From: Paramylibacter ulvae
GTDB lineage: Bacteria; Pseudomonadota; Alphaproteobacteria; Rhodobacterales; Rhodobacteraceae
Length of the DNA stretch: 64,000 nt
Direction of reading: 5' to 3'
Assembly (NCBI RefSeq): GCF_014652655.1
Contig: NZ_BMZF01000001.1
Location: forward strand, 248,001 to 312,000
Translations under genes and position numbers: made by a program
In this document: positions 1 to 64,000 of the stretch, piece by piece
Position numbering within the stretch: position 1 is the first letter of the stretch
Layout of the letters: the number at the start of each line of letters is the position of its first letter
The notes under the pieces: model-generated
What the model was told of the DNA's origin: nothing
Seen by the model: the letters and a program-made list of their open reading frames with translations, nothing else
Database searches by the model: none

Positions 1-452
1 ACCTCTGCAAACGCATCTTTGTTATAGATAAAGCCGTGGATCACAGATGCCATTGGCACACAGAATGTTGCGGAACCATCATCAGTGCTCCACCCAGATT
101 TTGCCACGTCCGAGAAATTTTTCATCCCGTCCAGATCAGACAGGTTTGCCAATTGCCCCGCGTCATATAATGCAAGTGATGCATCAAACGGGCGACATGT
201 TACCAGATCGCCAGCAGATCCTGCATCCAATTTTGAATTCAGAACGGCGTTATATTCAGCAGGTGCCGATGGGGTGAATTTTATTTTAATGCCTGGATTT
301 GCGGCTTCGAACGCGGGAATGATTTGATCTTGCCAAATGGCAAGGTCATCATTTCGCCAGCTTTCGATGGTTAATGTCACATCCTGTGCCATCGCATGTG
401 TGCATAATACAGTGGTGGCAAGCAATCCGCCGGTAATTGTACGTTTTAACAT
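1..452 (-). CDS. Sugar ABC transporter substrate-binding protein (N-terminal part)
   Basis: This is the first 150 residues of an extracellular solute-binding protein of the carbohydrate ABC family; the gene runs off the left edge. An ATG at 450-452 is preceded by a good ribosome site (AGGGAGA, 7 bases upstream). The first 22 residues form a Sec signal peptide (Lys-Arg, hydrophobic core, cleavage after AMA), so the mature protein is periplasmic. The following segment, with an 'AIWQDQIIPAFEAANPGIKI' stretch, is typical of family-1 sugar-binding proteins. It lies 11 bases downstream of murQ on the same strand, so it is probably co-transcribed and followed, outside the window, by permease genes. 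Given the neighbours, the ligand is likely an aminosugar (GlcNAc, chitobiose or MurNAc); the sequence alone does not prove this. Confidence 0.85.
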   Translation of the reverse strand, partial: MLKRTITGGLLATTVLCTHAMAQDVTLTIESWRNDDLAIWQDQIIPAFEAANPGIKIKFTPSAPAEYNAVLNSKLDAGSAGDLVTCRPFDASLALYDAGQLANLSDLDGMKNFSDVAKSGWSTDDGSATFCVPMASVIHGFIYNKDAFAE

Positions 453-463
453 GATATTCTCCC

Positions 464-1366
464 TTATGTTTGTGCGGTTTTCGCAGCATTTAATGCCAGC
501 AAACAATCACCCATTCGCGGGCCATAGGTTGCAAGCAGTTTGTTAACCTCGGATGCGGGGCACCCTTTGGCAATTAGAATTGCGTGTTTGGTGTTTCCAT
601 CAGCGGTGCGCAAAGCCAGTGCAGCGGTTTCATTTGAAACATCCGCAATAGAACCAACAATGTTGATCGCACGTTGGCGCAACTTGGCATTATCCGCAAT
701 TAGATTGATCATCTGCCCATCGTGGACATGACCAAGCAAAATCCCTGCCTGTGTTGAGATCAGATTAAGCGCAACCTTTTGCGCGGTTCCCGCCCCCATG
801 CGCGTTGATCCTGCGAGTGCTTCTGGCGGGGTGCTCAAACAAATTGCAACATCGGCGATTTTTAACAATGCCGTGTCGGCGTTGTTTGCAATGGCGATAA
901 CGTTAATGCCTTTTGCACGGGCCGCTTGTGCGATGTCATAAGCAAATGGTGTGGTGCCACTTGCACTTATTGCGATCACACAATCGTTTGATTGCATGGC
1001 TTCGACGATGGTGTGGGTGTTGGAAATATCGTCTTCGGTATTCCCAGGCATTTGCCCATCCGTTGGAACACCACCTGCCATATGAATGCGAATTTGATTT
1101 TGCGCGATTCCAAAAGTTCCCGGTAATTCTGCCCCATCTGCCAGCGCCATTAACCCCGAACTGCCCGCGGCGACATAATGAATGGTGCCACCATTGGTGA
1201 CCGTTTGTGCAACGGCGTTGCTTGCATCAATAATGCCATCAATCGCATTGTTTACCGCATCAATCGCCTTGCGCTGAACATCCAGCATGATGCTCACGGC
1301 ACGCAGCGGCGCAACAGCATCAATTGTCATATCAGAATTTGCGATCTGTTCAGTTTGCGGCAGCAA
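464..1366 (-). CDS. murQ: N-acetylmuramic acid 6-phosphate etherase (MurQ family)
   Basis: SIS-domain lyase of 300 residues that would cleave the lactyl ether of MurNAc-6-phosphate to give GlcNAc-6-phosphate and D-lactate in the cytoplasm. The family hallmark 'GSTRMGAGTAQK' is present, and both glutamates matching the catalytic pair of E. coli MurQ can be seen, in 'DGAELPGTFG' and in 'NTEDD'. The usual glycine-rich loop is degenerate (AAGSSGLMALADG), so it is a diverged member. The start is a TTG at 1364-1366: AAGGAG lies 8 bases upstream, while the first ATG (residue 13) has no such site and would cut into the conserved N-terminus. It reads away from the kinase gene across a shared promoter region and feeds NagA, further along the island. 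Another SIS lyase activity is possible but less likely. Confidence 0.8.
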   Translation of the reverse strand: MLPQTEQIANSDMTIDAVAPLRAVSIMLDVQRKAIDAVNNAIDGIIDASNAVAQTVTNGGTIHYVAAGSSGLMALADGAELPGTFGIAQNQIRIHMAGGVPTDGQMPGNTEDDISNTHTIVEAMQSNDCVIAISASGTTPFAYDIAQAARAKGINVIAIANNADTALLKIADVAICLSTPPEALAGSTRMGAGTAQKVALNLISTQAGILLGHVHDGQMINLIADNAKLRQRAINIVGSIADVSNETAALALRTADGNTKHAILIAKGCPASEVNKLLATYGPRMGDCLLALNAAKTAQT

Positions 1367-1392
1367 TATCGAATCTCCTTATTCCAAAAATA

Positions 1393-1411
1393 ATACCTTT
1401 ATGATACCTTT
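1393..1411. promoter_or_regulatory. Candidate operator, left copy (tandem ATACCTTT)
   Basis: Two ATACCTTT octamers spaced 11 bases apart (1393-1400 and 1404-1411), about 27 bases upstream of the murQ start. The 19-base element recurs inverted at 1533-1551 with one mismatch. The likely ligand is the GntR/UTRA protein encoded at 2445-3203, by position only. Confidence 0.5.
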
Positions 1412-1532
1412 TGTCGAGTCATTTTTATGCCTAGTGCGTTTTCCAACAATTTTTGCAATATTATCAGCTGTATGGCACAAAATGCATTCAATGGCACCGA
1501 TTTTCATCGTAAATTTGGCTTCACTTATCACC

Positions 1533-1551
1533 AAAGGTATTATAAAGGTAT
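1533..1551. promoter_or_regulatory. Candidate operator, right copy (inverted)
   Basis: Two AAAGGTAT octamers (1533-1540 and 1544-1551), the reverse complement of the element at 1393-1411 apart from one base. It ends 3 bases before the kinase ATG, so the second octamer also supplies the AAAGG that serves as ribosome site. A bound repressor here would block both transcription and early elongation. Confidence 0.5.
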
Positions 1552-1554
1552 TGC

Positions 1555-2448
1555 ATGAGTGATTCACATAAACCATATATCTTGGCGGTTGATGGCGGCG
1601 GTTCTGGCTGTCGTGTCGCGATTGCAGACGTTGACGGTAACACCCTTGGTATTGCAAATGGCGATGCTGCAAATGTGGCGTCAAACATCGACACAACATG
1701 CCAGAATGTTGAACGCGCGATTAGTGATGCGTTGGTTTCGGCCAAGCTGGATCAAAACGATATTCCAAATATCTGTGCCCATTTTGGATTGGCTGGTTAT
1801 ATGGATGAAACGCAAGGATCGATTTTACGTAATCGATTTTCATTTTGCAAATTGTCGTTGAGCGATGATCGCCCCACAACGGTGTTGGGCGCACTTGCAG
1901 GGGCCGATGGATATGTGATTGGCATTGGAACGGGCACATTTTGTGCCGCATCAAACGCTGGCAAAATGAGCTTTGTTTCAGGGCGGGGGTTTTACATTTC
2001 AGATCAGGCATCTGGCGCATGGCTGGGTCGTCGTGCGCTTGAAATGGTTATTCAATGTGACGACAACATAATTCAGCACAGCCCCCTCACCCACGCGTTG
2101 CTGACCCTATTTGGCGATATCAATGCAATGGTAAAGTTTAGCGTCACCGCCCGCCCGCGTGATTACGCAACATTTGCACCCGAAATTATTCGGGCGGCCA
2201 ACAACGGTGATCAACACGGCGAATTGTTGATGAACGAAGGTGCAACATATCTGCGCTCTGCGCTCATCGCGCTTGGCTTTCAATCTGGTGAACCTGTGGT
2301 TTTAACTGGGGGCGTTGGTCCGCATTATGCGCGCTTTCTCAAGGAACCATTTAACACCAATATTACACAGCCATTGGGCAATGCGCTCGATGGTGGGTTG
2401 GTGATGGCACGCGAATTGGCGTTACAATCAAGCGAGGCCTGCGCATGA
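1555..2448 (+). CDS. BadF/BadG-type N-acetylglucosamine (or MurNAc) kinase
   Basis: ASKHA-fold sugar kinase of 297 residues. The N-terminal phosphate loop 'AVDGGGSG' is at residues 11-18, a second 'GIGTGTFC' phosphate motif follows near residue 125, and 'VVLTGGVGPHYA' near residue 265 is the adenosine motif. BadF-type kinases include N-acetylglucosamine kinases and the clostridial MurK, which acts on both GlcNAc and MurNAc. With murQ across the promoter and nagA downstream, one kinase phosphorylating both sugars would make a complete pathway. The ATG is fixed by AAAGG six bases upstream. It is the first gene of a five-gene run and overlaps the regulator gene by 4 bases (ATGA). The 2-hydroxyglutaryl-CoA dehydratase activator branch is unlikely because the cysteine cluster of that branch is absent. 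Confidence 0.8.
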   Translation: MSDSHKPYILAVDGGGSGCRVAIADVDGNTLGIANGDAANVASNIDTTCQNVERAISDALVSAKLDQNDIPNICAHFGLAGYMDETQGSILRNRFSFCKLSLSDDRPTTVLGALAGADGYVIGIGTGTFCAASNAGKMSFVSGRGFYISDQASGAWLGRRALEMVIQCDDNIIQHSPLTHALLTLFGDINAMVKFSVTARPRDYATFAPEIIRAANNGDQHGELLMNEGATYLRSALIALGFQSGEPVVLTGGVGPHYARFLKEPFNTNITQPLGNALDGGLVMARELALQSSEACA

Positions 2449-3203
2449 GTGTTGCAAAATACCTCGCACCCGAAAAATGGTTAACACCCGACGGTGGCCC
2501 GCGTTATTTACAGCTTCGCAATCGATTGTCGTCAGGCATCGCCGATGGTATTTTACAACCATCAAGCCCACTGCCACCTGAGCGTGAAATTGGTGCGATT
2601 ACGGGTTTGTCACGCGTTACCGTGCGCAAAGCAATTCAAACATTGGCCCAAGATGGGCAGATCATTCAAAAACAAGGATCAGGTTCATTCGTTGCCCCAG
2701 ATCAATCGCGCATTGAACAATCCCTATCGCGCCTAACATCGTTTAGCGAAGACATGGATCGCCGCGGGCTGAGTTCTACCTCACGCTGGCTGGACAAAGG
2801 CATCTATGTCCCCTCACCCGCAGAGGTTTTATCGCTTGCACTTGCGCCCGATGCATCCGTATCGCGCATCACACGGCTTCGTACCGCGGATGATCGCCCG
2901 ATGGCGATTGAACGTGCATCGCTGCCCACCGAAATTTTGCCCGACCCTGAATTGGTTCAGGGATCTTTGTATGAATTGCTGGAAACATACGGATTGCGCC
3001 CCGTGCGCGCGTTGCAAAAAATTTCCGCCATCAATGTAAATGGCGAAAACAGTGAATTATTGGAAATGGAACAAGGCGCGGCGGGGCTTCAAATTGAACG
3101 CATGTCTTATCTTGCGGATGGGCGTGTCGCGGAGTTTACACAATCAATCTATCGCGGAGATGCCTATAATTTTGTGGCTGAACTGCGCTTAGCAAAGGAA
3201 TGA
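2445..3203 (+). CDS. GntR/HutC-family regulator with UTRA domain
   Basis: Transcription factor of 252 residues. Residues about 18-85 form the GntR winged helix ('SGIADGILQPSSPLPPERE', then the recognition helix 'LSRVTVRKAI' and wing 'GSGSFV'). Residues about 95-245 are a UTRA effector domain, the fold that in NagR/DasR-type proteins binds glucosamine-6-phosphate or GlcNAc-6-phosphate. It overlaps the kinase by an ATGA junction and sits 4 bases before the deaminase, so it is autoregulated with the operon it most likely controls. It is in the position of the NagQ-type regulators described in proteobacteria, but the exact orthology cannot be settled from sequence reading. The paired ATACCTTT elements upstream of the operon are its best candidate sites. 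Confidence 0.85.
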   Translation: MSVAKYLAPEKWLTPDGGPRYLQLRNRLSSGIADGILQPSSPLPPEREIGAITGLSRVTVRKAIQTLAQDGQIIQKQGSGSFVAPDQSRIEQSLSRLTSFSEDMDRRGLSSTSRWLDKGIYVPSPAEVLSLALAPDASVSRITRLRTADDRPMAIERASLPTEILPDPELVQGSLYELLETYGLRPVRALQKISAINVNGENSELLEMEQGAAGLQIERMSYLADGRVAEFTQSIYRGDAYNFVAELRLAKE

Positions 3204-3207
3204 AACC

Positions 3208-4239
3208 TTGAATGCATCACAAACCCAAATGCGTCGCGAAATATTGGAACTACCCGTTGCTGTTGATCGTCTGTTAACCAATGGTGAATCCGAAATCAGC
3301 AGGGCTGCGAACGTTTTGCGCGACCACAATCCCGCATATATCGTCAGCGTCGCACGCGGTTCGTCCGATCATGTTGCAACCTATTTTAAATATGCGACCG
3401 AATTGTTGTTGGGTATCCCCGTTGCATCGGTTGGCCCATCGGTGGCATCAGTTTACAAGCGCCAAATGGCGTTGAAAAACAGTGCATGTATTTCCATTTC
3501 ACAATCAGGCAAAAGCCCCGATATTGTTGAACTGGCGCGCATGGCAACGGCGGCAGGTTCCACATCCATTGCATTGACCAACCACGCGGATTCCCCGCTG
3601 GCACAGGTCAGCGATTTTACCTTGGACATCCATGCGGGTGCAGAATTAAGCGTTGCGGCCACAAAAACATTCGTAAATTCAGCCGTGTCAGCAATTTGGT
3701 TATTGGCGAAATGGAGCAAAGATGCGGAATTGGAACACGCAATAAAAAACCTGCCCCGTGCATTGGAACAGGCGGTTCAGATTGATTGGTCCGATCTACG
3801 CGATGCCATTGGCACGCGTAATTCGCTATTCTGTCTGGGGCGCGGCCCATCCTATGCCATATCAAACGAGGCTGCGTTAAAGTTCAAAGAAACCTGTCAA
3901 ATTCACGCAGAATCCTATTCGTCGGCAGAGGTTTTGCATGGCCCCGTTTCCATCGTCGATCAAGGGTTTCCTGTGATCGCCATGGCCGCGCATGATGCTG
4001 CAGAACCTGCATTGGCATCTGTCGCAGACGAAATTGCGCAAAAAGGCGGCGTTGTGTTTTCAACCAGCGATTTGGTGAAACATGCCACCCCCTTAAATGT
4101 GGTACGCAGCGGTCATGCCCTAACCGACCCGATTGTTATGATTGCACATTTTTATGCGATGGTGGAAAAGGTCGCGGCAACACGCGGCATTAATCCAGAT
4201 ACCCCGCGCCATTTGAAAAAAGTAACGGAAACTGTTTGA
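3208..4239 (+). CDS. SIS-domain glucosamine-6-phosphate deaminase (NagB-II type)
   Basis: Double SIS-domain protein of 343 residues, resembling the isomerase half of GlmS without the glutaminase domain. First SIS half: 'VARGSSDHVATYFKYATE' near residue 50 and 'SISQSGKSPD' near residue 95. Second half: 'GRGPSYAISNEAALKFKE' near residue 211 and 'AEVLHGP' near residue 240. Such stand-alone proteins next to nagA and a BadF-type kinase are known as NagB-II, which turns glucosamine-6-phosphate into fructose-6-phosphate and ammonia. No classical NagB is present in the window. The start is a TTG at 3208, with AGGA eight bases before it; the nearest ATG (3212) is out of frame and the first in-frame ATG is residue 8. 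Confidence 0.83.
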   Translation: MNASQTQMRREILELPVAVDRLLTNGESEISRAANVLRDHNPAYIVSVARGSSDHVATYFKYATELLLGIPVASVGPSVASVYKRQMALKNSACISISQSGKSPDIVELARMATAAGSTSIALTNHADSPLAQVSDFTLDIHAGAELSVAATKTFVNSAVSAIWLLAKWSKDAELEHAIKNLPRALEQAVQIDWSDLRDAIGTRNSLFCLGRGPSYAISNEAALKFKETCQIHAESYSSAEVLHGPVSIVDQGFPVIAMAAHDAAEPALASVADEIAQKGGVVFSTSDLVKHATPLNVVRSGHALTDPIVMIAHFYAMVEKVAATRGINPDTPRHLKKVTETV

Positions 4240-4240
4240 T

Positions 4241-5377
4241 ATGACGCTCACCGCCTTTATCGGTGCAAAAATTCATGATGGTCATCGGTTAACCCGTGAT
4301 CATGCGTTTTTACGCACAGGAAATAATTTTCATTCAATCGTTGCATTGGATGAATTGCCCGCCGATGTTACGCGTATAAATTTGAATGGCGGCACCATTT
4401 GCCCTGGTTTTGTTGATCTACAGGTCAATGGCGGTGGTGGTGTGATGTTCAACGATGACCAATCCGTTGATGCGTTGCAAACAATCGTCAATGCCCATGG
4501 CCGCACGGGCACTTCCGCGATTTTACCGACCTTGATTACCGATACCCCAACTCGCACCAGCGCAGCCATTGACGCGGTGGAATCTGCCATCCAACAAGGT
4601 GTTTCTGGTATTATTGGCATTCATTTGGAAGGCCCCCATTTATCGGTCAAACGCAAAGGTGCACATGATCCAGACTTGATCCGTGAAATGACGGACCAAG
4701 ATATGAAAATCATATTGGACGCGGCCCGCCGTTTGCCAAATGTATTGGTCACGGTGGCACCCGAAAATGTAAACAATAAACAGGTTGCCACGCTTTGTGC
4801 ATCGGGCGTGATTGTTTCATTGGGGCATACCGATGCGTCATATGAAACCTGCATGGAACGGTGTTCGCACGGTGCAACCTGTGCCACACATTTGTTTAAC
4901 GCCATGAGCCAGTTAACGGGGCGTGAACCAGGGCTGGTTGGCGCGGCACTTGATCATGCGCAGGTATCCATGGGCATGATTGCCGATGGCATTCATGTGC
5001 ACCCCGCAACCATTCGCAACGCGATGCGAGCCAATCATGGCACGGGGCAGATGTTTCTGGTGACGGATGCCATGGCAACAGTGGGATCGGACATACGTTC
5101 GTTTACACTCAATGGGCGTACGATCTATCGCAAAGATGGGCGATTAACCTTGGCCGATGGCACACTTGCGGGGGCGGATCTGGATATGCCCACGGCCTTG
5201 GGTGTGATGGTGCAGCAGGTTGGTGTGGATATCGAAACCGCAATTGGCATGGCGACATCAGCACCGATTGCGGTATTGCACGACAATTGCGGTTTTGGCG
5301 GGTTCACCAACGGCAAACCCGCCCATGCTGTTTATTTGAATGACGCACTGCAATTTGTATCGGGTGTGTTTGTCTAA
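4241..5377 (+). CDS. nagA: N-acetylglucosamine-6-phosphate deacetylase
   Basis: Amidohydrolase of 378 residues (E. coli NagA has 382) that removes acetate from GlcNAc-6-phosphate to give glucosamine-6-phosphate. All family marks are visible: 'PGFVDLQVNGGGG' near residue 53, the metal-binding Glu in 'HLEGPHLS' near 128, metal-binding His residues in 'SLGHTDAS' near 190 and 'THLFNAM' near 210, and the catalytic Asp in 'VTDAMA' near 273. It begins one base after the deaminase stop and closes the operon. Its last four bases overlap the 3' end of the convergent aldehyde dehydrogenase gene, leaving no room for a terminator between the two units. Confidence 0.95.
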   Translation: MTLTAFIGAKIHDGHRLTRDHAFLRTGNNFHSIVALDELPADVTRINLNGGTICPGFVDLQVNGGGGVMFNDDQSVDALQTIVNAHGRTGTSAILPTLITDTPTRTSAAIDAVESAIQQGVSGIIGIHLEGPHLSVKRKGAHDPDLIREMTDQDMKIILDAARRLPNVLVTVAPENVNNKQVATLCASGVIVSLGHTDASYETCMERCSHGATCATHLFNAMSQLTGREPGLVGAALDHAQVSMGMIADGIHVHPATIRNAMRANHGTGQMFLVTDAMATVGSDIRSFTLNGRTIYRKDGRLTLADGTLAGADLDMPTALGVMVQQVGVDIETAIGMATSAPIAVLHDNCGFGGFTNGKPAHAVYLNDALQFVSGVFV

Positions 5378-6852
5378 ATCTTTGCAACTACGCTTTTGGT
5401 TTTGCAGTAGCTTTGCAATGCTTCCAACCCCTTTTCACGACCAAATCCAGATTTTTTATTACCACCAAACGGCACCTCGATCCCGCCTGCAAAATATTCG
5501 TTAATATAAATTTGACCCGCATCAATATCGCGCGCCATACGGTGCGCCGTGGTGGCATTGCTGGTATATATTCCTGCGACCAGCCCAAATTGACAATCAT
5601 TTGCAAGTGCGAGCGCGTGATCAACATCATCGGCGATTTGCACCGTTAACACTGGGCCAAAAATTTCCTCTTGCACCAGTTCATCATCGCTTGGACGGTT
5701 GGCGATGATCGTTGGTTCATAAAACCATCCCTGCCCTGTTTTTGGATCTGTGGTGATATTGCCACCTGTCAAAACCTCGGCACCACGTGATTTTGCGCGA
5801 TCAATGAAACCAGCAACCTTTTGCAAATGTTGCTCGGAATTCAGCGGACCCATGTTGGGATCATGCAAGCCATGACCGATGGTCAAAGATTGCGCGCGCT
5901 TTACGAGGCGTTCAACAAATGCATCGTGAATATCACGCTCAATAATCAAACGTGAACCTGCCGAACAAATTTGACCTGCATTTTCAAAAATTGCACCCAT
6001 CACACCGTCAAGCGCTGCGTCTTGGTCGCAATCATTCATCATCACAACTGGTGATTTCCCGCCCAGCTCCAACACAACCCGTGTGACATTATCCGCCGCC
6101 GATTTCATCACATTTGCACCTGTGGCAACTGAACCTGTGAATGTCACCTGATCGATATCAGGATGTGCGACCAATGCCGCACCCGTTTGAACACCCGTTC
6201 CCGTGATGACATTACATACACCTGCGGGCAATCCGGCTTGGTGCAAAATATCGCCTAATAACAACGCGCTAAATGGTGTTGTTTCAGCGGGTTTGGCAAC
6301 CACACAACATCCAGCGGCCAATGCGGGCGCTATGCCACGCGCCGCGGTGGAAATCGGGAAATTCCATGGAATAATATGGGCGGTCACGCCAATGGGTTCT
6401 GAAATGCTATACCCCAGATAATCATGGCCAAGCGGGAAGGTTTGCCCCTGTAATTTATCACAAACACCAGCGTAATATTCAAAACAACGGGCTGCTCCGC
6501 GCACATCACCGCGTGCCTCTGACAGTGGTTTTCCACAATCAAGGGTTTCGATGACGGCGAGACGTTCAAGGTTTTCCAAAATCAATGTGGCTGCCTTTGA
6601 TAAAATCCGCCCACGTTCAACAGGTGCGGTTTTACGCCAAACAGTTTGAAATGCATTGCGTGCATTCGTCACCGCGCGATCCACATCAGACGTTGTTCCA
6701 TTGGTGAACTGGGCAAATACTGCCCCGCGCCCCGCATCATAGCTGTCAATTAAATCACCACCAGATTTGCCAAACGCGCCATTGATAAAATGTCCATCTG
6801 GCAAATCCAATGTGGCGGTTCCTGCGATCAAATCATCAAGTTTATCCAACAT
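5374..6852 (-). CDS. NAD(P)-dependent aldehyde dehydrogenase
   Basis: Aldehyde dehydrogenase superfamily enzyme of 492 residues that oxidises an aldehyde to the acid in the cytoplasm. Visible are the cofactor-binding 'IIPWNFP' near residue 160, the catalytic Glu in 'LELGGKSP' near 260 and the catalytic Cys in 'NAGQICSAGSR' near 295. The C-terminal 'PFGGNKKSGFGREKG' motif is also complete. The frame is open further upstream, but ATG 6850-6852 is chosen because it follows the dehydratase stop by one base (TAA-C-ATG) and has GAGGC before it. It forms a two-gene operon with the enolase-superfamily gene and is divergent from the MocR regulator. The general look is that of betaine- or aminoaldehyde dehydrogenases, which fits the amine-related neighbours; the exact substrate is unknown. 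Confidence 0.88.
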   Translation of the reverse strand: MLDKLDDLIAGTATLDLPDGHFINGAFGKSGGDLIDSYDAGRGAVFAQFTNGTTSDVDRAVTNARNAFQTVWRKTAPVERGRILSKAATLILENLERLAVIETLDCGKPLSEARGDVRGAARCFEYYAGVCDKLQGQTFPLGHDYLGYSISEPIGVTAHIIPWNFPISTAARGIAPALAAGCCVVAKPAETTPFSALLLGDILHQAGLPAGVCNVITGTGVQTGAALVAHPDIDQVTFTGSVATGANVMKSAADNVTRVVLELGGKSPVVMMNDCDQDAALDGVMGAIFENAGQICSAGSRLIIERDIHDAFVERLVKRAQSLTIGHGLHDPNMGPLNSEQHLQKVAGFIDRAKSRGAEVLTGGNITTDPKTGQGWFYEPTIIANRPSDDELVQEEIFGPVLTVQIADDVDHALALANDCQFGLVAGIYTSNATTAHRMARDIDAGQIYINEYFAGGIEVPFGGNKKSGFGREKGLEALQSYCKTKSVVAKI

Positions 6853-6853
6853 G

Positions 6854-7960
6854 TTAAGCCTCGTGTTTTGAAATATGGTAGGTTGCATTTTCAAGCCAGT
6901 CTTGGCGAACTTCAACGCCCCAGCCTGGTTCATCCGTCACGTTGGCATACCCGTCGGTGATTTCAAAGGGTGATTTCACAAACAGATTTTCCTGCCATGG
7001 ATAATAGTCCAACCCCTCGATTGAAAATTCCAGATATTTCCCCGCATTGGGAATGGCGCGCAACAAGTGCATGGTAAACAGCGTAACCATCGACAGATTG
7101 GCGCAATGGGGCGTAACAGGAATACCTGCCTTATCCGCCATCTCGGTCACACGCAATGTACGTGTAATGCCACCCAGATAACAAATATCGGGCTGCACGA
7201 TGTCGACAATGCTCCCGTCAATCATGCGCTGCCAGTTATCCAGCATACAATCCTGTTCACCGCCAGTGACATCGATATCAAGCGCATCTGTAACCTGTTT
7301 CGTTTGATCAAAATGCCAATACGGGCATGGTTCTTCGAAATGGGAAATGCCGTTATCGATCAGGATTTTGCCAACCTCGATCGCGCGTTTGGGGGAATAA
7401 CACGAATTGGCATCCACCAATAACGCGACATCATCGCCCATCGCATGGCGCATGGTTGGGATGATTTCCTCTGTGCGCCCTTCCCATTCGTCCTTGTCAT
7501 GTCCACATTCCGCGCCGATGCGAAATTTGAACGCATCAAATCCATAATCATCGCGTAATTTCAACATGCGTTGTGATTCAGCAAGCGGCGTGATGTCTCG
7601 CTTCATTGACGAAGCATAGGCACGCACCGATCCTACGCTGCCCCCGACTAATTCACAAACTGGTTTACCTTCTACCTTGCCACGTAAATCCCACAGCGCG
7701 GTATCAAGCCCACCAAGTGCGCGACGCAAATATGATCCGGGAAATTTGTGTTCGCGATCACGTACAATATCGACCAAATAGTCGATGTCATATGCATCTT
7801 GACCCAACGTATATGGCGCAACTTGGCGGTGCAGAACCTGTGCGGTGATATCCGCATAATACGGCGCCACCTGCCCCCATCCCTGTGCACCCGTATCGCT
7901 GGTCACGCGTACAAAACAAACAAATTCATTGGTAAAGGTTTCAATCGAGCTGATTTTCAC
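6854..7960 (-). CDS. Enolase-superfamily (mandelate racemase group) dehydratase
   Basis: Acid-sugar dehydratase-like protein of 368 residues. The capping domain occupies roughly residues 1-125, followed by a TIM barrel with the expected active-site residues. These are a Lys in 'FKFRIG', metal ligands Asp in 'VDANSCYS', Glu in 'FEEPCPY' and Glu in 'GGEQD', then Asp in 'VQPDICYLGG' and a His in 'TPHCAN', the usual general base. Members abstract the proton next to a carboxylate and usually eliminate water from a sugar acid. The substrate cannot be read from sequence. Paired with an aldehyde dehydrogenase, it suggests a polyhydroxy acid formed from an aldehyde. It is the first gene of a leftward operon whose promoter shares the region 7961-8065 with the MocR gene. 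Confidence 0.82.
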   Translation of the reverse strand: MKISSIETFTNEFVCFVRVTSDTGAQGWGQVAPYYADITAQVLHRQVAPYTLGQDAYDIDYLVDIVRDREHKFPGSYLRRALGGLDTALWDLRGKVEGKPVCELVGGSVGSVRAYASSMKRDITPLAESQRMLKLRDDYGFDAFKFRIGAECGHDKDEWEGRTEEIIPTMRHAMGDDVALLVDANSCYSPKRAIEVGKILIDNGISHFEEPCPYWHFDQTKQVTDALDIDVTGGEQDCMLDNWQRMIDGSIVDIVQPDICYLGGITRTLRVTEMADKAGIPVTPHCANLSMVTLFTMHLLRAIPNAGKYLEFSIEGLDYYPWQENLFVKSPFEITDGYANVTDEPGWGVEVRQDWLENATYHISKHEA

Positions 7961-8004
7961 GGTCTATCCTTGAGTTTTATGGATTTTCGTTAACGATAAT
8001 TGGG

Positions 8005-8050
8005 ATTGGTATTTTAATAAGGTCCATTATAGTGATTATATCAAACCAAT
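8005..8050. promoter_or_regulatory. Candidate MocR/GabR-type operator (ATTGGT-N34-ACCAAT)
   Basis: Hexamers ATTGGT (8005-8010) and ACCAAT (8045-8050) are separated by exactly 34 bases, in the divergent region between the dehydratase and mocR genes. The identical pair with the identical spacing occurs at 9548-9593, upstream of the transporter operon. The 16 bases 8050-8065 before the mocR ATG also contain AACCAAGG. Confidence 0.5.
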
Positions 8051-8065
8051 TTAACCAAGGCCGAC

Positions 8066-9547
8066 ATGAAAAAACAGCAAGGCGCGTTGTTAACATCGAT
8101 CCACATTGATCGGACTGCGCGGAAAAAAATCGGTGTGCAATTGTATATGGGATTGCGCGATATCATCCTTACGGGTGGATTATGTGCGGGTGATCGATTG
8201 CCTGCAACCCGCACATTGGCCAAGGAAATCCAAGTATCACGCACCACCGTAATTGACGCCATTGATCGTCTGGTCGCCGAAGGATTATTGGAATCGCGCG
8301 TTGGTGCGGGCACCTATGTCAGTGAGATTTTGGAAAATCAGCGGCCCCGCACACCGAATGTGGACACAGCGGATACATCAAATGCAAGACCACGTCTTGC
8401 GCATAATTTAACACATGCCACCGAAACCTATGCGCCGCGATCTTGGTTACCCCATACGACCGGTGCATTTGTGACGGCACTCCCTGCGTTGGATGCGTTT
8501 CCCATGGCACATTGGGCACGGCTATCTGCGCGCCATTTACGCGGGTCGCGCGATGATATTATGGGATATGGCCAGCCAAAGGGGCTGTTGCAATTACGAC
8601 AAGCGATTGCAACTCATTTGAACGCCTCGCGGGGCATACGATGCCACAGCGAACAGGTGTTTATCACCGCGGGGGCACAACAGGCATTTTCACTGATTGG
8701 CACTGTATTGTTAAATGCAGGCGATCAGGTTTGGTATGAAAACCCAGGCGCCGCGGGTGCCCGCAACGCATTTTTATCACGCGGTGCACAAATGGTGCCA
8801 ATTGACGTTGATAAAGACGGGATGAATGTTGCGCAAGGTATTCAAAAATCACCACATTTTCGTCTGGCATTTGTCACCCCGTCACATCAACAACCGCTGG
8901 GTCATGTCATGTCGCTTGCGCGTCGGTTGGAATTGTTGGATGCGGCAAACACCGCACAGGCGATGATTGTCGAAGATGATTACGATGGTGATTTTTACTT
9001 TGGTGGTCAGCCACATCCACCGCTCAAAAGCATCGATACACAGGGGCGCGTGATCTATGTCGGGACGTTTTCAAAAACCTTGTTTCCGTCATTGCGATTG
9101 GGGTTCATGTTGGTGCCCGATGGGTTGATTGACACATTCGATCATCTGTTTGCATCATGGATCAGCACCGCGCCAACATCCGTGCAATCCATCGTTGCCG
9201 ATTTCATGGACGAAGGCCATTTTTCCACGCATATCCGCATGATGCGCCGCCTGTATTCGGCCCGATATGATGCAATGATTGAAGCAAGTTCGCAAATGCC
9301 CAACGGTTTCACGCTGGGTGAAACCAAGAGCGGGTTTCACACGATGGGGTATTTGCCCGAAAATGCAGATGAACATAAATTGGTACGTGCAGCGGGCGAA
9401 AACGGTGTTATCGTGGCACCACTGAATCGTTATTGTTTAACCCCCATTCAACAAAAGGGACTGGTTTTGGGGTTTGGCAGCAGTACGCCAGAACAAATCA
9501 ATTCAGGTATGAAAACGCTACGCAAATTGGTTCGGCGTCAAATCTAA
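8066..9547 (+). CDS. MocR/GabR-family regulator (GntR winged helix fused to aminotransferase fold)
   Basis: Fusion regulator of 493 residues. Residues about 15-85 form a GntR winged helix ('LRDIILTGGLCAGDRLPATR', then 'VSRTTVIDAIDRLVAEG'). Residues about 130-490 form a type-I aminotransferase fold. 'ITAGAQQAFSLIG' and 'VEDDYDGDF' are cofactor-pocket motifs, and the PLP lysine lies in 'VGTFSKTLFPSLRLGF', near residue 336. Such proteins use PLP to sense an amine or amino acid (GABA for GabR, PLP itself for PdxR) and regulate the adjacent genes. Here it is divergent from the dehydratase/aldehyde dehydrogenase pair and parallel to the transporter operon, 108 bases away. Both intergenic regions carry the same ATTGGT-N34-ACCAAT arrangement. 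A true aminotransferase is unlikely, given the N-terminal DNA-binding domain. Confidence 0.9.
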   Translation: MKKQQGALLTSIHIDRTARKKIGVQLYMGLRDIILTGGLCAGDRLPATRTLAKEIQVSRTTVIDAIDRLVAEGLLESRVGAGTYVSEILENQRPRTPNVDTADTSNARPRLAHNLTHATETYAPRSWLPHTTGAFVTALPALDAFPMAHWARLSARHLRGSRDDIMGYGQPKGLLQLRQAIATHLNASRGIRCHSEQVFITAGAQQAFSLIGTVLLNAGDQVWYENPGAAGARNAFLSRGAQMVPIDVDKDGMNVAQGIQKSPHFRLAFVTPSHQQPLGHVMSLARRLELLDAANTAQAMIVEDDYDGDFYFGGQPHPPLKSIDTQGRVIYVGTFSKTLFPSLRLGFMLVPDGLIDTFDHLFASWISTAPTSVQSIVADFMDEGHFSTHIRMMRRLYSARYDAMIEASSQMPNGFTLGETKSGFHTMGYLPENADEHKLVRAAGENGVIVAPLNRYCLTPIQQKGLVLGFGSSTPEQINSGMKTLRKLVRRQI

Positions 9548-9593
9548 ATTGGTCTGCCTTTAATTCCGTAATGGATATAACCAGTAAACCAAT
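9548..9593. promoter_or_regulatory. Second candidate MocR/GabR-type operator (ATTGGT-N34-ACCAAT)
   Basis: ATTGGT at 9548-9553, starting on the base after the mocR stop, and ACCAAT at 9588-9593, with 34 bases between them as at 8005-8050. It lies 62 bases upstream of the binding-protein ATG. The interior of the two elements is not conserved, which favours the hexamers as the recognised part. Confidence 0.5.
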
Positions 9594-9655
9594 GTGTTTC
9601 TAAGCTCGTTAAGTTATTTGGCGCAATATTTGCGTTTCATCGAAGGGAGAAAAGT

Positions 9656-10729
9656 ATGTTATCACCAAAGAAAGGCGCAGGATTAATCGCTGCGCTGATG
9701 CTAACAACGGCATCTTATGCAAATGCTGAAACATTGCGTTTGTTAACATGGGGATCTTATGCACCAGAAGAATTGGTGCAAAAATTCCAAGAAAAATACC
9801 CTGACATTACCGTAGAAGTAACATTTTCCAATAACGAGGAAATGATTGCAAAATTGCGTGCCACGGGTGGTGCTGGTTTTGATTTGGCACAGCCAAGCCA
9901 CGACCGCATATATTCCGCACAACTTGAATATGACATCTACAAACCGATGGATTTGTCCAAGATCAATACCGATGTGATGGAAGATTCCCACCTGAACGGT
10001 GTTAAGGCAAATACAACAATTGATGGCGAAGTTTATGCCGTGCCACATCAATGGGGCACATCAGGTTTGATGGCAAACAAGGCCGTCGCACCCGATTTCA
10101 AAGGTTGGGGTGATTTGTGTGATCCAAAATATGCGGGAAAAACATCGATGCGTTTGAAACGTACGATCCTGCTTGGCACGGCATATTCGATGGGCGAAGA
10201 TCCATTTGCCGCTTATAGCGATTTGGACAAATACCAAGCATTGCTGGACAGGGTCGCGGATAAGCTGATCGAATGTAAAGCAAATATCAAAGCCTACTGG
10301 AAAGGCGGCGATGATTTATCCGCAATGATGTTGTCAGGCGAAGTAGTAGCATCCGAAACATGGGATTCCACCGCATATAAACTTTATGGTCAAAACAAAG
10401 ATATCGTGTTTGTGCCACCAGAAACGGGTGCGCTTGCGTGGATCGACACATTTGCATTGCCACGCAAAGGCAAGGCAGACGATGCCGCGTATAAATGGAT
10501 CAACTTTGTTCTAGAACCTGAAAACGTGACCATCATGTCAGGCAGCACAGGCGCGATTGCCGCGGTCAAAGGTGGACTAGATATGTTGCCAGAGGACAAA
10601 AAAGAGGCCGTAACAGCCGCATTCACTGACGCGGATATCGCGAATTTGAAATTCTTTGCCAATATTCCCCCCGGTGTGGAGGATATGGAAGGCAAGACTT
10701 TGGAAAAAATCAAAGCAGCGACAGAATAA
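9656..10729 (+). CDS. PotD/PotF-type ABC transporter substrate-binding protein
   Basis: Periplasmic binding protein of 357 residues with a Sec signal peptide (cleavage after 'SYANA', residue 24). It belongs to the spermidine/putrescine group: 'LTWGSYAPEELVQKFQEKYP' directly follows the signal, and 'GFDLAQPSHDRIY' and 'YAVPHQWGTSGLMANK' match the two lobes. The start has GAAGGGAGA well spaced upstream. A strong terminator follows it at 10743-10776, so the binding protein should be made in excess over the membrane parts. The ligand is probably an amine, as for the family. The oxidoreductases downstream and the MocR regulator support this, but polyamines are not proven. Confidence 0.87.
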   Translation: MLSPKKGAGLIAALMLTTASYANAETLRLLTWGSYAPEELVQKFQEKYPDITVEVTFSNNEEMIAKLRATGGAGFDLAQPSHDRIYSAQLEYDIYKPMDLSKINTDVMEDSHLNGVKANTTIDGEVYAVPHQWGTSGLMANKAVAPDFKGWGDLCDPKYAGKTSMRLKRTILLGTAYSMGEDPFAAYSDLDKYQALLDRVADKLIECKANIKAYWKGGDDLSAMMLSGEVVASETWDSTAYKLYGQNKDIVFVPPETGALAWIDTFALPRKGKADDAAYKWINFVLEPENVTIMSGSTGAIAAVKGGLDMLPEDKKEAVTAAFTDADIANLKFFANIPPGVEDMEGKTLEKIKAATE

Positions 10730-10742
10730 ACATCTTCGATTG

Positions 10743-10776
10743 GGGCGGTAATCACGCATGATTGCCGCCCTTTTTT
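10743..10776 (+). terminator. Intra-operon rho-independent terminator
   Basis: GGGCGGTAATC (10743-10753) pairs with GATTGCCGCCC (10760-10770) across a 6-base loop, 11 base pairs with one G-T, followed by TTTTTT. It lies between the binding protein and the ATPase gene, which have the same orientation, and probably lets only part of the transcripts continue. Confidence 0.85.
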
Positions 10777-10803
10777 CGACCACTACCATTAACGGAACAC
10801 CAC

Positions 10804-11931
10804 ATGACCAATGCCCAAGATTATGATTTGGAATGCACAAATTTGATGAAACATTTTGGTGCTGTGCGCGCCGTTGATGACGTTTCATTCAACATTCCAA
10901 AGGGATCGTTTTTTTCGATATTGGGGCCGTCTGGTTGCGGCAAGACCACGTTGATGCGCATGATTGCGGGGTTCGAAAACCCAACCGCAGGCGATATTCA
11001 CATCAAGGGAAATTCGGTTTTAAACACGCCCCCGAACAAACGAAATGTGAAAATGGTTTTTCAGCATCTCGCTCTATTTCCGATGATGAATGTCTACGAC
11101 AACATCGCATATGGTTTGAAATGTAACGGCGCAAGTGCCAGTGAAATTAAAACCAAAGTGCGCGATGTGTTGGAACGCATCGCCCTGCCCGATGTGGCAA
11201 AACGCGAAATTCACCAATTATCTGGCGGGCAAAAACAACGTATCGCAATCGCACGCTGCATGGTTTTGGACCCTGATGTTTTGTTGCTGGATGAACCGCT
11301 GGGTGCGCTTGATTTGAAATTGCGTGAGGCGATGAAAATCGAGCTCAAACTGTTGCAGCATCAATTCAACACCACATTTATTTATATCACACACGATCAG
11401 TCAGAAGCATTGGTCATGTCCGATCACGTTGCCATCATGAACAATGGTAAATTCGAACAAATTGGCCGCCCAGAGGATTTGTATCACAAACCGGACACTG
11501 CGTTTGTTGCTGGGTTTGTTGGCGATTCCAACCGCTGGAACGGCAACGTCATTGCAATGGATGACAAACAAATTAAGGTCGAAACCGACACCGGTTTGGC
11601 AATGGTTTGCAAGCGTAACCCAAATGATGGTTTGTCAGATGGCGATGCGGTGAACATTTTCGTGCGCCCCGAATTTATCGCCGCGAAAAAGACCAGGACA
11701 AAATCCAGCAAGGATACGAAAAACACTATGGATGGCACCGTGGATAGCATCCTGTTCAACGGCGCAAACAGCCGCGTGTTGGTGCGCAGCGACAATGGCC
11801 AATTGATCGAGGCCGACATCGTTGTAACAGGTGGTGCCAGTGATTTGCGCAGTGGTGACGCCGTGAACATGTCATGGGCACACGCCCAGACTATGTGTTT
11901 TGCCGACAAAGGGGAATTTGATGCAAAGTGA
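10804..11931 (+). CDS. PotA-type ABC transporter ATP-binding protein
   Basis: ATPase of 375 residues that energises import by the two permeases encoded next. Walker A 'GPSGCGKTT' is at residues 41-49, the signature is 'LSGGQKQR' near 139, Walker B 'VLLLDEPLGALD' near 160 and the switch His in 'YITHDQSEAL' near 197. A TOBE-type C-terminal domain follows residue 240. The frame is open back to 10762, but that would place the start inside the terminator hairpin; ATG 10804 matches the family N-terminus ('YDLECTNLMKHFG'). Its 3' end overlaps the first permease by 11 bases, a sign of translational coupling. Confidence 0.92.
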   Translation: MTNAQDYDLECTNLMKHFGAVRAVDDVSFNIPKGSFFSILGPSGCGKTTLMRMIAGFENPTAGDIHIKGNSVLNTPPNKRNVKMVFQHLALFPMMNVYDNIAYGLKCNGASASEIKTKVRDVLERIALPDVAKREIHQLSGGQKQRIAIARCMVLDPDVLLLDEPLGALDLKLREAMKIELKLLQHQFNTTFIYITHDQSEALVMSDHVAIMNNGKFEQIGRPEDLYHKPDTAFVAGFVGDSNRWNGNVIAMDDKQIKVETDTGLAMVCKRNPNDGLSDGDAVNIFVRPEFIAAKKTRTKSSKDTKNTMDGTVDSILFNGANSRVLVRSDNGQLIEADIVVTGGASDLRSGDAVNMSWAHAQTMCFADKGEFDAK

Positions 11932-12787
11932 TATCAAGCGCCTCTCTTTGATCCTGTTGTTCGCACCATTTGCGCTCTGGATTGTGTTGCTGATTATTTT
12001 GCCGCATCTGGGCATGGTGGTGTTGTCATTACGTGAAAAGGTTGCACCGCGCGTTTATGAATTTGGCTTTGGCAATTACATCGATTTCATCAATGAACCG
12101 ATTTATTGGAATACGTTGTTACGCACGGGGTCCATGTCAATATTGGTGACAATCCTTGCACTCTTGATTGGGTTTCCAATTGCATATTACATCGCAAAAA
12201 TCGCAGGGCGGCGTTCGCGTGGGGCATTGTTTTTGCTCTGTCTTATTCCCCTTTGGGTGAGCGATCTGATCCGTGCATTTGGCTGGATTTTGTTACTGCG
12301 CGAAACGGGCGTGTTTTCGAGTTTCCTGCAATGGAGCGGAATGGTGAGCGAGCCAATCGAATTTTTATACAACGATATCACTGTGGTAATGGGGCTGGTT
12401 TACACCGTGATTTTGTTCATGATTGTGCCGCTTGTGTCCACGCTTGATGGAATGGATGATGCGATGGTCGAGGCAGGATATAACCTTGGCGGAAATGGTT
12501 TTACCGTGTTGCGTCGCATTATCGTGCCCTATGCCATGCCTGGCATTGTGTCGGGCTGTATCGTTGTATTCATGATGACTGCGGGCAGTTACCTTACCCC
12601 GATATTATTGGGTGGGAAAAACTCCAGTTGGTTTACGGAACAAATTTATGACCAGTTCATCACCCGATTTAATTGGGAATCTGGTGCGGCATTTGGGTTT
12701 CTGTTGCTGGCATTCACATCGCTTGTGGTTTGGCTTGGTCTGAAACTCTCTGGTCAAACCTTGGCCAATACAGTCGCGAAAAGCTAG
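11921..12787 (+). CDS. PotB-type ABC transporter permease
   Basis: Integral membrane protein of 288 residues with about six membrane helices. The permease loop is visible near residue 185: 'MVEAGYNLGGNGFTVLRRII' matches the EAA motif that contacts the ATPase. ATG 11921 has AAAGGGGAA upstream and lies inside the end of the ATPase gene. Together with the next gene it forms the heterodimeric channel of a polyamine/opine-type importer. Confidence 0.9.
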   Translation: MQSDIKRLSLILLFAPFALWIVLLIILPHLGMVVLSLREKVAPRVYEFGFGNYIDFINEPIYWNTLLRTGSMSILVTILALLIGFPIAYYIAKIAGRRSRGALFLLCLIPLWVSDLIRAFGWILLLRETGVFSSFLQWSGMVSEPIEFLYNDITVVMGLVYTVILFMIVPLVSTLDGMDDAMVEAGYNLGGNGFTVLRRIIVPYAMPGIVSGCIVVFMMTAGSYLTPILLGGKNSSWFTEQIYDQFITRFNWESGAAFGFLLLAFTSLVVWLGLKLSGQTLANTVAKS

Positions 12788-12798
12788 GGGAGGATCAC

Positions 12799-13656
12799 AT
12801 GGCAAATCTAAACAAAAATCCTGCCTTCATGTTGGGCTATCGGTTGTATGTCGCGGCATTTTTTATCTTTCTTGCCGCGCCATTGATTGCCGCTGGTGCA
12901 TTTGCATTCAACGATTCATTGTTCCCCGCCCTGCCGTGGCAAGGGTTTACTCTGGATTGGTTTTTCAACGATACCGAACCAAAACTTGGCATGTTTCACG
13001 ATCGCCGATTGTTACGCGGGCTATATTATTCGTTCATCATAGGCATATTCGTATCCACCCTGTCCGTGTTCGTTGGCACGACAAATGCGTTTTTGTTTGT
13101 GCGCGGCAATTTCCCCGCCAAGAACTTTTTCTATATCCTGATGATTTTGCCATTGGTGATCCCCGGCGTGATCTTGGGTATTTCGATTTTGGTGATGGCC
13201 AGCAACATGGCCAACGGGGTTGAGGATAAATTCAATCTCGAATTGGAATTCCTGCGCCCGGGCATATTGTTGGTGGTGCTGGGACAATTTTCGTTCATCA
13301 CCACAATCACATCGCTGGTCATTACCGCGCGTTTGAAAAAATTCGACTATTCGATGGAAGAGGCAGCGTTAAATTTAGGTGCCAGCCGCATACAGGTTTT
13401 GCGCAGCGTCACCCTGCCCTTTTTACGCCCTGCTATGATTGCGGCGGGGATTGTCGGATTTTTGGTGTCTTTTGAAAATTTCAACACCACGCTGTTTTTG
13501 GTTGGCTCTGAATCGCCGTTAACCATCACCATGTACGACCGCATGGCCAAGGTCGGATCAACACCTGTTTTAAACGCGGTTTCGTTTTTCTTGATCGTTG
13601 GCTCTGGTCTGCTTGCGCTGATCAGCGTCGCTGTGCAACGTGACCCACCAAGTTGA
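12799..13656 (+). CDS. PotC-type ABC transporter permease
   Basis: Second permease, 285 residues, with about six membrane helices. The EAA loop reads 'EEAALNLGASRIQVLRSVTL' near residue 192. GGGGAGGATCAC directly before ATG 12799 fixes the start; the frame stays open to 12673 but only within the previous gene. It follows potB by 11 bases and precedes the GMC oxidoreductase gene by 7 bases, so transporter and enzymes are one transcription unit. Confidence 0.9.
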   Translation: MANLNKNPAFMLGYRLYVAAFFIFLAAPLIAAGAFAFNDSLFPALPWQGFTLDWFFNDTEPKLGMFHDRRLLRGLYYSFIIGIFVSTLSVFVGTTNAFLFVRGNFPAKNFFYILMILPLVIPGVILGISILVMASNMANGVEDKFNLELEFLRPGILLVVLGQFSFITTITSLVITARLKKFDYSMEEAALNLGASRIQVLRSVTLPFLRPAMIAAGIVGFLVSFENFNTTLFLVGSESPLTITMYDRMAKVGSTPVLNAVSFFLIVGSGLLALISVAVQRDPPS

Positions 13657-13663
13657 GAATAAT

Positions 13664-15286
13664 ATGCAACAATTTGATTTCATCATCGTTGGCGCTGGAT
13701 CAGCGGGCTGTGTTCTGGCCAACAGATTAACCCAATCTGGCAAATACAAAGTTTTGTTGCTTGAATCAGGTGGCAGTGATCTGAATTTTTGGGTTTGGAT
13801 GCCAATTGGATATGGCAAAGCGTTTTATAACAAAAAACTGAATTGGATGTATGAAACAGCACCCAATCCAAACCTGAATAATCGCAGATCATATTGGCCG
13901 CGAGGCAAGGTTATTGGCGGGTCCAGCTCGATCAACGCGATGGTCTATATTCGCGGGCAACACGAAGATTTCAACGATTGGGCCGATATGGGCAATGCGG
14001 GTTGGTCGTGGGATGATGTGTTCCCCTATTTCATGAAAATGGAGAATAACGACCAAGGTGCCAGCGATTTTCGAAACACAGGCGGACCGCTTCATATTTG
14101 TACGATGGATCGCGACTTGCACCCGCTGTGTGATCAGTTCATTCAGGCGGGGCGCGAAATGCAAATCCCCCATAACCCCGATTTTAATGGCCCAACTCAA
14201 GAAGGTTTTGGAACATATCAAAACACCGCCAAGGGCGGGTTTCGCATGTCCGCTGCACGTGCATATTTGCATGGCATCAAAAATCGCAAGAATCTGCGTA
14301 TTGAAAAACACGCCCACACCACGCGTATTTTGTTTGATGGCAAACGTGCGATAGGTGTGGAATATCACCAACGCGGCCAAATACACCGTGTATTCGCAGG
14401 GCGCGAAGTGGTGTTATCCGCAGGCGCAATCAATTCGCCCCAATTGTTGCAATTGTCGGGAGTGGGTGCACCAAACATTTTAAAACAACACGGTATCGAT
14501 GTGGTGCATCAATCAGATGGCGTTGGGCAGAATTTACAAGATCATCTTGCCGTTGATTTTCACTATCGATCAAAGCGACCAACCTTGAATAACCAACTTC
14601 ATTCGTGGCAGGGTAAATTGGCCCAAGGGTTGCGATATGTTCTCACACGGCGCGGGCCATTATCGCTCGGTGTTAATCAGGCAGGTGGATTTATTCGCAC
14701 ACGCCCCGAATTAACCCGCCCCAATATGCAGCTATTCTTTTCCCCAGTGAGCTATACCAAAGCACCGCCTGGAAAACGCCCATTGATGAACCCTGATCCA
14801 TTTGCGGGATTCTTGACCGGTGCACAACCCACTCGCCCCACCAGCCGTGGATATTTGCACATTCAATCAAACGATCCGTATCAGGCACCAAGCATCCATC
14901 CCAATTATCTGGACACAGAAATTGATAAACAGGAATTGATAGAGGGCATGGAATTTTTGCGCAAATTGGCACAGACCCCTGCGTTTTCCGACATCATTGA
15001 TTTCGAAATATCACCTGGGGAACACATTCAAACCAACGATGAATTTGTTAATTTCATCCGCAACACCGCAGGCACGGTTTTTCACCCCGTCAGCACATGT
15101 CGGATGGGCCCTGATCCATCGGTGGATGTGGTTGATCAACGGTTGCGTGTTTATGGCATTGAAAATCTGCGCGTTGTTGATGCGTCGATTTTTCCAACGG
15201 TCACATCGGGCAATACCAATGCGCCCGCGATTATGGTTGGGGAAAAAGGTGCCGATATGATTTTGGCGGATCAGGTGGCGCAATGA
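13664..15286 (+). CDS. GMC-family FAD oxidoreductase (choline dehydrogenase-like)
   Basis: Flavoprotein of 540 residues in the glucose-methanol-choline oxidoreductase family. The FAD-binding 'FIIVGAGSAGCVLANRL' starts near residue 6. GMC signature 1 is in 'GKVIGGSSSINAMVYIRG' near residue 82 and signature 2 in 'GAINSPQLLQLSGVG' near 255. The catalytic His region 'FHPVSTCRMG' is near residue 473 and the C-terminal 'NTNAPAIMVGEKGAD' near 517. These enzymes oxidise a primary or secondary alcohol to the carbonyl. ATG 13664 is preferred over a GTG at 13640, which lies inside potC. A choline or betaine-aldehyde role is possible, but the aldehyde dehydrogenase and dehydratase of the same module suggest a polyol-like amine. 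Confidence 0.88.
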   Translation: MQQFDFIIVGAGSAGCVLANRLTQSGKYKVLLLESGGSDLNFWVWMPIGYGKAFYNKKLNWMYETAPNPNLNNRRSYWPRGKVIGGSSSINAMVYIRGQHEDFNDWADMGNAGWSWDDVFPYFMKMENNDQGASDFRNTGGPLHICTMDRDLHPLCDQFIQAGREMQIPHNPDFNGPTQEGFGTYQNTAKGGFRMSAARAYLHGIKNRKNLRIEKHAHTTRILFDGKRAIGVEYHQRGQIHRVFAGREVVLSAGAINSPQLLQLSGVGAPNILKQHGIDVVHQSDGVGQNLQDHLAVDFHYRSKRPTLNNQLHSWQGKLAQGLRYVLTRRGPLSLGVNQAGGFIRTRPELTRPNMQLFFSPVSYTKAPPGKRPLMNPDPFAGFLTGAQPTRPTSRGYLHIQSNDPYQAPSIHPNYLDTEIDKQELIEGMEFLRKLAQTPAFSDIIDFEISPGEHIQTNDEFVNFIRNTAGTVFHPVSTCRMGPDPSVDVVDQRLRVYGIENLRVVDASIFPTVTSGNTNAPAIMVGEKGADMILADQVAQ

Positions 15287-16572
15287 CCGATCTATTTACA
15301 GATCAATTCAAACCGACACCCTACTGGTGGGATACCGCGCCATTGATGCCCGCAACCGATGCGCAACTACCGTCCAAAACTGATGTTTTGATCATCGGGT
15401 CGGGATACACGGGGTTGCACGCAGCAATCCAAACCGCGCGCGCGGGAATGTCAACATTGGTGGTTGATGCGCAAGATTGCGGATATGGCGCCAGCACGCG
15501 TAATGGTGGACAGGTTTCCACATCTGTTAAGCCCAGTTATGAATATCTGAAACGTCAATTTGGCGAAACACTCGCAAGCAATATTATGGCCGAGGGTCAG
15601 GCATCGCTGGATTACATCAAGACATTCATCGCCGATGAAAACTTGGATTGTGATTATCAATCTTGTGGCCGTTTTCACGGCGCACATACCAAATCCGCAT
15701 TTGTAAAATTGCAGCAGGATATCAAGGACAGCAAAATCAAAACCGATGCATTTGTGGTGTCTCGCGGTGATATGGCATCCGAGCTTGGTACAGATGTATA
15801 TCATGGCGGTGTTGTGTTTCCCCATCACGCCAGCATTCATCCCGGAAAATATCACAAATCATTGCGCGAAATTGCGCGAAATGCGGGCGTGAAAATTGTG
15901 CCTTTCTGCCCTGTGCACGCCATTGATCGCACCGCTAATGGATTTCAGGTGGCAACCAAACATGGTGCTGTTGACGCGGCACAAGTGGTTCTGGCAACCA
16001 ATGGATATTCGGGTGCGTTGTCCAACTGGCACCAACGCCGCGTGATCCCGATTGGATCATACATAATCGCAACCCAAAAAATCCCGCGCGATGTGATGGA
16101 TGAAATCATGCCCACAAATCGGATTTTATCAGATACACGAAAACTAGTATATTATTACCGCCCATCACCCGATCGCAAACGCATCCTGTTTGGTGGTCGT
16201 GTGTCATTAAACGAAACGAATTCCAAAAAATCCGCACCAAAGTTACACAATGAATTAACCCGAATATTCCCACAATTGCAGTCCACAAAAATAAGCCATT
16301 CTTGGACAGGCACCGTTGGATATACGTTCGATGCCATGATGCACACGGGCAATGATCGTGGTTTGCATTTTTCAATGGGTTATTGTGGATCTGGTGTTGG
16401 CATGGCCAGCTATCTGGGAATGCGCGTCGGGCAAACGGTTGCGGGTTTGCGTGAAAAGGCCAGCGCGTTTAATGACGTACCGTTTCGCACACGCCCATAT
16501 TATTTCGGAAATCCGTGGTTTTTGGCGCCATCGGTTTTGGCATATCGCATGCGCGATCGGTTTTGGGGATAG
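15283..16572 (+). CDS. FAD-dependent amine oxidoreductase (DAO family, PuuB-like)
   Basis: Flavoprotein of 429 residues in the D-amino-acid oxidase family. The dinucleotide-binding motif 'VLIIGSGYTGLHAAIQTARAG' begins near residue 35; 'YGASTRNGGQVS' near 69 binds the flavin phosphate; 'GYCGSGVGMASYLG' near 367 is the C-terminal FAD loop. The pattern resembles gamma-glutamylputrescine oxidase and related secondary-amine oxidases that release an aldehyde and an amine or ammonia. It overlaps the GMC gene by 4 bases (ATGA) and ends the operon at a hairpin terminator. The substrate is unknown; it probably performs the C-N cleavage step of the amine pathway. Confidence 0.83.
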   Translation: MTDLFTDQFKPTPYWWDTAPLMPATDAQLPSKTDVLIIGSGYTGLHAAIQTARAGMSTLVVDAQDCGYGASTRNGGQVSTSVKPSYEYLKRQFGETLASNIMAEGQASLDYIKTFIADENLDCDYQSCGRFHGAHTKSAFVKLQQDIKDSKIKTDAFVVSRGDMASELGTDVYHGGVVFPHHASIHPGKYHKSLREIARNAGVKIVPFCPVHAIDRTANGFQVATKHGAVDAAQVVLATNGYSGALSNWHQRRVIPIGSYIIATQKIPRDVMDEIMPTNRILSDTRKLVYYYRPSPDRKRILFGGRVSLNETNSKKSAPKLHNELTRIFPQLQSTKISHSWTGTVGYTFDAMMHTGNDRGLHFSMGYCGSGVGMASYLGMRVGQTVAGLREKASAFNDVPFRTRPYYFGNPWFLAPSVLAYRMRDRFWG

Positions 16573-16599
16573 AAAGCCGCGCAATTTTACGCGGCTTTC
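16572..16599. terminator. Bidirectional rho-independent terminator
   Basis: GAAAGCCGCG (16572-16581) pairs perfectly with CGCGGCTTTC (16590-16599) across an 8-base loop, followed on the + strand by a T-rich run. It separates the amine operon from the convergent pyrimidine operon (last stop at 16610). Confidence 0.85.
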
Positions 16600-16609
16600 A
16601 TATTTTTAT

Positions 16610-17599
16610 TTATTTCAGTGCAAGATCAGAAATTTCATGTGTCCATGCATCAACAGGTTCTTTGGTGATTACGGGATCAGAACCACCAGACAACAGGCTG
16701 TCCACTGTGCGTTGATATGCATCCACATCCAGTGCACCGTTTGACCCAGCGGTCAATTTGGCAACTTCGGCCATCATACGTTTTTGATGCTTTTCAGTTT
16801 GCGCACCTGATGCGTCATTGTCCAATACGATCATCGCGGCCTCGTCTGGATTAGATTCTGCGTATTTCCAACCCTTCATAGATGCACGAACAAAACGCAC
16901 CATCTTGTCCTTGAATGCATCGTCTTTCAGGTTTTCGCCCATGACGTACATGCCATCCTCAAGCGTTGCCACACCTTGTTCTTCGTATTTGAACACTTGC
17001 AAATCGTCTGGTGTCAGGCCGGCGTCGATCACCTGCCAGTATTCGTTATAGGTCATGGTGGACACACATGCGGCCTGTCCTTGCAACAACGGGTCCACGT
17101 TGAAACCTTGTTTCAGCACGGTAACACCGCCCGCTGAACCGTCTGTTTTTAGGCCAAGTTTGCTCATCCAGCTTAGGAACGGATATTCGTTGCCAAAGAA
17201 CCAAACGCCAAGTGTCTTGTCTGGAAAATCTGCTGGGCTGGCAACGCCTGCGTCTTTGCGACAGGTCAGCATCATGCCTGATGATTTGAAAGGCTGCGCG
17301 ATATTGACCAAATCCAAACCTTTTTCGCGTGATGCAAGTGCGGATGGCATCCAATCAAGCACGACATCCGCGCCACCACCAGCAATCACCTGTGCGGGTG
17401 CAATATCAGGCCCACCTGGCTTGATGGTTACGTTCAGATCTTCTTCACCATAGAACCCTTTGTCGAGCGCCACATAATAACCTGCGAATTGTGCCTGTGT
17501 GACCCATTTTAATTGCAGTGTCACATCATCCGCGGCATTCGCCAATGTCGCGCCAAACGCGAGCACACCTGTGAGTGCTGTTGTTAAATACTTGTTCAT
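16610..17599 (-). CDS. NMT1/ThiY-like ABC transporter substrate-binding protein
   Basis: Periplasmic binding protein of 329 residues with a signal peptide cleaved after 'ANA' (about residue 22). The mature start 'VTLQLKWVTQAQFAGYYVAL' and 'GFYGEEDLNVTIKPGGPDI' are typical of the NMT1/THI5 family, which binds pyrimidine-like compounds (thiamine precursors, riboflavin, pyrimidines). AAGGAG lies 6 bases before the ATG. It is the last gene of a leftward run with two permeases, an ATPase, dihydropyrimidinase and beta-ureidopropionase genes, so uracil, thymine or a dihydropyrimidine/hydantoin is the likely ligand. Confidence 0.85.
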   Translation of the reverse strand: MNKYLTTALTGVLAFGATLANAADDVTLQLKWVTQAQFAGYYVALDKGFYGEEDLNVTIKPGGPDIAPAQVIAGGGADVVLDWMPSALASREKGLDLVNIAQPFKSSGMMLTCRKDAGVASPADFPDKTLGVWFFGNEYPFLSWMSKLGLKTDGSAGGVTVLKQGFNVDPLLQGQAACVSTMTYNEYWQVIDAGLTPDDLQVFKYEEQGVATLEDGMYVMGENLKDDAFKDKMVRFVRASMKGWKYAESNPDEAAMIVLDNDASGAQTEKHQKRMMAEVAKLTAGSNGALDVDAYQRTVDSLLSGGSDPVITKEPVDAWTHEISDLALK

Positions 17600-17648
17600 G
17601 ATCGTCTCCTTGTTGTTGTGATTAGTTTATTTTGAATTCACTTTCCTA

Positions 17649-18485
17649 TCATCGTTGTGATGGGTGCCAGAATGTCACCGCCTTTTCGATCAAGGCTATG
17701 ACACCATAAAATGCCGAACCTGCGATTGCGGCAACTGTTATTTCGGCCCAAACCATATCAAGCGCCAGTCGCCCCACCTCTGTTGAGATGCGAAACCCCA
17801 TGCCTTTGATGGGGGATCCGAAAAACTCTGCAACGATCGCACCGATTAATGCAAGGGTAGAACAAATTTTTAACCCATTGAAAATGAACGGCATTGCCGC
17901 CGGTAGGCGCAATTTTGTCAGTGCTTGAAAATATCCCGCACCATATGTTTTCATCAAATCGCGTTGCATATGATCAGATGCTTTTAACCCTTCAACCGTG
18001 TTCACTAGCATGGGAAAAAACACCATGACGACAACAACTGCGGCCTTTGATTGCCAATCAAATCCGAACCACATCACCAAAATTGGTGCCATACCGACGA
18101 TGGGCAATGCGGCAACGAAATTGCCAACGGGCAATAACCCCGCTTGTAAAAACGAGGATCGATCCACGGCAATTGCCGTCAAAAACGCCGCGCCACAGCC
18201 AAGAATGAACCCTGACAGAGCACCCTTTACAAATGTTTGCACAAAATCGACCCATAGAATTGGGATAGAATTACCAAACCGTGCGGCAATTGCCGTTGGC
18301 GTTGGCAACAACACAGGGCTAATTTCAAAACCACGCACCACGCATTCCCATAAGACCAAAATGGTCAGGCCGAATATGGTTGGAATGATGAACCCGATTA
18401 GCTTGTTTGGCTTGGCCTTAGACAAGCGTAAATTCATTGCCCACATCGCCAGCCAGAAAATAATGCCACAAAGTATCCAGATCAT
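17649..18485 (-). CDS. ABC transporter permease (SsuC/TauC type), subunit 1
   Basis: Membrane protein of 278 residues with about six helices and the EAA loop 'LMKTYGAGYFQALTKLRLPA' near residue 182. Its ATG (18483-18485) overlaps the TGA of the preceding permease gene (ATGA). The open frame extends upstream by 33 residues, but that part is antisense-like, lies in the previous gene and is not hydrophobic. It works with the next permease and the ATPase at 19356-20141 to import the ligand of the NMT1-like binding protein. Confidence 0.88.
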   Translation of the reverse strand: MIWILCGIIFWLAMWAMNLRLSKAKPNKLIGFIIPTIFGLTILVLWECVVRGFEISPVLLPTPTAIAARFGNSIPILWVDFVQTFVKGALSGFILGCGAAFLTAIAVDRSSFLQAGLLPVGNFVAALPIVGMAPILVMWFGFDWQSKAAVVVVMVFFPMLVNTVEGLKASDHMQRDLMKTYGAGYFQALTKLRLPAAMPFIFNGLKICSTLALIGAIVAEFFGSPIKGMGFRISTEVGRLALDMVWAEITVAAIAGSAFYGVIALIEKAVTFWHPSQR

Positions 18486-19366
18486 CGTAGCATCCCCATA
18501 CGTGTTAATGTGATGCGTTGGATCAAACCGATCAACGCGACCAATACGGCCGCCAGAACGGCGGCGGAAATCAGTGCGCTCCAAATTTGGATGGTTTGCC
18601 CGTAATAACTGCCTGCCAGCAATCGTGCACCCAATCCCGCAACCGCCCCCGTTGGCAATTCACCAACGATGGCACCGACCAGCGATGCGGCCATGCCGAT
18701 TTTAAGGGATGTGAATAAGTATGGCATCGCACTGGGTAAGCGCAGTTTCCAAAATACGGTGCTTTTGGGGGTGCTCCATGTGCGCATCTGATCAAGTTGC
18801 ATCGCACTTGGTGAACGCAATCCTTTGACCATGCCAACGACAACAGGGAAAAATGACAGATACATTGAAATCATGGCCTTTGGCAGCAATCCCGAAATTC
18901 CGACAGCGTTCAAGACAACGATAATCATCGGTGCAACGGCCAAAATTGGAATTGTTTGGCTCGCAATCACCCACGGCATCACCGACAAATCCATCGCACG
19001 GCTGTGTACAATGCCCACGGCAAGCAAAATTCCAAGCCCCGTGCCAAGCGCAAAACCAAGCAGCGTGGCGGATAGCGTGATCCAACCATGCCAGATCAAG
19101 GATCGTTTGGATGTGATCTTTTTCATCACGGTGGTATTGTAAATCTCTTTTGCAACTTGGTGTGGCGCAGGCAGTTTTGGTTTTTCCTGCGCCCATGTGT
19201 CGGACACAAGTTCAGAAAACGATAACGTCACCCCTGCCCGCGTGGCCTTGTCCTGCGCCCAGGGCGCATTGAGCGCCACCGCACCTGCGTACCAAACCGC
19301 GATGATGATCGCGATAATGGTCAGCACGGGTGTGACCCGCGATATGATGCTGGGGCTAGACGTCAT
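18482..19366 (-). CDS. ABC transporter permease (SsuC/TauC type), subunit 2
   Basis: Membrane protein of 294 residues. An N-terminal helix (residues about 9-30) is followed by a soluble insert of about 60 residues and then the usual permease core, with the EAA loop 'QMRTWSTPKSTVFWKLRLPS' near residue 193. ATG 19364-19366 overlaps the 3' end of the ATPase gene by 11 bases; its ribosome site is weak, consistent with translational coupling. Two different permeases with one ATPase imply a heterodimeric channel, whereas many importers of this class have only one permease gene. Confidence 0.87.
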   Translation of the reverse strand: MTSSPSIISRVTPVLTIIAIIIAVWYAGAVALNAPWAQDKATRAGVTLSFSELVSDTWAQEKPKLPAPHQVAKEIYNTTVMKKITSKRSLIWHGWITLSATLLGFALGTGLGILLAVGIVHSRAMDLSVMPWVIASQTIPILAVAPMIIVVLNAVGISGLLPKAMISMYLSFFPVVVGMVKGLRSPSAMQLDQMRTWSTPKSTVFWKLRLPSAMPYLFTSLKIGMAASLVGAIVGELPTGAVAGLGARLLAGSYYGQTIQIWSALISAAVLAAVLVALIGLIQRITLTRMGMLR

Positions 19367-20141
19367 CGCCGTGCCCCAAACGCAATCCATCGCGCACACG
19401 ATGGGCGATATCTAAAAACTCTGGCGTGTCACGAATGTCCAAGGGGCGCTCGCGTGGCAATGTGCTTTCAATCACATCGGCAATGCGTCCTGGGCGCGGT
19501 GACATCACCACAATCTTGGTCGATAAATACACCGCCTCTGGAATTGAATGGGTCACAAACCCTATGGTTTTTTCTGTGCGCGCCCAAAGTGCCAGCAATT
19601 GTTCGTTCAAATGGTCACGCACAATTTCATCAAGCGCGCCGAACGGTTCATCCATCAACAGAATATCCGCATCAAACGCAAGGGCGCGTGCGATGCTGGC
19701 ACGTTGCTGCATCCCGCCTGATAATTGCCACGGAAATTTGCGATCAAAGCCAGATAGTTCAACCAATTCCAACACACGCGCAACACGTTCATTCTGTTCG
19801 GTCTTGGAATAGCCCATGATTTCAAGGGGCAGTTTGATATTTCCACCAATCGTACGCCATGGATACAATCCCGCCGCCTGAAAAACATAGCCATAGGCGC
19901 GGTTTTTACGTGCTTCTCGCGCGGTCATCCCATTGACGGTAATTTCCCCCGCTGTTGGCGTTTCCAAATCCGCCATCACCCGTAAAAACGTGGTTTTACC
20001 ACAACCAGATGGGCCAATGAACGACACGAAATCGCCCTTGTTTATTTCCAGATTAATATCCTGCAATGCATGCACAGGGCCATCATTGGTTTGAAAAGTC
20101 AGGCTGAGATTTTTTGCTTCTATAACAGTTGCTTCGCTCAC
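19356..20141 (-). CDS. ABC transporter ATP-binding protein (SsuB/TauB type)
   Basis: ATPase of 261 residues with Walker A 'GPSGCGKTTFLRV' near residue 42, signature 'LSGGMQQRASIARAL' near 140, Walker B 'ILLMDEPFGALDE' near 161 and switch 'FVTHSIPEAVY' near 194. The start is a GTG at 20139-20141 with AAAGGA eight bases upstream; no suitable ATG precedes the conserved region. It is 37 bases downstream of the dihydropyrimidinase gene in the same operon. Confidence 0.9.
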   Translation of the reverse strand: MSEATVIEAKNLSLTFQTNDGPVHALQDINLEINKGDFVSFIGPSGCGKTTFLRVMADLETPTAGEITVNGMTAREARKNRAYGYVFQAAGLYPWRTIGGNIKLPLEIMGYSKTEQNERVARVLELVELSGFDRKFPWQLSGGMQQRASIARALAFDADILLMDEPFGALDEIVRDHLNEQLLALWARTEKTIGFVTHSIPEAVYLSTKIVVMSPRPGRIADVIESTLPRERPLDIRDTPEFLDIAHRVRDGLRLGHGDDV

Positions 20142-20178
20142 GCGGGTATTCCTTTGGTTGCGGGCGAACCCGCTTTAT

Positions 20179-21642
20179 TTAAATCCCTGCTGGGATGTTT
20201 AGCGGGTCACGCTCGATTTTGCGCGGGCTGTTCAATGCTTTCCATTGGCTCAATGCCTTGTGTGCGGATGGAAATGCAGGGCGTGGAACGAAACGACCAC
20301 GGCCTGGGCTTGGTTGGCTATTTTTGCCCCATGCCCAGATCACATCGCCACGTGATAGCGTATATCGTGCCTGTGCTTTGACATCGAAACCCTCAAACAC
20401 GTTGTAATCCAGAACCGAATGATGGTTGCTGGTCGAAATTGTTTTGCTGATTTTTGGATCCCATACCACGATATCGGCATCTGCACCCTCTACGATTGCG
20501 CCCTTTTTAGGATATATATTCAATATCTTAGCGACATTTGTTGATGTCGCTGCAACAAATTCGTTTGGTGTAAGGCGCCCCGTTTCAACGCCCTCTGTCC
20601 ATAACACGGCAAGACGTTCCTCTAACCCGTTGGAACCATTGGGGATCAGGGTGAAATTGTCGACACCCATACGTTTTTGTTCGGTGGTAAATGCAGCGTG
20701 ATCGGTCGCAACCACTTGCAAGCTGCCTGATTGTAGACCCGCCCAAAGGCTATCTTGGTGGTCTTTTGATCTGAACGGAGGGGACATCACGCGGCGTGCG
20801 GCATGTTCCCAATCCTTGTTGAAATATTCAGATTCATCGAGTGTAAGAAATTGAATAAGAGGTTCGCCATAAACTCGCATGCCCTTTTGGCGTGCGCGGC
20901 GAATGGCCTCGTGCGCCTGTTCGCAGGAAACGTGGACGATATAAAGTGGCACACCTGCGGCATCGGCAATGGTGATCGCACGGTTTGCCGCCTCGCCCTC
21001 AAATTCAGGTGGGCGTGAATATGCGTGGCCCTCTGGCCCTGTGATCCCCTCGGCCAGATATTTTTGCTGCATTTCGGCAACCAGATCGCCGTTTTCGGCG
21101 TGAACCATGGGTAATGCGCCCAATTCGGCACAGCGTTTAAATGATGCAAACATTTCATCGTCTTCGATCATCAGCGCGCCTTTGTAGGCCATGAAATGTT
21201 TGAAACTATTCACGCCCATATCCACGGCGTCTTTCATTTCGGTGAATACATTTTCATCCCATCCCGTAATGGCCATGTGATAGCCAATGTCAGAACAGAT
21301 TTGTGGCGCGGATTTGCGGTGCCATTCGTTGATTGCGTTTTTGATGCTGCCATCTTCGCCCGGCAGGCAGAAATCAACCACCATAGTTGTACCACCACAG
21401 GCCGCAGCCCAAGTACCCGATTCAAATGTTTCCGCCGCCGTTGTGCCCATGAATGGCATTTCCAAATGCGTATGGGGATCAATGCCGCCCGGGATTACAT
21501 ATGCGCCCTCCGCATCAATGTATTCATCACCTTTCAGATTCTCGCCAATCTGTTTGATGATTTCACCCTCAATCAAAACATCCGCCTTATAGGTGCGATC
21601 GGCAGTGCATACAGTGCCACCTTTGATAACTTTGGTTGTCAT
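20179..21642 (-). CDS. hydA: Dihydropyrimidinase
   Basis: Cyclic amidohydrolase of 487 residues that opens the ring of dihydrouracil or dihydrothymine to the N-carbamoyl-beta-amino acid, the second step of reductive pyrimidine breakdown. Visible are the metal-binding 'GGIDPHTHLEMPF' near residue 52, the carboxylated Lys region 'GVNSFKHFMAYKG' near 145, 'MVHAENGD' near 178, 'LYIVHVSC' near 235 and the Asp in 'VATDHAAF' near 310. The C-terminal extension after residue 450 is usual for the bacterial enzymes. GGGAGG lies 8 bases before the ATG, which follows the small membrane-protein gene by one base (TAA-A-ATG). Confidence 0.93.
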   Translation of the reverse strand: MTTKVIKGGTVCTADRTYKADVLIEGEIIKQIGENLKGDEYIDAEGAYVIPGGIDPHTHLEMPFMGTTAAETFESGTWAAACGGTTMVVDFCLPGEDGSIKNAINEWHRKSAPQICSDIGYHMAITGWDENVFTEMKDAVDMGVNSFKHFMAYKGALMIEDDEMFASFKRCAELGALPMVHAENGDLVAEMQQKYLAEGITGPEGHAYSRPPEFEGEAANRAITIADAAGVPLYIVHVSCEQAHEAIRRARQKGMRVYGEPLIQFLTLDESEYFNKDWEHAARRVMSPPFRSKDHQDSLWAGLQSGSLQVVATDHAAFTTEQKRMGVDNFTLIPNGSNGLEERLAVLWTEGVETGRLTPNEFVAATSTNVAKILNIYPKKGAIVEGADADIVVWDPKISKTISTSNHHSVLDYNVFEGFDVKAQARYTLSRGDVIWAWGKNSQPSPGRGRFVPRPAFPSAHKALSQWKALNSPRKIERDPLNIPAGI

Positions 21643-21643
21643 T

Positions 21644-22240
21644 TTAGCTGCCTCCCTTGCAGGCTTGGAATGTAAGTTGTCCTTGTCTTGGATCGACTTC
21701 GTTGTTGATGTTGATCAAACTTAAACTGCAGATTGCGCCATCCTCAAATTCCCATTTTTTTGGTTGACCAGGATAGAGAGATTTAAGTTCGCCATCTATA
21801 GTAGCATTCACATAATTCGTTGCCGTCAAAGCAAAAACAACAGTTCGTCCAGATTCACAATTAGTGAAAATCGGTGTTTCTGTGCTTGCAATAACGACCT
21901 TGTTGTTTGGCGTGCAATTTGCAGTGTCCAACTCTTTCACATCCAAGTTTAACAATGGCCCTGCAGCGACATAATCTTTGTCTTCAATTGCTGCGATCAA
22001 GGATTTCAAATTGGCTTGTGTTTCTTCGTCAAACTGATCCAATACAACTGGGTTAGCGATGATTTTGTTGTATTTTTCGAGAGTTTGCTGCGCTTCTCGC
22101 AAATCTTTGCTACCTGCAAGGCGTCCATCTTCGTAGTAATCGCGATTTCCCAAAACCAAACCAACCGAAAAACCCGCAGCCAAAAAGGTAACGGCGGTCG
22201 CAATGTTTGTTATCGTGAAATACTTACCAAAATCGATCAC
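21644..22240 (-). CDS. Unknown membrane-anchored protein inside the pyrimidine operon
   Basis: Protein of 198 residues that I do not recognise. One membrane helix (about residues 11-31) is followed by a charged, helical linker ('DLREAQQTLEKYNKI') and a C-terminal domain rich in beta-type sequence. The only four cysteines (109, 128, 171, 194) lie in that domain, consistent with two disulfides in the periplasm. The start chosen is GTG 22238-22240, overlapping the TGA of the upstream hydrolase gene (GTGA); the frame also runs 21 residues further upstream, inside that gene. The region is markedly AT-rich: 60-base blocks at 21781 and 22021 are each 35% GC by count, against 62% at 22681 in the neighbour. 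It looks like a late insertion into an established operon; function unknown. Confidence 0.72.
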   Translation of the reverse strand: MIDFGKYFTITNIATAVTFLAAGFSVGLVLGNRDYYEDGRLAGSKDLREAQQTLEKYNKIIANPVVLDQFDEETQANLKSLIAAIEDKDYVAAGPLLNLDVKELDTANCTPNNKVVIASTETPIFTNCESGRTVVFALTATNYVNATIDGELKSLYPGQPKKWEFEDGAICSLSLININNEVDPRQGQLTFQACKGGS

Positions 22241-23487
22241 TCCACAATCCCCGCTGTTTCCACGACCGCTTGCATTAAAACATCCGCACCTGCCGTGGCC
22301 CATTCTTTGGAGATTTCTTCGGCTTCGTTATGGCTTAGCCCATCTACACATGGGCACATCACCATTGCGGTTGGTGCCATGCGGTTGATCCAACATGCGT
22401 CATGCCCTGCGCCCGAAATCAGATTCATATGCGAATATCCCATGCGTTCGGCGGCATTGCGCACGGCGGTTACGCAATCTTCGTCAAAGGTGACGGGATC
22501 AAATCCCCCAACCTTTTCAAATGATACGTCTAAACCCATTTCATCGCAAATTTTCTGCGCTCCCGCTTGCAGGCGTTGTTCCATATCGGTGATCACATCC
22601 AAACTGGGCGAGCGTAGATCAACGGTAAACACGACCTTGCCGGGGATCACATTGCGCGAATTGGGGTAAACATCAATATGCCCCGCCGCGCCCACCGCAT
22701 GGGGTTTGTGCGACCATGCGATTTCATCGACCAATTCAAGAACACGCGCCATACCAAGCCCTGCGTTTTTGCGCATGGGCATGGGGGTGGAACCGGTATG
22801 GCTTTCTTTGCCGCTGATGGTAATTTCCGTCCATGACAATCCTTGGCCGTGTGTGACAACGCCAATATCTTTGCCTTCGGCCTCAAGTATCGGGCCTTGT
22901 TCGATGTGAAGCTCGAAAAATGCATGCATTTTACGTGCGCCAACTTTTTCATCCCCCTTCCAACCGATGCGTTCCAGCTCTGCGCCGAAGTTTTTGCCAT
23001 CTGCATCTTCGCGTGCGTAGGCCCAATCTTGGGTATGCATCCCTGCGAATACGCCCGATGCGAGCATGGCGGGGGCGAAACGCGTGCCCTCTTCATTTGT
23101 CCAGTTTGTCACGACGATGGGATGTTTGGTTTTGATTTCTAAATCGTTGAGCGTGCGAAGAATTTCCAATCCGCCAAGCACACCCAAAACCCCGTCATAT
23201 TTGCCGCCCGTTGGCTGTGTATCCAAATGCGATCCAACATAAACGGGCAATGCATCAGGATCGGTGCCGCCCCATGTGGCAAACATATTGCCCATTTCAT
23301 CGACACCCATTTTTGCCCCAGCGGACTCGCACCAAGATTGGAACAATGCCCGCCCTTCACCGTCTTCGTCCGTGAGGGTTTGGCGATTATTCCCGCCTGC
23401 AATTCCAGGGCCGATTTTGGCCATGTCCATCAAACTGTCCCACAGGCGATCACCGTTGATGCGCAGGTTGCTGTTCATTTTCGACAT
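22237..23487 (-). CDS. Zn-dependent N-carbamoyl amino acid amidohydrolase (beta-ureidopropionase type)
   Basis: M20-family amidohydrolase of 416 residues. Metal and catalytic motifs are complete: 'GSHLDTQPTGGKYDGVLG' near residue 82, 'NEEGTRFAPAM' near 130, 'ELHIEQGP' near 195, 'HTGSTPMPMRKNAG' near 231, and 'SGAGHDA' near 368. The family covers beta-ureidopropionase, L-carbamoylase and allantoate amidohydrolase. Next to dihydropyrimidinase, it most likely cleaves N-carbamoyl-beta-alanine to beta-alanine, CO2 and ammonia. It is the first gene of the leftward operon, 30 bases downstream of a RutR box. ATG 23485-23487 has GGGGAGC before it; an upstream in-frame ATG would put the start on top of the operator. 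Confidence 0.9.
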   Translation of the reverse strand: MSKMNSNLRINGDRLWDSLMDMAKIGPGIAGGNNRQTLTDEDGEGRALFQSWCESAGAKMGVDEMGNMFATWGGTDPDALPVYVGSHLDTQPTGGKYDGVLGVLGGLEILRTLNDLEIKTKHPIVVTNWTNEEGTRFAPAMLASGVFAGMHTQDWAYAREDADGKNFGAELERIGWKGDEKVGARKMHAFFELHIEQGPILEAEGKDIGVVTHGQGLSWTEITISGKESHTGSTPMPMRKNAGLGMARVLELVDEIAWSHKPHAVGAAGHIDVYPNSRNVIPGKVVFTVDLRSPSLDVITDMEQRLQAGAQKICDEMGLDVSFEKVGGFDPVTFDEDCVTAVRNAAERMGYSHMNLISGAGHDACWINRMAPTAMVMCPCVDGLSHNEAEEISKEWATAGADVLMQAVVETAGIVE

Positions 23488-23516
23488 TGCTTGCTCCCCA
23501 TGAGTGGCTGAATTTC

Positions 23517-23532
23517 CTGACCAGTTGGTCAA
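23517..23532. promoter_or_regulatory. RutR-type operator
   Basis: The 16-base element CTGACCAGTTGGTCAA carries the perfect inverted repeat TGACCA-N2-TGGTCA and matches the E. coli RutR consensus TTGACCA-N2-TGGTCAA except for one outer base. A RutR-like protein is encoded at 23802. The site straddles the start point predicted from the promoter at 23534-23563, as expected of a repressor site. Confidence 0.85.
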
Positions 23533-23533
23533 G

Positions 23534-23563
23534 ATTATGAACGCGAGACAAGCGTTGGGTCAA
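23534..23563 (-). promoter_or_regulatory. Sigma70-type promoter of the pyrimidine operon
   Basis: On the - strand, -35 TTGACC (23563-23558) and -10 CATAAT (23539-23534) are separated by 18 bases. This places the start point about seven bases downstream, inside the RutR box. The rest of the 314-base gap (23488-23801) holds only a TATAAT at 23782-23787, which may serve rutR. Confidence 0.6.
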
Positions 23564-23801
23564 GGGATTTATCACAAATATACAAGCCCAGATTGTGGCG
23601 AGCGAAAAATGACTATTTTATCATCAAAACAATGTATTGGTGCGAAATATTCATGCGAGATATCAACCCTATGCGCGGCCCATGACGTATAAAGATTTTC
23701 TCTATCTTTTCAGCAGGTAATATTTTTGCTAGTTTTGATCATATAGTAAAAATTGACATGCAGTTTTGCGGGTCACTTGCATATAATAGATAGGCGCAAA
23801 T

Positions 23802-24428
23802 TTGGCACGTTCTGGCACCACCAAAAAAGTCACCCGCATTCAACGTGAAAAAACCGAGGCGATATTAAACGCCGCCCTTGATGTGTTTTCAAAACACGGT
23901 TTTCGCGGTTCAACGATTGATATGATCGCAACAAATGCCCAACTGTCAAAGCCCAATATCTTGTATTATTTTGACAGCAAAGAAACCATGCATGCCCAAC
24001 TGTTGGAACGCATGTTGGAAACATGGTTGGAACCGTTGGAGCAGATGTCTGGTGATGGTGATCCTGTCAATGAAATATGCGGGTATGTTCAACGGAAATT
24101 GGAAATGGCGCGTGATTATCCACGCGAAAGCCGCCTGTTCGCCAATGAAATTTTGCAAGGTGCGCCCCATATTATTGACCAACTATCGGGGCCACTGCGC
24201 GCATTAACGGATCGCAAGGCAGTGGTTATTCAACGGTGGATTGATGAGGGAAAATTGTCACCCGTTGATCCCTATCATCTGATCTTTTCTATTTGGTCAA
24301 CCACGCAACATTACGCGGATTTTGATGTTCAGGTGCAGGCGGTTTTGGGTGATGCAAAAAACCTGCGCTTTGAACAAGCGCAGGTTCATTTGGATACGAT
24401 GTTTCGCGCGCTGTTAACGCGCGATTGA
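23802..24428 (+). CDS. rutR: TetR-family regulator of pyrimidine catabolism (RutR-like)
   Basis: TetR-type repressor of 208 residues. The helix-turn-helix spans about residues 18-65, with 'LSKPNILYYFDSKE' as recognition helix and turn. The C-terminal half matches E. coli RutR closely: 'RDYPRESRLFANEILQGAP', the Trp-rich 'WIDEGKLSPVDPYHLIF' and 'TQHYADF', which line the uracil/thymine pocket in RutR. It is divergent from the catabolic operon, whose promoter carries a near-consensus RutR box. The start is a TTG at 23802-23804; the first in-frame ATG would remove half of the DNA-binding domain. Ligand binding should relieve repression. Confidence 0.88.
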   Translation: MARSGTTKKVTRIQREKTEAILNAALDVFSKHGFRGSTIDMIATNAQLSKPNILYYFDSKETMHAQLLERMLETWLEPLEQMSGDGDPVNEICGYVQRKLEMARDYPRESRLFANEILQGAPHIIDQLSGPLRALTDRKAVVIQRWIDEGKLSPVDPYHLIFSIWSTTQHYADFDVQVQAVLGDAKNLRFEQAQVHLDTMFRALLTRD

Positions 24429-25733
24429 TTATTCGGCGGCAGTTGCCATTGGGTTGTTTGGATGTGTTGTCCAATCCCCATGTTTGTCCGATACTTTTTC
24501 ACCTGTACGTGGGTCTGTTGCACCAATCGGCATTTGTTCCATGGTGATGCAATCCTGAATTGGGCAAACATTCACACAAAGATTACACGCCACACATTCA
24601 TCGTCATTCACGCTAAATACGCGTTCATCCGACATGTCGATTGCTTGGTGCGAAGTATCTTCGCATGCGGCGTAACAACGGCCACAGCTGATGCACAGAT
24701 CCTGATCAATTTTCGCTTTGGCGATATAATTCAGGTTCAAATCTTTCCAATCGGTGGTGTTTGGCACTGCGCGGCGCACGATGTCAGCCGTGGATTCGAT
24801 CCCTTTTTGATCCATCCAATCTGACAATCCGCTGATCATTTCTTGCACCACTTTAAACCCATATGTCATGGCGGCGGTGCATACCTGAACATTGCCTGCA
24901 CCCAGCGCCATAAATTCGGCAGCGTCTTTCCATGTTGTGACGCCCCCAATACCGGAAATCGGCAAATGCGCTGTTTCTGGGCTTCGTGCAATTTCAGCGA
25001 CCATGTTCAATGCAATGGGTTTCACCGCAGGGCCACAATACCCACCATGCGCACCTTTGCCATCAATTGTTGGTTCAGGCGCGAATAGATCAAGGTCAAC
25101 AGAAGTAATTGAATTAATTGTATTAATCAAGCTGACCGCATCCGCACCACCACGCATCGCAGCCTCTGCTGGTTTTCGCACATCGGTGATGTTTGGGGTT
25201 AGTTTCACAATACATGGCAGTTTGGAATATTGTTTCACCCAACGTGTCACCATTTCAATATATTCGGGCACCTGCCCCACAGCCGCGCCCATGCCACGTT
25301 CCGACATGCCATGTGGACAGCCAAAGTTAAGCTCGACCCCATCCGCGCCTGTTTCCTCGACCAATGGCAAAATCTTTTTCCATGCTTCTTCTTCGCAAGG
25401 CACCATCAAAGACACGATGATTGCGCGATCGGGGTAGTCTTTCTTGACCGCCTTAATTTCGCGCAGGTTGACCTCTAGCGGGCGATCGGTGATCAACTCG
25501 ATATTGTTCAGACCAAGCAATCGGCGATCCGCGCCAAAGATTGCGCCGTATCGTGGGCCGTTGACGTTGACCACGGGAGGGCCTTCTTCGCCCAAGGTTT
25601 TCCACACAACGCCACCCCAGCCAGCCTCGAACGCGCGACGGACGTTATATTCTTTGTCTGTCGGTGGCGCCGATGCCAACCAGAACGGGTTGGGAGACTT
25701 AATTCCGATAAATTCACTTGCGAGGTTCGCCAT
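24429..25733 (-). CDS. preA: NAD-dependent dihydropyrimidine dehydrogenase subunit PreA
   Basis: Subunit of 434 residues that reduces uracil and thymine to the dihydro form, the first step of the pathway. Residues 1-310 form a dihydroorotate-dehydrogenase-like FMN barrel, with the active-site Cys in 'LNFGCPHGMSERGMG' near 137 and the FMN phosphate loop 'ISGIGGV' near 258. Residues about 330-400 form a ferredoxin domain with two 4Fe-4S motifs ('CISCGRCYAACED', 'CVACNLCVNVCP'). AAGGAG is six bases before the ATG. It lies 20 bases downstream of preT. Its stop meets the rutR stop tail to tail, with no gap. Confidence 0.94.
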   Translation of the reverse strand: MANLASEFIGIKSPNPFWLASAPPTDKEYNVRRAFEAGWGGVVWKTLGEEGPPVVNVNGPRYGAIFGADRRLLGLNNIELITDRPLEVNLREIKAVKKDYPDRAIIVSLMVPCEEEAWKKILPLVEETGADGVELNFGCPHGMSERGMGAAVGQVPEYIEMVTRWVKQYSKLPCIVKLTPNITDVRKPAEAAMRGGADAVSLINTINSITSVDLDLFAPEPTIDGKGAHGGYCGPAVKPIALNMVAEIARSPETAHLPISGIGGVTTWKDAAEFMALGAGNVQVCTAAMTYGFKVVQEMISGLSDWMDQKGIESTADIVRRAVPNTTDWKDLNLNYIAKAKIDQDLCISCGRCYAACEDTSHQAIDMSDERVFSVNDDECVACNLCVNVCPIQDCITMEQMPIGATDPRTGEKVSDKHGDWTTHPNNPMATAAE

Positions 25734-25753
25734 GATAGGCTCCTTTCCAATGC

Positions 25754-27088
25754 TTAAGCTGTCAGGCTTGCATGTATATCCATTGCTGCGTCACGCCCTT
25801 CGGCGACGGCTGTTACGGTCAAATCTTCGCCGCCATTAGCGCAATCACCACCGGCCCAAACGCCTGATTGTGATGTGCGACCAAATTCATCGACTGCGAT
25901 TTTTCCATGCTCAATTTCTAATGCATCGGGCGCACCGTTTAACGTTTGACCAATCGCTTTGAAGACTTGATCGGCGCGGAGTTCGAACGTTTCACCTGTG
26001 CTGATCAATTTACCATCTTTGGTTTGCATATAGGCAAATTCAACACCAACAGCCGCGCCATTACCAAGGATACGTTCGGGTTGAACATTGTACAAAATTC
26101 GCACGCCTTTGGATGTTGCCAAGTCCTGTTCATAAACAGATGCGCTCATGCGATCCTTGCCACGGCGATAGGCAATTGTGACCTCTTCTGCACCCAACAA
26201 TTTGGCCTGCACGGCGGCGTCAACTGCCGTCATACCGCCACCGATAACGACAATTCGCCGTCCGATGCTGAGTTTGGATAAATCAGATGCCTGGCGCAAA
26301 TCGGCAATGAATGAAACCGCGTCCAGCACGTTATCCTTGTCCTCGCCATCCGCGCGCAGCGCGTTCACACCCGCCAGCCCCATGCCAAGGAACACGGCGT
26401 CATAATTATTCGATAAACCATCCAACGTAATATCAGAGCCAAGCGATTGCCCTGTTTTCAATTCAATCCCACCAATGGACAGCAACCAATTCAATTCGTT
26501 TTGGGCAAACCCATCAACGGATTTGTAACTGGCGATACCAAATTCGTTCAGCCCGCCTGCCTTGGCGCGTGCATCGAAAATGACAACATCATTGCCAAGC
26601 ATCGCCAAACGGTGCGCACAGGATAATCCCGCAGGCCCAGCACCCACAACGGCAACCTTTTTGCCTGTGGATTTGGCGCGCACAAATGGGTGGATACCCT
26701 TACCCATTAACGTGTCAGTGGCGTAGCGTTGCAAACGCCCGATTTCAACTGGCTTGCCCTCTGCCGTTTCGCGAACACAGACCTCTTCACACAATGTTTC
26801 GGTGGGGCAAACGCGTGCGCACATGCCGCCCATTATGTTTTGTGAAAAAATCGTTTTGGCCGATGCATCTGGCGTACCCGTCGCAATTTGGCGAATGAAC
26901 AACGGAATATCAATATCGGTTGGACATGCGGTTATGCACGGCGCGTCATGACAGAAATAACACCGATCCGCGGCAACCAATGCCTCGTGATCGTCAAGTG
27001 GTGGATGCAAATCTGTGAAATTGTCGGCCAGCGTTTGTTGATCCAAACGTTCTGCGACCACCCCATTCGTTGCTATTGAATTAGGCAT
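25754..27088 (-). CDS. preT: NAD-dependent dihydropyrimidine dehydrogenase subunit PreT
   Basis: Electron-input subunit of 444 residues, partner of PreA. The N-terminal half binds Fe-S clusters through 'CYFCHDAPCITACPTDID' near residue 43 and 'CARVCPTETLCEEVC' near 93. This is followed by FAD ('VAVVGAGPAGLSCAHRLAML' near 143) and NAD ('IVVIGGGMTAVDAA' near 270) binding folds, the layout of glutamate synthase small subunits. AAAGGAGGAGG before the ATG is one of the strongest ribosome sites in the window. A degenerate RutR-like site lies 57 bases upstream. Confidence 0.94.
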   Translation of the reverse strand: MPNSIATNGVVAERLDQQTLADNFTDLHPPLDDHEALVAADRCYFCHDAPCITACPTDIDIPLFIRQIATGTPDASAKTIFSQNIMGGMCARVCPTETLCEEVCVRETAEGKPVEIGRLQRYATDTLMGKGIHPFVRAKSTGKKVAVVGAGPAGLSCAHRLAMLGNDVVIFDARAKAGGLNEFGIASYKSVDGFAQNELNWLLSIGGIELKTGQSLGSDITLDGLSNNYDAVFLGMGLAGVNALRADGEDKDNVLDAVSFIADLRQASDLSKLSIGRRIVVIGGGMTAVDAAVQAKLLGAEEVTIAYRRGKDRMSASVYEQDLATSKGVRILYNVQPERILGNGAAVGVEFAYMQTKDGKLISTGETFELRADQVFKAIGQTLNGAPDALEIEHGKIAVDEFGRTSQSGVWAGGDCANGGEDLTVTAVAEGRDAAMDIHASLTA

Positions 27089-27144
27089 CGATGCCTCCTC
27101 CTTTGCTGGAATTTATTGGAATCAGGTTCGCACAGGTTTAAAAT

Positions 27145-27160
27145 TTTATCAAATGGTAAA
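27145..27160. promoter_or_regulatory. Degenerate RutR-like operator before preT
   Basis: TTTATCA-N2-TGGTAAA is a 7+7 inverted repeat with one asymmetric pair and matches 11 of 14 positions of the RutR consensus. On the - strand it covers the AT-rich stretch that would hold the preT -10 element. It is weaker than the site at 23517-23532 but correctly placed. Confidence 0.5.
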
Positions 27161-27198
27161 TTTTTACAAGACGATTAAATTTTATTCATCGCCCACAA

Positions 27199-27236
27199 AA
27201 AAACGCTGTTGTCGTTATGTGAGCAACAGCGTTTTT
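27199..27236. terminator. Bidirectional rho-independent terminator
   Basis: AAAAACGCTGTTG (27199-27211) and CAACAGCGTTTTT (27224-27236) pair perfectly over 13 bases with a 12-base loop; the A and T flanks make it usable in both directions. It ends the alcohol dehydrogenase operon (- strand, stop at 27307) ahead of the preT promoter. Confidence 0.85.
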
Positions 27237-27306
27237 AGTTTAATTAAATGTAATCAGCAATTTACATGCTACACCTGAAGTCATGAGGTGTTTTTGTTTG
27301 CCTAAA

Positions 27307-28452
27307 TTACAAACAATCCTCGATCAGCTTTTTCGTATTATCATATGTCATTTCTACGGGATTGCCGCCAGTACTTGGATCATTTAGCGCACTTTTGGTC
27401 AACGCATCGATGTCTGGATTTTGAATGCCAAGCTCGGTCAGGTTCTTTGGAATGCCAAGGCTGTCGTTCAAATCGGACACAAATTGGTAAAACCCGTCAA
27501 AGCCGCCAGCGATCCCCAGATAATTCGCTGCATCCGCCAACCGATCGGCAACGGCGTCTTTGTTGAATTTCAACACCTGCAACATCACGGTCGCATTTGT
27601 GGTGCCGTGATGGGTGTGATGAACCGCGCCGATTGGGTGGGAAATCGCGTGGATTGCACCAAGCCCCTTTTGAAACGCGGTCGCCCCCATTGCGGCGGCA
27701 GACATCATATGCGCGCGCGCTTCGATATCGGTGCCATCTTTGAATGCGCGTGGCAGGTATTCCTTGACCAATCGCATCCCTTCCAGCGCCATACCTTGGC
27801 TCATCGGGTGATAATGGGGGGAACAATATGCTTCGAGGCAATGCGCAAATGCATCCATGCCCGTCCCCGCCGTAATGAATGGTGGCATCCCAACCGTCAA
27901 TTCAGGATCACAGATCACAACGGAAGGGAGGATTTTTGGGTGGAAAATGATCTTTTTCTCATGCGTAATGGAATTGGTAATCACGGATGCGCGGCCCACT
28001 TCGGAACCTGTGCCAGCGGTTGTTGGCACGGCGACAATCGGTGCGATTGCGTCGGGATCGGCGCGTGTCCACCAATCACCAATATCTTCGAAATCCCACA
28101 ACGGGCGGGTTTGCCCCGCCATGAACGCAAGAACTTTGCCCAGATCAAGACCTGAACCACCGCCAAAGGCAACAACGCCGTCATGCCCACCTGCGCGGTA
28201 TACATCCAATCCAGCGGCGACGTTTTCTTCGGTTGGGTTTGGGTCGACGTCGCTAAACATCGCGCGGCCCAATCCCGCAGCGTCAAGCAAATCCAATGTG
28301 GATTGCGTGATCGCCATATTTGCCAAACCTTTGTCGGTGACAAGTAGCGGTTTTTTGATGCCAGCGGCGGCGCAGGCATCTGCGATTTCGCTGATGCGCC
28401 CTGCCCCAAAACGGATAGCGGTTGGATATGACCAATTTGCTGTGATTGTCAT
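27307..28452 (-). CDS. Iron-containing alcohol dehydrogenase
   Basis: Group III, metal-dependent alcohol dehydrogenase of 381 residues, interconverting an alcohol and an aldehyde with NAD(P). The nucleotide motif 'GGGSGLDLGK' is near residue 97, 'PTTAGTGSEVG' near 141, and the metal ligands are in 'GTGMDAFAHCLEAY' near 195 and 'ISHPIGAVHHTHHG' near 265. It is the last gene of the TRAP/ligase operon, 4 bases after the aldehyde dehydrogenase gene and before a terminator. In this context it most plausibly oxidises the alcohol group of a gamma-glutamylated amino alcohol. Reduction of an aldehyde is the formal alternative. Confidence 0.88.
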   Translation of the reverse strand: MTITANWSYPTAIRFGAGRISEIADACAAAGIKKPLLVTDKGLANMAITQSTLDLLDAAGLGRAMFSDVDPNPTEENVAAGLDVYRAGGHDGVVAFGGGSGLDLGKVLAFMAGQTRPLWDFEDIGDWWTRADPDAIAPIVAVPTTAGTGSEVGRASVITNSITHEKKIIFHPKILPSVVICDPELTVGMPPFITAGTGMDAFAHCLEAYCSPHYHPMSQGMALEGMRLVKEYLPRAFKDGTDIEARAHMMSAAAMGATAFQKGLGAIHAISHPIGAVHHTHHGTTNATVMLQVLKFNKDAVADRLADAANYLGIAGGFDGFYQFVSDLNDSLGIPKNLTELGIQNPDIDALTKSALNDPSTGGNPVEMTYDNTKKLIEDCL

Positions 28453-28456
28453 CGGT

Positions 28457-29836
28457 TTAAGCTTTCTTAATGTGGTATGATTTTGGACGGGTCAGGTTGT
28501 GATATCCAATCGCAGATAATCCCCCACCACGCCCTGTGTTTTTGCACCCAGTCCAGCACAACGCTGGATCAAGATAATCCGCACGATTGGTGAAAACCGT
28601 ACCAGTTTCCAATTGATCACCAATGCGTTCAGCGCGTTCATAATCGCGGGTCCACAATGATGCGGTCAGGCCAAATTCGCTGTCATTCATCAATGTGATC
28701 GCCTCTTCATCGTCTTTGACGCGCATAATGCCCACCACAGGGCCAAAACTTTCGTCGCGCATTACGCGCATGGAATGATCCACATCGACCAAGATTTGGG
28801 GCATTAAATATGCGCCACCATCATTTGGGAAAAGTTTTGGGTCAATCAGTGCTTTGGCACCCGCTTTGATTGCCTCTGCGGTTTGCATGCGTACCTCTTC
28901 TGCGAAACGCAGATGCGCCATTGGGCCAAGCGTGGTTTCTGGATCCAATGGATTGCCAAGTTTATACGCACTAACAATCGCAACGGCCTTTTCAACAAAA
29001 GCATCATAAAGGCTATCAACCACATAAATGCGTTCAATACCGCAACAACATTGACCACTGTTAAACATTGCGCCATCGATCAATGTATCAACGGCCGCGT
29101 CCAAATCAGCGTCTTCCATTACATATCCTGGGTCTTTGCCGCCCAATTCCAATCCAATTCCTGTGAATGTACCCGCGGCGGCACGTTCCATCGCCTTGCC
29201 GCCACCAACGGAACCTGTGAAATTCACAAAACTAAATGCGCCATTGGCGATTAATTCGGATGTGGTGTCATGCCCCAAGAACATGTTTTGGAATACATCG
29301 GCTGGGATGCCAACCGAATGAAATGCCTTGGCCAGACGTTCACCCACCAACAGGGTTTGTGACGCGTGTTTCAACACCACCGCATTGCCCGCGATCAATG
29401 CGGGTGCGACCGCGTTAATTGCTGTCATATATGGGTAATTCCACGGTGCAACCACCAATACAACACCATGTGGAACGCGTTTGATTTTGCGATCAAAATT
29501 TGCGCTGTCTTCGACGATAATCGGTGCGAGCGCCTCGGCGGCAATATCAGCCATGTGACTGGCGCGTTCGTTAAATCCGCCAAATTCACCGCCGTACCGC
29601 ACCGGTCGCCCCATTTGATGGGCGATTTCAGGCACAATTTCATCGTTCATATCACCAATTGCGGCAACACCTGCACGTACCAATGCGATACGTTCATCTA
29701 ATGGGCGTGCGGCCCACGCAACCTGTGCCGCTTTGGCCGCTGCAACAGCTTCGGTTGCCGTAGCAAGATCAAGCGTGTCACGCGTGGCAAAAACAGACCC
29801 ATCAATGGGCGAAATACAGTTTACAGTGTTTGTCAT
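28457..29836 (-). CDS. Aldehyde dehydrogenase (second)
   Basis: NAD(P)-dependent aldehyde dehydrogenase of 459 residues. Visible are 'VAPWNYPY' near residue 132, the catalytic Glu in 'LELGGKDPGYV' near 232 and the catalytic Cys in 'FNSGQCCCGIERIYV' near 266, with three consecutive cysteines. It resembles the short succinate-semialdehyde-type branch more than the betaine branch of the first aldehyde dehydrogenase (5374-6852). ATG 29834-29836 follows the ligase stop by one base; the open frame further upstream lies within the ligase gene. It likely oxidises the gamma-glutamyl aldehyde to the acid. Confidence 0.87.
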   Translation of the reverse strand: MTNTVNCISPIDGSVFATRDTLDLATATEAVAAAKAAQVAWAARPLDERIALVRAGVAAIGDMNDEIVPEIAHQMGRPVRYGGEFGGFNERASHMADIAAEALAPIIVEDSANFDRKIKRVPHGVVLVVAPWNYPYMTAINAVAPALIAGNAVVLKHASQTLLVGERLAKAFHSVGIPADVFQNMFLGHDTTSELIANGAFSFVNFTGSVGGGKAMERAAAGTFTGIGLELGGKDPGYVMEDADLDAAVDTLIDGAMFNSGQCCCGIERIYVVDSLYDAFVEKAVAIVSAYKLGNPLDPETTLGPMAHLRFAEEVRMQTAEAIKAGAKALIDPKLFPNDGGAYLMPQILVDVDHSMRVMRDESFGPVVGIMRVKDDEEAITLMNDSEFGLTASLWTRDYERAERIGDQLETGTVFTNRADYLDPALCWTGCKNTGRGGGLSAIGYHNLTRPKSYHIKKA

Positions 29837-29837
29837 G

Positions 29838-31205
29838 TTAGGCTCTTTCAAATCCGCGCTTGATTTCATAATCGGTTACGACGCGGTCAAATTCTTCTTG
29901 TTCCCATGTGGCCGCGCGGGTGTAGTGATCAATCACATCATCCCCCATCGCAGCGCGTAGCATTTTTGAATTGCGCAACAAATCCGTCGCATCGCGTAAA
30001 CTATGCGGGATATGTGTTGTATCATCGTTTTCGTATGTGTCACCCATGGATGGCCCAGCCAGTTCAAGTTTATCTTCCAAGCCTTTGATCCCTGCTGCCA
30101 GTTGTGCAGCAATTGCCAAATACGGATTTAAATCCGAACCACCAATGCGACATTCAACACGCACACCTTTGGTTTTTGCACCGCACAGGCGGAAACCAGC
30201 GGTGCGGTTATCAATCGACCAAACGGTTTTGGTCGGTGCGAATGTTCCCTTTGCAAAGCGTTTATAGCTGTTCACATATGGGGCGAGGAAATAAGTGTAA
30301 TCGGGTGCATATTTTATCAACCCCGCCATGTAATGGCGCATGGTGTCGGTCATTCCCAGTTCGTCGTTTTTGTCATAAAACGCGCTGTCACCATCCAATG
30401 TCCACAATGATTGATGCACGTGGGATGAACTGCCCACACGTTCGTGGTGCCATTTCGGTAAAAAGCTGACCGCGTGCCCCTGTTGCCATGCGATTTCTTT
30501 GGTCGCGTGTTTCGCGATGGAATGATAATCGGCGTTGTCCATTGCGGGGGCATAACGGATGTTCAATTCCTCTTGCCCTGCTTCGGCCTCACCTTTGGTG
30601 TTTTCAATGGGCAATCCCGCCTCGAACAACAAGTTGCGCAAAGGGCGCATGACGTGTTCTTCTTTGGTGGTTTGAAGGATGTGGTAATCTTCGTTATATG
30701 CACTGATTGGTGCCAGGTCTTGAAAATTATCCTTGCGGATTTCATCAAAACTTTTCTCGAAAAGGAAAAATTCCAATTCTGTCGCGGTTTGCGCGACATA
30801 GCCAAGCTCGGCCAGTCGTGCGATTTGGCGTTTCAAAATTGCGCGCGGTGAATGTGGCACGTCTTGATGCGTATTGTGATCGAGAACATCGCATAAAACC
30901 ATTGCCGTGCCTTCCAGCCATGGCACAATGCGCAATGTGGACATATCGGGTTTCATAACGTAATCCCCATACCCAGTTTGCCAGCTGGTCGAGGCATAGC
31001 CATCAGGTGTCGCCATTTCCAAATCTGTTGCCAACAGGTAGTTACAGCAGTGGGTTTCTTCCCATGAATGGTCGATGAAATTTTGCGCATGGAACCGTTT
31101 GCCCATCAAGCGCCCTTGCATATCAACCAAACACACCAAAACCGTGTCGATTGATCCATTCAAAACCATCGGTTTTAGCGTTTCTAAACTCATGTTACCT
31201 GACAT
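29838..31205 (-). CDS. Glutamine-synthetase-like gamma-glutamylamide ligase (PuuA type)
   Basis: Glutamine synthetase family protein of 455 residues. It has the beta-grasp N-terminus ('VLVCLVDMQGRLMGKRF'), the metal-binding 'TATELEFFLFE' near residue 140, 'NTKGEAEAGQEELN' near 203, 'GSSSHVHQSLW' near 257 and the C-terminal 'NRTAGFRLCG'/'VECRIGGSDLNPYLA' active-site strands near 325-350. The sequence is of the catabolic branch (PuuA, IpuC, GlnA4 group) that joins glutamate to an amine with ATP, not of the ammonia-assimilating GlnA. ATG 31203-31205 has AGGAG five bases upstream. The dehydrogenases and amidohydrolase around it suggest an amino alcohol as acceptor. Confidence 0.87.
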   Translation of the reverse strand: MSGNMSLETLKPMVLNGSIDTVLVCLVDMQGRLMGKRFHAQNFIDHSWEETHCCNYLLATDLEMATPDGYASTSWQTGYGDYVMKPDMSTLRIVPWLEGTAMVLCDVLDHNTHQDVPHSPRAILKRQIARLAELGYVAQTATELEFFLFEKSFDEIRKDNFQDLAPISAYNEDYHILQTTKEEHVMRPLRNLLFEAGLPIENTKGEAEAGQEELNIRYAPAMDNADYHSIAKHATKEIAWQQGHAVSFLPKWHHERVGSSSHVHQSLWTLDGDSAFYDKNDELGMTDTMRHYMAGLIKYAPDYTYFLAPYVNSYKRFAKGTFAPTKTVWSIDNRTAGFRLCGAKTKGVRVECRIGGSDLNPYLAIAAQLAAGIKGLEDKLELAGPSMGDTYENDDTTHIPHSLRDATDLLRNSKMLRAAMGDDVIDHYTRAATWEQEEFDRVVTDYEIKRGFERA

Positions 31206-31228
31206 GATAACTCCTGTTGTCTGTGGAT

Positions 31229-31251
31229 GGGCGCGCATCATATGCGCGCCC
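31229..31251 (-). other. Strong intercistronic stem-loop without T-run
   Basis: GGGCGCGCAT (31229-31238) and ATGCGCGCCC (31242-31251) form a perfect 10-pair stem with a 3-base loop, directly after the dctP stop on the - strand. No T-run follows, so it is more likely an RNA-stabilising or processing element than a terminator. Confidence 0.6.
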
Positions 31252-31259
31252 AAAAAGTG

Positions 31260-32294
31260 TTAGCCGTAACGATACGGACGGCCTGCTTTGACCATATCCG
31301 CGTTATACTGCTTGAATATATTCACAACCTTGGCCTTGGTTTCGGATTCAGCTGCGATTTCATCCCAGAACGTATGTGCTGCTGCTTCGACAGTTGCCCA
31401 TTCTTCGTCTGGAATAGTGGTAAGTTGCATTTTCGGGCCGTTGACACGCAATGCGGCTTCGCCACCCCAATACCACCATTGGCGATAATAATGCGAACTG
31501 TCCATTGCCAACTTCAGCAACTCTTTCAGATGTTCTGGCAATTCTTGATAACGATCCATATTGGCAAAGAATGACCCAGCCCAAGCACCCGAAATGTTGT
31601 TGGTCAGGAAGTAATTCGTAACATCCGCCCAGCCCACTGTGTAATCTTCGGTGATGCCAGACCATGCGATCCCATCAAGTTCACCCGTTTGCACGGCGAC
31701 TTCGATGTCTTCCCATGGCAATGTCACTGGAACCACACCAAATTGGGTCAGGAAACGCCCAGCGGTTGGGAATGTGAATACGCGTTTACCTTTAAGATCG
31801 GCCAATGAATTGATCGGATCTTTGGTTGCGAAATGGCATGGATCCCAAGAACCCGCAGACAGGTGTTTTACACCAACCTTTGAATATTCTTCGTCCCAAA
31901 TTTCATTCAAACCATATTGGTTGAACAACACGGGCACGTCCAATGAATAGCGGCTTGCAAATGGGAAATATCCGCCAAATACGGTTACTTCTGTTGGGGA
32001 TGCCATGCTGTCGTCATCTGATTGCACCGCATCAATTGTACCTTTTTGCATTGCGCGGAACAATTCTCCCGTTGGGACAAGTTGATCGGCAAAGTACAGT
32101 TCGATTTCCATTTCATCGCCTGCAACCTTGTTAAAGGCATCAATGGCGGGTTTTACCACATGTTCGGCCAATGCAGGGCCTGCATATGTTTGCAAACGCC
32201 ATGTGATTTTGGATTGCGCGATCGCGGGTGCTGCAAGGCTTGCGCCCACGGCTCCGGCACCGGCACTGGTGATAAACTTACGTCTTGTTGTCAT
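31260..32294 (-). CDS. dctP: TRAP transporter substrate-binding protein (DctP family)
   Basis: Periplasmic TRAP binding protein of 344 residues. The N-terminus has a twin-arginine signal ('TTRRKFITS', alanine-rich core, cleavage after 'AIA'), common for TRAP proteins of this TAXI/DctP-type branch with FcbT-like ligands. The mature part begins 'ITWRLQTYAGPALAEHVVKP'. The ligand Arg position cannot be assigned by eye. ATG 32292-32294 has AGGAGA upstream; a GTG two codons earlier is possible. The permeases follow upstream in the operon (dctQ, dctM, dctP order). A stable hairpin just after its stop may raise its level relative to the enzymes downstream. Confidence 0.88.
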   Translation of the reverse strand: MTTRRKFITSAGAGAVGASLAAPAIAQSKITWRLQTYAGPALAEHVVKPAIDAFNKVAGDEMEIELYFADQLVPTGELFRAMQKGTIDAVQSDDDSMASPTEVTVFGGYFPFASRYSLDVPVLFNQYGLNEIWDEEYSKVGVKHLSAGSWDPCHFATKDPINSLADLKGKRVFTFPTAGRFLTQFGVVPVTLPWEDIEVAVQTGELDGIAWSGITEDYTVGWADVTNYFLTNNISGAWAGSFFANMDRYQELPEHLKELLKLAMDSSHYYRQWWYWGGEAALRVNGPKMQLTTIPDEEWATVEAAAHTFWDEIAAESETKAKVVNIFKQYNADMVKAGRPYRYG

Positions 32295-32357
32295 CTTCAC
32301 TCTCCTATTTTGCTTGTTATGCCCAAAGGGCGGTGATGCTCGTTGCGAGTCTTATTA

Positions 32358-33680
32358 TTATTTCCCGTAAACATATTCTGGCAGCCACAACGCGATTTGT
32401 GGGAACAGCATAATCAGTGTCAGTGCCAAAACCATAATCATCACAAACGGCAGGATGGACCCGTAAATATCACGTAGCGTGATTTCCTTGGGCGCCATTG
32501 CACGCATTAAAAACAGGTTATAGCCAAAGGGCGGCGTCATATATGCGATCTGTGTCGTGATGGTATAGAGAACACCGTACCAAACCAAATCAAATCCGAG
32601 CGCTTGAACCAATGGCACGTATAGCGGCGCCACGATCACCAACATCGCGGTGTCATCCAAAAATGTCCCCATCAACAGGAACGATAGCTGCATCAGCACC
32701 AAAATCATCCACGGCTCCAGCCCCAATTGTTCGGTGAACAGATTATCAATCGCCCGTACGGCACCCAGCCCATCAAACACCGCACCAAACCCAAGGGCGG
32801 CCAGAATGATCCACATAAACATACATGAAATCGCTAGCGTCTGGCGCACAGATGTTTCAAACACCGCCTTGGTCATGCGCCCCTTTAACACGGCGGCGGC
32901 GAATGCGGTCATGGCACCAATGGCAGAGCTTTCGACCAGTGATGTCCAACCGTTCACAAACGGCACCATCATCGCGGCAAAGATCACCAGTGGCAATAAT
33001 CCAGCGCGTAACAAGCGTAGTTTTTCAGCGGTTGAAACTGTGCGTTCTTCTGGTGGTAAAACAGGGCCAAGGCTTGGGTTGATTTTACAGCGCACGGCGA
33101 TGTAAATAATGAACATCGTCGCCATCATCAAGCCGGGGACAACACCCGCGAGCCATAGCTGCCCCACAGGTTGACGTGCGATCATGGCATATAGAACCAG
33201 CACAACAGATGGCGGCACGAGGATACCAAGCGATGAACCGGCCTGTATCACCCCTGTGACCATGCGTTTATCATATCCGCGTTTTAATAATTCAGGCAGC
33301 GCAATCGTGGCGCCAATTGCCATACCCGCAACAGATAATCCGTTCATCGCAGATACCAAAACCATCAACCCAATGGTGCCAATGGCAAGTCCGCCATTGA
33401 TTGGCCCCATCCAGACATGGAACATCTTATAAAGATCATCTGCGATTTTACTTTCGGACAGGACATAGCCCATGAAAATAAACATTGGCAGTGTTAACAA
33501 TGGATACCATTTCATCAACTTCATCGCCGATGAAAACGGAATGTCGGAACCACCCGTGCCCCATAATGTGACGGCCGCAATCGCGCCCACGGCACCAATC
33601 GCACCAAACACACGCTGACCTGTAAACAGCATCAGCATCATCGATGAAAACATCACAATGGCAATCATTTCGTGCGACAT
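32358..33680 (-). CDS. dctM: TRAP transporter large permease (DctM)
   Basis: Sodium-dependent TRAP permease large subunit of 440 residues with about 12 membrane helices. The segments 'LLTLPMFIFMGYVLSESKIA' near residue 57 and 'MNGLSVAGMAIGATIALPEL' near 110 are family-typical, as are 'GSSLGILVPPSVVLVLYAMI' near 147 and the C-terminal 'MTPPFGYNLFLMRAMAP'. Its ATG overlaps the TAA of dctQ by one base (TAATG), so the two subunits are translationally coupled. Confidence 0.94.
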   Translation of the reverse strand: MSHEMIAIVMFSSMMLMLFTGQRVFGAIGAVGAIAAVTLWGTGGSDIPFSSAMKLMKWYPLLTLPMFIFMGYVLSESKIADDLYKMFHVWMGPINGGLAIGTIGLMVLVSAMNGLSVAGMAIGATIALPELLKRGYDKRMVTGVIQAGSSLGILVPPSVVLVLYAMIARQPVGQLWLAGVVPGLMMATMFIIYIAVRCKINPSLGPVLPPEERTVSTAEKLRLLRAGLLPLVIFAAMMVPFVNGWTSLVESSAIGAMTAFAAAVLKGRMTKAVFETSVRQTLAISCMFMWIILAALGFGAVFDGLGAVRAIDNLFTEQLGLEPWMILVLMQLSFLLMGTFLDDTAMLVIVAPLYVPLVQALGFDLVWYGVLYTITTQIAYMTPPFGYNLFLMRAMAPKEITLRDIYGSILPFVMIMVLALTLIMLFPQIALWLPEYVYGK

Positions 33681-34186
33681 TACAAAGCCACCCCTTTTAT
33701 CTTAAAGATGTCTTTGATCAGCTCTGATATCGCTTGCAGCAACATCAAGAATATTCCGATGCACATGGTGATTTTAATCGGCCATAAATATGGTCGCCAT
33801 GCGGTTGGGCTTCGCTCATTGTATTTAAGCGAATATGCCGTGCTATCCCACGCGCCATAAAGCATGATGCCCAAATACGCGATCAGGAAAAACACGGTGA
33901 TGCAATCAATCTGTGCCTTTTTGCGATCCGACCATTCGCCGTAAAACAAATCCATACGCACATTTGATCCCATCTGAATGGAATACGGCCCGCCAAGGAT
34001 ATAATATGCCACCATGCAAAACTGTGCGACCTCTAACGTCCAGAGTGACGGGAGGAAGAATGTTTTGGAAATGGATGACCAAAGTAGCACGCTAACCATA
34101 ACAAAAATGCCGTACATGACCACTCGGCCAATACGATAATTGATTGCATCCACAACTTTAACAAAGCCTCGGGCAAGGTTAATCAT
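33680..34186 (-). CDS. dctQ: TRAP transporter small permease (DctQ)
   Basis: Four-helix TRAP small subunit of 168 residues; membrane segments near residues 20-42, 52-70, 92-115 and 140-160. 'TLEVAQFCMVAYYILGGPYS' near residue 50 carries the conserved helix-2 Glu and the Gly-Pro of the family. It overlaps the amidohydrolase gene by 4 bases (ATGA) and dctM by 1 base. Confidence 0.92.
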   Translation of the reverse strand: MINLARGFVKVVDAINYRIGRVVMYGIFVMVSVLLWSSISKTFFLPSLWTLEVAQFCMVAYYILGGPYSIQMGSNVRMDLFYGEWSDRKKAQIDCITVFFLIAYLGIMLYGAWDSTAYSLKYNERSPTAWRPYLWPIKITMCIGIFLMLLQAISELIKDIFKIKGVAL

Positions 34187-34974
34187 GCTGTGGCCTCGTT
34201 TAAATCGATGCCAAGTGTGGCGAATGTTTCGCGCAAATGCTGTGCCAAATAGGCCCCCATTTTTTCTTGGTCTGCGTCGTTGGTGATTAAATCATTGCGC
34301 ACCTCGATCATTGCATTTTGCAATCCGTTTTGCGTGCCATGCAGGTTTAACGTATGTGCCACCCCATCATCGCGTGAATATGGCTCGTTTAACTCGCTGA
34401 TATATGTGCCATCATTTTGAAGCGTTTTGACAAATTCGCGGGCCAGTTGCGCATCTTTGTCGTGGATAACGCCGATTTCAACGCGCCGTGGTTGATCAAA
34501 ATATGTCGGTGTAAAACTGTGAACTGTCACCACAATCCCCTGCTCACCTTTTTGCGCGATTGCATCGGACAGCGTGTCGCGAAATGGTATGTACACCGCG
34601 CTGGTGCGCGCATCGCGTTCGTCTTGTGACAATGTTTCGTTTGCGGGAATAACGATTTTTTCGCTTTTGGCGGGCATGGCGCTTGGCGCTTCTGGTGGAC
34701 GATTGCAATCATAGACCAACCGCGACACCGTGCCATAAACACCAACCGCATCAAATTCACGAACCAAGCTGTTCAAAACGCCAAGCGCACCTGGGTCATA
34801 CGCGGCGTGGGATGTTTTGTCAGTTTCCGACAGACCAAGCCCGCGATAGGTTTCTGGGATCGCGTTGCTGGCATGTTCACACACAAAAACAATACGCGAT
34901 GCACCCGTTGGGTTTATCACCGCAACCGGATTGACCGTTTCGCCATGCGCATGATCGTGCTGTCGCTGTCCCAA
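34183..34974 (-). CDS. N-formylglutamate amidohydrolase-family protein
   Basis: Zn-dependent amidohydrolase of 263 residues. Family motifs are complete: 'VFVCEHASNAIP' near residue 29, 'HAAYDPGALGV' near 54, 'SRLVYDCNRPP' near 81 and 'VVTVHSFTPTYF' near 147. In histidine breakdown the family splits N-formylglutamate, but no hut gene is present. As first gene of the TRAP/ligase operon, it would be suited to hydrolyse a gamma-glutamyl amide or gamma-glutamylglycine instead. The start is a TTG at 34972-34974 with GGGGA six bases before it, which adds a His-rich N-terminus ('GQRQHDHAHGE') of unknown role. An ancillary function in removing formylated glutamate is the alternative. Confidence 0.83.
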   Translation of the reverse strand: MGQRQHDHAHGETVNPVAVINPTGASRIVFVCEHASNAIPETYRGLGLSETDKTSHAAYDPGALGVLNSLVREFDAVGVYGTVSRLVYDCNRPPEAPSAMPAKSEKIVIPANETLSQDERDARTSAVYIPFRDTLSDAIAQKGEQGIVVTVHSFTPTYFDQPRRVEIGVIHDKDAQLAREFVKTLQNDGTYISELNEPYSRDDGVAHTLNLHGTQNGLQNAMIEVRNDLITNDADQEKMGAYLAQHLRETFATLGIDLNEATA

Positions 34975-35046
34975 GTTGATTCCCCTGTCCCGTGTTTTGT
35001 AAAATTCTGTTCAGTCTTGGGTCACCTGTCAAATGATTTCTGTAAA

Positions 35047-35064
35047 TTTCTCTTCAAAAAGAAA
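35047..35064. promoter_or_regulatory. Candidate RpiR operator
   Basis: TTTCT-N8-AGAAA inverted repeat in the 128-base divergent region between the TRAP/ligase operon and the RpiR gene. The arms are short and AT-rich, so chance is a real alternative; position is the main support. Confidence 0.3.
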
Positions 35065-35102
35065 AGTAATGTCGATATATGTTCAATATGGAGACTGATT
35101 TT

Positions 35103-35969
35103 ATGGCATCAAATAACATTTCAGATCGGCTGACCCAATATTTTGACAGCCTCACGCGTGCCGAACGCCAATTGGCGAATGTGGTCATGGAAAACTATCC
35201 CGTGTCTGGATTGGGATCGATCACCGAACTGGCGGAAAAAGCCGATGTGTCCACTCCATCCGTTGCGCGATTGGTGCAAAAACTTGGTTTCAAAGGATTT
35301 CCAGAGTTTCAGGCGCAATTACGCAAAGAGCTGGCCGCCAAAATTTCGGGCCCAATTGAAAAACATGATCGCTGGGCCGAAAATGCGCCCGATACGCATA
35401 TTTTAAACCGCTTTACCGATGCGGTGATGACCAATATTCGCAAATCATACCATCAAATCGATACCAATGTGTTTGATCGTACCTGTGAATTGTTGGCGGA
35501 TCAAAAACGATCTGTATATGTGGTTGGCGGGCGCATTACGCACGCGTTGGCCGATTACTTTTTCCTACATATGCAGGTTATTCGCCCCGATGTGACCCAT
35601 ATTCAATCCATATCAAACGCATGGCCGCATTACCTGTTGGATATTAAAAAGGGCGATGTAATCGTTGTGTTTGATGTGCGGCGATACGAAAACAGCACGC
35701 TCAAGCTGGTTGAAATGGCGGCCGCCAAGGGCGCCGAGGTGGTTTTGATCACCGATCAATGGATTTCCCCGATTAGCAAGCTGACCAATTTGGTGTTTGC
35801 CGCACGCATTTCGGTGCCATCTGCTTGGGATTCATCCATCGTGAACATGTTGATTTTAGAAACAATTATTGCCCGCGTCCAAGAAATCATCTGGCCAGAT
35901 ACACGCGAACGCATGGAGCAATTGGAATCCATGTTTGATGAAACCAAATTGTTTCGCAAATTTACCTAA
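35103..35969 (+). CDS. RpiR-family transcriptional regulator
   Basis: Regulator of 288 residues: an N-terminal RpiR helix-turn-helix (about residues 1-77, 'LTRAERQLANVVMENYP' and 'KADVSTPSVARLVQKLGFKG') and a SIS effector domain (about 120-260, with 'SVYVVGGRITHALADYF' and 'KKGDVIVVFDVRRYENS'). The SIS domain usually binds a phosphosugar. Here the catalytic neighbours are not sugar enzymes, so the effector may be a pathway intermediate. ATG 35103 is chosen because GGAGA lies 8 bases upstream; two earlier in-frame ATG codons (35079, 35088) have no ribosome site. It is divergent from the TRAP/ligase operon and probably represses it. Confidence 0.87.
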   Translation: MASNNISDRLTQYFDSLTRAERQLANVVMENYPVSGLGSITELAEKADVSTPSVARLVQKLGFKGFPEFQAQLRKELAAKISGPIEKHDRWAENAPDTHILNRFTDAVMTNIRKSYHQIDTNVFDRTCELLADQKRSVYVVGGRITHALADYFFLHMQVIRPDVTHIQSISNAWPHYLLDIKKGDVIVVFDVRRYENSTLKLVEMAAAKGAEVVLITDQWISPISKLTNLVFAARISVPSAWDSSIVNMLILETIIARVQEIIWPDTRERMEQLESMFDETKLFRKFT

Positions 35970-36032
35970 CTGCTTGCTTGTATTTATTATTCAGTCAATT
36001 ATGGTCACTGGAAATATTGAAATAAGGCCGCA

Positions 36033-36575
36033 ATGACCACTGTATCTGACATTGAAAACATGATTGCCCGCGTCGGGATCGGCGATCGTAATGCATTTTC
36101 TTTGCTCTATGATGCAACATCTGCGAAACTTTTTGGCGTTTGCTTACGTATCTTAAATAATCGGGCTGATGCAGAGGAAGCGTTGCAAGAGGTTTTCGTC
36201 AGGATATGGCAAAAATCCAGCAGCTATTCCGCAAATGGATATAGCCCGATGACATGGTTGATTACATTGGCGCGCAACCTTGCAATTGATAAATTGCGAG
36301 CACGCAAAGCACCAACAACAGATATCGATGATGTGCCCGATTTGCGCGATCAAGGCCCCACACCAGAGGCGGCGGCGATTGCATCATCCGAACGTGCACA
36401 GATAGATACATGTCTGAATGAACTGGACGATGGTCATGCGGATGCCGTGCGCGGCGCCTACTTGAACGGGGACAGTTACCAAGAATTGGCAGATCGTTTT
36501 GATGTGCCAATAAATACAATGCGAACATGGCTGCGTCGCAGTCTTTTGAAACTGAAAGAGTGTTTGAGTAAATGA
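36033..36575 (+). CDS. ECF sigma factor (SigK/RskA-associated type)
   Basis: Extracytoplasmic-function sigma factor of 180 residues. Region 2 is at about residues 20-90 ('LYDATSAKLFGVCLRILNNR', 'ALQEVFVRIWQKS', 'TWLITLARNLAIDKLRARK') and region 4 at about 125-178 ('GAYLNGDSYQELADRFDVP', 'NTMRTWLRRSLLKLKE'). Its stop overlaps the anti-sigma gene start (ATGA), the normal arrangement for a sigma/anti-sigma pair. The two fasciclin genes behind share an AAC-N16/17-CGT promoter pattern that is typical for ECF factors, making them the likely regulon. No such pattern was found before the sigma gene itself. Confidence 0.92.
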   Translation: MTTVSDIENMIARVGIGDRNAFSLLYDATSAKLFGVCLRILNNRADAEEALQEVFVRIWQKSSSYSANGYSPMTWLITLARNLAIDKLRARKAPTTDIDDVPDLRDQGPTPEAAAIASSERAQIDTCLNELDDGHADAVRGAYLNGDSYQELADRFDVPINTMRTWLRRSLLKLKECLSK

Positions 36576-37267
36576 GTGGTTCAACAGACATAGATAAGGA
36601 CGATTTCGCCCTCGCTGGCGAATATGCTCTGCATCTGTTGGATGCCGATGAACGCGCAGCGTTCGACCAACGCTTGTTAAACGAACCAGCGCTGCGCGCC
36701 GCGTTGCGCGAATGGGACGAAGATTTCGCGACAATGGCGGATGAATTTGAACCCATCACCCCACCAGAACACCTTAAGGCGAAAATAGAATTGGAAATGT
36801 TTGCCGCCAATACACCATCCCACGGTGTCAGCGCACATTTCTGGAGCATTCGTCGCTTTATCGCATCTGCTGTTGCTGTGGCGGCATTGGTGATGATTGG
36901 TTTTTACAGCTATAACCTCAACCGATTTAGCCCAACGCAAGTGGCCGATATGGTCACAGCGGATGAAACATTGTTCATCCATGCGGGGTATCAGGCAGGC
37001 GATGATGAATTGCATTTCATTCGCCACAAAGGCACCACGGGCGAAGGACGATCATTGGAATTGTGGCTGTTTCCTGCGGGTGAGTCCGTTGCGGTATCAC
37101 TCGGTGTGATACCCGAACAAGAACGCGGTGTAATACCGTTGGCGGCTGAACATGCTGCCGCCATCAAAGGTGGTACATTGGCGATCAGCGATGAACCATT
37201 AGGCGGTTCACCAACAGGCCAGGCAACAGGCCCTGTGTTGGTTGTGACCCCAATCACAGACCTGTGA
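36572..37267 (+). CDS. RskA-like membrane anti-sigma factor
   Basis: Anti-sigma factor of 231 residues. The cytoplasmic N-terminal part ('ALAGEYALHLLDADERAAFD', residues 13-32) is the sigma-binding domain of the RskA/anti-sigma-K family. One membrane helix spans about residues 96-116, and the periplasmic domain (117-231) contains the family pattern 'HFIRHKGTT...LELWLFPAGES' and 'GTLAISDEPLGGSPTGQATG'. No zinc-binding HxxxCxxC motif is present, so release is probably by proteolysis rather than by cysteine oxidation. It is coupled to the sigma factor gene by a 4-base overlap. Confidence 0.9.
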   Translation: MSGSTDIDKDDFALAGEYALHLLDADERAAFDQRLLNEPALRAALREWDEDFATMADEFEPITPPEHLKAKIELEMFAANTPSHGVSAHFWSIRRFIASAVAVAALVMIGFYSYNLNRFSPTQVADMVTADETLFIHAGYQAGDDELHFIRHKGTTGEGRSLELWLFPAGESVAVSLGVIPEQERGVIPLAAEHAAAIKGGTLAISDEPLGGSPTGQATGPVLVVTPITDL

Positions 37268-37287
37268 TCAAAAAGATTAAATTTATT

Positions 37288-37312
37288 TGCAACTAATCTG
37301 AACACACTGCGT
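37288..37312 (+). promoter_or_regulatory. Candidate ECF promoter of the first fasciclin gene
   Basis: TGCAACT (-35 like, AAC at 37291-37293) and CGT (37310-37312) are 16 bases apart. The surrounding bases (TGAACAC, ACT, CGTG) are shared with the promoter region of the second fasciclin gene at 37995-38020, although the rest of the leaders differs. Confidence 0.6.
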
Positions 37313-37365
37313 GTTTCCATTGTAGCCCGACACGATGTTGGGCATTCAACAAAGGAAACACCCTC

Positions 37366-37917
37366 ATGACGTTTACAAAATCAATTTTGACTGCTGCTGC
37401 TCTGACACTGACATCTACTGCTGTTTTTGCGGAAAACCCAATGGTTGGCGGCGCTGCAATGTATGAAGATAAAAACATCGTTGAAAATGCGGTAAATTCC
37501 AAAGACCACACAACATTGGTGGCCGCGGTACAGGCCGCTGGCCTGGTTGAAACATTGCAATCAGAAGGCCCATTCACAATTTTTGCACCCGTGAACGCGG
37601 CATTTGATGCATTGCCAGATGGCACTGTGGAAACATTGTGGAAACCCGAAAATAAAGAAACACTTGCAACGATCCTGACATGTCATGCCGTGGGCAAGGC
37701 CGTGATGGCCGATGCATTGCAAGGCATGATCAAGGATGATGGCGGCAAACACCCAGTTCCAACATTGGGCGGTTGCACATTGCAAGCATCATATGAGGAC
37801 GGCAACATGATCCTTGAAGATGAAAACGGTACAAAAGCGACAGTGACGATTGCTGACGTTAAACAGTCAAACGGTGTGATCCACGTAATTGATGCGGTGT
37901 TAACACCGAAAATGTAA
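37366..37917 (+). CDS. Secreted fasciclin-domain protein 1
   Basis: Protein of 183 residues with a signal peptide (cleavage after 'AVFA', residue 22) and one fasciclin (FAS1) domain. Motif H1 is 'PFTIFAPVNAAFDALPDG' near residue 65. The H2 region reads 'ILTCHAVGKAVMADAL' instead of the usual 'HVV' form, and the C-terminal strand is 'SNGVIHVIDAVLTPKM'. Two cysteines (in 'TCHAV' and 'GGCTL') occur only in this copy and may form a disulfide. FAS1 domains mediate adhesion or extracellular signalling; the bacterial role is not well defined. It has its own ECF-like promoter, and a strong terminator separates it from the second copy. Confidence 0.9.
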   Translation: MTFTKSILTAAALTLTSTAVFAENPMVGGAAMYEDKNIVENAVNSKDHTTLVAAVQAAGLVETLQSEGPFTIFAPVNAAFDALPDGTVETLWKPENKETLATILTCHAVGKAVMADALQGMIKDDGGKHPVPTLGGCTLQASYEDGNMILEDENGTKATVTIADVKQSNGVIHVIDAVLTPKM

Positions 37918-37932
37918 TCATTACACACCGTG

Positions 37933-37966
37933 AAGGCCCCTCAAGGAAACTTGGGGGGCCTTTTTT
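37933..37966 (+). terminator. Rho-independent terminator after fasciclin 1
   Basis: AAGGCCCCTCAAG (37933-37945) pairs with CTTGGGGGGCCTT (37950-37962), 13 pairs including one G-T, around a GAAA tetraloop and followed by a T-run. Confidence 0.88.
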
Positions 37967-37994
37967 ATGCGGTTTTAGAAAAATCGACTTTTGT

Positions 37995-38020
37995 TGAAAC
38001 TTTTTTGAACACCACTCCGT
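37995..38020 (+). promoter_or_regulatory. Candidate ECF promoter of the second fasciclin gene
   Basis: TGAAACT (AAC at 37998-38000) and CGT (38018-38020) are 17 bases apart, the -35/-10 layout expected of an ECF sigma factor and matching 37288-37312. Confidence 0.6.
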
Positions 38021-38069
38021 GGATACTTCATAGCTGCCAATAAGGGCGGCACCCACAAGGAGAGAGATT

Positions 38070-38624
38070 ATGAAAACCACACGCATTATCGCCGCATTCG
38101 CTGCATCAACACTTTTGTCAACAGCTGCTGTATTCGCTGAAAACCCAATGGTTGGTGGCGCACCAATGTTTGAAGACAAGAACATTGTTGAAAACGCAGT
38201 CAATTCAAAAGATCACACAACATTGGTGGCCGCGGTTCAAGCCGCTGGTTTGGTTGAAACATTGCAATCAGACGGCCCGTTTACCGTATTCGCACCTGTA
38301 AATGATGCATTTGCTGCCCTGCCCGCTGGTACGGTTGAAACATTGTTAAAACCAGAAAATAAAAACACGTTGACCAAGGTTCTGACATCGCATGTTGTTG
38401 CTGGTGATTGGTCCGCCGCTGATATCGTTGCCGCTGCACGCAAAAGCCCAGATGGCTTTTTCCACTTCAAGGCCGTATCAGGCGACGCATTGTCAGCACA
38501 AGTAAAAGGCAGCAATGTTTACATCTATGACGAAAGCGGCAACGCTAGCCGTGTAACCATCGCCGATGTGAACCAATCAAACGGTGTGATCCATGTGATC
38601 AACAAGGTTCTTTTGCCCAAGTAA
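38070..38624 (+). CDS. Secreted fasciclin-domain protein 2
   Basis: Protein of 184 residues with a signal peptide (cleavage after 'AVFA', about residue 24) and one FAS1 domain with canonical motifs: 'PFTVFAPVNDAFAALPAG' (H1) and 'LTSHVVAGDWSAADI' (H2). The stretch 'ENPMVGGAPMFEDKNIVENA' at the mature N-terminus is nearly identical to that of fasciclin 1, so the pair arose by tandem duplication. Unlike copy 1, it has no cysteines. AAGGAGAGA precedes the ATG. It is followed by a terminator and is probably activated by the sigma factor encoded at 36033. Confidence 0.92.
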   Translation: MKTTRIIAAFAASTLLSTAAVFAENPMVGGAPMFEDKNIVENAVNSKDHTTLVAAVQAAGLVETLQSDGPFTVFAPVNDAFAALPAGTVETLLKPENKNTLTKVLTSHVVAGDWSAADIVAAARKSPDGFFHFKAVSGDALSAQVKGSNVYIYDESGNASRVTIADVNQSNGVIHVINKVLLPK

Positions 38625-38648
38625 AACGATAAAAACATTCCTCCCAAT

Positions 38649-38678
38649 CGCCGTTCATTAATTTGAGCGGCGTTTTTT
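38649..38678 (+). terminator. Rho-independent terminator after fasciclin 2
   Basis: CGCCGTTCA (38649-38657) pairs with TGAGCGGCG (38664-38672), with one T-G pair and a 6-base loop, followed by TTTTTT. Confidence 0.85.
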
Positions 38679-38708
38679 GTGCTCATCGTATTGTGAACAT
38701 TTAATAGC

Positions 38709-38739
38709 TTGACCTTCCATTAACTGGAAGGATTATATC
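38709..38739 (+). promoter_or_regulatory. CueR-type copper-responsive promoter and operator
   Basis: -35 TTGACC (38709-38714) and -10 TATATC (38734-38739) are separated by 19 bases, the over-long spacer of MerR-family promoters. The spacer holds the dyad CCTTCC-N7-GGAAGG (38713-38731), the same as the CueR site of E. coli copA. The start of copA follows 28 bases later, and a CueR-like gene lies downstream. Confidence 0.9.
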
Positions 38740-38767
38740 GAGGCTATCAACTCCAAAGGTTTTGGCC

Positions 38768-41008
38768 ATGACACAGACAATCGAGCTTCAAATTAACGGC
38801 ATGTCTTGCGCATCTTGTGTTGGGCGTGTGGAAAAGACGTTGCTGGGAACAGACGGCGTTTCGCGTGCCGTTGTGAATTTGGTGACCGAAACGGCAAACG
38901 TTACGTTTGACGAACAATCAACAGACGCTACAGCGATTGCAAAAATCGTCACTACAATGGGATATCCAGCCACCGCGAAAACCAACAACAAGTTGATTGA
39001 TAAGACATCAGAAATGCAAGAGCTGGCACGCATGACTATGTTCGCGGCGGTATTGGCTCTGCCCGTGTTTGTAATGGAAATGGGCGGGCATATTTTTCCC
39101 AGCGTGCATCATTATCTAAATGCATGGATCGGCACACAAACCCTGCGCATGGTTCAATTTGCGCTAACCTCTATCATTTTGTTTGGTCCAGGATTGCGTT
39201 TTTTCACCAAAGGTATCCCCGCCCTGTTTCGCGGTGCACCTGAAATGAATGCACTTGTCGCAATGGGAACTGGTGCTGCATATTTGTTTTCAACGGTTGC
39301 AACATTTGCACCGCAAACCCTCCCAAACAACGCCAATAACGTCTATTTTGAATCCGCCGCCGTGATTGTTGTGCTGATCCTATTTGGCCGTTGGTTAGAA
39401 TCCCGCGCCAAGGGGCAAACGGGATCTGCTATTCGCGCATTGATCGCATTGTCACCCAAGATGGCACGCGTGGAGCGCGACGGAGCGATGATCGATATCC
39501 CAATCACAGATATTCAGTTAAATGATATTATCCACGCCCGCCCAGGTGAAAAGATTGCAACCGATGGCGTGGTTATCAATGGGCAGTCATATGTAAATGA
39601 GTCCATGATCACGGGCGAACCTGCGCCCGTCAAAAAATCATCAGATCAACCCGTTATCGGTGGCACAATCAATGAAAATGGCACGTTTTCCTATCGCGCC
39701 ACCGCTGTAGGCGACAAAACCATGTTGGCGCAGATTATCAAAATGGTGGAACAGGCGCAGGGTGCCAAGCTGCCCATCCAAGACATCGTAGATCGAGTAA
39801 TAACGTGGTTCGTTCCTGCCGTTTTGATGATTTCATTGCTCACTGCTGGTATATGGCTCATCTTTGGCCCAACGCCCAGTATCACCAATGCGCTGGTCGC
39901 AGGTGTTGCGGTGTTAATCATTGCCTGCCCCTGTGCCATGGGTTTGGCCACGCCCACTTCAATTATGGTTGGCACGGGTCGTGCGGCGCAAATGGGCGTA
40001 TTGTTTCGCCAAGGCGGCGCATTACAAACATTACAACAGGTCGATATGATCGCGTTTGACAAAACGGGTACGCTGACCCTTGGGAACCCGATGCTTACCG
40101 ACATTCATGTGGTCAATGGATTTTCGCAATCCGATGTGTTGTCATGGGTGGCAGGTGTTGAATGTGTATCGGAGCATCCGATCGCGCGCGCGATTGTTAC
40201 ACATGCACAAGATCATGACATAAAATTTGATCAATCCAAAAACTTTCAATCGCTGACCGGGATGGGCGTTACGGGTGACGTTTCCAATCGGTGCATATTG
40301 ATCGGCGCAGCGCGGTTAATGGAAAGCAATGGAATTGAAACAAGCAATTTGCGCGAACATTCAAATTCATTGGCCGCTGATGGTAAAACGCCGATCTATG
40401 TTGCGGTTGATGAAACGCTCGCCGCCATCATTGCTGTATCAGATCCGATCAAGCCCACTGCGCAAAACGCAATTCAGATGTTGCATGATATGGGGATCAA
40501 AACCGCGATGATTACGGGCGATCACCATGAAACCGCAAATGCAATTGCATCGATGCTTGGGATCGATCATATCGTTGCAGAGGTATTGCCAGACGGCAAA
40601 GTTGACGCATTGCAATCACTGCGCGGTGACGCCCAAACGATTGCATTTGTTGGCGATGGCATCAACGATGCGCCCGCCCTTGCATCCGCTGATATTGGCA
40701 TTGCGATTGGCACAGGCACGGATGTGGCCATTGAAACCGGCGACGTGGTGCTGATGAATGGTGATCCGATGGGGGTTGTAAACGCGATTGAGATCAGCAA
40801 ACACACCATGCGCAACATTCACCAAAATCTGTTTTGGGCGTTTGGGTATAACATCCTGTTGATCCCTGTGGCGGCGGGGGTGCTTTACCCAGCCTTTGGT
40901 ATTTTATTATCACCCGTGCTGGCAGCGGGCGCGATGGCGTTATCCAGCATTTTTGTGCTGACCAATGCATTGCGCCTTCGTTTCATCGGCACAACAAACG
41001 GAGCATGA
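38768..41008 (+). CDS. copA: Copper-exporting P1B-type ATPase
   Basis: Cu(I) export ATPase of 746 residues in the inner membrane. One N-terminal heavy-metal domain has the 'GMSCASC' motif (Cys14, Cys17). Further marks are the actuator 'TGEPAPVKK' near residue 280, the membrane metal site 'IACPCAMGLATP' near 385 that defines copper specificity, the phosphorylation site 'DKTGTLTLG' near 434, 'TGD' near 580 and the hinge 'GDGINDAPAL' near 628. ATG 38768 has AAAGG eight bases upstream; a TTG two codons earlier is less likely. It is the first gene of a copper operon with a CueR-type promoter; the CueR gene follows by one base. Confidence 0.96.
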   Translation: MTQTIELQINGMSCASCVGRVEKTLLGTDGVSRAVVNLVTETANVTFDEQSTDATAIAKIVTTMGYPATAKTNNKLIDKTSEMQELARMTMFAAVLALPVFVMEMGGHIFPSVHHYLNAWIGTQTLRMVQFALTSIILFGPGLRFFTKGIPALFRGAPEMNALVAMGTGAAYLFSTVATFAPQTLPNNANNVYFESAAVIVVLILFGRWLESRAKGQTGSAIRALIALSPKMARVERDGAMIDIPITDIQLNDIIHARPGEKIATDGVVINGQSYVNESMITGEPAPVKKSSDQPVIGGTINENGTFSYRATAVGDKTMLAQIIKMVEQAQGAKLPIQDIVDRVITWFVPAVLMISLLTAGIWLIFGPTPSITNALVAGVAVLIIACPCAMGLATPTSIMVGTGRAAQMGVLFRQGGALQTLQQVDMIAFDKTGTLTLGNPMLTDIHVVNGFSQSDVLSWVAGVECVSEHPIARAIVTHAQDHDIKFDQSKNFQSLTGMGVTGDVSNRCILIGAARLMESNGIETSNLREHSNSLAADGKTPIYVAVDETLAAIIAVSDPIKPTAQNAIQMLHDMGIKTAMITGDHHETANAIASMLGIDHIVAEVLPDGKVDALQSLRGDAQTIAFVGDGINDAPALASADIGIAIGTGTDVAIETGDVVLMNGDPMGVVNAIEISKHTMRNIHQNLFWAFGYNILLIPVAAGVLYPAFGILLSPVLAAGAMALSSIFVLTNALRLRFIGTTNGA

Positions 41009-41009
41009 T

Positions 41010-41399
41010 ATGAACATTGGACAAGCGGCGGATCACACAGGATTACCGGAAAAGACCATCCGTTATTACGAAGACATCGGATTGGTCACGCCAAACCGCG
41101 CAGCGAACGGATATCGTGTGTTTGGCGAAACAGCGCTTCATCAACTTAACTTTTTGGCTAAGGCACGTGGATTAGGTTTTTCAATCGAGGACTGCCGCAA
41201 CCTGCTCGCACTTTATGACGATACCGCACGTTCCAGCGCGGATGTTAAGGCCATCGCCAAAGCGCATGTTGCAACGATTGATCAAAAAATTATCGAACTT
41301 TCGGCGATGCGCGATACGCTTTCCCATCTGATGAAACATTGTGCGGGTGATAACCGACCCGATTGCCCGATCTTAAATGAACTTTCTCAGGGGAAATGA
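41010..41399 (+). CDS. MerR-family copper-sensing regulator (CueR-like)
   Basis: Regulator of 129 residues. The winged helix occupies residues 1-70 ('MNIGQAADHTGLPEKTIRYY'), followed by the dimer helix and the metal loop with Cys111 and Cys119 ('HCAGDNRPDCPIL'), spaced as in CueR. A Ser at position 76, the residue that in CueR marks selectivity for monovalent Cu(I)/Ag(I)/Au(I), is also present ('SADVK'). ATG 41010 has GGAG upstream and follows the copA stop by one base. It would activate the copA promoter by untwisting the 19-base spacer and so controls its own synthesis too. Confidence 0.92.
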   Translation: MNIGQAADHTGLPEKTIRYYEDIGLVTPNRAANGYRVFGETALHQLNFLAKARGLGFSIEDCRNLLALYDDTARSSADVKAIAKAHVATIDQKIIELSAMRDTLSHLMKHCAGDNRPDCPILNELSQGK

Positions 41400-41402
41400 A
41401 AA

Positions 41403-41813
41403 ATGCGTTCGATTTTGACACTTACGGGGCTTGTTTTTGCAATGTTGATTGCTGTTTTGATGTTCACCAATGAACCAAGCACAACAACGCCAGATCAACA
41501 ACAATCAGCGGCAATGGAAATTCCAACTCTGACGGGTGCTGCTGTGATGGGTAAAACGTTCTTTGACGCCAAATGTGCGCAATGTCATGGCACAAACGCA
41601 AGTGGTACTGAAAACGCCCCGCCGCTCGTGCATATTATTTACGAACCAAACCACCATGGCGATGAATCGTTTTTGCGCGCCGCAACCCAAGGTGTCCGTG
41701 CTCATCATTGGCAATTTGGCGATATGCCACCGGTAGAGGGCATCACACAGGGCGAGGTGAAACAAATCATCGCCTATGTTCGAAGCCTGCAACGTGCAAA
41801 TGGCATTTATTGA
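41403..41813 (+). CDS. Membrane-anchored or secreted mono-heme cytochrome c
   Basis: Class I cytochrome c-like protein of 136 residues. A hydrophobic N-terminus (residues about 5-21) acts as signal or anchor. The heme site CAQCH is at residues 58-62, and the Met in 'GDMPPV' near residue 108 is the probable axial ligand. It begins 3 bases after the cueR stop, so it belongs to the copper operon. Its partner is unknown; a role in periplasmic copper redox handling or in delivering electrons to a copper enzyme is an inference from position only. No terminator was seen after it. Confidence 0.88.
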   Translation: MRSILTLTGLVFAMLIAVLMFTNEPSTTTPDQQQSAAMEIPTLTGAAVMGKTFFDAKCAQCHGTNASGTENAPPLVHIIYEPNHHGDESFLRAATQGVRAHHWQFGDMPPVEGITQGEVKQIIAYVRSLQRANGIY

Positions 41814-41864
41814 CCGATCACAGTTTAAATTGAAGTTGAAACAAGTATTCCTTATGCATTGTAT

Positions 41865-42758
41865 ATGGATATTACCCTGATCAAAACCTTTCTAGAGGTC
41901 GCCGCCACAGGTTCGTTTGTTTCTGCATCGGATCATCTGTATGTCACGCAATCCGCCGTGAGCCTGCGCATTCAGCGCCTAGAGGATTCATTGGGACAGC
42001 CCCTGTTTACGCGATCAAAGGCGGGGGCGGAGCTTACCTCCGCTGGGAAAGAATTCGAAAACTATGCGCTAAGCCTGATTAAAATCTGGGAAGAAGCACG
42101 TCAACAAATTGCCATCCCCGAAGGTTTCACCAAAAGCCTGACCATTGGCGCACAATATTCATTGTGGCCACGTCTTGGGTTTCGTTGGGTTGATGACATG
42201 CAAAAACGTATGCCCGATTTGAATATCCGTGGCGAGGTGGGCATGCCAGACCGTCTGACACGGTTTATTATTGAGGGCGTTATTCAGGCCGCATTGGTTT
42301 ACACACCCCAAACGCGCCCTGGGTTAACCGTGGAACCTGTGTTGGATGATGATCTGATACTGGTGGCATCTTGGGAAAATCCAACGCTTCCCCTTGATGG
42401 GCAATATGTGTTTGTGGATTGGGGACCAGAATTTATTCACGCGCATAACGCCGCCCTACCCGATTTGCATCACAACGGTTTAACATTTGCGCTTGGTGCG
42501 ATGGCATTGGATTACATCATTCACCGCCGCGCAGCGGCCTATTTGCCCGCACGATCAGTAAAACGCCAATTGGACGCAGGGCGTTTGCATCTGGTTCCAC
42601 ATGCACCAACCTTCCCTTATCCGATCTGGAGCGTTTGGCGAAATGATGCTGATGCTGATGTTGTGGCAATTGCAAAGTCAAGTTTACGTGATATGGCCCA
42701 TGGTATTGATCATACCCAAGACGATATTTTACAAGATCTAGCAGATCTAAGCCAATAA
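41865..42758 (+). CDS. LysR-family transcriptional regulator
   Basis: LysR-type regulator of 297 residues: winged helix at residues 1-60 ('FLEVAATGSFVSASDHLYVT', 'QSAVSLRIQRLE') and a substrate-binding effector domain from about 90. 'IEGVIQAALVYTPQTRPGL' and 'LILVASWENPTLPLDG' are unusual for the family core and do not identify the ligand. No clear ribosome site precedes ATG 41865, and a TTG two codons upstream is an alternative. It is 51 bases after the copper operon and 161 bases before the outer-membrane protein gene, on the same strand. Its targets are unknown; the gap that follows (42759-42919) shows no hairpin. Confidence 0.85.
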   Translation: MDITLIKTFLEVAATGSFVSASDHLYVTQSAVSLRIQRLEDSLGQPLFTRSKAGAELTSAGKEFENYALSLIKIWEEARQQIAIPEGFTKSLTIGAQYSLWPRLGFRWVDDMQKRMPDLNIRGEVGMPDRLTRFIIEGVIQAALVYTPQTRPGLTVEPVLDDDLILVASWENPTLPLDGQYVFVDWGPEFIHAHNAALPDLHHNGLTFALGAMALDYIIHRRAAAYLPARSVKRQLDAGRLHLVPHAPTFPYPIWSVWRNDADADVVAIAKSSLRDMAHGIDHTQDDILQDLADLSQ

Positions 42759-42919
42759 TTACGGCTTATATACTTGTGATTACTTAATATATGTAAAACT
42801 CGTTTAAAGCATGATTATTTTGAATTTTACTTATTTCAATACAGTTCCTAAATACGGTTTCAGCAGAAATGCTCCTGGGTCATTCGGCCCTTGTTCTTTA
42901 TTTGGGAAAGGATACCCAC

Positions 42920-43747
42920 ATGAAAAATGCAGTAAAATTCGCTACAGCCTCCGCAGTGGCACTTGTTCTGTCGGTACCTACTTTCGCGCAAGACGCACTT
43001 ACAGGCGTCGAAGGTTTGGACGATCGTATCGATGACATCACAGATGCTGTGAATGACAACATCGAACGTTCTGATGACGACGAACGTTATTCAACATTGG
43101 GCGTGGCTCAAGGTTGGAAAGGTTCTGTTGCACTATCCGCGTCACAAGACATAGGTAACAGCAGCTCTTCTGATTTGTCGATGGCAGGTCGCGCAACTTT
43201 GGGCGTTGGTGATTGGAGCCACAGCTTTGGTTTTGCCGCTGAATATTTGGATAGCGACGATACAAACGCAACAACTGATTTGTATGGTACATACGAAGGC
43301 AGCCGTTATTTCACACCAAAACTGTACGCATTTGGTACAGCGCGTGGTGAATTGAACGAAGCGTCTGAAAACCGTATTGATGCCTTCGCTGGTGTTGGTC
43401 TTGGTTATCGTGTTGTTAACAATCCAAACCACACATGGCGTGTACAAGCAGGCCCAGGCATGCGTTACATCAAAGACCAAGCGGATGTTTCAACATCAGA
43501 AGCAGGCTTTATCGCGTCATCACGTTATTACTATGCGATCACAGACACTGTATCGTTGACCAATGACACAGACGTATTGGGTTCAAGCACAAACACCGTT
43601 GCAACCAACGATTTGGGCGTAAACTTCAAAGTGTCAAACAAATTGACCACACGCGTAAGCTATCGCACAGAGCACAACTCTGACGCGGGTGATCTTTTGA
43701 AATCAACCGACAGCACTCTTGGTCTTGCGGTTGTAATGGGCTTTTAA
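42920..43747 (+). CDS. DUF481/YdiY-like outer-membrane beta-barrel protein
   Basis: Protein of 275 residues with a signal peptide (cleavage after 'TFA', about residue 22). It then has an acidic segment ('VEGLDDRIDDITDAVNDN') and about 12 alternating amphipathic strands of the DUF481 family, ending in 'LGLAVVMGF' with the C-terminal Phe needed for outer-membrane insertion. Codon use appears biased towards a highly expressed gene (many GGT, GTT, CGT codons), and AAAGGA precedes ATG 42920. It is monocistronic, closed by a strong terminator. The family is called salt-induced outer-membrane protein; the function is not known. Confidence 0.85.
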   Translation: MKNAVKFATASAVALVLSVPTFAQDALTGVEGLDDRIDDITDAVNDNIERSDDDERYSTLGVAQGWKGSVALSASQDIGNSSSSDLSMAGRATLGVGDWSHSFGFAAEYLDSDDTNATTDLYGTYEGSRYFTPKLYAFGTARGELNEASENRIDAFAGVGLGYRVVNNPNHTWRVQAGPGMRYIKDQADVSTSEAGFIASSRYYYAITDTVSLTNDTDVLGSSTNTVATNDLGVNFKVSNKLTTRVSYRTEHNSDAGDLLKSTDSTLGLAVVMGF

Positions 43748-43767
43748 TTTAGCCACCCCTCGTTTGA

Positions 43768-43796
43768 AACGGGGCAGAGAAATCTGCCCCGTTTTT
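43768..43796 (+). terminator. Rho-independent terminator with GAAA tetraloop
   Basis: ACGGGGCAGA (43769-43778) and TCTGCCCCGT (43783-43792) pair perfectly around a GAAA loop and are followed by TTTTT. It separates the DUF481 gene from the convergent xdhC gene, whose stop it touches. Confidence 0.9.
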
Positions 43797-44728
43797 CATA
43801 TTGCCACCGCCGTTTTGGCGGCTTTGTTTTGTGATGTGATCAACATTTGCGCAATCCCTATTGCGATTGCTGCCGGCTCTTTGCCCAGATTTGGATCCCC
43901 AATGGGGCAGATCAATTTATCAATGTCATTTGTCGAATGCCCCAGTTGCGCCAAGCGTTTTGTAAATCGTGCGCGTTTGGTTTTTGATCCGATCACGCCC
44001 ACCGATTGATGGGGAAGGTTCAAAATTTGATGGCACAGCTCCAAATCAAATGCATGGCTATAGGTCATAATCAAATGCACAGCATCTTTGGGTGCGTGTT
44101 TCACGACCATTGCAGGATTGTTGGCAATTAGTGGCGTTACACCCTGCGCAATTTGATCGGGAAACCGATCTTTTTCGGTGTCCACCCAAGTGATATCAAA
44201 CGCCAATTCATGCAAAACATTGACCAGCGCCCGCCCGACATGACCAGCACCATATAACCACAACGGTTGTCTTACTTGTTTCATCGGTTCGATCAGCCAA
44301 CCATCGCGATATATCGTATTTGGTTGCACTGATTGATTGCGAATATTGGCAAGTGTACGTTTCACATCCAGCGACATGTCATTTGTGGCAATGGGACGGG
44401 CGAAAACAATGTCATTCTCGGGCAGGTTTTCACGACCAAATCGTTCAAACACCAATGTCACGGCCCCACCACAACATTGGGCAAGCGCGGGGCCTAATGG
44501 GATTTTTACGGCCCTTTTGTCCCCACCATCGGCAAGCAATTCACGTGCAATTTCTGTGCCGCGCATTTCCAACGCCCCCCCGCCAATAGTGCCAATCTGG
44601 CGATCTGGCGTTACGATCATGGACGTACCCGTGGCGCGTGGAACCGATCCGTGATCTGTGGCGATAACCACGCGGACGATATCACCGCTTTGGGTAAATT
44701 TCGCGATTTGTTCACGATCAAAATGCAT
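43796..44728 (-). CDS. xdhC: Xanthine dehydrogenase accessory factor XdhC
   Basis: Molybdenum-cofactor insertion factor of 310 residues. The N-terminal domain has 'IATDHGSVPRATGTSMIV' near residue 25, 'GTIGGGALE' near 50 and the conserved 'PLGPALAQCCGG' near 84. The C-terminal Rossmann half has 'LWLYGAGHVGRALVNVL' near 160 and 'SVGVIGSKTKRARF' near 250. Three in-frame ATG codons lie close together (44741, 44735, 44726); the last is preferred because family members begin with a short 'M-x-F-D' segment. It overlaps xdhB by 11 bases and ends the xdhABC operon. Confidence 0.9.
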   Translation of the reverse strand: MHFDREQIAKFTQSGDIVRVVIATDHGSVPRATGTSMIVTPDRQIGTIGGGALEMRGTEIARELLADGGDKRAVKIPLGPALAQCCGGAVTLVFERFGRENLPENDIVFARPIATNDMSLDVKRTLANIRNQSVQPNTIYRDGWLIEPMKQVRQPLWLYGAGHVGRALVNVLHELAFDITWVDTEKDRFPDQIAQGVTPLIANNPAMVVKHAPKDAVHLIMTYSHAFDLELCHQILNLPHQSVGVIGSKTKRARFTKRLAQLGHSTNDIDKLICPIGDPNLGKEPAAIAIGIAQMLITSQNKAAKTAVAI

Positions 44729-47009
44729 CTGTGCCATCTGCATTGCGATAAACGGATCGTAACAATTCCTCTGCCGTTGCGGGTGCATTTATGTTGGGGT
44801 AAATTTCAGTGTCACCCGAATATCCAACAGCATGTGACAGGGCGTGAAACGCAGAAATGCCCAACATGAATGGCGGTTCACCCACCGCCTTGGATCGATA
44901 AATGGTATCTTGTGTATTTTCGTTTTCAAACAGTTCAACATTGAAAATGCGAGGCCGATCCGAACAGGCGGGAATTTTATAAGTACTTGGCGCGTGCGTG
45001 CGCAAATTGCCCTTTTCATCCCAAACCAATTCTTCGGTGGTAAGCCACCCCGCACCTTGGACATAGCCGCCTTCGATCTGTCCAATATCAATCGCGGGGT
45101 TCAACGATGCACCAACATCGTGCAAAATATCCGTGCGTAAAATTCGGTTTTCACCGGTGAGAGTATCTACAACAACCTCTGTCACCGCCGCGCCATATGC
45201 GAAATAGAAAAACGGACGACCCCGCCCCGCCATGCGATCCCATTTGATTTTGGGCGTTGCGTAAAACCCCGTGGCAGACAATGAAATGCGATTTTGATAG
45301 GCAAGACTTGCCGCATCCGCAAATGTCATTTCATGCGATCCCGCACGCACCATCCCATCAACAAATTCAACCGCAGCATCCGTTTCAAAATGAATGGCAA
45401 AAAACGCGACAATCCGAGCCTTGAGTGTTTGACAGGCATCGCGCACCGCCATGCCGTTCAAATCTGAACCCGATGACGCCGCCGTGGCGGATGTGTTTGG
45501 AACCTTGGCCGTATCGGATGCGGTGATTTTGATCATATCAAGCGGTAGACCAAATTCACGCGCGGCGACTTGGGCAACCTTGGTAAACAAACCCTGCCCC
45601 ATTTCCGTACCACCGTGGTTCAAATGCACCGAACCATCCGCATAGATATGCACCAACGCCCCCGCTTGGTTCAGATGGGTCAGGGTAAAGCTGATCCCAA
45701 ATTTCACTGGGGTCAGCGCGATACCGCGCTTCAACACCGCATCAGGGTTGGCACGGTTTTCTGCGTCAATTTCTGCGCGCCGTTTAGTGTAATTCGAACG
45801 CTGTTCTAATTGATCGACCAACGGCGCAATAACGCTATCCTCTATCGTCATCTGATATGGTGTAGTTTGCCCGTTTTGATAGAAATTCGCACGGCGGATT
45901 TCCAATGGATCGCGTCTCAAATGATGCGCAATCTGATCAATCACGCGTTCGATCACAACCACACCTTGCGGCCCGCCAAACCCACGATACGCGGTGGCGC
46001 TTTGCGTGTTTGTTTTCAATCGGTGTGATACAATTTTGGCATGTGGCAGATGATAGGCATTATCCGAATGCAGCATCGCACGATCGGCGACAGGCAACGA
46101 TAAATCCTGTGCCCAGCCACAACGCACGAAATGCTGCATCATCACTGATTGTAATTTTCCATTGTCATCAAATCCCACCTGATAATCGATGCGAAAATCG
46201 TGGCGTTTGCCCGTAATGATCATATCATCGTCTCGATCATATCGCATTTTGCATGGGCGGTTTGTGATCCGTGCTGCAACGGCACAGGCACAGGCCAGTG
46301 CGTTTGCTTGGCTTTCTTTGCCACCAAAACCACCCCCCATGCGCCGTGTTTCAACCCGCACGGCATTGAATGGCAATCCAAGGCTTTCCGCGACTTTATG
46401 TTGAACCTCTGTTGGGTGCTGTGTTGAGCTATGCACCAGCATATCGCCGTTTTCTTGGGGGAGCGCAGATGCCGCTTGCCCTTCCAAATAAAAATGTTCC
46501 TGGCCACCGATTTCAATGCTACCCGAAATTTGATGGGGTGCAGATTTCAGTGCGGATTCTGGCTCGCCCTTTAAAAACTGAATGGGGTCTTCAAATTTGC
46601 TATCCGCCGCGATGGCATCATCAATAGAGAGGATTGGCGTAAGCGGTTTAATATCAACCTTGCCCAAACGCGCAGCCTTGCGTGCATTCAAATGCGTATC
46701 CGCGATCACCAAAAATATCGGCTGACCGATGTAATGCACCGTTCTGGTTGCCAGCAAGGGTTCATCATGCACTGACGGCGATACATCATTGCCCGCGGGC
46801 AAATCATCCGCCGTGATCACCGAAACAACACCGTTTGCATTGCGAACGACATCCAAATCCATCGCGGTGATTTTCCCATGCGCAACATCTGACAATCCAA
46901 ACGCCAGTGACAGCGCATTTTTGGGCATCGGTATATCATCAATATATCGCGCTGCCCCCGTAACATGTAATGGCGCGGCATCATGTGGCGTTGGTTTCAT
47001 ATGGTTCAT
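44718..47009 (-). CDS. xdhB: Xanthine dehydrogenase molybdopterin subunit XdhB
   Basis: Large molybdenum-cofactor subunit of 763 residues; with XdhA it oxidises hypoxanthine and xanthine to urate in the cytoplasm. Landmarks: 'GQEHFYLEGQAA' near residue 166, 'GGGFGGKESQA' near 223, 'AYRGFGGPQG' near 335, 'HLNHGGTEMGQGLFTK' near 478 and the catalytic Glu in 'KAVGEPPFML' near 718. All are expected for xanthine dehydrogenases rather than for aldehyde oxidoreductases. GGAGG lies 7 bases before ATG 47007-47009, which overlaps the xdhA stop (ATGA). Confidence 0.95.
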   Translation of the reverse strand: MNHMKPTPHDAAPLHVTGAARYIDDIPMPKNALSLAFGLSDVAHGKITAMDLDVVRNANGVVSVITADDLPAGNDVSPSVHDEPLLATRTVHYIGQPIFLVIADTHLNARKAARLGKVDIKPLTPILSIDDAIAADSKFEDPIQFLKGEPESALKSAPHQISGSIEIGGQEHFYLEGQAASALPQENGDMLVHSSTQHPTEVQHKVAESLGLPFNAVRVETRRMGGGFGGKESQANALACACAVAARITNRPCKMRYDRDDDMIITGKRHDFRIDYQVGFDDNGKLQSVMMQHFVRCGWAQDLSLPVADRAMLHSDNAYHLPHAKIVSHRLKTNTQSATAYRGFGGPQGVVVIERVIDQIAHHLRRDPLEIRRANFYQNGQTTPYQMTIEDSVIAPLVDQLEQRSNYTKRRAEIDAENRANPDAVLKRGIALTPVKFGISFTLTHLNQAGALVHIYADGSVHLNHGGTEMGQGLFTKVAQVAAREFGLPLDMIKITASDTAKVPNTSATAASSGSDLNGMAVRDACQTLKARIVAFFAIHFETDAAVEFVDGMVRAGSHEMTFADAASLAYQNRISLSATGFYATPKIKWDRMAGRGRPFFYFAYGAAVTEVVVDTLTGENRILRTDILHDVGASLNPAIDIGQIEGGYVQGAGWLTTEELVWDEKGNLRTHAPSTYKIPACSDRPRIFNVELFENENTQDTIYRSKAVGEPPFMLGISAFHALSHAVGYSGDTEIYPNINAPATAEELLRSVYRNADGTDAF

Positions 47010-48367
47010 GATGAAACCTCCAAAACACGTGGTTGATCGGTCGTGTCCTCGATGAAATAACGCAACAACATATTTTGCGCCGCTTTCATGCGATACCCAG
47101 CGGATGCACGCATATCGTCCATCGGGGTGTAATCAGCGCTGAATAAACCCATTGCACCGTCAACATTTCCACGTGTCCAAGGTTTACCGATTAACGCCGC
47201 CTCTACTGTGTCGGCGCGTTTTGGGGTTCCTGCCATGCCACCAAATGCGATGGCACAACATTCCACGATCCCGTCTTTGACAAAAATGTTGAAACAGCCA
47301 CAGACCGCAGAGATATCTTGATCAAACCGTTTCGACAGTTTGTAACATTTTAGTCGATCGTCTTGTTTTGGAATGAATATGCTTTCAACAAATTCACCAG
47401 ATTTGCGAGCCTGTTTGCCGTATTCAATAAAGAAATCTTGCATCAAAATTTCGCGCCGTTCATCACCACGGCGTAACGTTAACGTGGCACCAAGCGCGAT
47501 CAATGCGGGCGGTCCATCGCCAATGGGTGAACCATTTGCAATATTTCCGCCGATAGTCGCCGCATTGCGAATTTGCACCGAAGCATAACGGCGCAACATT
47601 TCTGCGAAATCGGGATAAATATCCGCGACAGCATCACGCAGATCGCTGATCGTCACCGCCGCACCAATGTGCAAACCATCATCACGATATTCAATTTTCG
47701 CCAAATCGGGGATCTGTGACAGGAAACAAACCTGTTCCAACTCGTGCAATGATTTTGTCACCCACAGGCCAACATCCGTAGCACCACCCACTAAGGTGGC
47801 GTCTGGGTTTTTTAGATACCACGCGGCGAGTTCATCGCTGGTTGTCGGGCCAGTAGGTTTTGCAAATTTCGAAACGCCGTCTTGATCCGCAGCAATCCAA
47901 TCGGGGCGCGGCGCGTTTTCAACCGCCTCTGCTGCGCGAATAATTGGGGCGTAGCCCGTGCAACGGCACAGGTTTCCCGCCAGTTGATTATCATGGTCCG
48001 TGGCGCCATTGGTATGCGCCGATACCATCGACATCACAAACCCCGGTGTGCAAAACCCGCATTGTGAACCGTGATGTTCAACCATTGCCGTTTGTACGGG
48101 GTGCATATCGGATTGCGTTCCCACACCTTCGACGGTGCGCAATGCTTTGCCGTGAAGTTGTGGTAAAAACAGAATACATGCGTTCAATGATTTACTGCCA
48201 TCAGCATCTGTCACCATAACAGTACACGCGCCGCAATCACCTTCGTTACAGCCCTCTTTCGTGCCGTGCAAACCCTTGGTTTCGCGCAGCCAATCCAGCA
48301 GCGTGACCGTTGGGTTATCAACGGTGATATTCTGGGTTTCCCCGTTGAGAAGAAACGCAATTTCCAT
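47006..48367 (-). CDS. xdhA: Xanthine dehydrogenase Fe-S/FAD subunit XdhA
   Basis: Small subunit of 453 residues. Residues 1-160 carry the two 2Fe-2S clusters ('CNEGDCGAC' near 40 and 'CGFCTPGF' plus 'CRCTG' near 105-140). Residues about 180-450 are the FAD domain ('LVGGATDVGLWVTK' near 196, 'ATIGGNIANGSPIGD' near 275). It is the first gene of the xdhABC operon. The 170-base gap upstream (48368-48537) holds its promoter, without a motif I can name, and the terminator of the purine permease gene. Confidence 0.95.
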   Translation of the reverse strand: MEIAFLLNGETQNITVDNPTVTLLDWLRETKGLHGTKEGCNEGDCGACTVMVTDADGSKSLNACILFLPQLHGKALRTVEGVGTQSDMHPVQTAMVEHHGSQCGFCTPGFVMSMVSAHTNGATDHDNQLAGNLCRCTGYAPIIRAAEAVENAPRPDWIAADQDGVSKFAKPTGPTTSDELAAWYLKNPDATLVGGATDVGLWVTKSLHELEQVCFLSQIPDLAKIEYRDDGLHIGAAVTISDLRDAVADIYPDFAEMLRRYASVQIRNAATIGGNIANGSPIGDGPPALIALGATLTLRRGDERREILMQDFFIEYGKQARKSGEFVESIFIPKQDDRLKCYKLSKRFDQDISAVCGCFNIFVKDGIVECCAIAFGGMAGTPKRADTVEAALIGKPWTRGNVDGAMGLFSADYTPMDDMRASAGYRMKAAQNMLLRYFIEDTTDQPRVLEVSS

Positions 48368-48480
48368 GGTAAATATCCGCCACCGTCTCTGCCGTTTGGC
48401 CGATTTGCAATCCCCCGATGTGGCGTAAAGGAATTGCTTGCCGTTGATTACAGATAATCAGGTTTGAGTTTCAAGATCAA

Positions 48481-48517
48481 CAAAAACAAAAAGGCCGCGC
48501 CAAATATAGACGCGGCC
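48481..48517 (-). terminator. Rho-independent terminator of the purine permease gene
   Basis: GGCCGCG (48493-48499) pairs with CGCGGCC (48511-48517) across an 11-base loop; on the - strand the hairpin is followed by a T-rich run (complement of 48481-48492). Confidence 0.8.
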
Positions 48518-48537
48518 AATAAGTTTATTTCGTTTGA

Positions 48538-49887
48538 TTAACCAATATCTTCTGGCAAAATCAAATTCAGAACAATCGCGATAAATGCCGCTGGCAACAG
48601 ACCAGATGTCATCAAAATTTTCGCGGTATTACCCAAGAATGCCATTGCATCAGGCACCTGTTGCAGGCCAAGCCCAACAGACAGTGCAACCGCAAAGATC
48701 ACCATATTGCGACGGTTCCAATTCACATCAGACAACATTGATGCACCCGCAGCGGCGACCATGCCAAACATTACAATCACACCGCCACCCAAAACTTGGA
48801 TCGGTACGGAATTGATGACCGCGCCGATTTTTGGGATCAAACCACAGATGATCAAGAATATCGCACCGATGGTGACAACATGGCGGCTCATCACACCTGT
48901 CATTGCGATCAAGCCGACGTTTTGGCTAAACGATGTATTTGGCAAGCCACCAAAAATGCCGCCAATTGCGGTGCCCAGACCATCTGCGAATGTGGCGCCT
49001 GTGACCTCTTCATCGGTTGCTTCACGCCCTGCGCCACCTTTGGTAATCCCGGACACATCGCCCACGGTTTCAATCGCGGAAATAAATGCCATCAAACACA
49101 TGCCGATAATAATCGCCCAGTTAAGCTCAAACCCATATGCAAACGGGCTTGGCAACTGGAACCACCCTGCACGACCAACACCAGCAAGGCTGACATCGCC
49201 CATGACGAAGGCTACGATGTAACCTGCGATCAGGCCAACCAAAACCGCGGCCACAGATAACAAACCACGTGCAAAGAATTTCAACGCCAAGGTCACGATG
49301 ATAACCACGCCCGCTTGGAACCAATTGGAAACGCCACCCCATGTGGGTTTGCCACGATTAAAATCACCAGCTCCACCCGCTGCATATTCAATGCCAACCT
49401 TGATCAATGCCAGACCGATCATTAAAACGATCAATCCTGTCACCAATGGCGGCAATGCAAACCGAATGCGCCCGATGAAAAAGCCGATGCAAAAATGGAA
49501 TAGCCCGCCAATCATCACACCAGACATTAACCCCGCTAAACCAGCCGTACCCGCGCCAACCATGGCGGGGATCATTACGGGCAGGAACGCAAAACTGGTT
49601 CCTTGAACAATTGGCAATCGTGCCCCAACGGGACCAATGCCAATGGTTTGGATCAATGTTGCAACGCCTGCGAATAACATCGACATTTGAATAAGATATA
49701 TCAGCGTTCCAACATCTGGTGATCCAAATCCAAACCCAGCAACACCCGCAATAATGATTGCTGGTGTCACGTTGGATACAAACATCGCCAAAACATGTTG
49801 AATGCCAAGTGGTATCGCCTTGCCCAATGCGGGCGTATAATTGGGATCGCGCAGCTGTTCTGGCGTCCCTATCGAAGTATCTGTCAT
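48538..49887 (-). CDS. Nucleobase:cation symporter-2 (uric acid/xanthine permease type)
   Basis: Membrane transporter of 449 residues with about 12-14 helices. Family marks are 'PLGIQHVLAMFVSNVTPAII' near residue 25, which holds the conserved QH, 'PIVQGTSFAFLPVM' near 94, the substrate Glu region 'ISAIETVGDVSGIT' near 275, and 'NTSFSQNVGLIAMTGV' near 326, the NCS2 signature. The context (xdhABC on one side, allA-allE-puuE on the other) indicates a purine or urate substrate rather than uracil. ATG 49885-49887 has GGGGAAC upstream; 33 further in-frame residues upstream are polar and unconserved. The gap 49888-50033 contains a TTTTTGCAAAAA palindrome (49971-49982) and no gene. Confidence 0.92.
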   Translation of the reverse strand: MTDTSIGTPEQLRDPNYTPALGKAIPLGIQHVLAMFVSNVTPAIIIAGVAGFGFGSPDVGTLIYLIQMSMLFAGVATLIQTIGIGPVGARLPIVQGTSFAFLPVMIPAMVGAGTAGLAGLMSGVMIGGLFHFCIGFFIGRIRFALPPLVTGLIVLMIGLALIKVGIEYAAGGAGDFNRGKPTWGGVSNWFQAGVVIIVTLALKFFARGLLSVAAVLVGLIAGYIVAFVMGDVSLAGVGRAGWFQLPSPFAYGFELNWAIIIGMCLMAFISAIETVGDVSGITKGGAGREATDEEVTGATFADGLGTAIGGIFGGLPNTSFSQNVGLIAMTGVMSRHVVTIGAIFLIICGLIPKIGAVINSVPIQVLGGGVIVMFGMVAAAGASMLSDVNWNRRNMVIFAVALSVGLGLQQVPDAMAFLGNTAKILMTSGLLPAAFIAIVLNLILPEDIG

Positions 49888-50033
49888 TTTTGTTCCCCGT
49901 TTCAAAATTACGCCATCTGTGGGCGCGTTGAATGCGTTAACCGCATACTGTGAATCAAGGTTTTGTGTATTTTTTGCAAAAATCAAGCAAAATCGACTAA
50001 ATAAAGTAGCAGAAAAGATGGTCTGCCTTTAAT

Positions 50034-50513
50034 TTAAGCGACAATTATTGGCGTTGGTAACGGATATTCCTGTAAGTTTCTTTCATCGCCAATGCGATCA
50101 ATCACACAGAACAATCCAGGTTCATGCAGCGGCGTTAAAACCCCGTGCCAAGTATTTCGGTAAAAATTAATGCCCTGTCCGATGGATGTAATAAACGCCT
50201 GAATATCGACAGGTTTTCCACCATCATCATGTGCAACAATTACCAAAAACGGATGTTGTGACATGGGAATAAATGCTTGGCTGCCCAATGGATGGCGCTC
50301 CATCAAATCTAGTTCATAGGGTAATGTTCGCGCCTTTGCCGAAAACAGGCTGATCCCTGTGTCACCACCCGCAAAATCCAATTTTGCCAGATCATGAAAC
50401 CGTTCACAATTGCCCTGATTAATTATCATGGGGTCAACGCTATTCAATTCGATCACATCGCCAAATGGCGCAAATGCACTGGCGGTAAGTGGTTGGGTTT
50501 TAATTTGCATCAT
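50034..50513 (-). CDS. allA: Ureidoglycolate lyase
   Basis: Cupin-fold enzyme of 159 residues that splits ureidoglycolate into glyoxylate and urea. Typical segments are 'TASAFAPFGDVIE' near residue 10, 'LMERHPLGSQAFIPM' near 71, 'FLVIVAHD' near 88 and the C-terminal 'NFYRNTWHGVLTPL' near 115. It overlaps the preceding aminohydrolase gene by 4 bases (ATGA; an ATGATG pair gives two possible starts) and ends the leftward puuE-allE-allA operon. No urease or urea amidolyase gene is in the window, so the urea must be handled elsewhere. Confidence 0.92.
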   Translation of the reverse strand: MMQIKTQPLTASAFAPFGDVIELNSVDPMIINQGNCERFHDLAKLDFAGGDTGISLFSAKARTLPYELDLMERHPLGSQAFIPMSQHPFLVIVAHDDGGKPVDIQAFITSIGQGINFYRNTWHGVLTPLHEPGLFCVIDRIGDERNLQEYPLPTPIIVA

Positions 50514-51343
50514 GGAGTTCCAAAGGGTGCGAATTTTGGATGGCGGTTCACATCCTTGTACAATAAATATCGAAATGGTTCATCGCTCGTCGCGACACAG
50601 GCTTGTGGGCAAAACGCACGAAGCCACATGAAATCCCCCGGCCCTACATCGACCCAATCTTGGTTTAACAAATACCGCGCAGTACCTTGTAAAACATACA
50701 GCCCATGTTCCATCACATGGGTTTCTTCGAACGGGATCAACCCATTCTTTTGAAATGTCACAATATTAACGTGCATATCATGGCGCAGGTCATCGGGTTC
50801 GATAAACCGCGTGGTCGCCCACACACCGTTGCAATCTGGCATTTCGCGCGCGGGTACATTGTTTTCATTGGTTACAAAAGCATCCGGCGCGTCGATCCCA
50901 TCAACATGTTCATAGCGTTTACGCAGCCAGTGAAATGTCGCGCTATTCGCACTGGCGTTATCCAGCGTCCATTTGCACCCAACAGGCAGATATGCATATC
51001 CCCCCGCACCCATTTCATGTTTTTTGCCATCCATTGTAAGGGTCACTTCGCCATCAACAATGAACAGAACAGATTGCGCACTTGGATCGGTATCGGGCGT
51101 TTGGCTGCCACCATTTGGGGAAACCTCGACAATATATTGCGTGAATGTTTCGGCAAACCCGCTGAGTGGGCGTGCGATGATCCATGCGCGGGTATTGACC
51201 CAATGCGGCATGTAACTGGTTACGATATCGCTGAATGTTTCGGCCGGAATGAACGCATAGGCATCGGTAAAAACGGCGCGACCTTGTAATGGGGTTGATT
51301 GCGATGCCAGCCCACCGCGCGGAACGTAATAGGTGTTATTCAT
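50510..51343 (-). CDS. allE: (S)-ureidoglycine aminohydrolase (AllE/UGlyAH)
   Basis: Double-cupin protein of 277 residues that releases ammonia from ureidoglycine to give ureidoglycolate. The N-terminal cupin includes 'VLFIVDGEVTLTMDGKKHEM' near residue 91 and 'YAYLPVGCKWTL' near 115. The metal-binding C-terminal cupin has 'PFEETHVMEHGLYVLQGTAR' near 206 and 'VGPGDFMWLRAFCPQ' near 235, the family signature. It overlaps its neighbours by 4 bases on each side (ATGA), so the three proteins are translationally coupled. Confidence 0.92.
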   Translation of the reverse strand: MNNTYYVPRGGLASQSTPLQGRAVFTDAYAFIPAETFSDIVTSYMPHWVNTRAWIIARPLSGFAETFTQYIVEVSPNGGSQTPDTDPSAQSVLFIVDGEVTLTMDGKKHEMGAGGYAYLPVGCKWTLDNASANSATFHWLRKRYEHVDGIDAPDAFVTNENNVPAREMPDCNGVWATTRFIEPDDLRHDMHVNIVTFQKNGLIPFEETHVMEHGLYVLQGTARYLLNQDWVDVGPGDFMWLRAFCPQACVATSDEPFRYLLYKDVNRHPKFAPFGTP

Positions 51344-52758
51344 GGAAGTAGCTCCGACAAACGCAATAGCGCAATTTTTTCAACCTGTTTACAGGCGGTG
51401 GCAAATTCCACATCGCGCGTGTTGTTGATGCGTACCTTAAACGCGGTCAGGATGTCATCTTTGGTCAATCCTTTGACCGCAATGATAAACGGGAAACCAA
51501 ATTGGGCTGTATAACTGGAATTCAGATGCGTGAATTCTGCGTGTTCATCCGCGGTCAACGCATCCAGCCCTGCACCCGCTTGTTCGGCTGTAGATTCCGC
51601 CGTTAAGCGTTTAGCCGCGGCAAGCTTGCCAGCCAAATCTGGGTGCGCTTTTAACACATCAAGGCGTTCCTCCACACTTGCGGTGCGAAATTTACGTGCC
51701 AATGCGCTGTGCAACCCAATCGCGCTGTTATGCGCAGGGCCAAGTTCATCGTCAAATGCGCGTTCGGCGATCCACGGAGAATGTTCAAAAACACCCCCAA
51801 AGGTTGCAACAAAGCTGTCTTTGGTCATATGAATCGGCTCTGCGCCCCGCATGGGTGCAGGATGGTGTTCGTGCCAGTGTTTCGCGATATCAATACGCCG
51901 CGCAAACCAGACTTTGTCATGTGATTTCGCATATTCAACAAATCGTTTCAGCGCCTGAACACGCCCTGGCCGCCCGACAAGACGACAATGCAAACCAATC
52001 GACATCATCTTGGGTGAACCCGCCGCGCCCTCTTCGTAGAGCGCATCGAAACTGTCTTTGAGATAAGTATAAAACTGATCGCCCGTGTTAAATCCTTGGG
52101 GTGTCGCAAAACGCATATCGTTGGCATCCAACGTATATGGAATGATCAGTTGTTCACGATCACCTTTGTTATACCAATAGGGTAAATCATCGGCATAACT
52201 GTCTGAAACGTAATCAAATGATCCATTCTCGCAGGCCAGATCAACCGTGTTAACGGAACTGCGCCCTGTGTACCAACCGCTTGGCGCATCGCCTGTGACT
52301 TCGGTGTGCAATGCAATGGCTTTTTCCATGTGGTCACGCTCGTCCTTGGGGGAATAATCCTTGTATTCCACCCATTTCAAACCGTGGCTGGCAATTTCCC
52401 AATCGGCGTCTTGCATGGCCGCCACCTGTTCGGGTGATCGTGCCAGTGATGTGGCAACGCCGTAAACCGTGATTGGAATAGCCGCACTCGTAAACAAACG
52501 ATGAAGCCGCCAAAAACCCGCGCGCGCACCATATTCGTAAATGCTTTCCATGTTCCAATGGCGCTGACCTTTCCAAGCGGATGCCCCCACGATTTCGGAT
52601 AAGAATGCTTCGGAATCCTCGTCCCCATGCAAAACACAGTTTTCCCCACCTTCTTCGTAGTTCAGTACAAATTGCACAGCGATCTGCGCACCATTTGGCC
52701 ATTCCACGATTGGTACATTGGGTCCGAACCCGCGCATATCGCGTTGATATCGTTTCAT
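51340..52758 (-). CDS. PuuE-type allantoinase fused to OHCU decarboxylase (UraD)
   Basis: Two-domain enzyme of 472 residues. Residues 1 to about 300 are a polysaccharide-deacetylase-fold, PuuE-type allantoinase ('YEEGGENCVLHGD', 'WEIASHGLKWVEYKDY', 'SIGLHCRLVGRPGR'), which hydrolyses allantoin to allantoate without the metal-dependent amidohydrolase fold. Residues about 310-472 are OHCU decarboxylase ('FGGVFEHSPWIAERAF', catalytic His in 'LKAHPDLAGKLA', 'YTAQFGFPFIIAVKG'), which makes S-allantoin. Fusion links two successive steps. The start is ATG 52756-52758, with AAGGA eight bases before it; upstream in-frame ATG codons have no such site. First gene of the leftward operon, divergent from uraH. 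Confidence 0.93.
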   Translation of the reverse strand: MKRYQRDMRGFGPNVPIVEWPNGAQIAVQFVLNYEEGGENCVLHGDEDSEAFLSEIVGASAWKGQRHWNMESIYEYGARAGFWRLHRLFTSAAIPITVYGVATSLARSPEQVAAMQDADWEIASHGLKWVEYKDYSPKDERDHMEKAIALHTEVTGDAPSGWYTGRSSVNTVDLACENGSFDYVSDSYADDLPYWYNKGDREQLIIPYTLDANDMRFATPQGFNTGDQFYTYLKDSFDALYEEGAAGSPKMMSIGLHCRLVGRPGRVQALKRFVEYAKSHDKVWFARRIDIAKHWHEHHPAPMRGAEPIHMTKDSFVATFGGVFEHSPWIAERAFDDELGPAHNSAIGLHSALARKFRTASVEERLDVLKAHPDLAGKLAAAKRLTAESTAEQAGAGLDALTADEHAEFTHLNSSYTAQFGFPFIIAVKGLTKDDILTAFKVRINNTRDVEFATACKQVEKIALLRLSELLP

Positions 52759-52837
52759 TTTTTCCATCCTTATATTCGGCATGCCGCACCATTTTTAGAG
52801 ACACCCGCCAAGTTTCATCACTATGGCGCGCAATAAT

Positions 52838-52861
52838 CAAGCCCGAAGGGGCTTTCTTTTT
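52838..52861 (+). other. Terminator-like hairpin in the uraH leader
   Basis: AAGCCC (52839-52844) and GGGCTT (52849-52854) pair around a GAAG loop and are followed by TCTTTTT. It lies about 47 bases before the uraH start and in the same direction, within the 149-base divergent region. It could terminate or attenuate transcripts that start just upstream; its role is unproven. Confidence 0.5.
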
Positions 52862-52907
52862 GCACGATCTGCTGGCAATGTTAGTTTGTAATAACAAGAG
52901 TAAGACA

Positions 52908-53267
52908 ATGCCAACAGGATACCTCACCACACATGTTTTGGACACGGCTACGGGTCAACCCGCCGCGGGTCTGGAAATTCAGCTCTTTCGCATTGATGGC
53001 GATAACGTGGTGCAAATCACGACGATGAAAACCAACGCCGATGGGCGCACCGACAACCCGATTTTACCAGTCGATGACTTTGAAACGGGGATCTATCGTT
53101 TGGATTTTCTGGCGGGGCCATATTTGCGTGCACAAAACGATGCGCTTATTGAACCGTTGTTTTTGGATACGATCCCGATTCAGTTTGGCATAAACGACGT
53201 GGATGCGCATTATCATGTGCCGTTGTTGCTCTCGCCGTTTGGCTATTCAACTTATCGCGGGAGCTAA
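52908..53267 (+). CDS. uraH: 5-hydroxyisourate hydrolase (transthyretin-like)
   Basis: Transthyretin-related hydrolase of 119 residues that opens 5-hydroxyisourate to OHCU. The catalytic His in 'YLTTHVLDTATGQPAAG' is near residue 9. The family C-terminus is complete: 'DAHYHVPLLLSPFGYSTYRGS', the last four residues YRGS being the hallmark that separates it from transthyretin. ATG 52908 is chosen to match the usual short N-terminus; only a weak ribosome site (AAGAG) precedes it. It is followed by puuD after 3 bases, so the enzyme that makes its substrate is co-expressed. Confidence 0.95.
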   Translation: MPTGYLTTHVLDTATGQPAAGLEIQLFRIDGDNVVQITTMKTNADGRTDNPILPVDDFETGIYRLDFLAGPYLRAQNDALIEPLFLDTIPIQFGINDVDAHYHVPLLLSPFGYSTYRGS

Positions 53268-53270
53268 ACC

Positions 53271-54491
53271 ATGTATGATTATGCAATTTTCATGGAATGG
53301 GCCGAGTTTGCGGTGCGCTGGTTGCACGTTATCACGGCAATCGCATGGATTGGTTCATCTTTTTATTTTATCGCACTTGATTTAGGGCTGCGACAAACGC
53401 CCAACCTGCCCAAAGGCGCACATGGCGAAGAATGGCAAGTGCATGGCGGTGGGTTTTACCATATTCAAAAATATTTGGTTGCCCCTGAAACCATGCCCGA
53501 ACATCTGACATGGTTTAAATGGGAGAGCTATGCAACATGGTTGTCTGGTTTTGCCTTGTTGATTTTGGTCTATTATTCGGGTGCAAATTTGTATCTGATT
53601 GATCCAAATGTCGCAGATATTTCCGTGCCCGTGGCGATTTTGATTTCGCTGGGGTCTTTGGCGGGTGTTTGGCTGGTTTACTCAGCTCTGTGTAATTCAA
53701 AATTTGGCGGCGATAACAGACGCTTGATGATATTACTTTATGTCATATTGGTCGCGCTTTCTTGGGGTTATACCCAAGTATTCACAGGGCGTGCATCGCT
53801 GTTACATCTGGGAGCAATCACCGCGACAATCATGACCGCGAATGTGTTTTTAGTGATCATGCCAAATCAGCGCATCGTTGTGGCCGATTTGATCGCAGGG
53901 CGCACACCCGATCCCAAATACGGGAAAATTGCGAAACAGCGTTCAACGCATAATAACTATCTTACCCTACCCGTGATTTTCTTGATGTTGTCGAACCACT
54001 ATCCATTGGCGTTTGCCACTGAATACAACTGGATCATCGCAAGCTTGGTGTTTTTGATGGGTGTTACCATCCGTCACTATTTCAACAGCATCCACGCACG
54101 CAAAGGCAATCCGCATTGGACATGGATGGCAACAACCGCGCTATTTTTAATCATCATGTGGTTATCCGTTGTAGGGCAACCCAAAATCGAAGAGACCAAT
54201 TTAACCAATTCACAGGAAAAATACATGGCCGCCGTAGGGTTTGATGGTGTGCATGATATTGTCATGGGGCGCTGTTCCATGTGTCACGCCGCAGAACCCG
54301 TTTACGAGGGTATTTTATGGGCCCCCAAGGGTGTAGAATTGGAAACCCCTGCTCAAATCGCAGCGCGTGCAAAAGATATCTATATCCAATCAGCGGTCAG
54401 CCACGCCATGCCTCCGTCCAATTTGACATATATGGAAGAATCCGAACGCGCCAAAATCCGCGAATGGTTTAACAGCGTTTCGTATTACTAA
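53271..54491 (+). CDS. puuD: Membrane urate hydroxylase with C-terminal cytochrome c domain
   Basis: PuuD-type urate oxidase of 406 residues, an alternative to soluble cofactor-free uricase. Residues 1 to about 310 form eight to nine membrane helices ('EFAVRWLHVITAIAWIGSSF' near 10, 'TWFKWESYATWLSG' near 83, 'NVFLVIMPNQRIVVADLIAG' near 190). Residues about 325-406 are a cytochrome c domain with heme motif 'CSMCHAAEP' near 338 and the probable axial Met in 'HAMPPSN' near 383. Electrons from urate would pass to the respiratory chain through the heme. It follows uraH by 3 bases. Confidence 0.95.
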   Translation: MYDYAIFMEWAEFAVRWLHVITAIAWIGSSFYFIALDLGLRQTPNLPKGAHGEEWQVHGGGFYHIQKYLVAPETMPEHLTWFKWESYATWLSGFALLILVYYSGANLYLIDPNVADISVPVAILISLGSLAGVWLVYSALCNSKFGGDNRRLMILLYVILVALSWGYTQVFTGRASLLHLGAITATIMTANVFLVIMPNQRIVVADLIAGRTPDPKYGKIAKQRSTHNNYLTLPVIFLMLSNHYPLAFATEYNWIIASLVFLMGVTIRHYFNSIHARKGNPHWTWMATTALFLIIMWLSVVGQPKIEETNLTNSQEKYMAAVGFDGVHDIVMGRCSMCHAAEPVYEGILWAPKGVELETPAQIAARAKDIYIQSAVSHAMPPSNLTYMEESERAKIREWFNSVSYY

Positions 54492-54493
54492 AC

Positions 54494-55519
54494 GTGGGAA
54501 AGGCATTTTCCAAAACACGCCTGAAAATTCTGCGTAAAATGGGCGCGTATCGGCGCATCGCAAAGGTTTTGGAAAAGACAGATGCGAATTATGCGGCGGG
54601 GTTTGTTTTTACGCTGCTTGATGACGTTGTATCCGCGCCTGATAACTCAAATTTTGAACAGCTACGCGGATTGAAAAAATTTTTACCTGAAAACCAACCG
54701 CTATTGTTTGATGAAATATTGGATCGTTTTCAAAACAACGCTACCTCAGCTTTGACCACAATCATAAATGATCAACACATGCACCCGTTAACGCGGTTCG
54801 AAGCAATGGGATGGGCTAATCTGTATAATCATCGCCAAAGCGATTTGTTAAAAAATACCTGCGCATCAACACCATCAATTGCACAATATTGGGATCAATC
54901 GCCACCGGATCGTATATCCGAAGGCATGGATAAATGGCGTGGGATAGGCAAATCGAATTATATTGCATTTGATGATGCATCGGCATCGGAATTTATTCGG
55001 GAACATTTTGGAAATGATGCGGCCAGCGCGTTTCACAAACTTTGGCACCCTGCTCTGAAATCAGATTTCATACGCCTTTACTATTTGGCGAAGATTGGTG
55101 GCGTTTATGTTGATGCAGATTCAGAACCACAGGCATATTCACATCGCTTTTGTGCCAACGATACCCGCGTAACACTATCCGCAAATAGCCACCTTGCAAA
55201 TTGCACAACAATCAACGGGATCATGGCCGCACCCGCAGAGCATCCGTTCATCCTTGGTTTTTTGGATCACGCGCAACGCAATTTGCACGACAAAAATATT
55301 GAAAACATATTTTGGATCGCTGGTCCTGGTGCGCTCACGCTGTATCTTTATCAACATGGTGGTGATGTCGATGTTTTGCCACATGGTTTGTGCACGGCGC
55401 AAGTTTTCAAACAATTTGATGCGGCGTACAAATATACCCCGCAAAACTGGCGGGTTTTTGAACATCAGCAACACCGCGATGATACGGATATCCTACCCCG
55501 ATTGCTCGAACAGATTTAG
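54494..55519 (+). CDS. GT32-type glycosyltransferase-like protein
   Basis: Protein of 341 residues. The central part matches the glycosyltransferase 'DXD sugar-binding' family (GT32/OCH1-like): 'IAQYWDQSPPD' near residue 129, then 'KSDFIRLYYLAKIGGVYVDA' at 189-208 with the DxD pair Asp207/Asp209. The N-terminal 120 residues are helical and unrecognised. It begins only 2 bases after puuD with a GTG and no visible ribosome site, so translation is probably coupled to puuD. Its 3' end overlaps the convergent deaminase gene by 4 bases. A glycosyltransferase has no obvious part in purine breakdown. No signal peptide was seen, so it should act in the cytoplasm on a nucleotide sugar. Confidence 0.78.
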   Translation: MGKAFSKTRLKILRKMGAYRRIAKVLEKTDANYAAGFVFTLLDDVVSAPDNSNFEQLRGLKKFLPENQPLLFDEILDRFQNNATSALTTIINDQHMHPLTRFEAMGWANLYNHRQSDLLKNTCASTPSIAQYWDQSPPDRISEGMDKWRGIGKSNYIAFDDASASEFIREHFGNDAASAFHKLWHPALKSDFIRLYYLAKIGGVYVDADSEPQAYSHRFCANDTRVTLSANSHLANCTTINGIMAAPAEHPFILGFLDHAQRNLHDKNIENIFWIAGPGALTLYLYQHGGDVDVLPHGLCTAQVFKQFDAAYKYTPQNWRVFEHQQHRDDTDILPRLLEQI

Positions 55520-56862
55520 GCCATCAATCGCGCCACACGTTTTTGAACGCGTTCAACGATCATGCCCTCTTCTTGGTTCACCAATTGGCCTTCTGCAACA
55601 ACTGGTTTTCCCTCGACAAGCAAATCGCGCACATTAAATGGCCCGTTTAAAACAAGTGCCGCCACGGGATCCCATGCACCTGCTGCTTGTAATCCGCTGA
55701 CATCCCAAATGGCGATATCGGCGCGTTTGCCAACATCGATCGAACCTAGATCATGTCGCCCTAAAACCTGTGCGCCACCGCGTGTGGCAATTTCCAATGC
55801 TTCGCGTGCGCGCATGGAATCTGCACCATTTTTAACGCGTTGCAATAACATGGTTTGGCGTGCTTCGGTTAACAAATGCCCTGCATCGCTGCTGGCGGAA
55901 CCATCAACGCCAAGGGCAACCTTAACCCCCGCATCACGCATTTCGCGCACAGGGGCAATGCCCGACCCAAGACGACAATTCGAACACGGACAATGTGCAA
56001 CGCCGGTTTTCGATCGGGCGAATAAATCGATTTCCCCTGCATCCAGTTTTACACAATGCGCATGCCACACATGATCGCCCGTCCAGCCAAGGTTTTCGGC
56101 ATATTGCCCGGGACGACAGCCAAAATGATGTAATGAATAGGCAATATCTTCGTCATTTTCGGCCAAATGTGTGTGTAACATCACGCTCTTGTCCATCGCC
56201 ATATCGGCAGCATCTTTCATCAAGCCTTCACTGACGGTGAACGGAGAACATGGTGCAAGCCCAACGCGCAGCATTGCACCATCGGATGGATCGTGAAATG
56301 CGTCCACAACACGCAAGAAATCTTCTAAAATTTTGGGTTCTTGTTCAACCAAGCTATCAGGTGGCAAGCCGCCGTTACTTTCGCCCACACTCATCGCGCC
56401 GCGCGTTGGATGGAACCGCACACCAATTGATCGCGCTCCCTCGATTGCGTGTTCCAGCTTGACGTCATTTGGGAAAATATATTGATGATCGCTGCTCATC
56501 GAACAACCCGATAATGCAAGCTCGCCCAAACCTAATTGAGCAGAAACACACATGTCTTCGCCCATCATCCGCCCAAAAATCGGGTATAGGGTTTTCAGCC
56601 AGCCAAATAACAATGCGTCTTGCCCCGCAGGTACACCGCGCACCAATGATTGAAACAGGTGGTGGTGTGTGTTCACCAAGCCAGGCGTCACAACACAACC
56701 CCCCGCATTGATCACATTATCCGCATCTGGCAGATTTTCACCCACCCCCACAATCACACCGTTTTCAATCAAGATATCACAGGATGCAATTTCTTGGCGT
56801 GTGTCATTCATTGTGACCACAACATCCGCATTTTTGATCAATGTTTTGAATTGGTTAGCCAT
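55516..56862 (-). CDS. Guanine/8-oxoguanine-type deaminase
   Basis: Amidohydrolase-fold deaminase of 448 residues. Metal and catalytic motifs are 'VNTHHHLFQSLVRG' near residue 64, 'MLHTHLAENDED' near 205, 'HVWHAHCVKL' near 243, 'HCPCSNCRLGSGIAPVREM' near 270 and 'GVDGSASSDAGH' near 305. The 'HHHLFQSLVRG' and 'SNCRLGSG' stretches point to the 8-oxoguanine/isoxanthopterin deaminase branch rather than classical guanine deaminase. The product 8-oxoguanine would give is urate, which enters PuuD directly; guanine would give xanthine for XdhAB. ATG 56860-56862 has GGGGG upstream. It is convergent with the purine operon and divergent from the HpsN-like gene. Confidence 0.87.
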   Translation of the reverse strand: MANQFKTLIKNADVVVTMNDTRQEIASCDILIENGVIVGVGENLPDADNVINAGGCVVTPGLVNTHHHLFQSLVRGVPAGQDALLFGWLKTLYPIFGRMMGEDMCVSAQLGLGELALSGCSMSSDHQYIFPNDVKLEHAIEGARSIGVRFHPTRGAMSVGESNGGLPPDSLVEQEPKILEDFLRVVDAFHDPSDGAMLRVGLAPCSPFTVSEGLMKDAADMAMDKSVMLHTHLAENDEDIAYSLHHFGCRPGQYAENLGWTGDHVWHAHCVKLDAGEIDLFARSKTGVAHCPCSNCRLGSGIAPVREMRDAGVKVALGVDGSASSDAGHLLTEARQTMLLQRVKNGADSMRAREALEIATRGGAQVLGRHDLGSIDVGKRADIAIWDVSGLQAAGAWDPVAALVLNGPFNVRDLLVEGKPVVAEGQLVNQEEGMIVERVQKRVARLMA

Positions 56863-57020
56863 TTGCGCCCCCTTTGGTATTTCCAAAGTTCACGATGTGC
56901 CACTGTTGGGTGTTTTTCAAGCCCGAAATTAAATTGGCGCATCGCGTTGCGTGATTTACATAAACATCTGTTTTACATTTCCTGAATTAAACAAATTTTT
57001 CTTTGCCAGACTGCCAGATT

Positions 57021-57032
57021 AGGTGATCACTT
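57021..57032. promoter_or_regulatory. Palindrome AGGTGATCACTT before the HpsN-like gene
   Basis: The core GTGATCAC (57023-57030) is a perfect 8-base palindrome, 20 bases upstream of the ATG, in the 189-base divergent region with the deaminase gene. It is a possible regulator site; the binding protein is unknown. Confidence 0.25.
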
Positions 57033-57051
57033 ACAAAACAAGGAATTTTTC

Positions 57052-58431
57052 ATGCCAATTCGTTATTTAAAAAAAGCGACAAAAACTGCGCAAAGTGATT
57101 CAAAATCAGTGAACCACACTGTCGAACAAATTTTAGATGAAATCGAAACGGGTGGTGATCAGATTGCGCTGAATTACGCACAGAAGTTTGATTCATACGC
57201 TGGCCCTGCCCTGATGGACGAACATGCTATTTTGGACGCAATTTCACGTGTTCCTGAAAAAGTGAAACGTGACATTGATTTCGCACATCAAAATATTGAA
57301 CGCTTTGCGATTGCCCAGAAAAATGCGATGTCCGAATTTGAAATAGAGGTTCAACCAGGCCTGTTCGCAGGGCAACGCATGATCCCTGTGAATGCCGCAG
57401 GGTGTTATATTCCAGGTGGTCGTTACAGCCATATCGCATCTGCGCTAATGACGGTAACAACGGCCAAGGTCGCAGGGGTAAAACACATTACCGCCTGTTC
57501 CCCCGCCCATCCAAAACACGGCATTCATCCCGCAATTGTTTATGCGGCAACCAAGGCAGGCGCGCATAACATTCTAGCGCTTGGCGGCGTTCAAGGTGTT
57601 GCCAGCATGGCATTTGGTCTGTTCAACCTGCCCGCTGTCGATATTATCGTCGGCCCTGGCAATCAATTTGTGGCCGAGGCAAAACGCCAACTGTTTGGGC
57701 GCGTCGGAATCGACATGATCGCGGGCCCGACCGACAGTTTAATTTTGGCCGATAACACAGCCGACCCCGTAATCATTGCCGCGGATTTAGTCAGCCAAGC
57801 CGAACATGGGTATAATTCTCCTGTTTGGTTGGTGACAAATGACCGCGATTTGGCGCTGCGCGTTATTCAACTTATGCCTGATCAAATTTCAAACCTACCC
57901 GATGTGAATCGCAAAAATGCAGAATCCGCTTGGCGTGACTATGGCGAAGTTATTTTGTGCGATACCGTCGAGGAAATGGCGCAAACATCCGACGAATATG
58001 CACCCGAACATTTAACCGTTCAGGCCGATAATTTGCATTGGTGGTTATCACGATTAACCTGTTACGGATCGTTGTTTTTGGGCGAAGAAACCACCGTTGC
58101 CTTTGGCGACAAGGCCACGGGAACCAACCACGTATTACCCACCAGCAGATCAGCGCGATATACGGGTGGATTGTCCGTTCATAAATATATGAAACTGGTC
58201 ACGTATCAACGCGCAACTCGCGCTGGATCACAAGGGGTTGCACAAGCGACCGCACGCATTTCCCGCATGGAAGGCATGGAAGGCCACGCGCGCGCCGCTG
58301 ACATTCGTTTGAAAAAATATTTTCCAGATAAACGTTTCGAACTCCATCCAAATGATGATCACGGATCTTCGGTGGATTCTTCGCTTTCTTCGGCTGGGGT
58401 CTCGGTTGGCCCGGCCACTTCATCAGCATAA
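57052..58431 (+). CDS. HisD-family dehydrogenase, sulfopropanediol 3-dehydrogenase (HpsN) type
   Basis: NAD-dependent dehydrogenase of 459 residues in the histidinol dehydrogenase family. The metal and catalytic sites are kept ('VSQAEHGYNSPVWLVT' near residue 247, 'DEYAPEHLTVQ' near 312, 'FGDKATGTNHVLPTSRSARY' near 350). The segments 'GRYSHIASALMTVTTAKVAG' and 'GHARAADIRLKKYFPD' match the HpsN branch that oxidises 2,3-dihydroxypropane-1-sulfonate to sulfolactate in roseobacters, not biosynthetic HisD. No other sulfonate gene is nearby. The protein continues about 25 residues beyond the usual end with a Ser-rich tail whose coding sequence is antisense to the TadE-like gene. AAGGAA precedes the ATG. 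Confidence 0.8.
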   Translation: MPIRYLKKATKTAQSDSKSVNHTVEQILDEIETGGDQIALNYAQKFDSYAGPALMDEHAILDAISRVPEKVKRDIDFAHQNIERFAIAQKNAMSEFEIEVQPGLFAGQRMIPVNAAGCYIPGGRYSHIASALMTVTTAKVAGVKHITACSPAHPKHGIHPAIVYAATKAGAHNILALGGVQGVASMAFGLFNLPAVDIIVGPGNQFVAEAKRQLFGRVGIDMIAGPTDSLILADNTADPVIIAADLVSQAEHGYNSPVWLVTNDRDLALRVIQLMPDQISNLPDVNRKNAESAWRDYGEVILCDTVEEMAQTSDEYAPEHLTVQADNLHWWLSRLTCYGSLFLGEETTVAFGDKATGTNHVLPTSRSARYTGGLSVHKYMKLVTYQRATRAGSQGVAQATARISRMEGMEGHARAADIRLKKYFPDKRFELHPNDDHGSSVDSSLSSAGVSVGPATSSA

Positions 58432-58961
58432 CGAGGACGTATAAACAGGCTATGAGCAAGCTCTTTGTCACGCCAACCCACGCTCCATCCTGCGAATGAA
58501 TAGTTGATTACAGAAGAGTAAGTTTGAAAACCTTCGACATACAAAATAGATTCACCAGGCTCGATAAACGGAATAATTTCACCCATTTCATCCAAACGAT
58601 CCGAAACCGCTGGTTTATCAAATGTTGGAGGATAGCTCCACGGAACAGTATACGTGTCAGGGTCGGCTGGGTCACGCTTGATGCTGCTGACACGCAAACC
58701 TGTACGCGTTGATTTTGGCATTAACTCCGAAAAAACATCGATGTAAAAATCCAGCGTTTCCTCGGTCACGTTGTCTTCGCGTGAAATGATATCCGCAATG
58801 GTAAACGAATTGCGCACCACAGATGTTTTTTCACGCACGATATCAAACAGAACGGGGCCAAAAATGATCAACCAATACATGATTGGGAACATCAATACCG
58901 CCTCGACGGTCATTGACCCGTTTTCCGATTTCTTAAATCGTTTCAGTTTTTGAAAAGACAT
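58359..58961 (-). CDS. TadE-like pilus assembly protein
   Basis: Protein of 200 residues. The N-terminal positively charged part and 'NGSMTVEAVLMFPIMYWLII' (residues 14-33) are the TadE pseudopilin signature: Gly before the hydrophobic helix and a Glu at its start. The rest is a periplasmic domain without cysteine pairs, ending in an acidic, Glu/Thr-rich tail ('AGPTETPAEESEESTEDP'). Its last 73 coding bases overlap the 3' end of the HpsN-like gene on the other strand. It lies 11 bases downstream of a second TadE-like gene and is the last gene of the triad. Confidence 0.83.
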   Translation of the reverse strand: MSFQKLKRFKKSENGSMTVEAVLMFPIMYWLIIFGPVLFDIVREKTSVVRNSFTIADIISREDNVTEETLDFYIDVFSELMPKSTRTGLRVSSIKRDPADPDTYTVPWSYPPTFDKPAVSDRLDEMGEIIPFIEPGESILYVEGFQTYSSVINYSFAGWSVGWRDKELAHSLFIRPRYADEVAGPTETPAEESEESTEDP

Positions 58962-58972
58962 CGCAAAATCCC

Positions 58973-59566
58973 CTAAGAACCGGACGCAACCGTAGCACCC
59001 GTAGAAAAGTCATTGTCTTCGGGTTCTACAGCATAGGCCGTATAAGTGGATAAGAAAAATCCGCCTGAATTATCCAATTCAAATGCTGGCGTGATTGGCG
59101 TTACACTAAACAATGGATCAACCACGATACATGCGCGCACAAACATCACATCGCCAAAATTACCCATGGTGAATGTGCGTGTCGGCACGGCGTCTGGGTC
59201 TTCTGGTTTGCGTTCAACACAATCGCGCGTGCCCAACGTGAATGATTCATCAGGTGAAAGTTGATACATCTCCAATTTCATTGAATTGGCGCAATCATTA
59301 ACGATGCCTGCATGTTCACAGATTTCGTCTTTGAGCACGTCATATGCATCTTTTTCAGCGGTTCCGCGAATTTTTCCAAGCCTCAAGTTACGCACACTGA
59401 TATCAACCGCGCGTTCCAAAAACACTTTTTGCGCGGTGAACCAGCCACCTTCGATGGCAAGTGCGAACATGAAAAAGAACAAAGGAAAGATAAAGATAAA
59501 TTCGAGCGTAGAGGTGCCCTCTTCCTTTTGCCAAAATCGTTTGAGGTTATTGCGAAGTTTCGACAT
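58973..59566 (-). CDS. TadE-like pilus assembly protein (second)
   Basis: Protein of 197 residues with the TadE pattern 'EEGTSTLEFIFIFPLFFFMF' at residues 15-34, then a periplasmic domain with four cysteines (in 'EICEHAGIVNDC', 'TRDCVER', 'VRACIVV'). It overlaps the VWA gene by one base and has the same orientation. TadE proteins are minor pseudopilins processed by TadV and needed for Flp pilus assembly in the tad systems, but no tadABC or flp gene is in the window. The host pilus locus, if any, is elsewhere. Confidence 0.85.
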   Translation of the reverse strand: MSKLRNNLKRFWQKEEGTSTLEFIFIFPLFFFMFALAIEGGWFTAQKVFLERAVDISVRNLRLGKIRGTAEKDAYDVLKDEICEHAGIVNDCANSMKLEMYQLSPDESFTLGTRDCVERKPEDPDAVPTRTFTMGNFGDVMFVRACIVVDPLFSVTPITPAFELDNSGGFFLSTYTAYAVEPEDNDFSTGATVASGS

Positions 59567-61440
59567 TAGCTTGTCAAACGCAGTTTGGAAATTGCTGCTG
59601 CAATACCACGGAATGTTTCGCTCAGGTTTGCACTTGACGCGGGTTCATAGAATGCATCGTCATTATTGACACAACCGCGAAGAGCACGTTCTGCAAGACC
59701 GCCTGCTGGAACCTCGAACCCGATGGTAAACATCAAAAAGTTGTTGCGATCAGGGTCTTTAATTCCACGCGCAAGGGCGCAAACCGACTGCATACGCGCG
59801 TCTGCTTCTGGGCTTTGCCACACGCCACCAGTGTATTCGCCGTCGCCTTCGACCATGTCTTCTGCCTCGATACCATCCATGCCATAGAACAGGTCAATAA
59901 TATCTGGGATTGAAAAACGACGCGTTAATTCTGTCATGTCTAGTTCACGTGCGGGTGAAACAACCGGCAGGCTGCCCCATGGTACGAGGCTATGTGCAAG
60001 AATGCTGTTTTTTGGGTTCCCACCAATACCGCCTATATCACACAACGAAACAACCCCAAGCAATGCCTCTCGACCGCTTGCGCAGAAATATGATCCAGAG
60101 AAAGGTCCTGTTTTGCGTTTAACAGAGTAGGTGTTTGTAGGTTCGTGGAAAAACACACCAGATGGCCCTGAACGATAGTCGTCCTTGAGTGCTTGGTGCA
60201 AAGTATTTGCCCCATCACTCAAGTGGACAATCACTTTCATGGTGCCAGATTCGTCGTAATCATGCGGACGGCCAGTGAATATGCCGTCAACATCGCCATT
60301 GGCAACCATTTGGTTAACAGTTGGACGGAATGTCGGATCTAACATTGCCAAACCCCATTTAATGCCCAAATCGCCAGCGGTGGATCCCTCTGCCTTAAGA
60401 GCATTAATATAGTTAGTCACATCTGCAACATTATCCGCGAATGGTAAAATGCTGTTTTCCGAGCTGTTGCCAGTGACAGGGTCTATCGTGTGACGACAGG
60501 TTGGGTTGTCATGACCTAGACCAACCAAATTCAAGATATAGTTGTTATTTGCTAGGCCCAAAATATTGTCATTAAACCAATTAAATCCAGTTGAACCACG
60601 CGTGTCATCAAACAACCATGCCGACGAACGGTCACGAAATTCACCTGCGCGTTGCAATGTAACGGTATCACCAGGAAGCGCCGTTGCCAGCTCCTCTGTC
60701 AGCGCGGTAACGGTATAGTCGCCACCAACGATTTGATCTGGGTTGGGCCCAAAGCCTTCGACAAAGGTGCCGCGGTTAAAATCAATGCAATCGGACAAAA
60801 TATTTTCGCCGGTCAATGCCTGACCGGGGACTGCTGCCCATGCATCTAAAATCGCTGGGCCAGCCGATGTTTGATAGTCAAACGGAATGATTGAAACGGA
60901 TACGTCGGCATTTGGATTTGCAAACACATCGGTTGCAAAATCAATTACGGCTGTGCGCAAACGCTCGATACGCGTCCCTTCCATTGATGCGGATACGTCC
61001 ACCACCAATGAAATTTCGATGTCACCAATTTCTTGTTCGATCGAGGCCGCTGCATCAACATCAAATTTGCTGATGCCATACAATGATAAGAACAGATTGT
61101 TACTGTCCGCACTTGCCCATGCGATATATTCACCTGGTGTCGCGCCTGGATCAATATCCCAATCGGCGTTCATCTGATCTTTGCTCAGACCCGATTTTAC
61201 AAAAAAGTCGTTGAAAATTGTTTCGTCGGTTTCGTCAGAGTTGCTTACGGCAACTGCGAAAATCGCCGAGTCCAGTGTCGTTTGCAAACGCACACGCGTG
61301 TTTTCGTATCGTGCGATATCAACCGCCATGCCGCCAAACACGAACAAGGATACAAACAAAAACAAAACAAATAAGATAAATGAACCAGATTCATCATCTT
61401 TAAAACGCGTGATCTGGTGCTTAAAATTAGAAAAAGCCAT
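59566..61440 (-). CDS. TadG-like protein with von Willebrand factor A domain
   Basis: Protein of 624 residues. A Tad-like N-terminus ('ESGSFILFVLFLFVSLFVFG', residues 17-36) anchors it in the inner membrane. Residues about 143-400 contain a VWA domain with the metal-binding MIDAS start D148-x-S150-x-S152 ('VVDVSASMEGTRIERLR') and a later 'IVHLSDGAN' segment. The C-terminal part ('CALARGIKDPDRNNFLMFTI') completes the VWA fold after an insert of about 200 residues. Such TadG-type proteins link the pilus machinery to the envelope. ATG 61438-61440 has GAGGAA upstream. It is the first gene of the triad. Confidence 0.85.
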   Translation of the reverse strand: MAFSNFKHQITRFKDDESGSFILFVLFLFVSLFVFGGMAVDIARYENTRVRLQTTLDSAIFAVAVSNSDETDETIFNDFFVKSGLSKDQMNADWDIDPGATPGEYIAWASADSNNLFLSLYGISKFDVDAAASIEQEIGDIEISLVVDVSASMEGTRIERLRTAVIDFATDVFANPNADVSVSIIPFDYQTSAGPAILDAWAAVPGQALTGENILSDCIDFNRGTFVEGFGPNPDQIVGGDYTVTALTEELATALPGDTVTLQRAGEFRDRSSAWLFDDTRGSTGFNWFNDNILGLANNNYILNLVGLGHDNPTCRHTIDPVTGNSSENSILPFADNVADVTNYINALKAEGSTAGDLGIKWGLAMLDPTFRPTVNQMVANGDVDGIFTGRPHDYDESGTMKVIVHLSDGANTLHQALKDDYRSGPSGVFFHEPTNTYSVKRKTGPFSGSYFCASGREALLGVVSLCDIGGIGGNPKNSILAHSLVPWGSLPVVSPARELDMTELTRRFSIPDIIDLFYGMDGIEAEDMVEGDGEYTGGVWQSPEADARMQSVCALARGIKDPDRNNFLMFTIGFEVPAGGLAERALRGCVNNDDAFYEPASSANLSETFRGIAAAISKLRLTS

Positions 61441-61671
61441 TTTATTCCTCAAACACAAAGTTTGTGTATGCAATTGTCATTACTCTTTACTCAACAGATT
61501 ACACGCACTTTTACGACAAGTTAGCAGTTATATTTAAAACGGATACGCCACACACAAAGCGTAACGCTACACTACAGAATATATCTTCAATTATGGCAAA
61601 ATTAGGTAAAATTGCCCAATTCTTATGCCTAATTGTTAATTAACCTAGTATTTTAAGTCAACTCATTGATT
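61441..61671. other. AT-rich intergenic region upstream of the TadG-like gene
   Basis: No gene is seen in these 231 bases. They must hold the promoter of the TadG/TadE triad (read leftward) and receive the 3' end of nothing on the + strand. A 7-base inverted repeat AATTAGG/CCTAATT (61600-61606 and 61628-61634) is the only structured element I noticed; no terminator for sufS was recognised because that gene ends at 61672 on the same strand. Confidence 0.5.
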
Positions 61672-62892
61672 TTATGAAAAAAGTTCATGGCACAATTCAA
61701 GCGCGCTTACCAGTGCGTCTACCTCTTGGGTTGTGTTGTACAACCCAAAGGATGCCCTGCACGTTGCACTCACTCCCAAATGTTCCATTAATGGCTGTGC
61801 GCAATGGTGCCCTGCCCGAACAGCGATTCCCCGTTGATCGACCACGGTGGAAATATCGTGCGGATGACCAGCGCCATCAATTGTGAACGAAAATATCGCG
61901 CCTTTGGTTGTCGAATTTCCTTGAATGTTCAGCCAATTTAACCCGCTCAGCTTGGCTTGGGCATAATCGCGCAATGTATTTTCATGCGCCGCGATCTGAT
62001 CCATGCCAAGAGACGTCATGTAATCAATCGCAACACCCATCCCGATGGTTTGCACAATGCCCGGTGTTCCTGCCTCGAATTTATGAGGCGGATCGTTATA
62101 GGTGATAACATCACGCCCGACCTCGCGGATCATGTCGCCCCCCCCCATAAATGGGCGCATCTGTGCCATGCGTTCACGGGTTGCATATAACGCGCCAGAA
62201 CCCGATGGGCCGTATAATTTATGCCCTGTGATCGCAAAGAAATCGCACCCGATGTCTTGGACGTCAACGGGCATGTGGACAGCGGATTGCGAGCCATCAA
62301 TCACCGTAACAATCCCTTTGGCACGCGCCGCGGTGCAAATGGTTTTCACATCCACGACCGTGCCCATAACATTGGACATCTGAGTGATCGCAATCATTTT
62401 TGTATTGGGCGTGATGGCATCAATCACCGCTTGCGGATCTAGATCACCGTTTACATCTGTTTCCACCCATTTCAACACGACGCCCAAGCGTTCGCGCAAA
62501 AAATGCCATGGGACGATATTGGCGTGATGTTCCATGATTGACAGAATAATTTCATCACCCGATTTCAAATTGGGAATGCCCCAACTGTATGAAATTAAAT
62601 TAAATGCCTCTGTCGTGCCGCTAGTGAACAAAATTTCGTCTTCATGCGCGGCATTCAGAAAACGTCGCACAGTCCCCCGCACCGCTTCGTATTTATCGGT
62701 GGCAAGGTTTGACAAAAAATGCAGCCCTCGATGCACATTCGCATATTCGTTGGAATAGGCTGTGTTGATCGCATCAATCACCACTTGTGGTTTTTGTGCA
62801 GACGCACCGTTATCCAAATAAACCAATGGCTTACCATTCACCTGACGTGATAAAATGGGGAAGTCTTTGCGAATTTCATTCACGTCATACAT
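61672..62892 (-). CDS. sufS: Cysteine desulfurase SufS
   Basis: PLP-dependent cysteine desulfurase of 406 residues supplying persulfide sulfur for Fe-S cluster assembly. Marks are 'YLDNGASAQKP' near residue 25, 'EHHANIVPW' near 120, the PLP lysine in 'AITGHKLYGPSGSGAL' near 226, and the catalytic Cys in 'AVRAGHHCAQPLMEHLG' near 363, on the short loop that distinguishes SufS (group II) from IscS. A run of nine C (62138-62146) encodes the conserved triple Gly of 'FMGGGDM'. It follows the YIP1-family gene by 10 bases in the suf operon. Confidence 0.96.
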   Translation of the reverse strand: MYDVNEIRKDFPILSRQVNGKPLVYLDNGASAQKPQVVIDAINTAYSNEYANVHRGLHFLSNLATDKYEAVRGTVRRFLNAAHEDEILFTSGTTEAFNLISYSWGIPNLKSGDEIILSIMEHHANIVPWHFLRERLGVVLKWVETDVNGDLDPQAVIDAITPNTKMIAITQMSNVMGTVVDVKTICTAARAKGIVTVIDGSQSAVHMPVDVQDIGCDFFAITGHKLYGPSGSGALYATRERMAQMRPFMGGGDMIREVGRDVITYNDPPHKFEAGTPGIVQTIGMGVAIDYMTSLGMDQIAAHENTLRDYAQAKLSGLNWLNIQGNSTTKGAIFSFTIDGAGHPHDISTVVDQRGIAVRAGHHCAQPLMEHLGVSATCRASFGLYNTTQEVDALVSALELCHELFS

Positions 62893-62902
62893 GAGCTTGC
62901 CT

Positions 62903-63409
62903 TTAGATATTTTTAGTCTGCTTTTTGCCGCTATTTGGGAAATGGACTTCGGTCAAATTGGCCGCCAACACCCATGCGAACACAAGCGTGGTAATCACCC
63001 CTGCTACCAGCACATAGTAAAATGGCGCAACGCTATTCACGATACCACTGATCAACATGAATGGTACGCTGACAATCGCAGCCCAAAACACCGCGCGGCG
63101 TGTTTGAACGCCCAAACCAGCGCCGTTAAATGCACGCATGATAAAATGGAAAACCAGCGCGATACCGTAAATCACCAACGGTGTGATAAACACCGATGAT
63201 GCAAATTGCATCGCCGTAAGATTGGCGATGCTTTGTTCCGTTTTCGTTGCTTTCACAGCGATGTTTGGCATCTGCGAAACCAAATGCATGGCACCGAAAA
63301 ACAACGCATAGAACAGTGTTTGTTCTTCGCGTATCCCTACATCCATTTGTTTTCGCATGATTTTTCGCGGTGTGAACACCGACTGAAAAATATCACCAAC
63401 CAACGACAT
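62903..63409 (-). CDS. YIP1-family membrane protein
   Basis: Small membrane protein of 168 residues with about four to five helices (near residues 36-55, 70-95, 105-125 and 135-158) and the N-terminal 'SVFTPRKIMRKQMDVGIREEQ' typical of YIP1-family proteins ('TPR' motif). Its ATG overlaps the sufD stop (TAATG). Proteins of this type recur between sufD and sufS in Rhodobacterales, so it may assist the Suf system at the membrane, but no biochemical function is known. An in-frame ATG eight codons upstream lies inside sufD and is less likely. Confidence 0.8.
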   Translation of the reverse strand: MSLVGDIFQSVFTPRKIMRKQMDVGIREEQTLFYALFFGAMHLVSQMPNIAVKATKTEQSIANLTAMQFASSVFITPLVIYGIALVFHFIMRAFNGAGLGVQTRRAVFWAAIVSVPFMLISGIVNSVAPFYYVLVAGVITTLVFAWVLAANLTEVHFPNSGKKQTKNI

Positions 63410-64000
63410 TATCCCTGTCTCCGCTTCATCCACGCATCCATGCGGTCCAAGATATCAGCGGCCAGCGCTTCGTCTTCGATTTCCTCAATCGCTTCGCCAA
63501 GGAATGCAAGAACCAGCATATCCTGAGCTTGGCTACGTGGAATGCCGCGTGACGTTAGATAAAATAACGTGTCATCATCAATCGCACCCACAGTTGAACC
63601 ATGTGAACAGGCAACGTCATCAGCGTAAATTTCCAGTTCTGGCTTTGCCAGAAAATTGCTGTCGTCATCCAACATCAATCCTTGGGAAATTTGATAGCCG
63701 TCAGTTTTTTGCGCATCCGCTTTGACCAAGATTTTGCCTTGGAAAACACCAGTTGCACCATTGCGCAGAACCTTTTTAAACACTTGGCGGCTCTCGCAAT
63801 TCACGGCGTCATGGGTGATGAACACGGTATCATCATGATGAAAACCTTTACCATCACCGGCAGACGCGCCACCAACCGTTGCATGCGCATCATCACCTGT
63901 CAGCTCGATCACCGTGTCGTTGCGGGTCAAAACACCGTTTACCGTCATGGTAAACGATTTAAATGTGCTTTCACGTCCCAAACGCGCAAACATATGGGTC
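63409..64000 (-). CDS. sufD: Fe-S cluster assembly protein SufD (C-terminal part)
   Basis: The last 196 or so residues of SufD, a SufB-like beta-helix scaffold protein of the SufBCD complex; the gene extends past the right edge. 'GVFQGKILVKADAQKTDGYQ' and 'SNFLAKPELEIYADDVACSH' are typical. The conserved Cys-Ser-His-Gly-Ser ('CSHGSTVGAID') and the C-terminal 'DDTLFYLTSRGI' follow. It would be preceded outside the window by sufC and sufB. The apparent start at 63993 is an internal Met, since the frame remains open up to the window edge. Confidence 0.93.
   Translation of the reverse strand, partial: THMFARLGRESTFKSFTMTVNGVLTRNDTVIELTGDDAHATVGGASAGDGKGFHHDDTVFITHDAVNCESRQVFKKVLRNGATGVFQGKILVKADAQKTDGYQISQGLMLDDDSNFLAKPELEIYADDVACSHGSTVGAIDDDTLFYLTSRGIPRSQAQDMLVLAFLGEAIEEIEDEALAADILDRMDAWMKRRQG

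Follow-up and report, generated by a model that had tools for sequence, protein, structure and literature searches.

Organization of the locus

The window, a stretch of 64,000 nucleotides of the Paramylibacter ulvae genome, contains at positions 27307..35969 a leftward operon of seven genes and a divergent rpiR gene, all recognized as open frames. The first operon gene encodes an N-formylglutamate-amidohydrolase-like enzyme (34183..34974, minus strand; PF05013, 124.7 bits), the putative counterpart of gamma-glutamylglycine amidohydrolase (GGAH). It is followed by the genes of a TRAP transporter: dctQ for the small permease (EtoV; 33680..34186, minus strand; PF04290, synteny), dctM for the large permease (EtoW; 32358..33680, minus strand; PF06808, synteny), and dctP for the solute-binding protein (31260..32300, minus strand), which is assigned to EtoX type 1 from its identity to 4uab and its Phe175. 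The next genes encode a glutamine-synthetase-like ligase (29838..31253, minus strand), the putative counterpart of ethanolamine gamma-glutamylase (ETAGA) by its similarity to 5dm3, and an aldehyde dehydrogenase (28457..29869, minus strand; PF00171, synteny), the putative counterpart of gamma-glutamyl-acetaldehyde amide dehydrogenase (GAADDH). An Fe-dependent alcohol dehydrogenase (27307..28452, minus strand; PF00465/PF25137), the putative counterpart of gamma-glutamylethanolamide dehydrogenase (GETADH), closes the conserved gene order. The divergent gene (35079..35969, plus strand; PF01418, PF01380, synteny) encodes an RpiR-family regulator with HTH_6 and SIS domains.

A sequence-only reading of this DNA had described a leftward operon divergent from an RpiR gene. 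All eight open frames were recovered, and the Pfam families of operon and regulator, all above cut-off, agree with it: Fe-ADH, Aldedh, Gln-synt_C, DctP, DctM, DctQ, FGase, and HTH_6 with SIS. The start/stop couplings that it reported were also found, with the dctQ start lying over the FGase stop in an ATGA overlap at 34186-34183, and base 33680 common to the dctQ stop and the dctM start in the open frames. Judging from the sequence, the likely start of the ligase is the ATG at residue 17 of its longest frame (31205), and that of the aldehyde dehydrogenase the ATG at residue 12 (29836).

Conservation of the gene order

Two sets of loci were compared, namely the best 80 of 581 loci of named genomes, ranked by DctP similarity, and 40 loci from the same family, hand-picked from 20 of 27 genomes with type-2 EtoX and 20 of 66 with type 1, the 66 including P. 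ulvae's own. One genome occurs in both sets (L015 = L125). The sequence-only reading had called for a search for co-occurrence of the operon genes, and the full order RpiR(-) FGase DctQ DctM DctP ligase ALDH ADH was present at 41/80 loci in the first set and 33/40 in the second, so the gene order is not due to chance. Within the first set, the full order is seen at 36 of the 52 loci whose flanks extend 6.5 kb or more in both directions from dctP. A close EtoX is carried by 93 of 148 sampled genomes of P. ulvae's order. The pyrimidine genes preA/preT lie directly downstream of the P. ulvae operon; in the fetched flanks they were found at 1/40 family loci (the nearest genome) and 0/80 DctP-relative loci, and are therefore not counted as part of the system.

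The ligase gene was missing from 19 of the 80 loci. Nine such loci were followed up to their genomes, of which six encode a ligase elsewhere with 50% or higher identity and three have none at this level; two of these three carry a paralogue cluster of 31% identity, and the third has an ALDH (58%) and an ADH (51%). At a TRAP-less locus (L149), the core of amidohydrolase, ligase, ALDH, and ADH is still together, and diverged paralogues of this core cluster occur at L146-L148; at L150, a simple frame caller missed the ALDH and ADH genes by choosing an antisense frame instead. The available portions of the published accounts of the ethanolamine operon contain no mention that we could find of a paralogous transporter-less cluster.

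The solute-binding protein and ligase point to ethanolamine

Over 318 residues, DctP shares 80.2% identity with 4uab, which we take to be Csal_0678 of Chromohalobacter salexigens, and matches it with 609.5 bits, with the next PDB sequence at 62.6 bits. Its Phe175 aligns with the Arg of the TRAP proteins 2hzk, 5cm6, 4pet, and 4yzz, in a column that we take, partly from general knowledge and partly from passages of PMC4646407, to be that of Arg-147 of SiaP. As aligned, DctP is without the arginine with which ordinary TRAP proteins bind carboxylates. In the same passages, Csal_0678 is described as an ethanolamine binder without the selectivity arginine (PMC4646407). The 80% identity of DctP to this ethanolamine binder and its missing arginine sharpen the predicted substrate of the pathway to ethanolamine. 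Ethanolamine had been one of several candidates in the sequence-only reading and is favored by the relatives of DctP and the ligase, synteny, and the lack of EutB; the other candidates, 3-aminopropanol or a methylated relative, are not needed.

Two types of EtoX can be distinguished by identity to P. ulvae DctP, with type 1 at 72% or more and type 2, which is found in otherwise similar operons, at 63-68%. The existence of the second type would suit a pathway with the same chemistry acting on another amino alcohol (3-aminopropanol, alaninol, or N-methylethanolamine) and yielding a gamma-glutamyl homologue of glycine, and the assignment of ethanolamine in P. ulvae comes from sequence comparison. 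However, P. ulvae DctP and 4uab belong to one type, and phosphorylethanolamine elicits a response from a published operon with the same gene order, according to parts of the report (PMC10132767), so that a different amino alcohol is very unlikely. That the two EtoX types swap repeatedly within the conserved operon, with type 2 adapting the pathway to another amino alcohol or another range of concentrations, is a speculative and rather doubtful proposal; no mention of two interchangeable types was found in the available portions of the published accounts of the operon.

The best solved relative of the ligase is 5dm3 (774.6 bits over 454 residues), presumably a C. salexigens protein, and a small Gln-synt_N match lies below the Pfam cut-off. 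In comparison with the genome's own GlnA (L087), the ligase keeps the metal glutamates, whereas the segments with D50, Y179, and E327, the ammonium site expected of an ammonia-dependent glutamine synthetase and present in GlnA, are missing from it, with an uncertain N-terminal alignment near D50. The E327 position of GlnA corresponds to Phe338 in the ligase, and a Phe in place of E327 has been reported for GlnA4, in the sections available of PMC6529630.

Among the NCBIfam matches listed for the ligase, no model scored above its cut-off. The similarity to the gamma-glutamylputrescine synthetase model (184.1 bits, cut-off 650) speaks for a PuuABCD-type polyamine pathway. Like the P. ulvae operon, the PuuABCD/PauA pathway involves gamma-glutamyl protection by a glutamine-synthetase-like ligase, but it uses an FAD oxidase and a PuuD-type hydrolase where the operon has the Fe-alcohol dehydrogenase and the PF05013 enzyme. 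Neither an FAD oxidase nor a PuuD-type hydrolase is among the operon proteins by Pfam, and a PuuA-PuuB-like pair of ligase and FAD oxidoreductase, named by eye, is found elsewhere in the genome (L085), making a polyamine pathway at this locus extremely unlikely.

The dehydrogenases and the amidohydrolase

None of the 14 NCBIfam matches of the Fe-alcohol dehydrogenase was above cut-off, nor was any of the 25 listed of the 44 for the aldehyde dehydrogenase, and the amidohydrolase had no NCBIfam match. The published accounts of the ethanolamine route, in the portions available, yielded no enzyme assay of either dehydrogenase or of the hydrolase. The sole solved relative of the amidohydrolase at E 0.01 is Atu2144 (2odf, 228.8 bits). 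The amidohydrolase is 73% identical to that of the nearest genome, with neighboring proteins at 94-100%; a frameshift in its gene was discounted in view of the gap-free alignment between the two.

The amidohydrolase could be an ordinary N-formylglutamate enzyme of histidine degradation that merely happens to be placed in the operon, since the Pfam family is the same and the gene is missing beside the ligase in some relatives. Against this, the genome has no match to histidine ammonia-lyase (PF00221; controls positive in 5/14), the amidohydrolase is the first operon gene at 36/40 family loci, it accompanies the ligase in TRAP-less clusters too, and its nearest solved relative is Atu2144. A histidine enzyme is thus highly improbable, and hydrolysis of gamma-glutamylglycine remains our preferred role. 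The hydrolase step is nevertheless the weakest part of the pathway, because, among the best 80 of 581 loci, 61 carry the ligase and 13 of these are without the amidohydrolase, and because no enzymatic proof was found in the available portions of the literature. Six of these 13 (L023, L026, L030, L037, L048, and L063) have at least 3.9 kb before dctQ, and the other seven have less than 1.5 kb or the sequence ends earlier; in the family set, the gene is missing in 1/36 (L117). No substitute hydrolase was seen by eye in frames near the operon at L026, L027, L030, L037, L047, L048, L063, or L153, a reading that took in L047 without its upstream flank and left out L023 and L117.

Candidate promoter and operator sites

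Between the divergent genes, a TTGACA (35027..35032, minus strand; found in 82/90 intergenic stretches) is a candidate -35 box. It lies between two candidate RpiR operators, the near-palindrome TGAAGAGAAATTTACA (35041..35056, minus strand) and TGAACAGAATTTTACA (34998..35013, minus strand), the latter over the expected -10. The operator motif was picked post hoc after viewing 17 stretches, with a held-out count on the remaining 73. RpiR probably acts as a repressor of the operon at this pair of sites flanking the -35 box, with repression lifted once an inducer is present. We found no mention of such an operator pair in the available parts of the published accounts of the operon.

Proposed pathway

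Together, the findings make it very probable that this is the operon already known for gamma-glutamyl ethanolamine catabolism (EtoVWX/ETAGA/GAADDH/GETADH/GGAH). In this process, ethanolamine would be imported by the TRAP transporter and joined to glutamate by the glutamine-synthetase-like ligase with use of ATP. The amide-protected alcohol would then be converted to gamma-glutamylglycine by the Fe-alcohol dehydrogenase and the aldehyde dehydrogenase, and the PF05013 amidohydrolase would release glycine and glutamate. This sequence of uptake, glutamylation, two oxidations, and amide hydrolysis is the one advanced in the sequence-only reading, and the DctP and ligase relatives, synteny, and the lack of EutB support it. 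EutB (PF06751) had no match in the genome, with a positive E. coli control, which bears out the claimed absence of ethanolamine ammonia-lyase; the EutBC route was set aside on this ground. We infer the whole mechanism for the P. ulvae genome and, as far as the available portions of published accounts reach, the dehydrogenase steps, hydrolase step, and RpiR control for any genome with such an operon. The gamma-glutamyl route allows ethanolamine use for which ethanolamine ammonia-lyase is not needed, and its recognition here illustrates that a real pathway can be recovered by reading raw sequence alone.

Relation to known systems

The sequence-only reading had considered TRAP uptake and the amidohydrolase to be new, but both have been published, as the portions available of PMC10132767, PMC9397018, and PMC6529630 document. 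The same operon having been described before, the pathway and the P. ulvae operon are already known and ordinary rather than new, and the P. ulvae copy mainly adds to the distribution (close EtoX in 93/148 genomes). The following comparisons draw on parts of the cited reports. Ethanolamine from membrane lipids is a marine source of nitrogen and carbon (PMC10132767). In Phaeobacter sp. MED193, operon MED193_10021 to 10056 comprises RpiR, GGAH, EtoV, EtoW, EtoX, ETAGA, GAADDH, and GETADH, eight genes in an order identical to that in P. ulvae, the comparison being by gene order only. Its EtoX binds ethanolamine with a Kd of 7.9 uM, and five of the operon proteins are raised on phosphorylethanolamine, with EtoX also up without phosphate (PMC10132767). 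A gamma-glutamyl ethanolamine route had been proposed for Chromohalobacter before the MED193 operon, and the four enzyme families listed for C. salexigens, PF00120, PF00465, PF00171, and PF05013, are common to the P. ulvae operon (PMC9397018 Table 2). The likeness to the Csal_0678 region, compared at the protein level, is at DctP (4uab) and the ligase (5dm3). In Streptomyces coelicolor, GlnA4 gamma-glutamylates ethanolamine, and a hydrolase of the formylglutamate-amidohydrolase family has been proposed for its cluster (SCO1611-1615), which, as described, has a short-chain dehydrogenase and differs from the P. ulvae operon in its putative transporter and its regulator (PMC6529630).

Operon genes and their products

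The sequence-only reading had placed seven leftward genes (window 27307 to 34974) divergent from rpiR (35079 to 35969, forward strand), and the open frames of the window bear out the coordinates of all eight. The families assigned to them are confirmed by Pfam: Fe-ADH, Aldedh, Gln-synt_C, DctP, DctM, DctQ and FGase for the leftward genes, HTH_6 and SIS for RpiR. The amidohydrolase stop is overlapped by the dctQ start and the dctQ stop by the dctM start. The true starts of the ligase and of the aldehyde dehydrogenase probably lie a little way inside their longest frames. Directly downstream on the same strand (24429 to 27088) lie two genes for subunits of dihydropyrimidine dehydrogenase, preA (above the cut-off of an NCBIfam equivalog) and one that is preT-like; among the fetched flanks, they recur only in the nearest genome. 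After rpiR (36033 to 37267) come two overlapping genes whose translations, judged by eye, resemble a sigma factor and its anti-sigma partner.

The binding protein DctP shares 80.2% identity, across 318 residues, with 4uab (609.5 bits; the runner-up among solved relatives reaches 62.6 bits), the structure of Csal_0678. Csal_0678 binds ethanolamine and lacks the carboxylate-fixing arginine of TRAP proteins (PMC4646407); in our alignment, Phe175 of the window DctP occupies that column. Ethanolamine among TRAP ligands is called a particular surprise, given its positive charge, in a review (PMC5812351).

The closest solved relatives of the ligase are 5dm3 (774.6 bits) and 11zs (576.4 bits), with the remaining 35 matches at or below 167 bits. 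In an alignment with P. ulvae's own GlnA, the metal glutamates E159, E161, E222 and E229 are retained in the ligase, but the segments FDGSS, GGYFPV and GFEAP, which carry D50, Y179 and E327 in GlnA, are missing from it; the alignment is loose around D50, and E327 is replaced by Phe338. The GlnA residue names follow in part PMC6529630, which reports F331 in GlnA4, the same change as Phe338. Elsewhere in the P. ulvae genome (L085, 1435 to 4110), a second glutamine-synthetase-like ligase adjoins an FAD oxidoreductase; judged by eye, the two resemble the polyamine pair PuuA-PuuB.

For the amidohydrolase, Atu2144 (2odf; 228.8 bits) is the sole solved match at E 0.01. The P. ulvae genome encodes two further PF05013 proteins, with no operon-type genes seen by eye beside them in stretches of 3.6 to 3.7 kb, and yields no match to histidine ammonia-lyase or to EutB, in agreement with the earlier remark that ethanolamine ammonia-lyase is absent. 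With its counterpart in the nearest genome (L118), the amidohydrolase (34183 to 34974) shares 73% identity, in an alignment with neither gaps nor frameshift, although the neighboring genes are 94 to 100% identical.

Conservation of the operon

A search of genomes for co-occurrence, as the sequence-only reading had proposed, recovered the whole gene order in 41 of the best 80 of 581 loci by DctP similarity (in 36 of 52 when only loci whose flanks reach 6.5 kb on both sides are counted) and in 33 of 40 hand-picked loci from the same family. In the 80 loci, where many contigs stop within the operon, DctP was found in 80, DctM in 78, DctQ in 74, the ligase in 61, the amidohydrolase in 56, RpiR and ALDH in 53 each, and ADH in 52. 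DctP has a match at E ≤ 1e-100 in 93 of 148 sampled genomes of the order. The amidohydrolase was not seen in 13 of the 61 ligase-bearing loci, six of which have at least 3.9 kb before dctQ, nor in one of 36 in the family set, and the ligase was not seen in 8 of the 56 amidohydrolase loci; these counts speak against strict ligase-amidohydrolase coupling. Nine of 19 ligase-less loci were traced to genomes: six of these encode, at another place, a ligase with 50% identity or more, and three encode none that similar. In a tenth genome searched (L063), the ligase is in place.

Clusters that lack TRAP genes also occur. Locus L149 groups the amidohydrolase, ligase, ALDH and ADH, and a diverged paralogous cluster (L146, 4808 to 12312; L147, 4019 to 12140; L148, 4441 to 12606) brings together, within a single neighborhood of each locus, amidohydrolase at 33 to 34% identity, ligase at 31 to 32%, ALDH at 55% and ADH at 57 to 58%. 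The paralogous cluster possibly serves a different amino alcohol by the gamma-glutamyl route. No EutB match was found in the genomes of these loci. By eye, the L146 cluster also holds a short-chain-dehydrogenase-like gene.

Two types of binding protein

The 93 genomes fall into two types by EtoX, the published name of DctP: in 66, its identity to the window protein is 72% or more, and in 27 it is 63 to 68%. Both types occupy the same slot (window 31260 to 32300; loci L098 to L137) in an otherwise conserved operon, and in the 20 second-type operons fetched the other genes show their usual similarity (DctM 80 to 86% in 18 of 19, ligase 61 to 76% in 17). The EtoX type switches at least nine times on the ligase tree (37 rows), seven of them forced by well-supported branches, and four times on the DctM tree (40 rows), one of them forced. 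The binding protein, perhaps partly together with DctM, therefore appears to have passed from one operon to another. The second type forms no single clean clade, with two changes on the DctP tree. The types diverge near residues 104–107, 115–119, 146–158 and 172–175, with Tyr at position 175 in the second.

Candidate RpiR operators

The gap between rpiR and the amidohydrolase gene contains two 16-base near-palindromes, 43 bases apart, that flank TTGACA; this pair around a candidate -35 box (window 34998 to 35056) is a candidate RpiR operator. Sites with at most four mismatches to TGAAGAAATWTTTTCA occur at least once in 58 of 90 gaps and twice in 30 (on average 3.1 and 0.15 over 20 dinucleotide shuffles), and in the 73 gaps unseen during motif choice the counts are 44 and 18 (on average 0.92 and 0.0 over 50 base shuffles). 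Kinship of the sequences inflates these numbers, and one genome is counted twice (L015, L125). No site was found at this threshold in 32 of the 90 gaps, and the gap of a genus-mate (L119) has no clear one.

Relation to the published ethanolamine pathway

The gamma-glutamyl route for an amino alcohol, with its own TRAP importer, had been read correctly from the sequence, and the same pathway is published for Phaeobacter sp. MED193. Related genes in Chromohalobacter and Agrobacterium are of demonstrated function according to PMC10132767, whereas PMC6529630 describes the Chromohalobacter pathway as an in silico prediction. PF00120, PF00465, PF00171 and PF05013 are tabulated for C. salexigens (PMC9397018, Table 2). 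No enzymatic assay of the amidohydrolase was found in the available text of the literature searched. In MED193, EtoX binds ethanolamine with a Kd of 7.9 µM; levels of the amidohydrolase, EtoX, the ligase and both dehydrogenases are raised on phosphorylethanolamine, and EtoX is also raised without phosphate (PMC10132767). As given there, the MED193 operon encodes RpiR, gamma-glutamylglycine amidohydrolase, the small and large TRAP permeases, the ethanolamine-binding EtoX, ethanolamine gamma-glutamylase, gamma-glutamylacetaldehyde-amide dehydrogenase and gamma-glutamylethanolamide dehydrogenase (PMC10132767). The gene order in the window is identical, and its operon represents the published pathway in a further genome.
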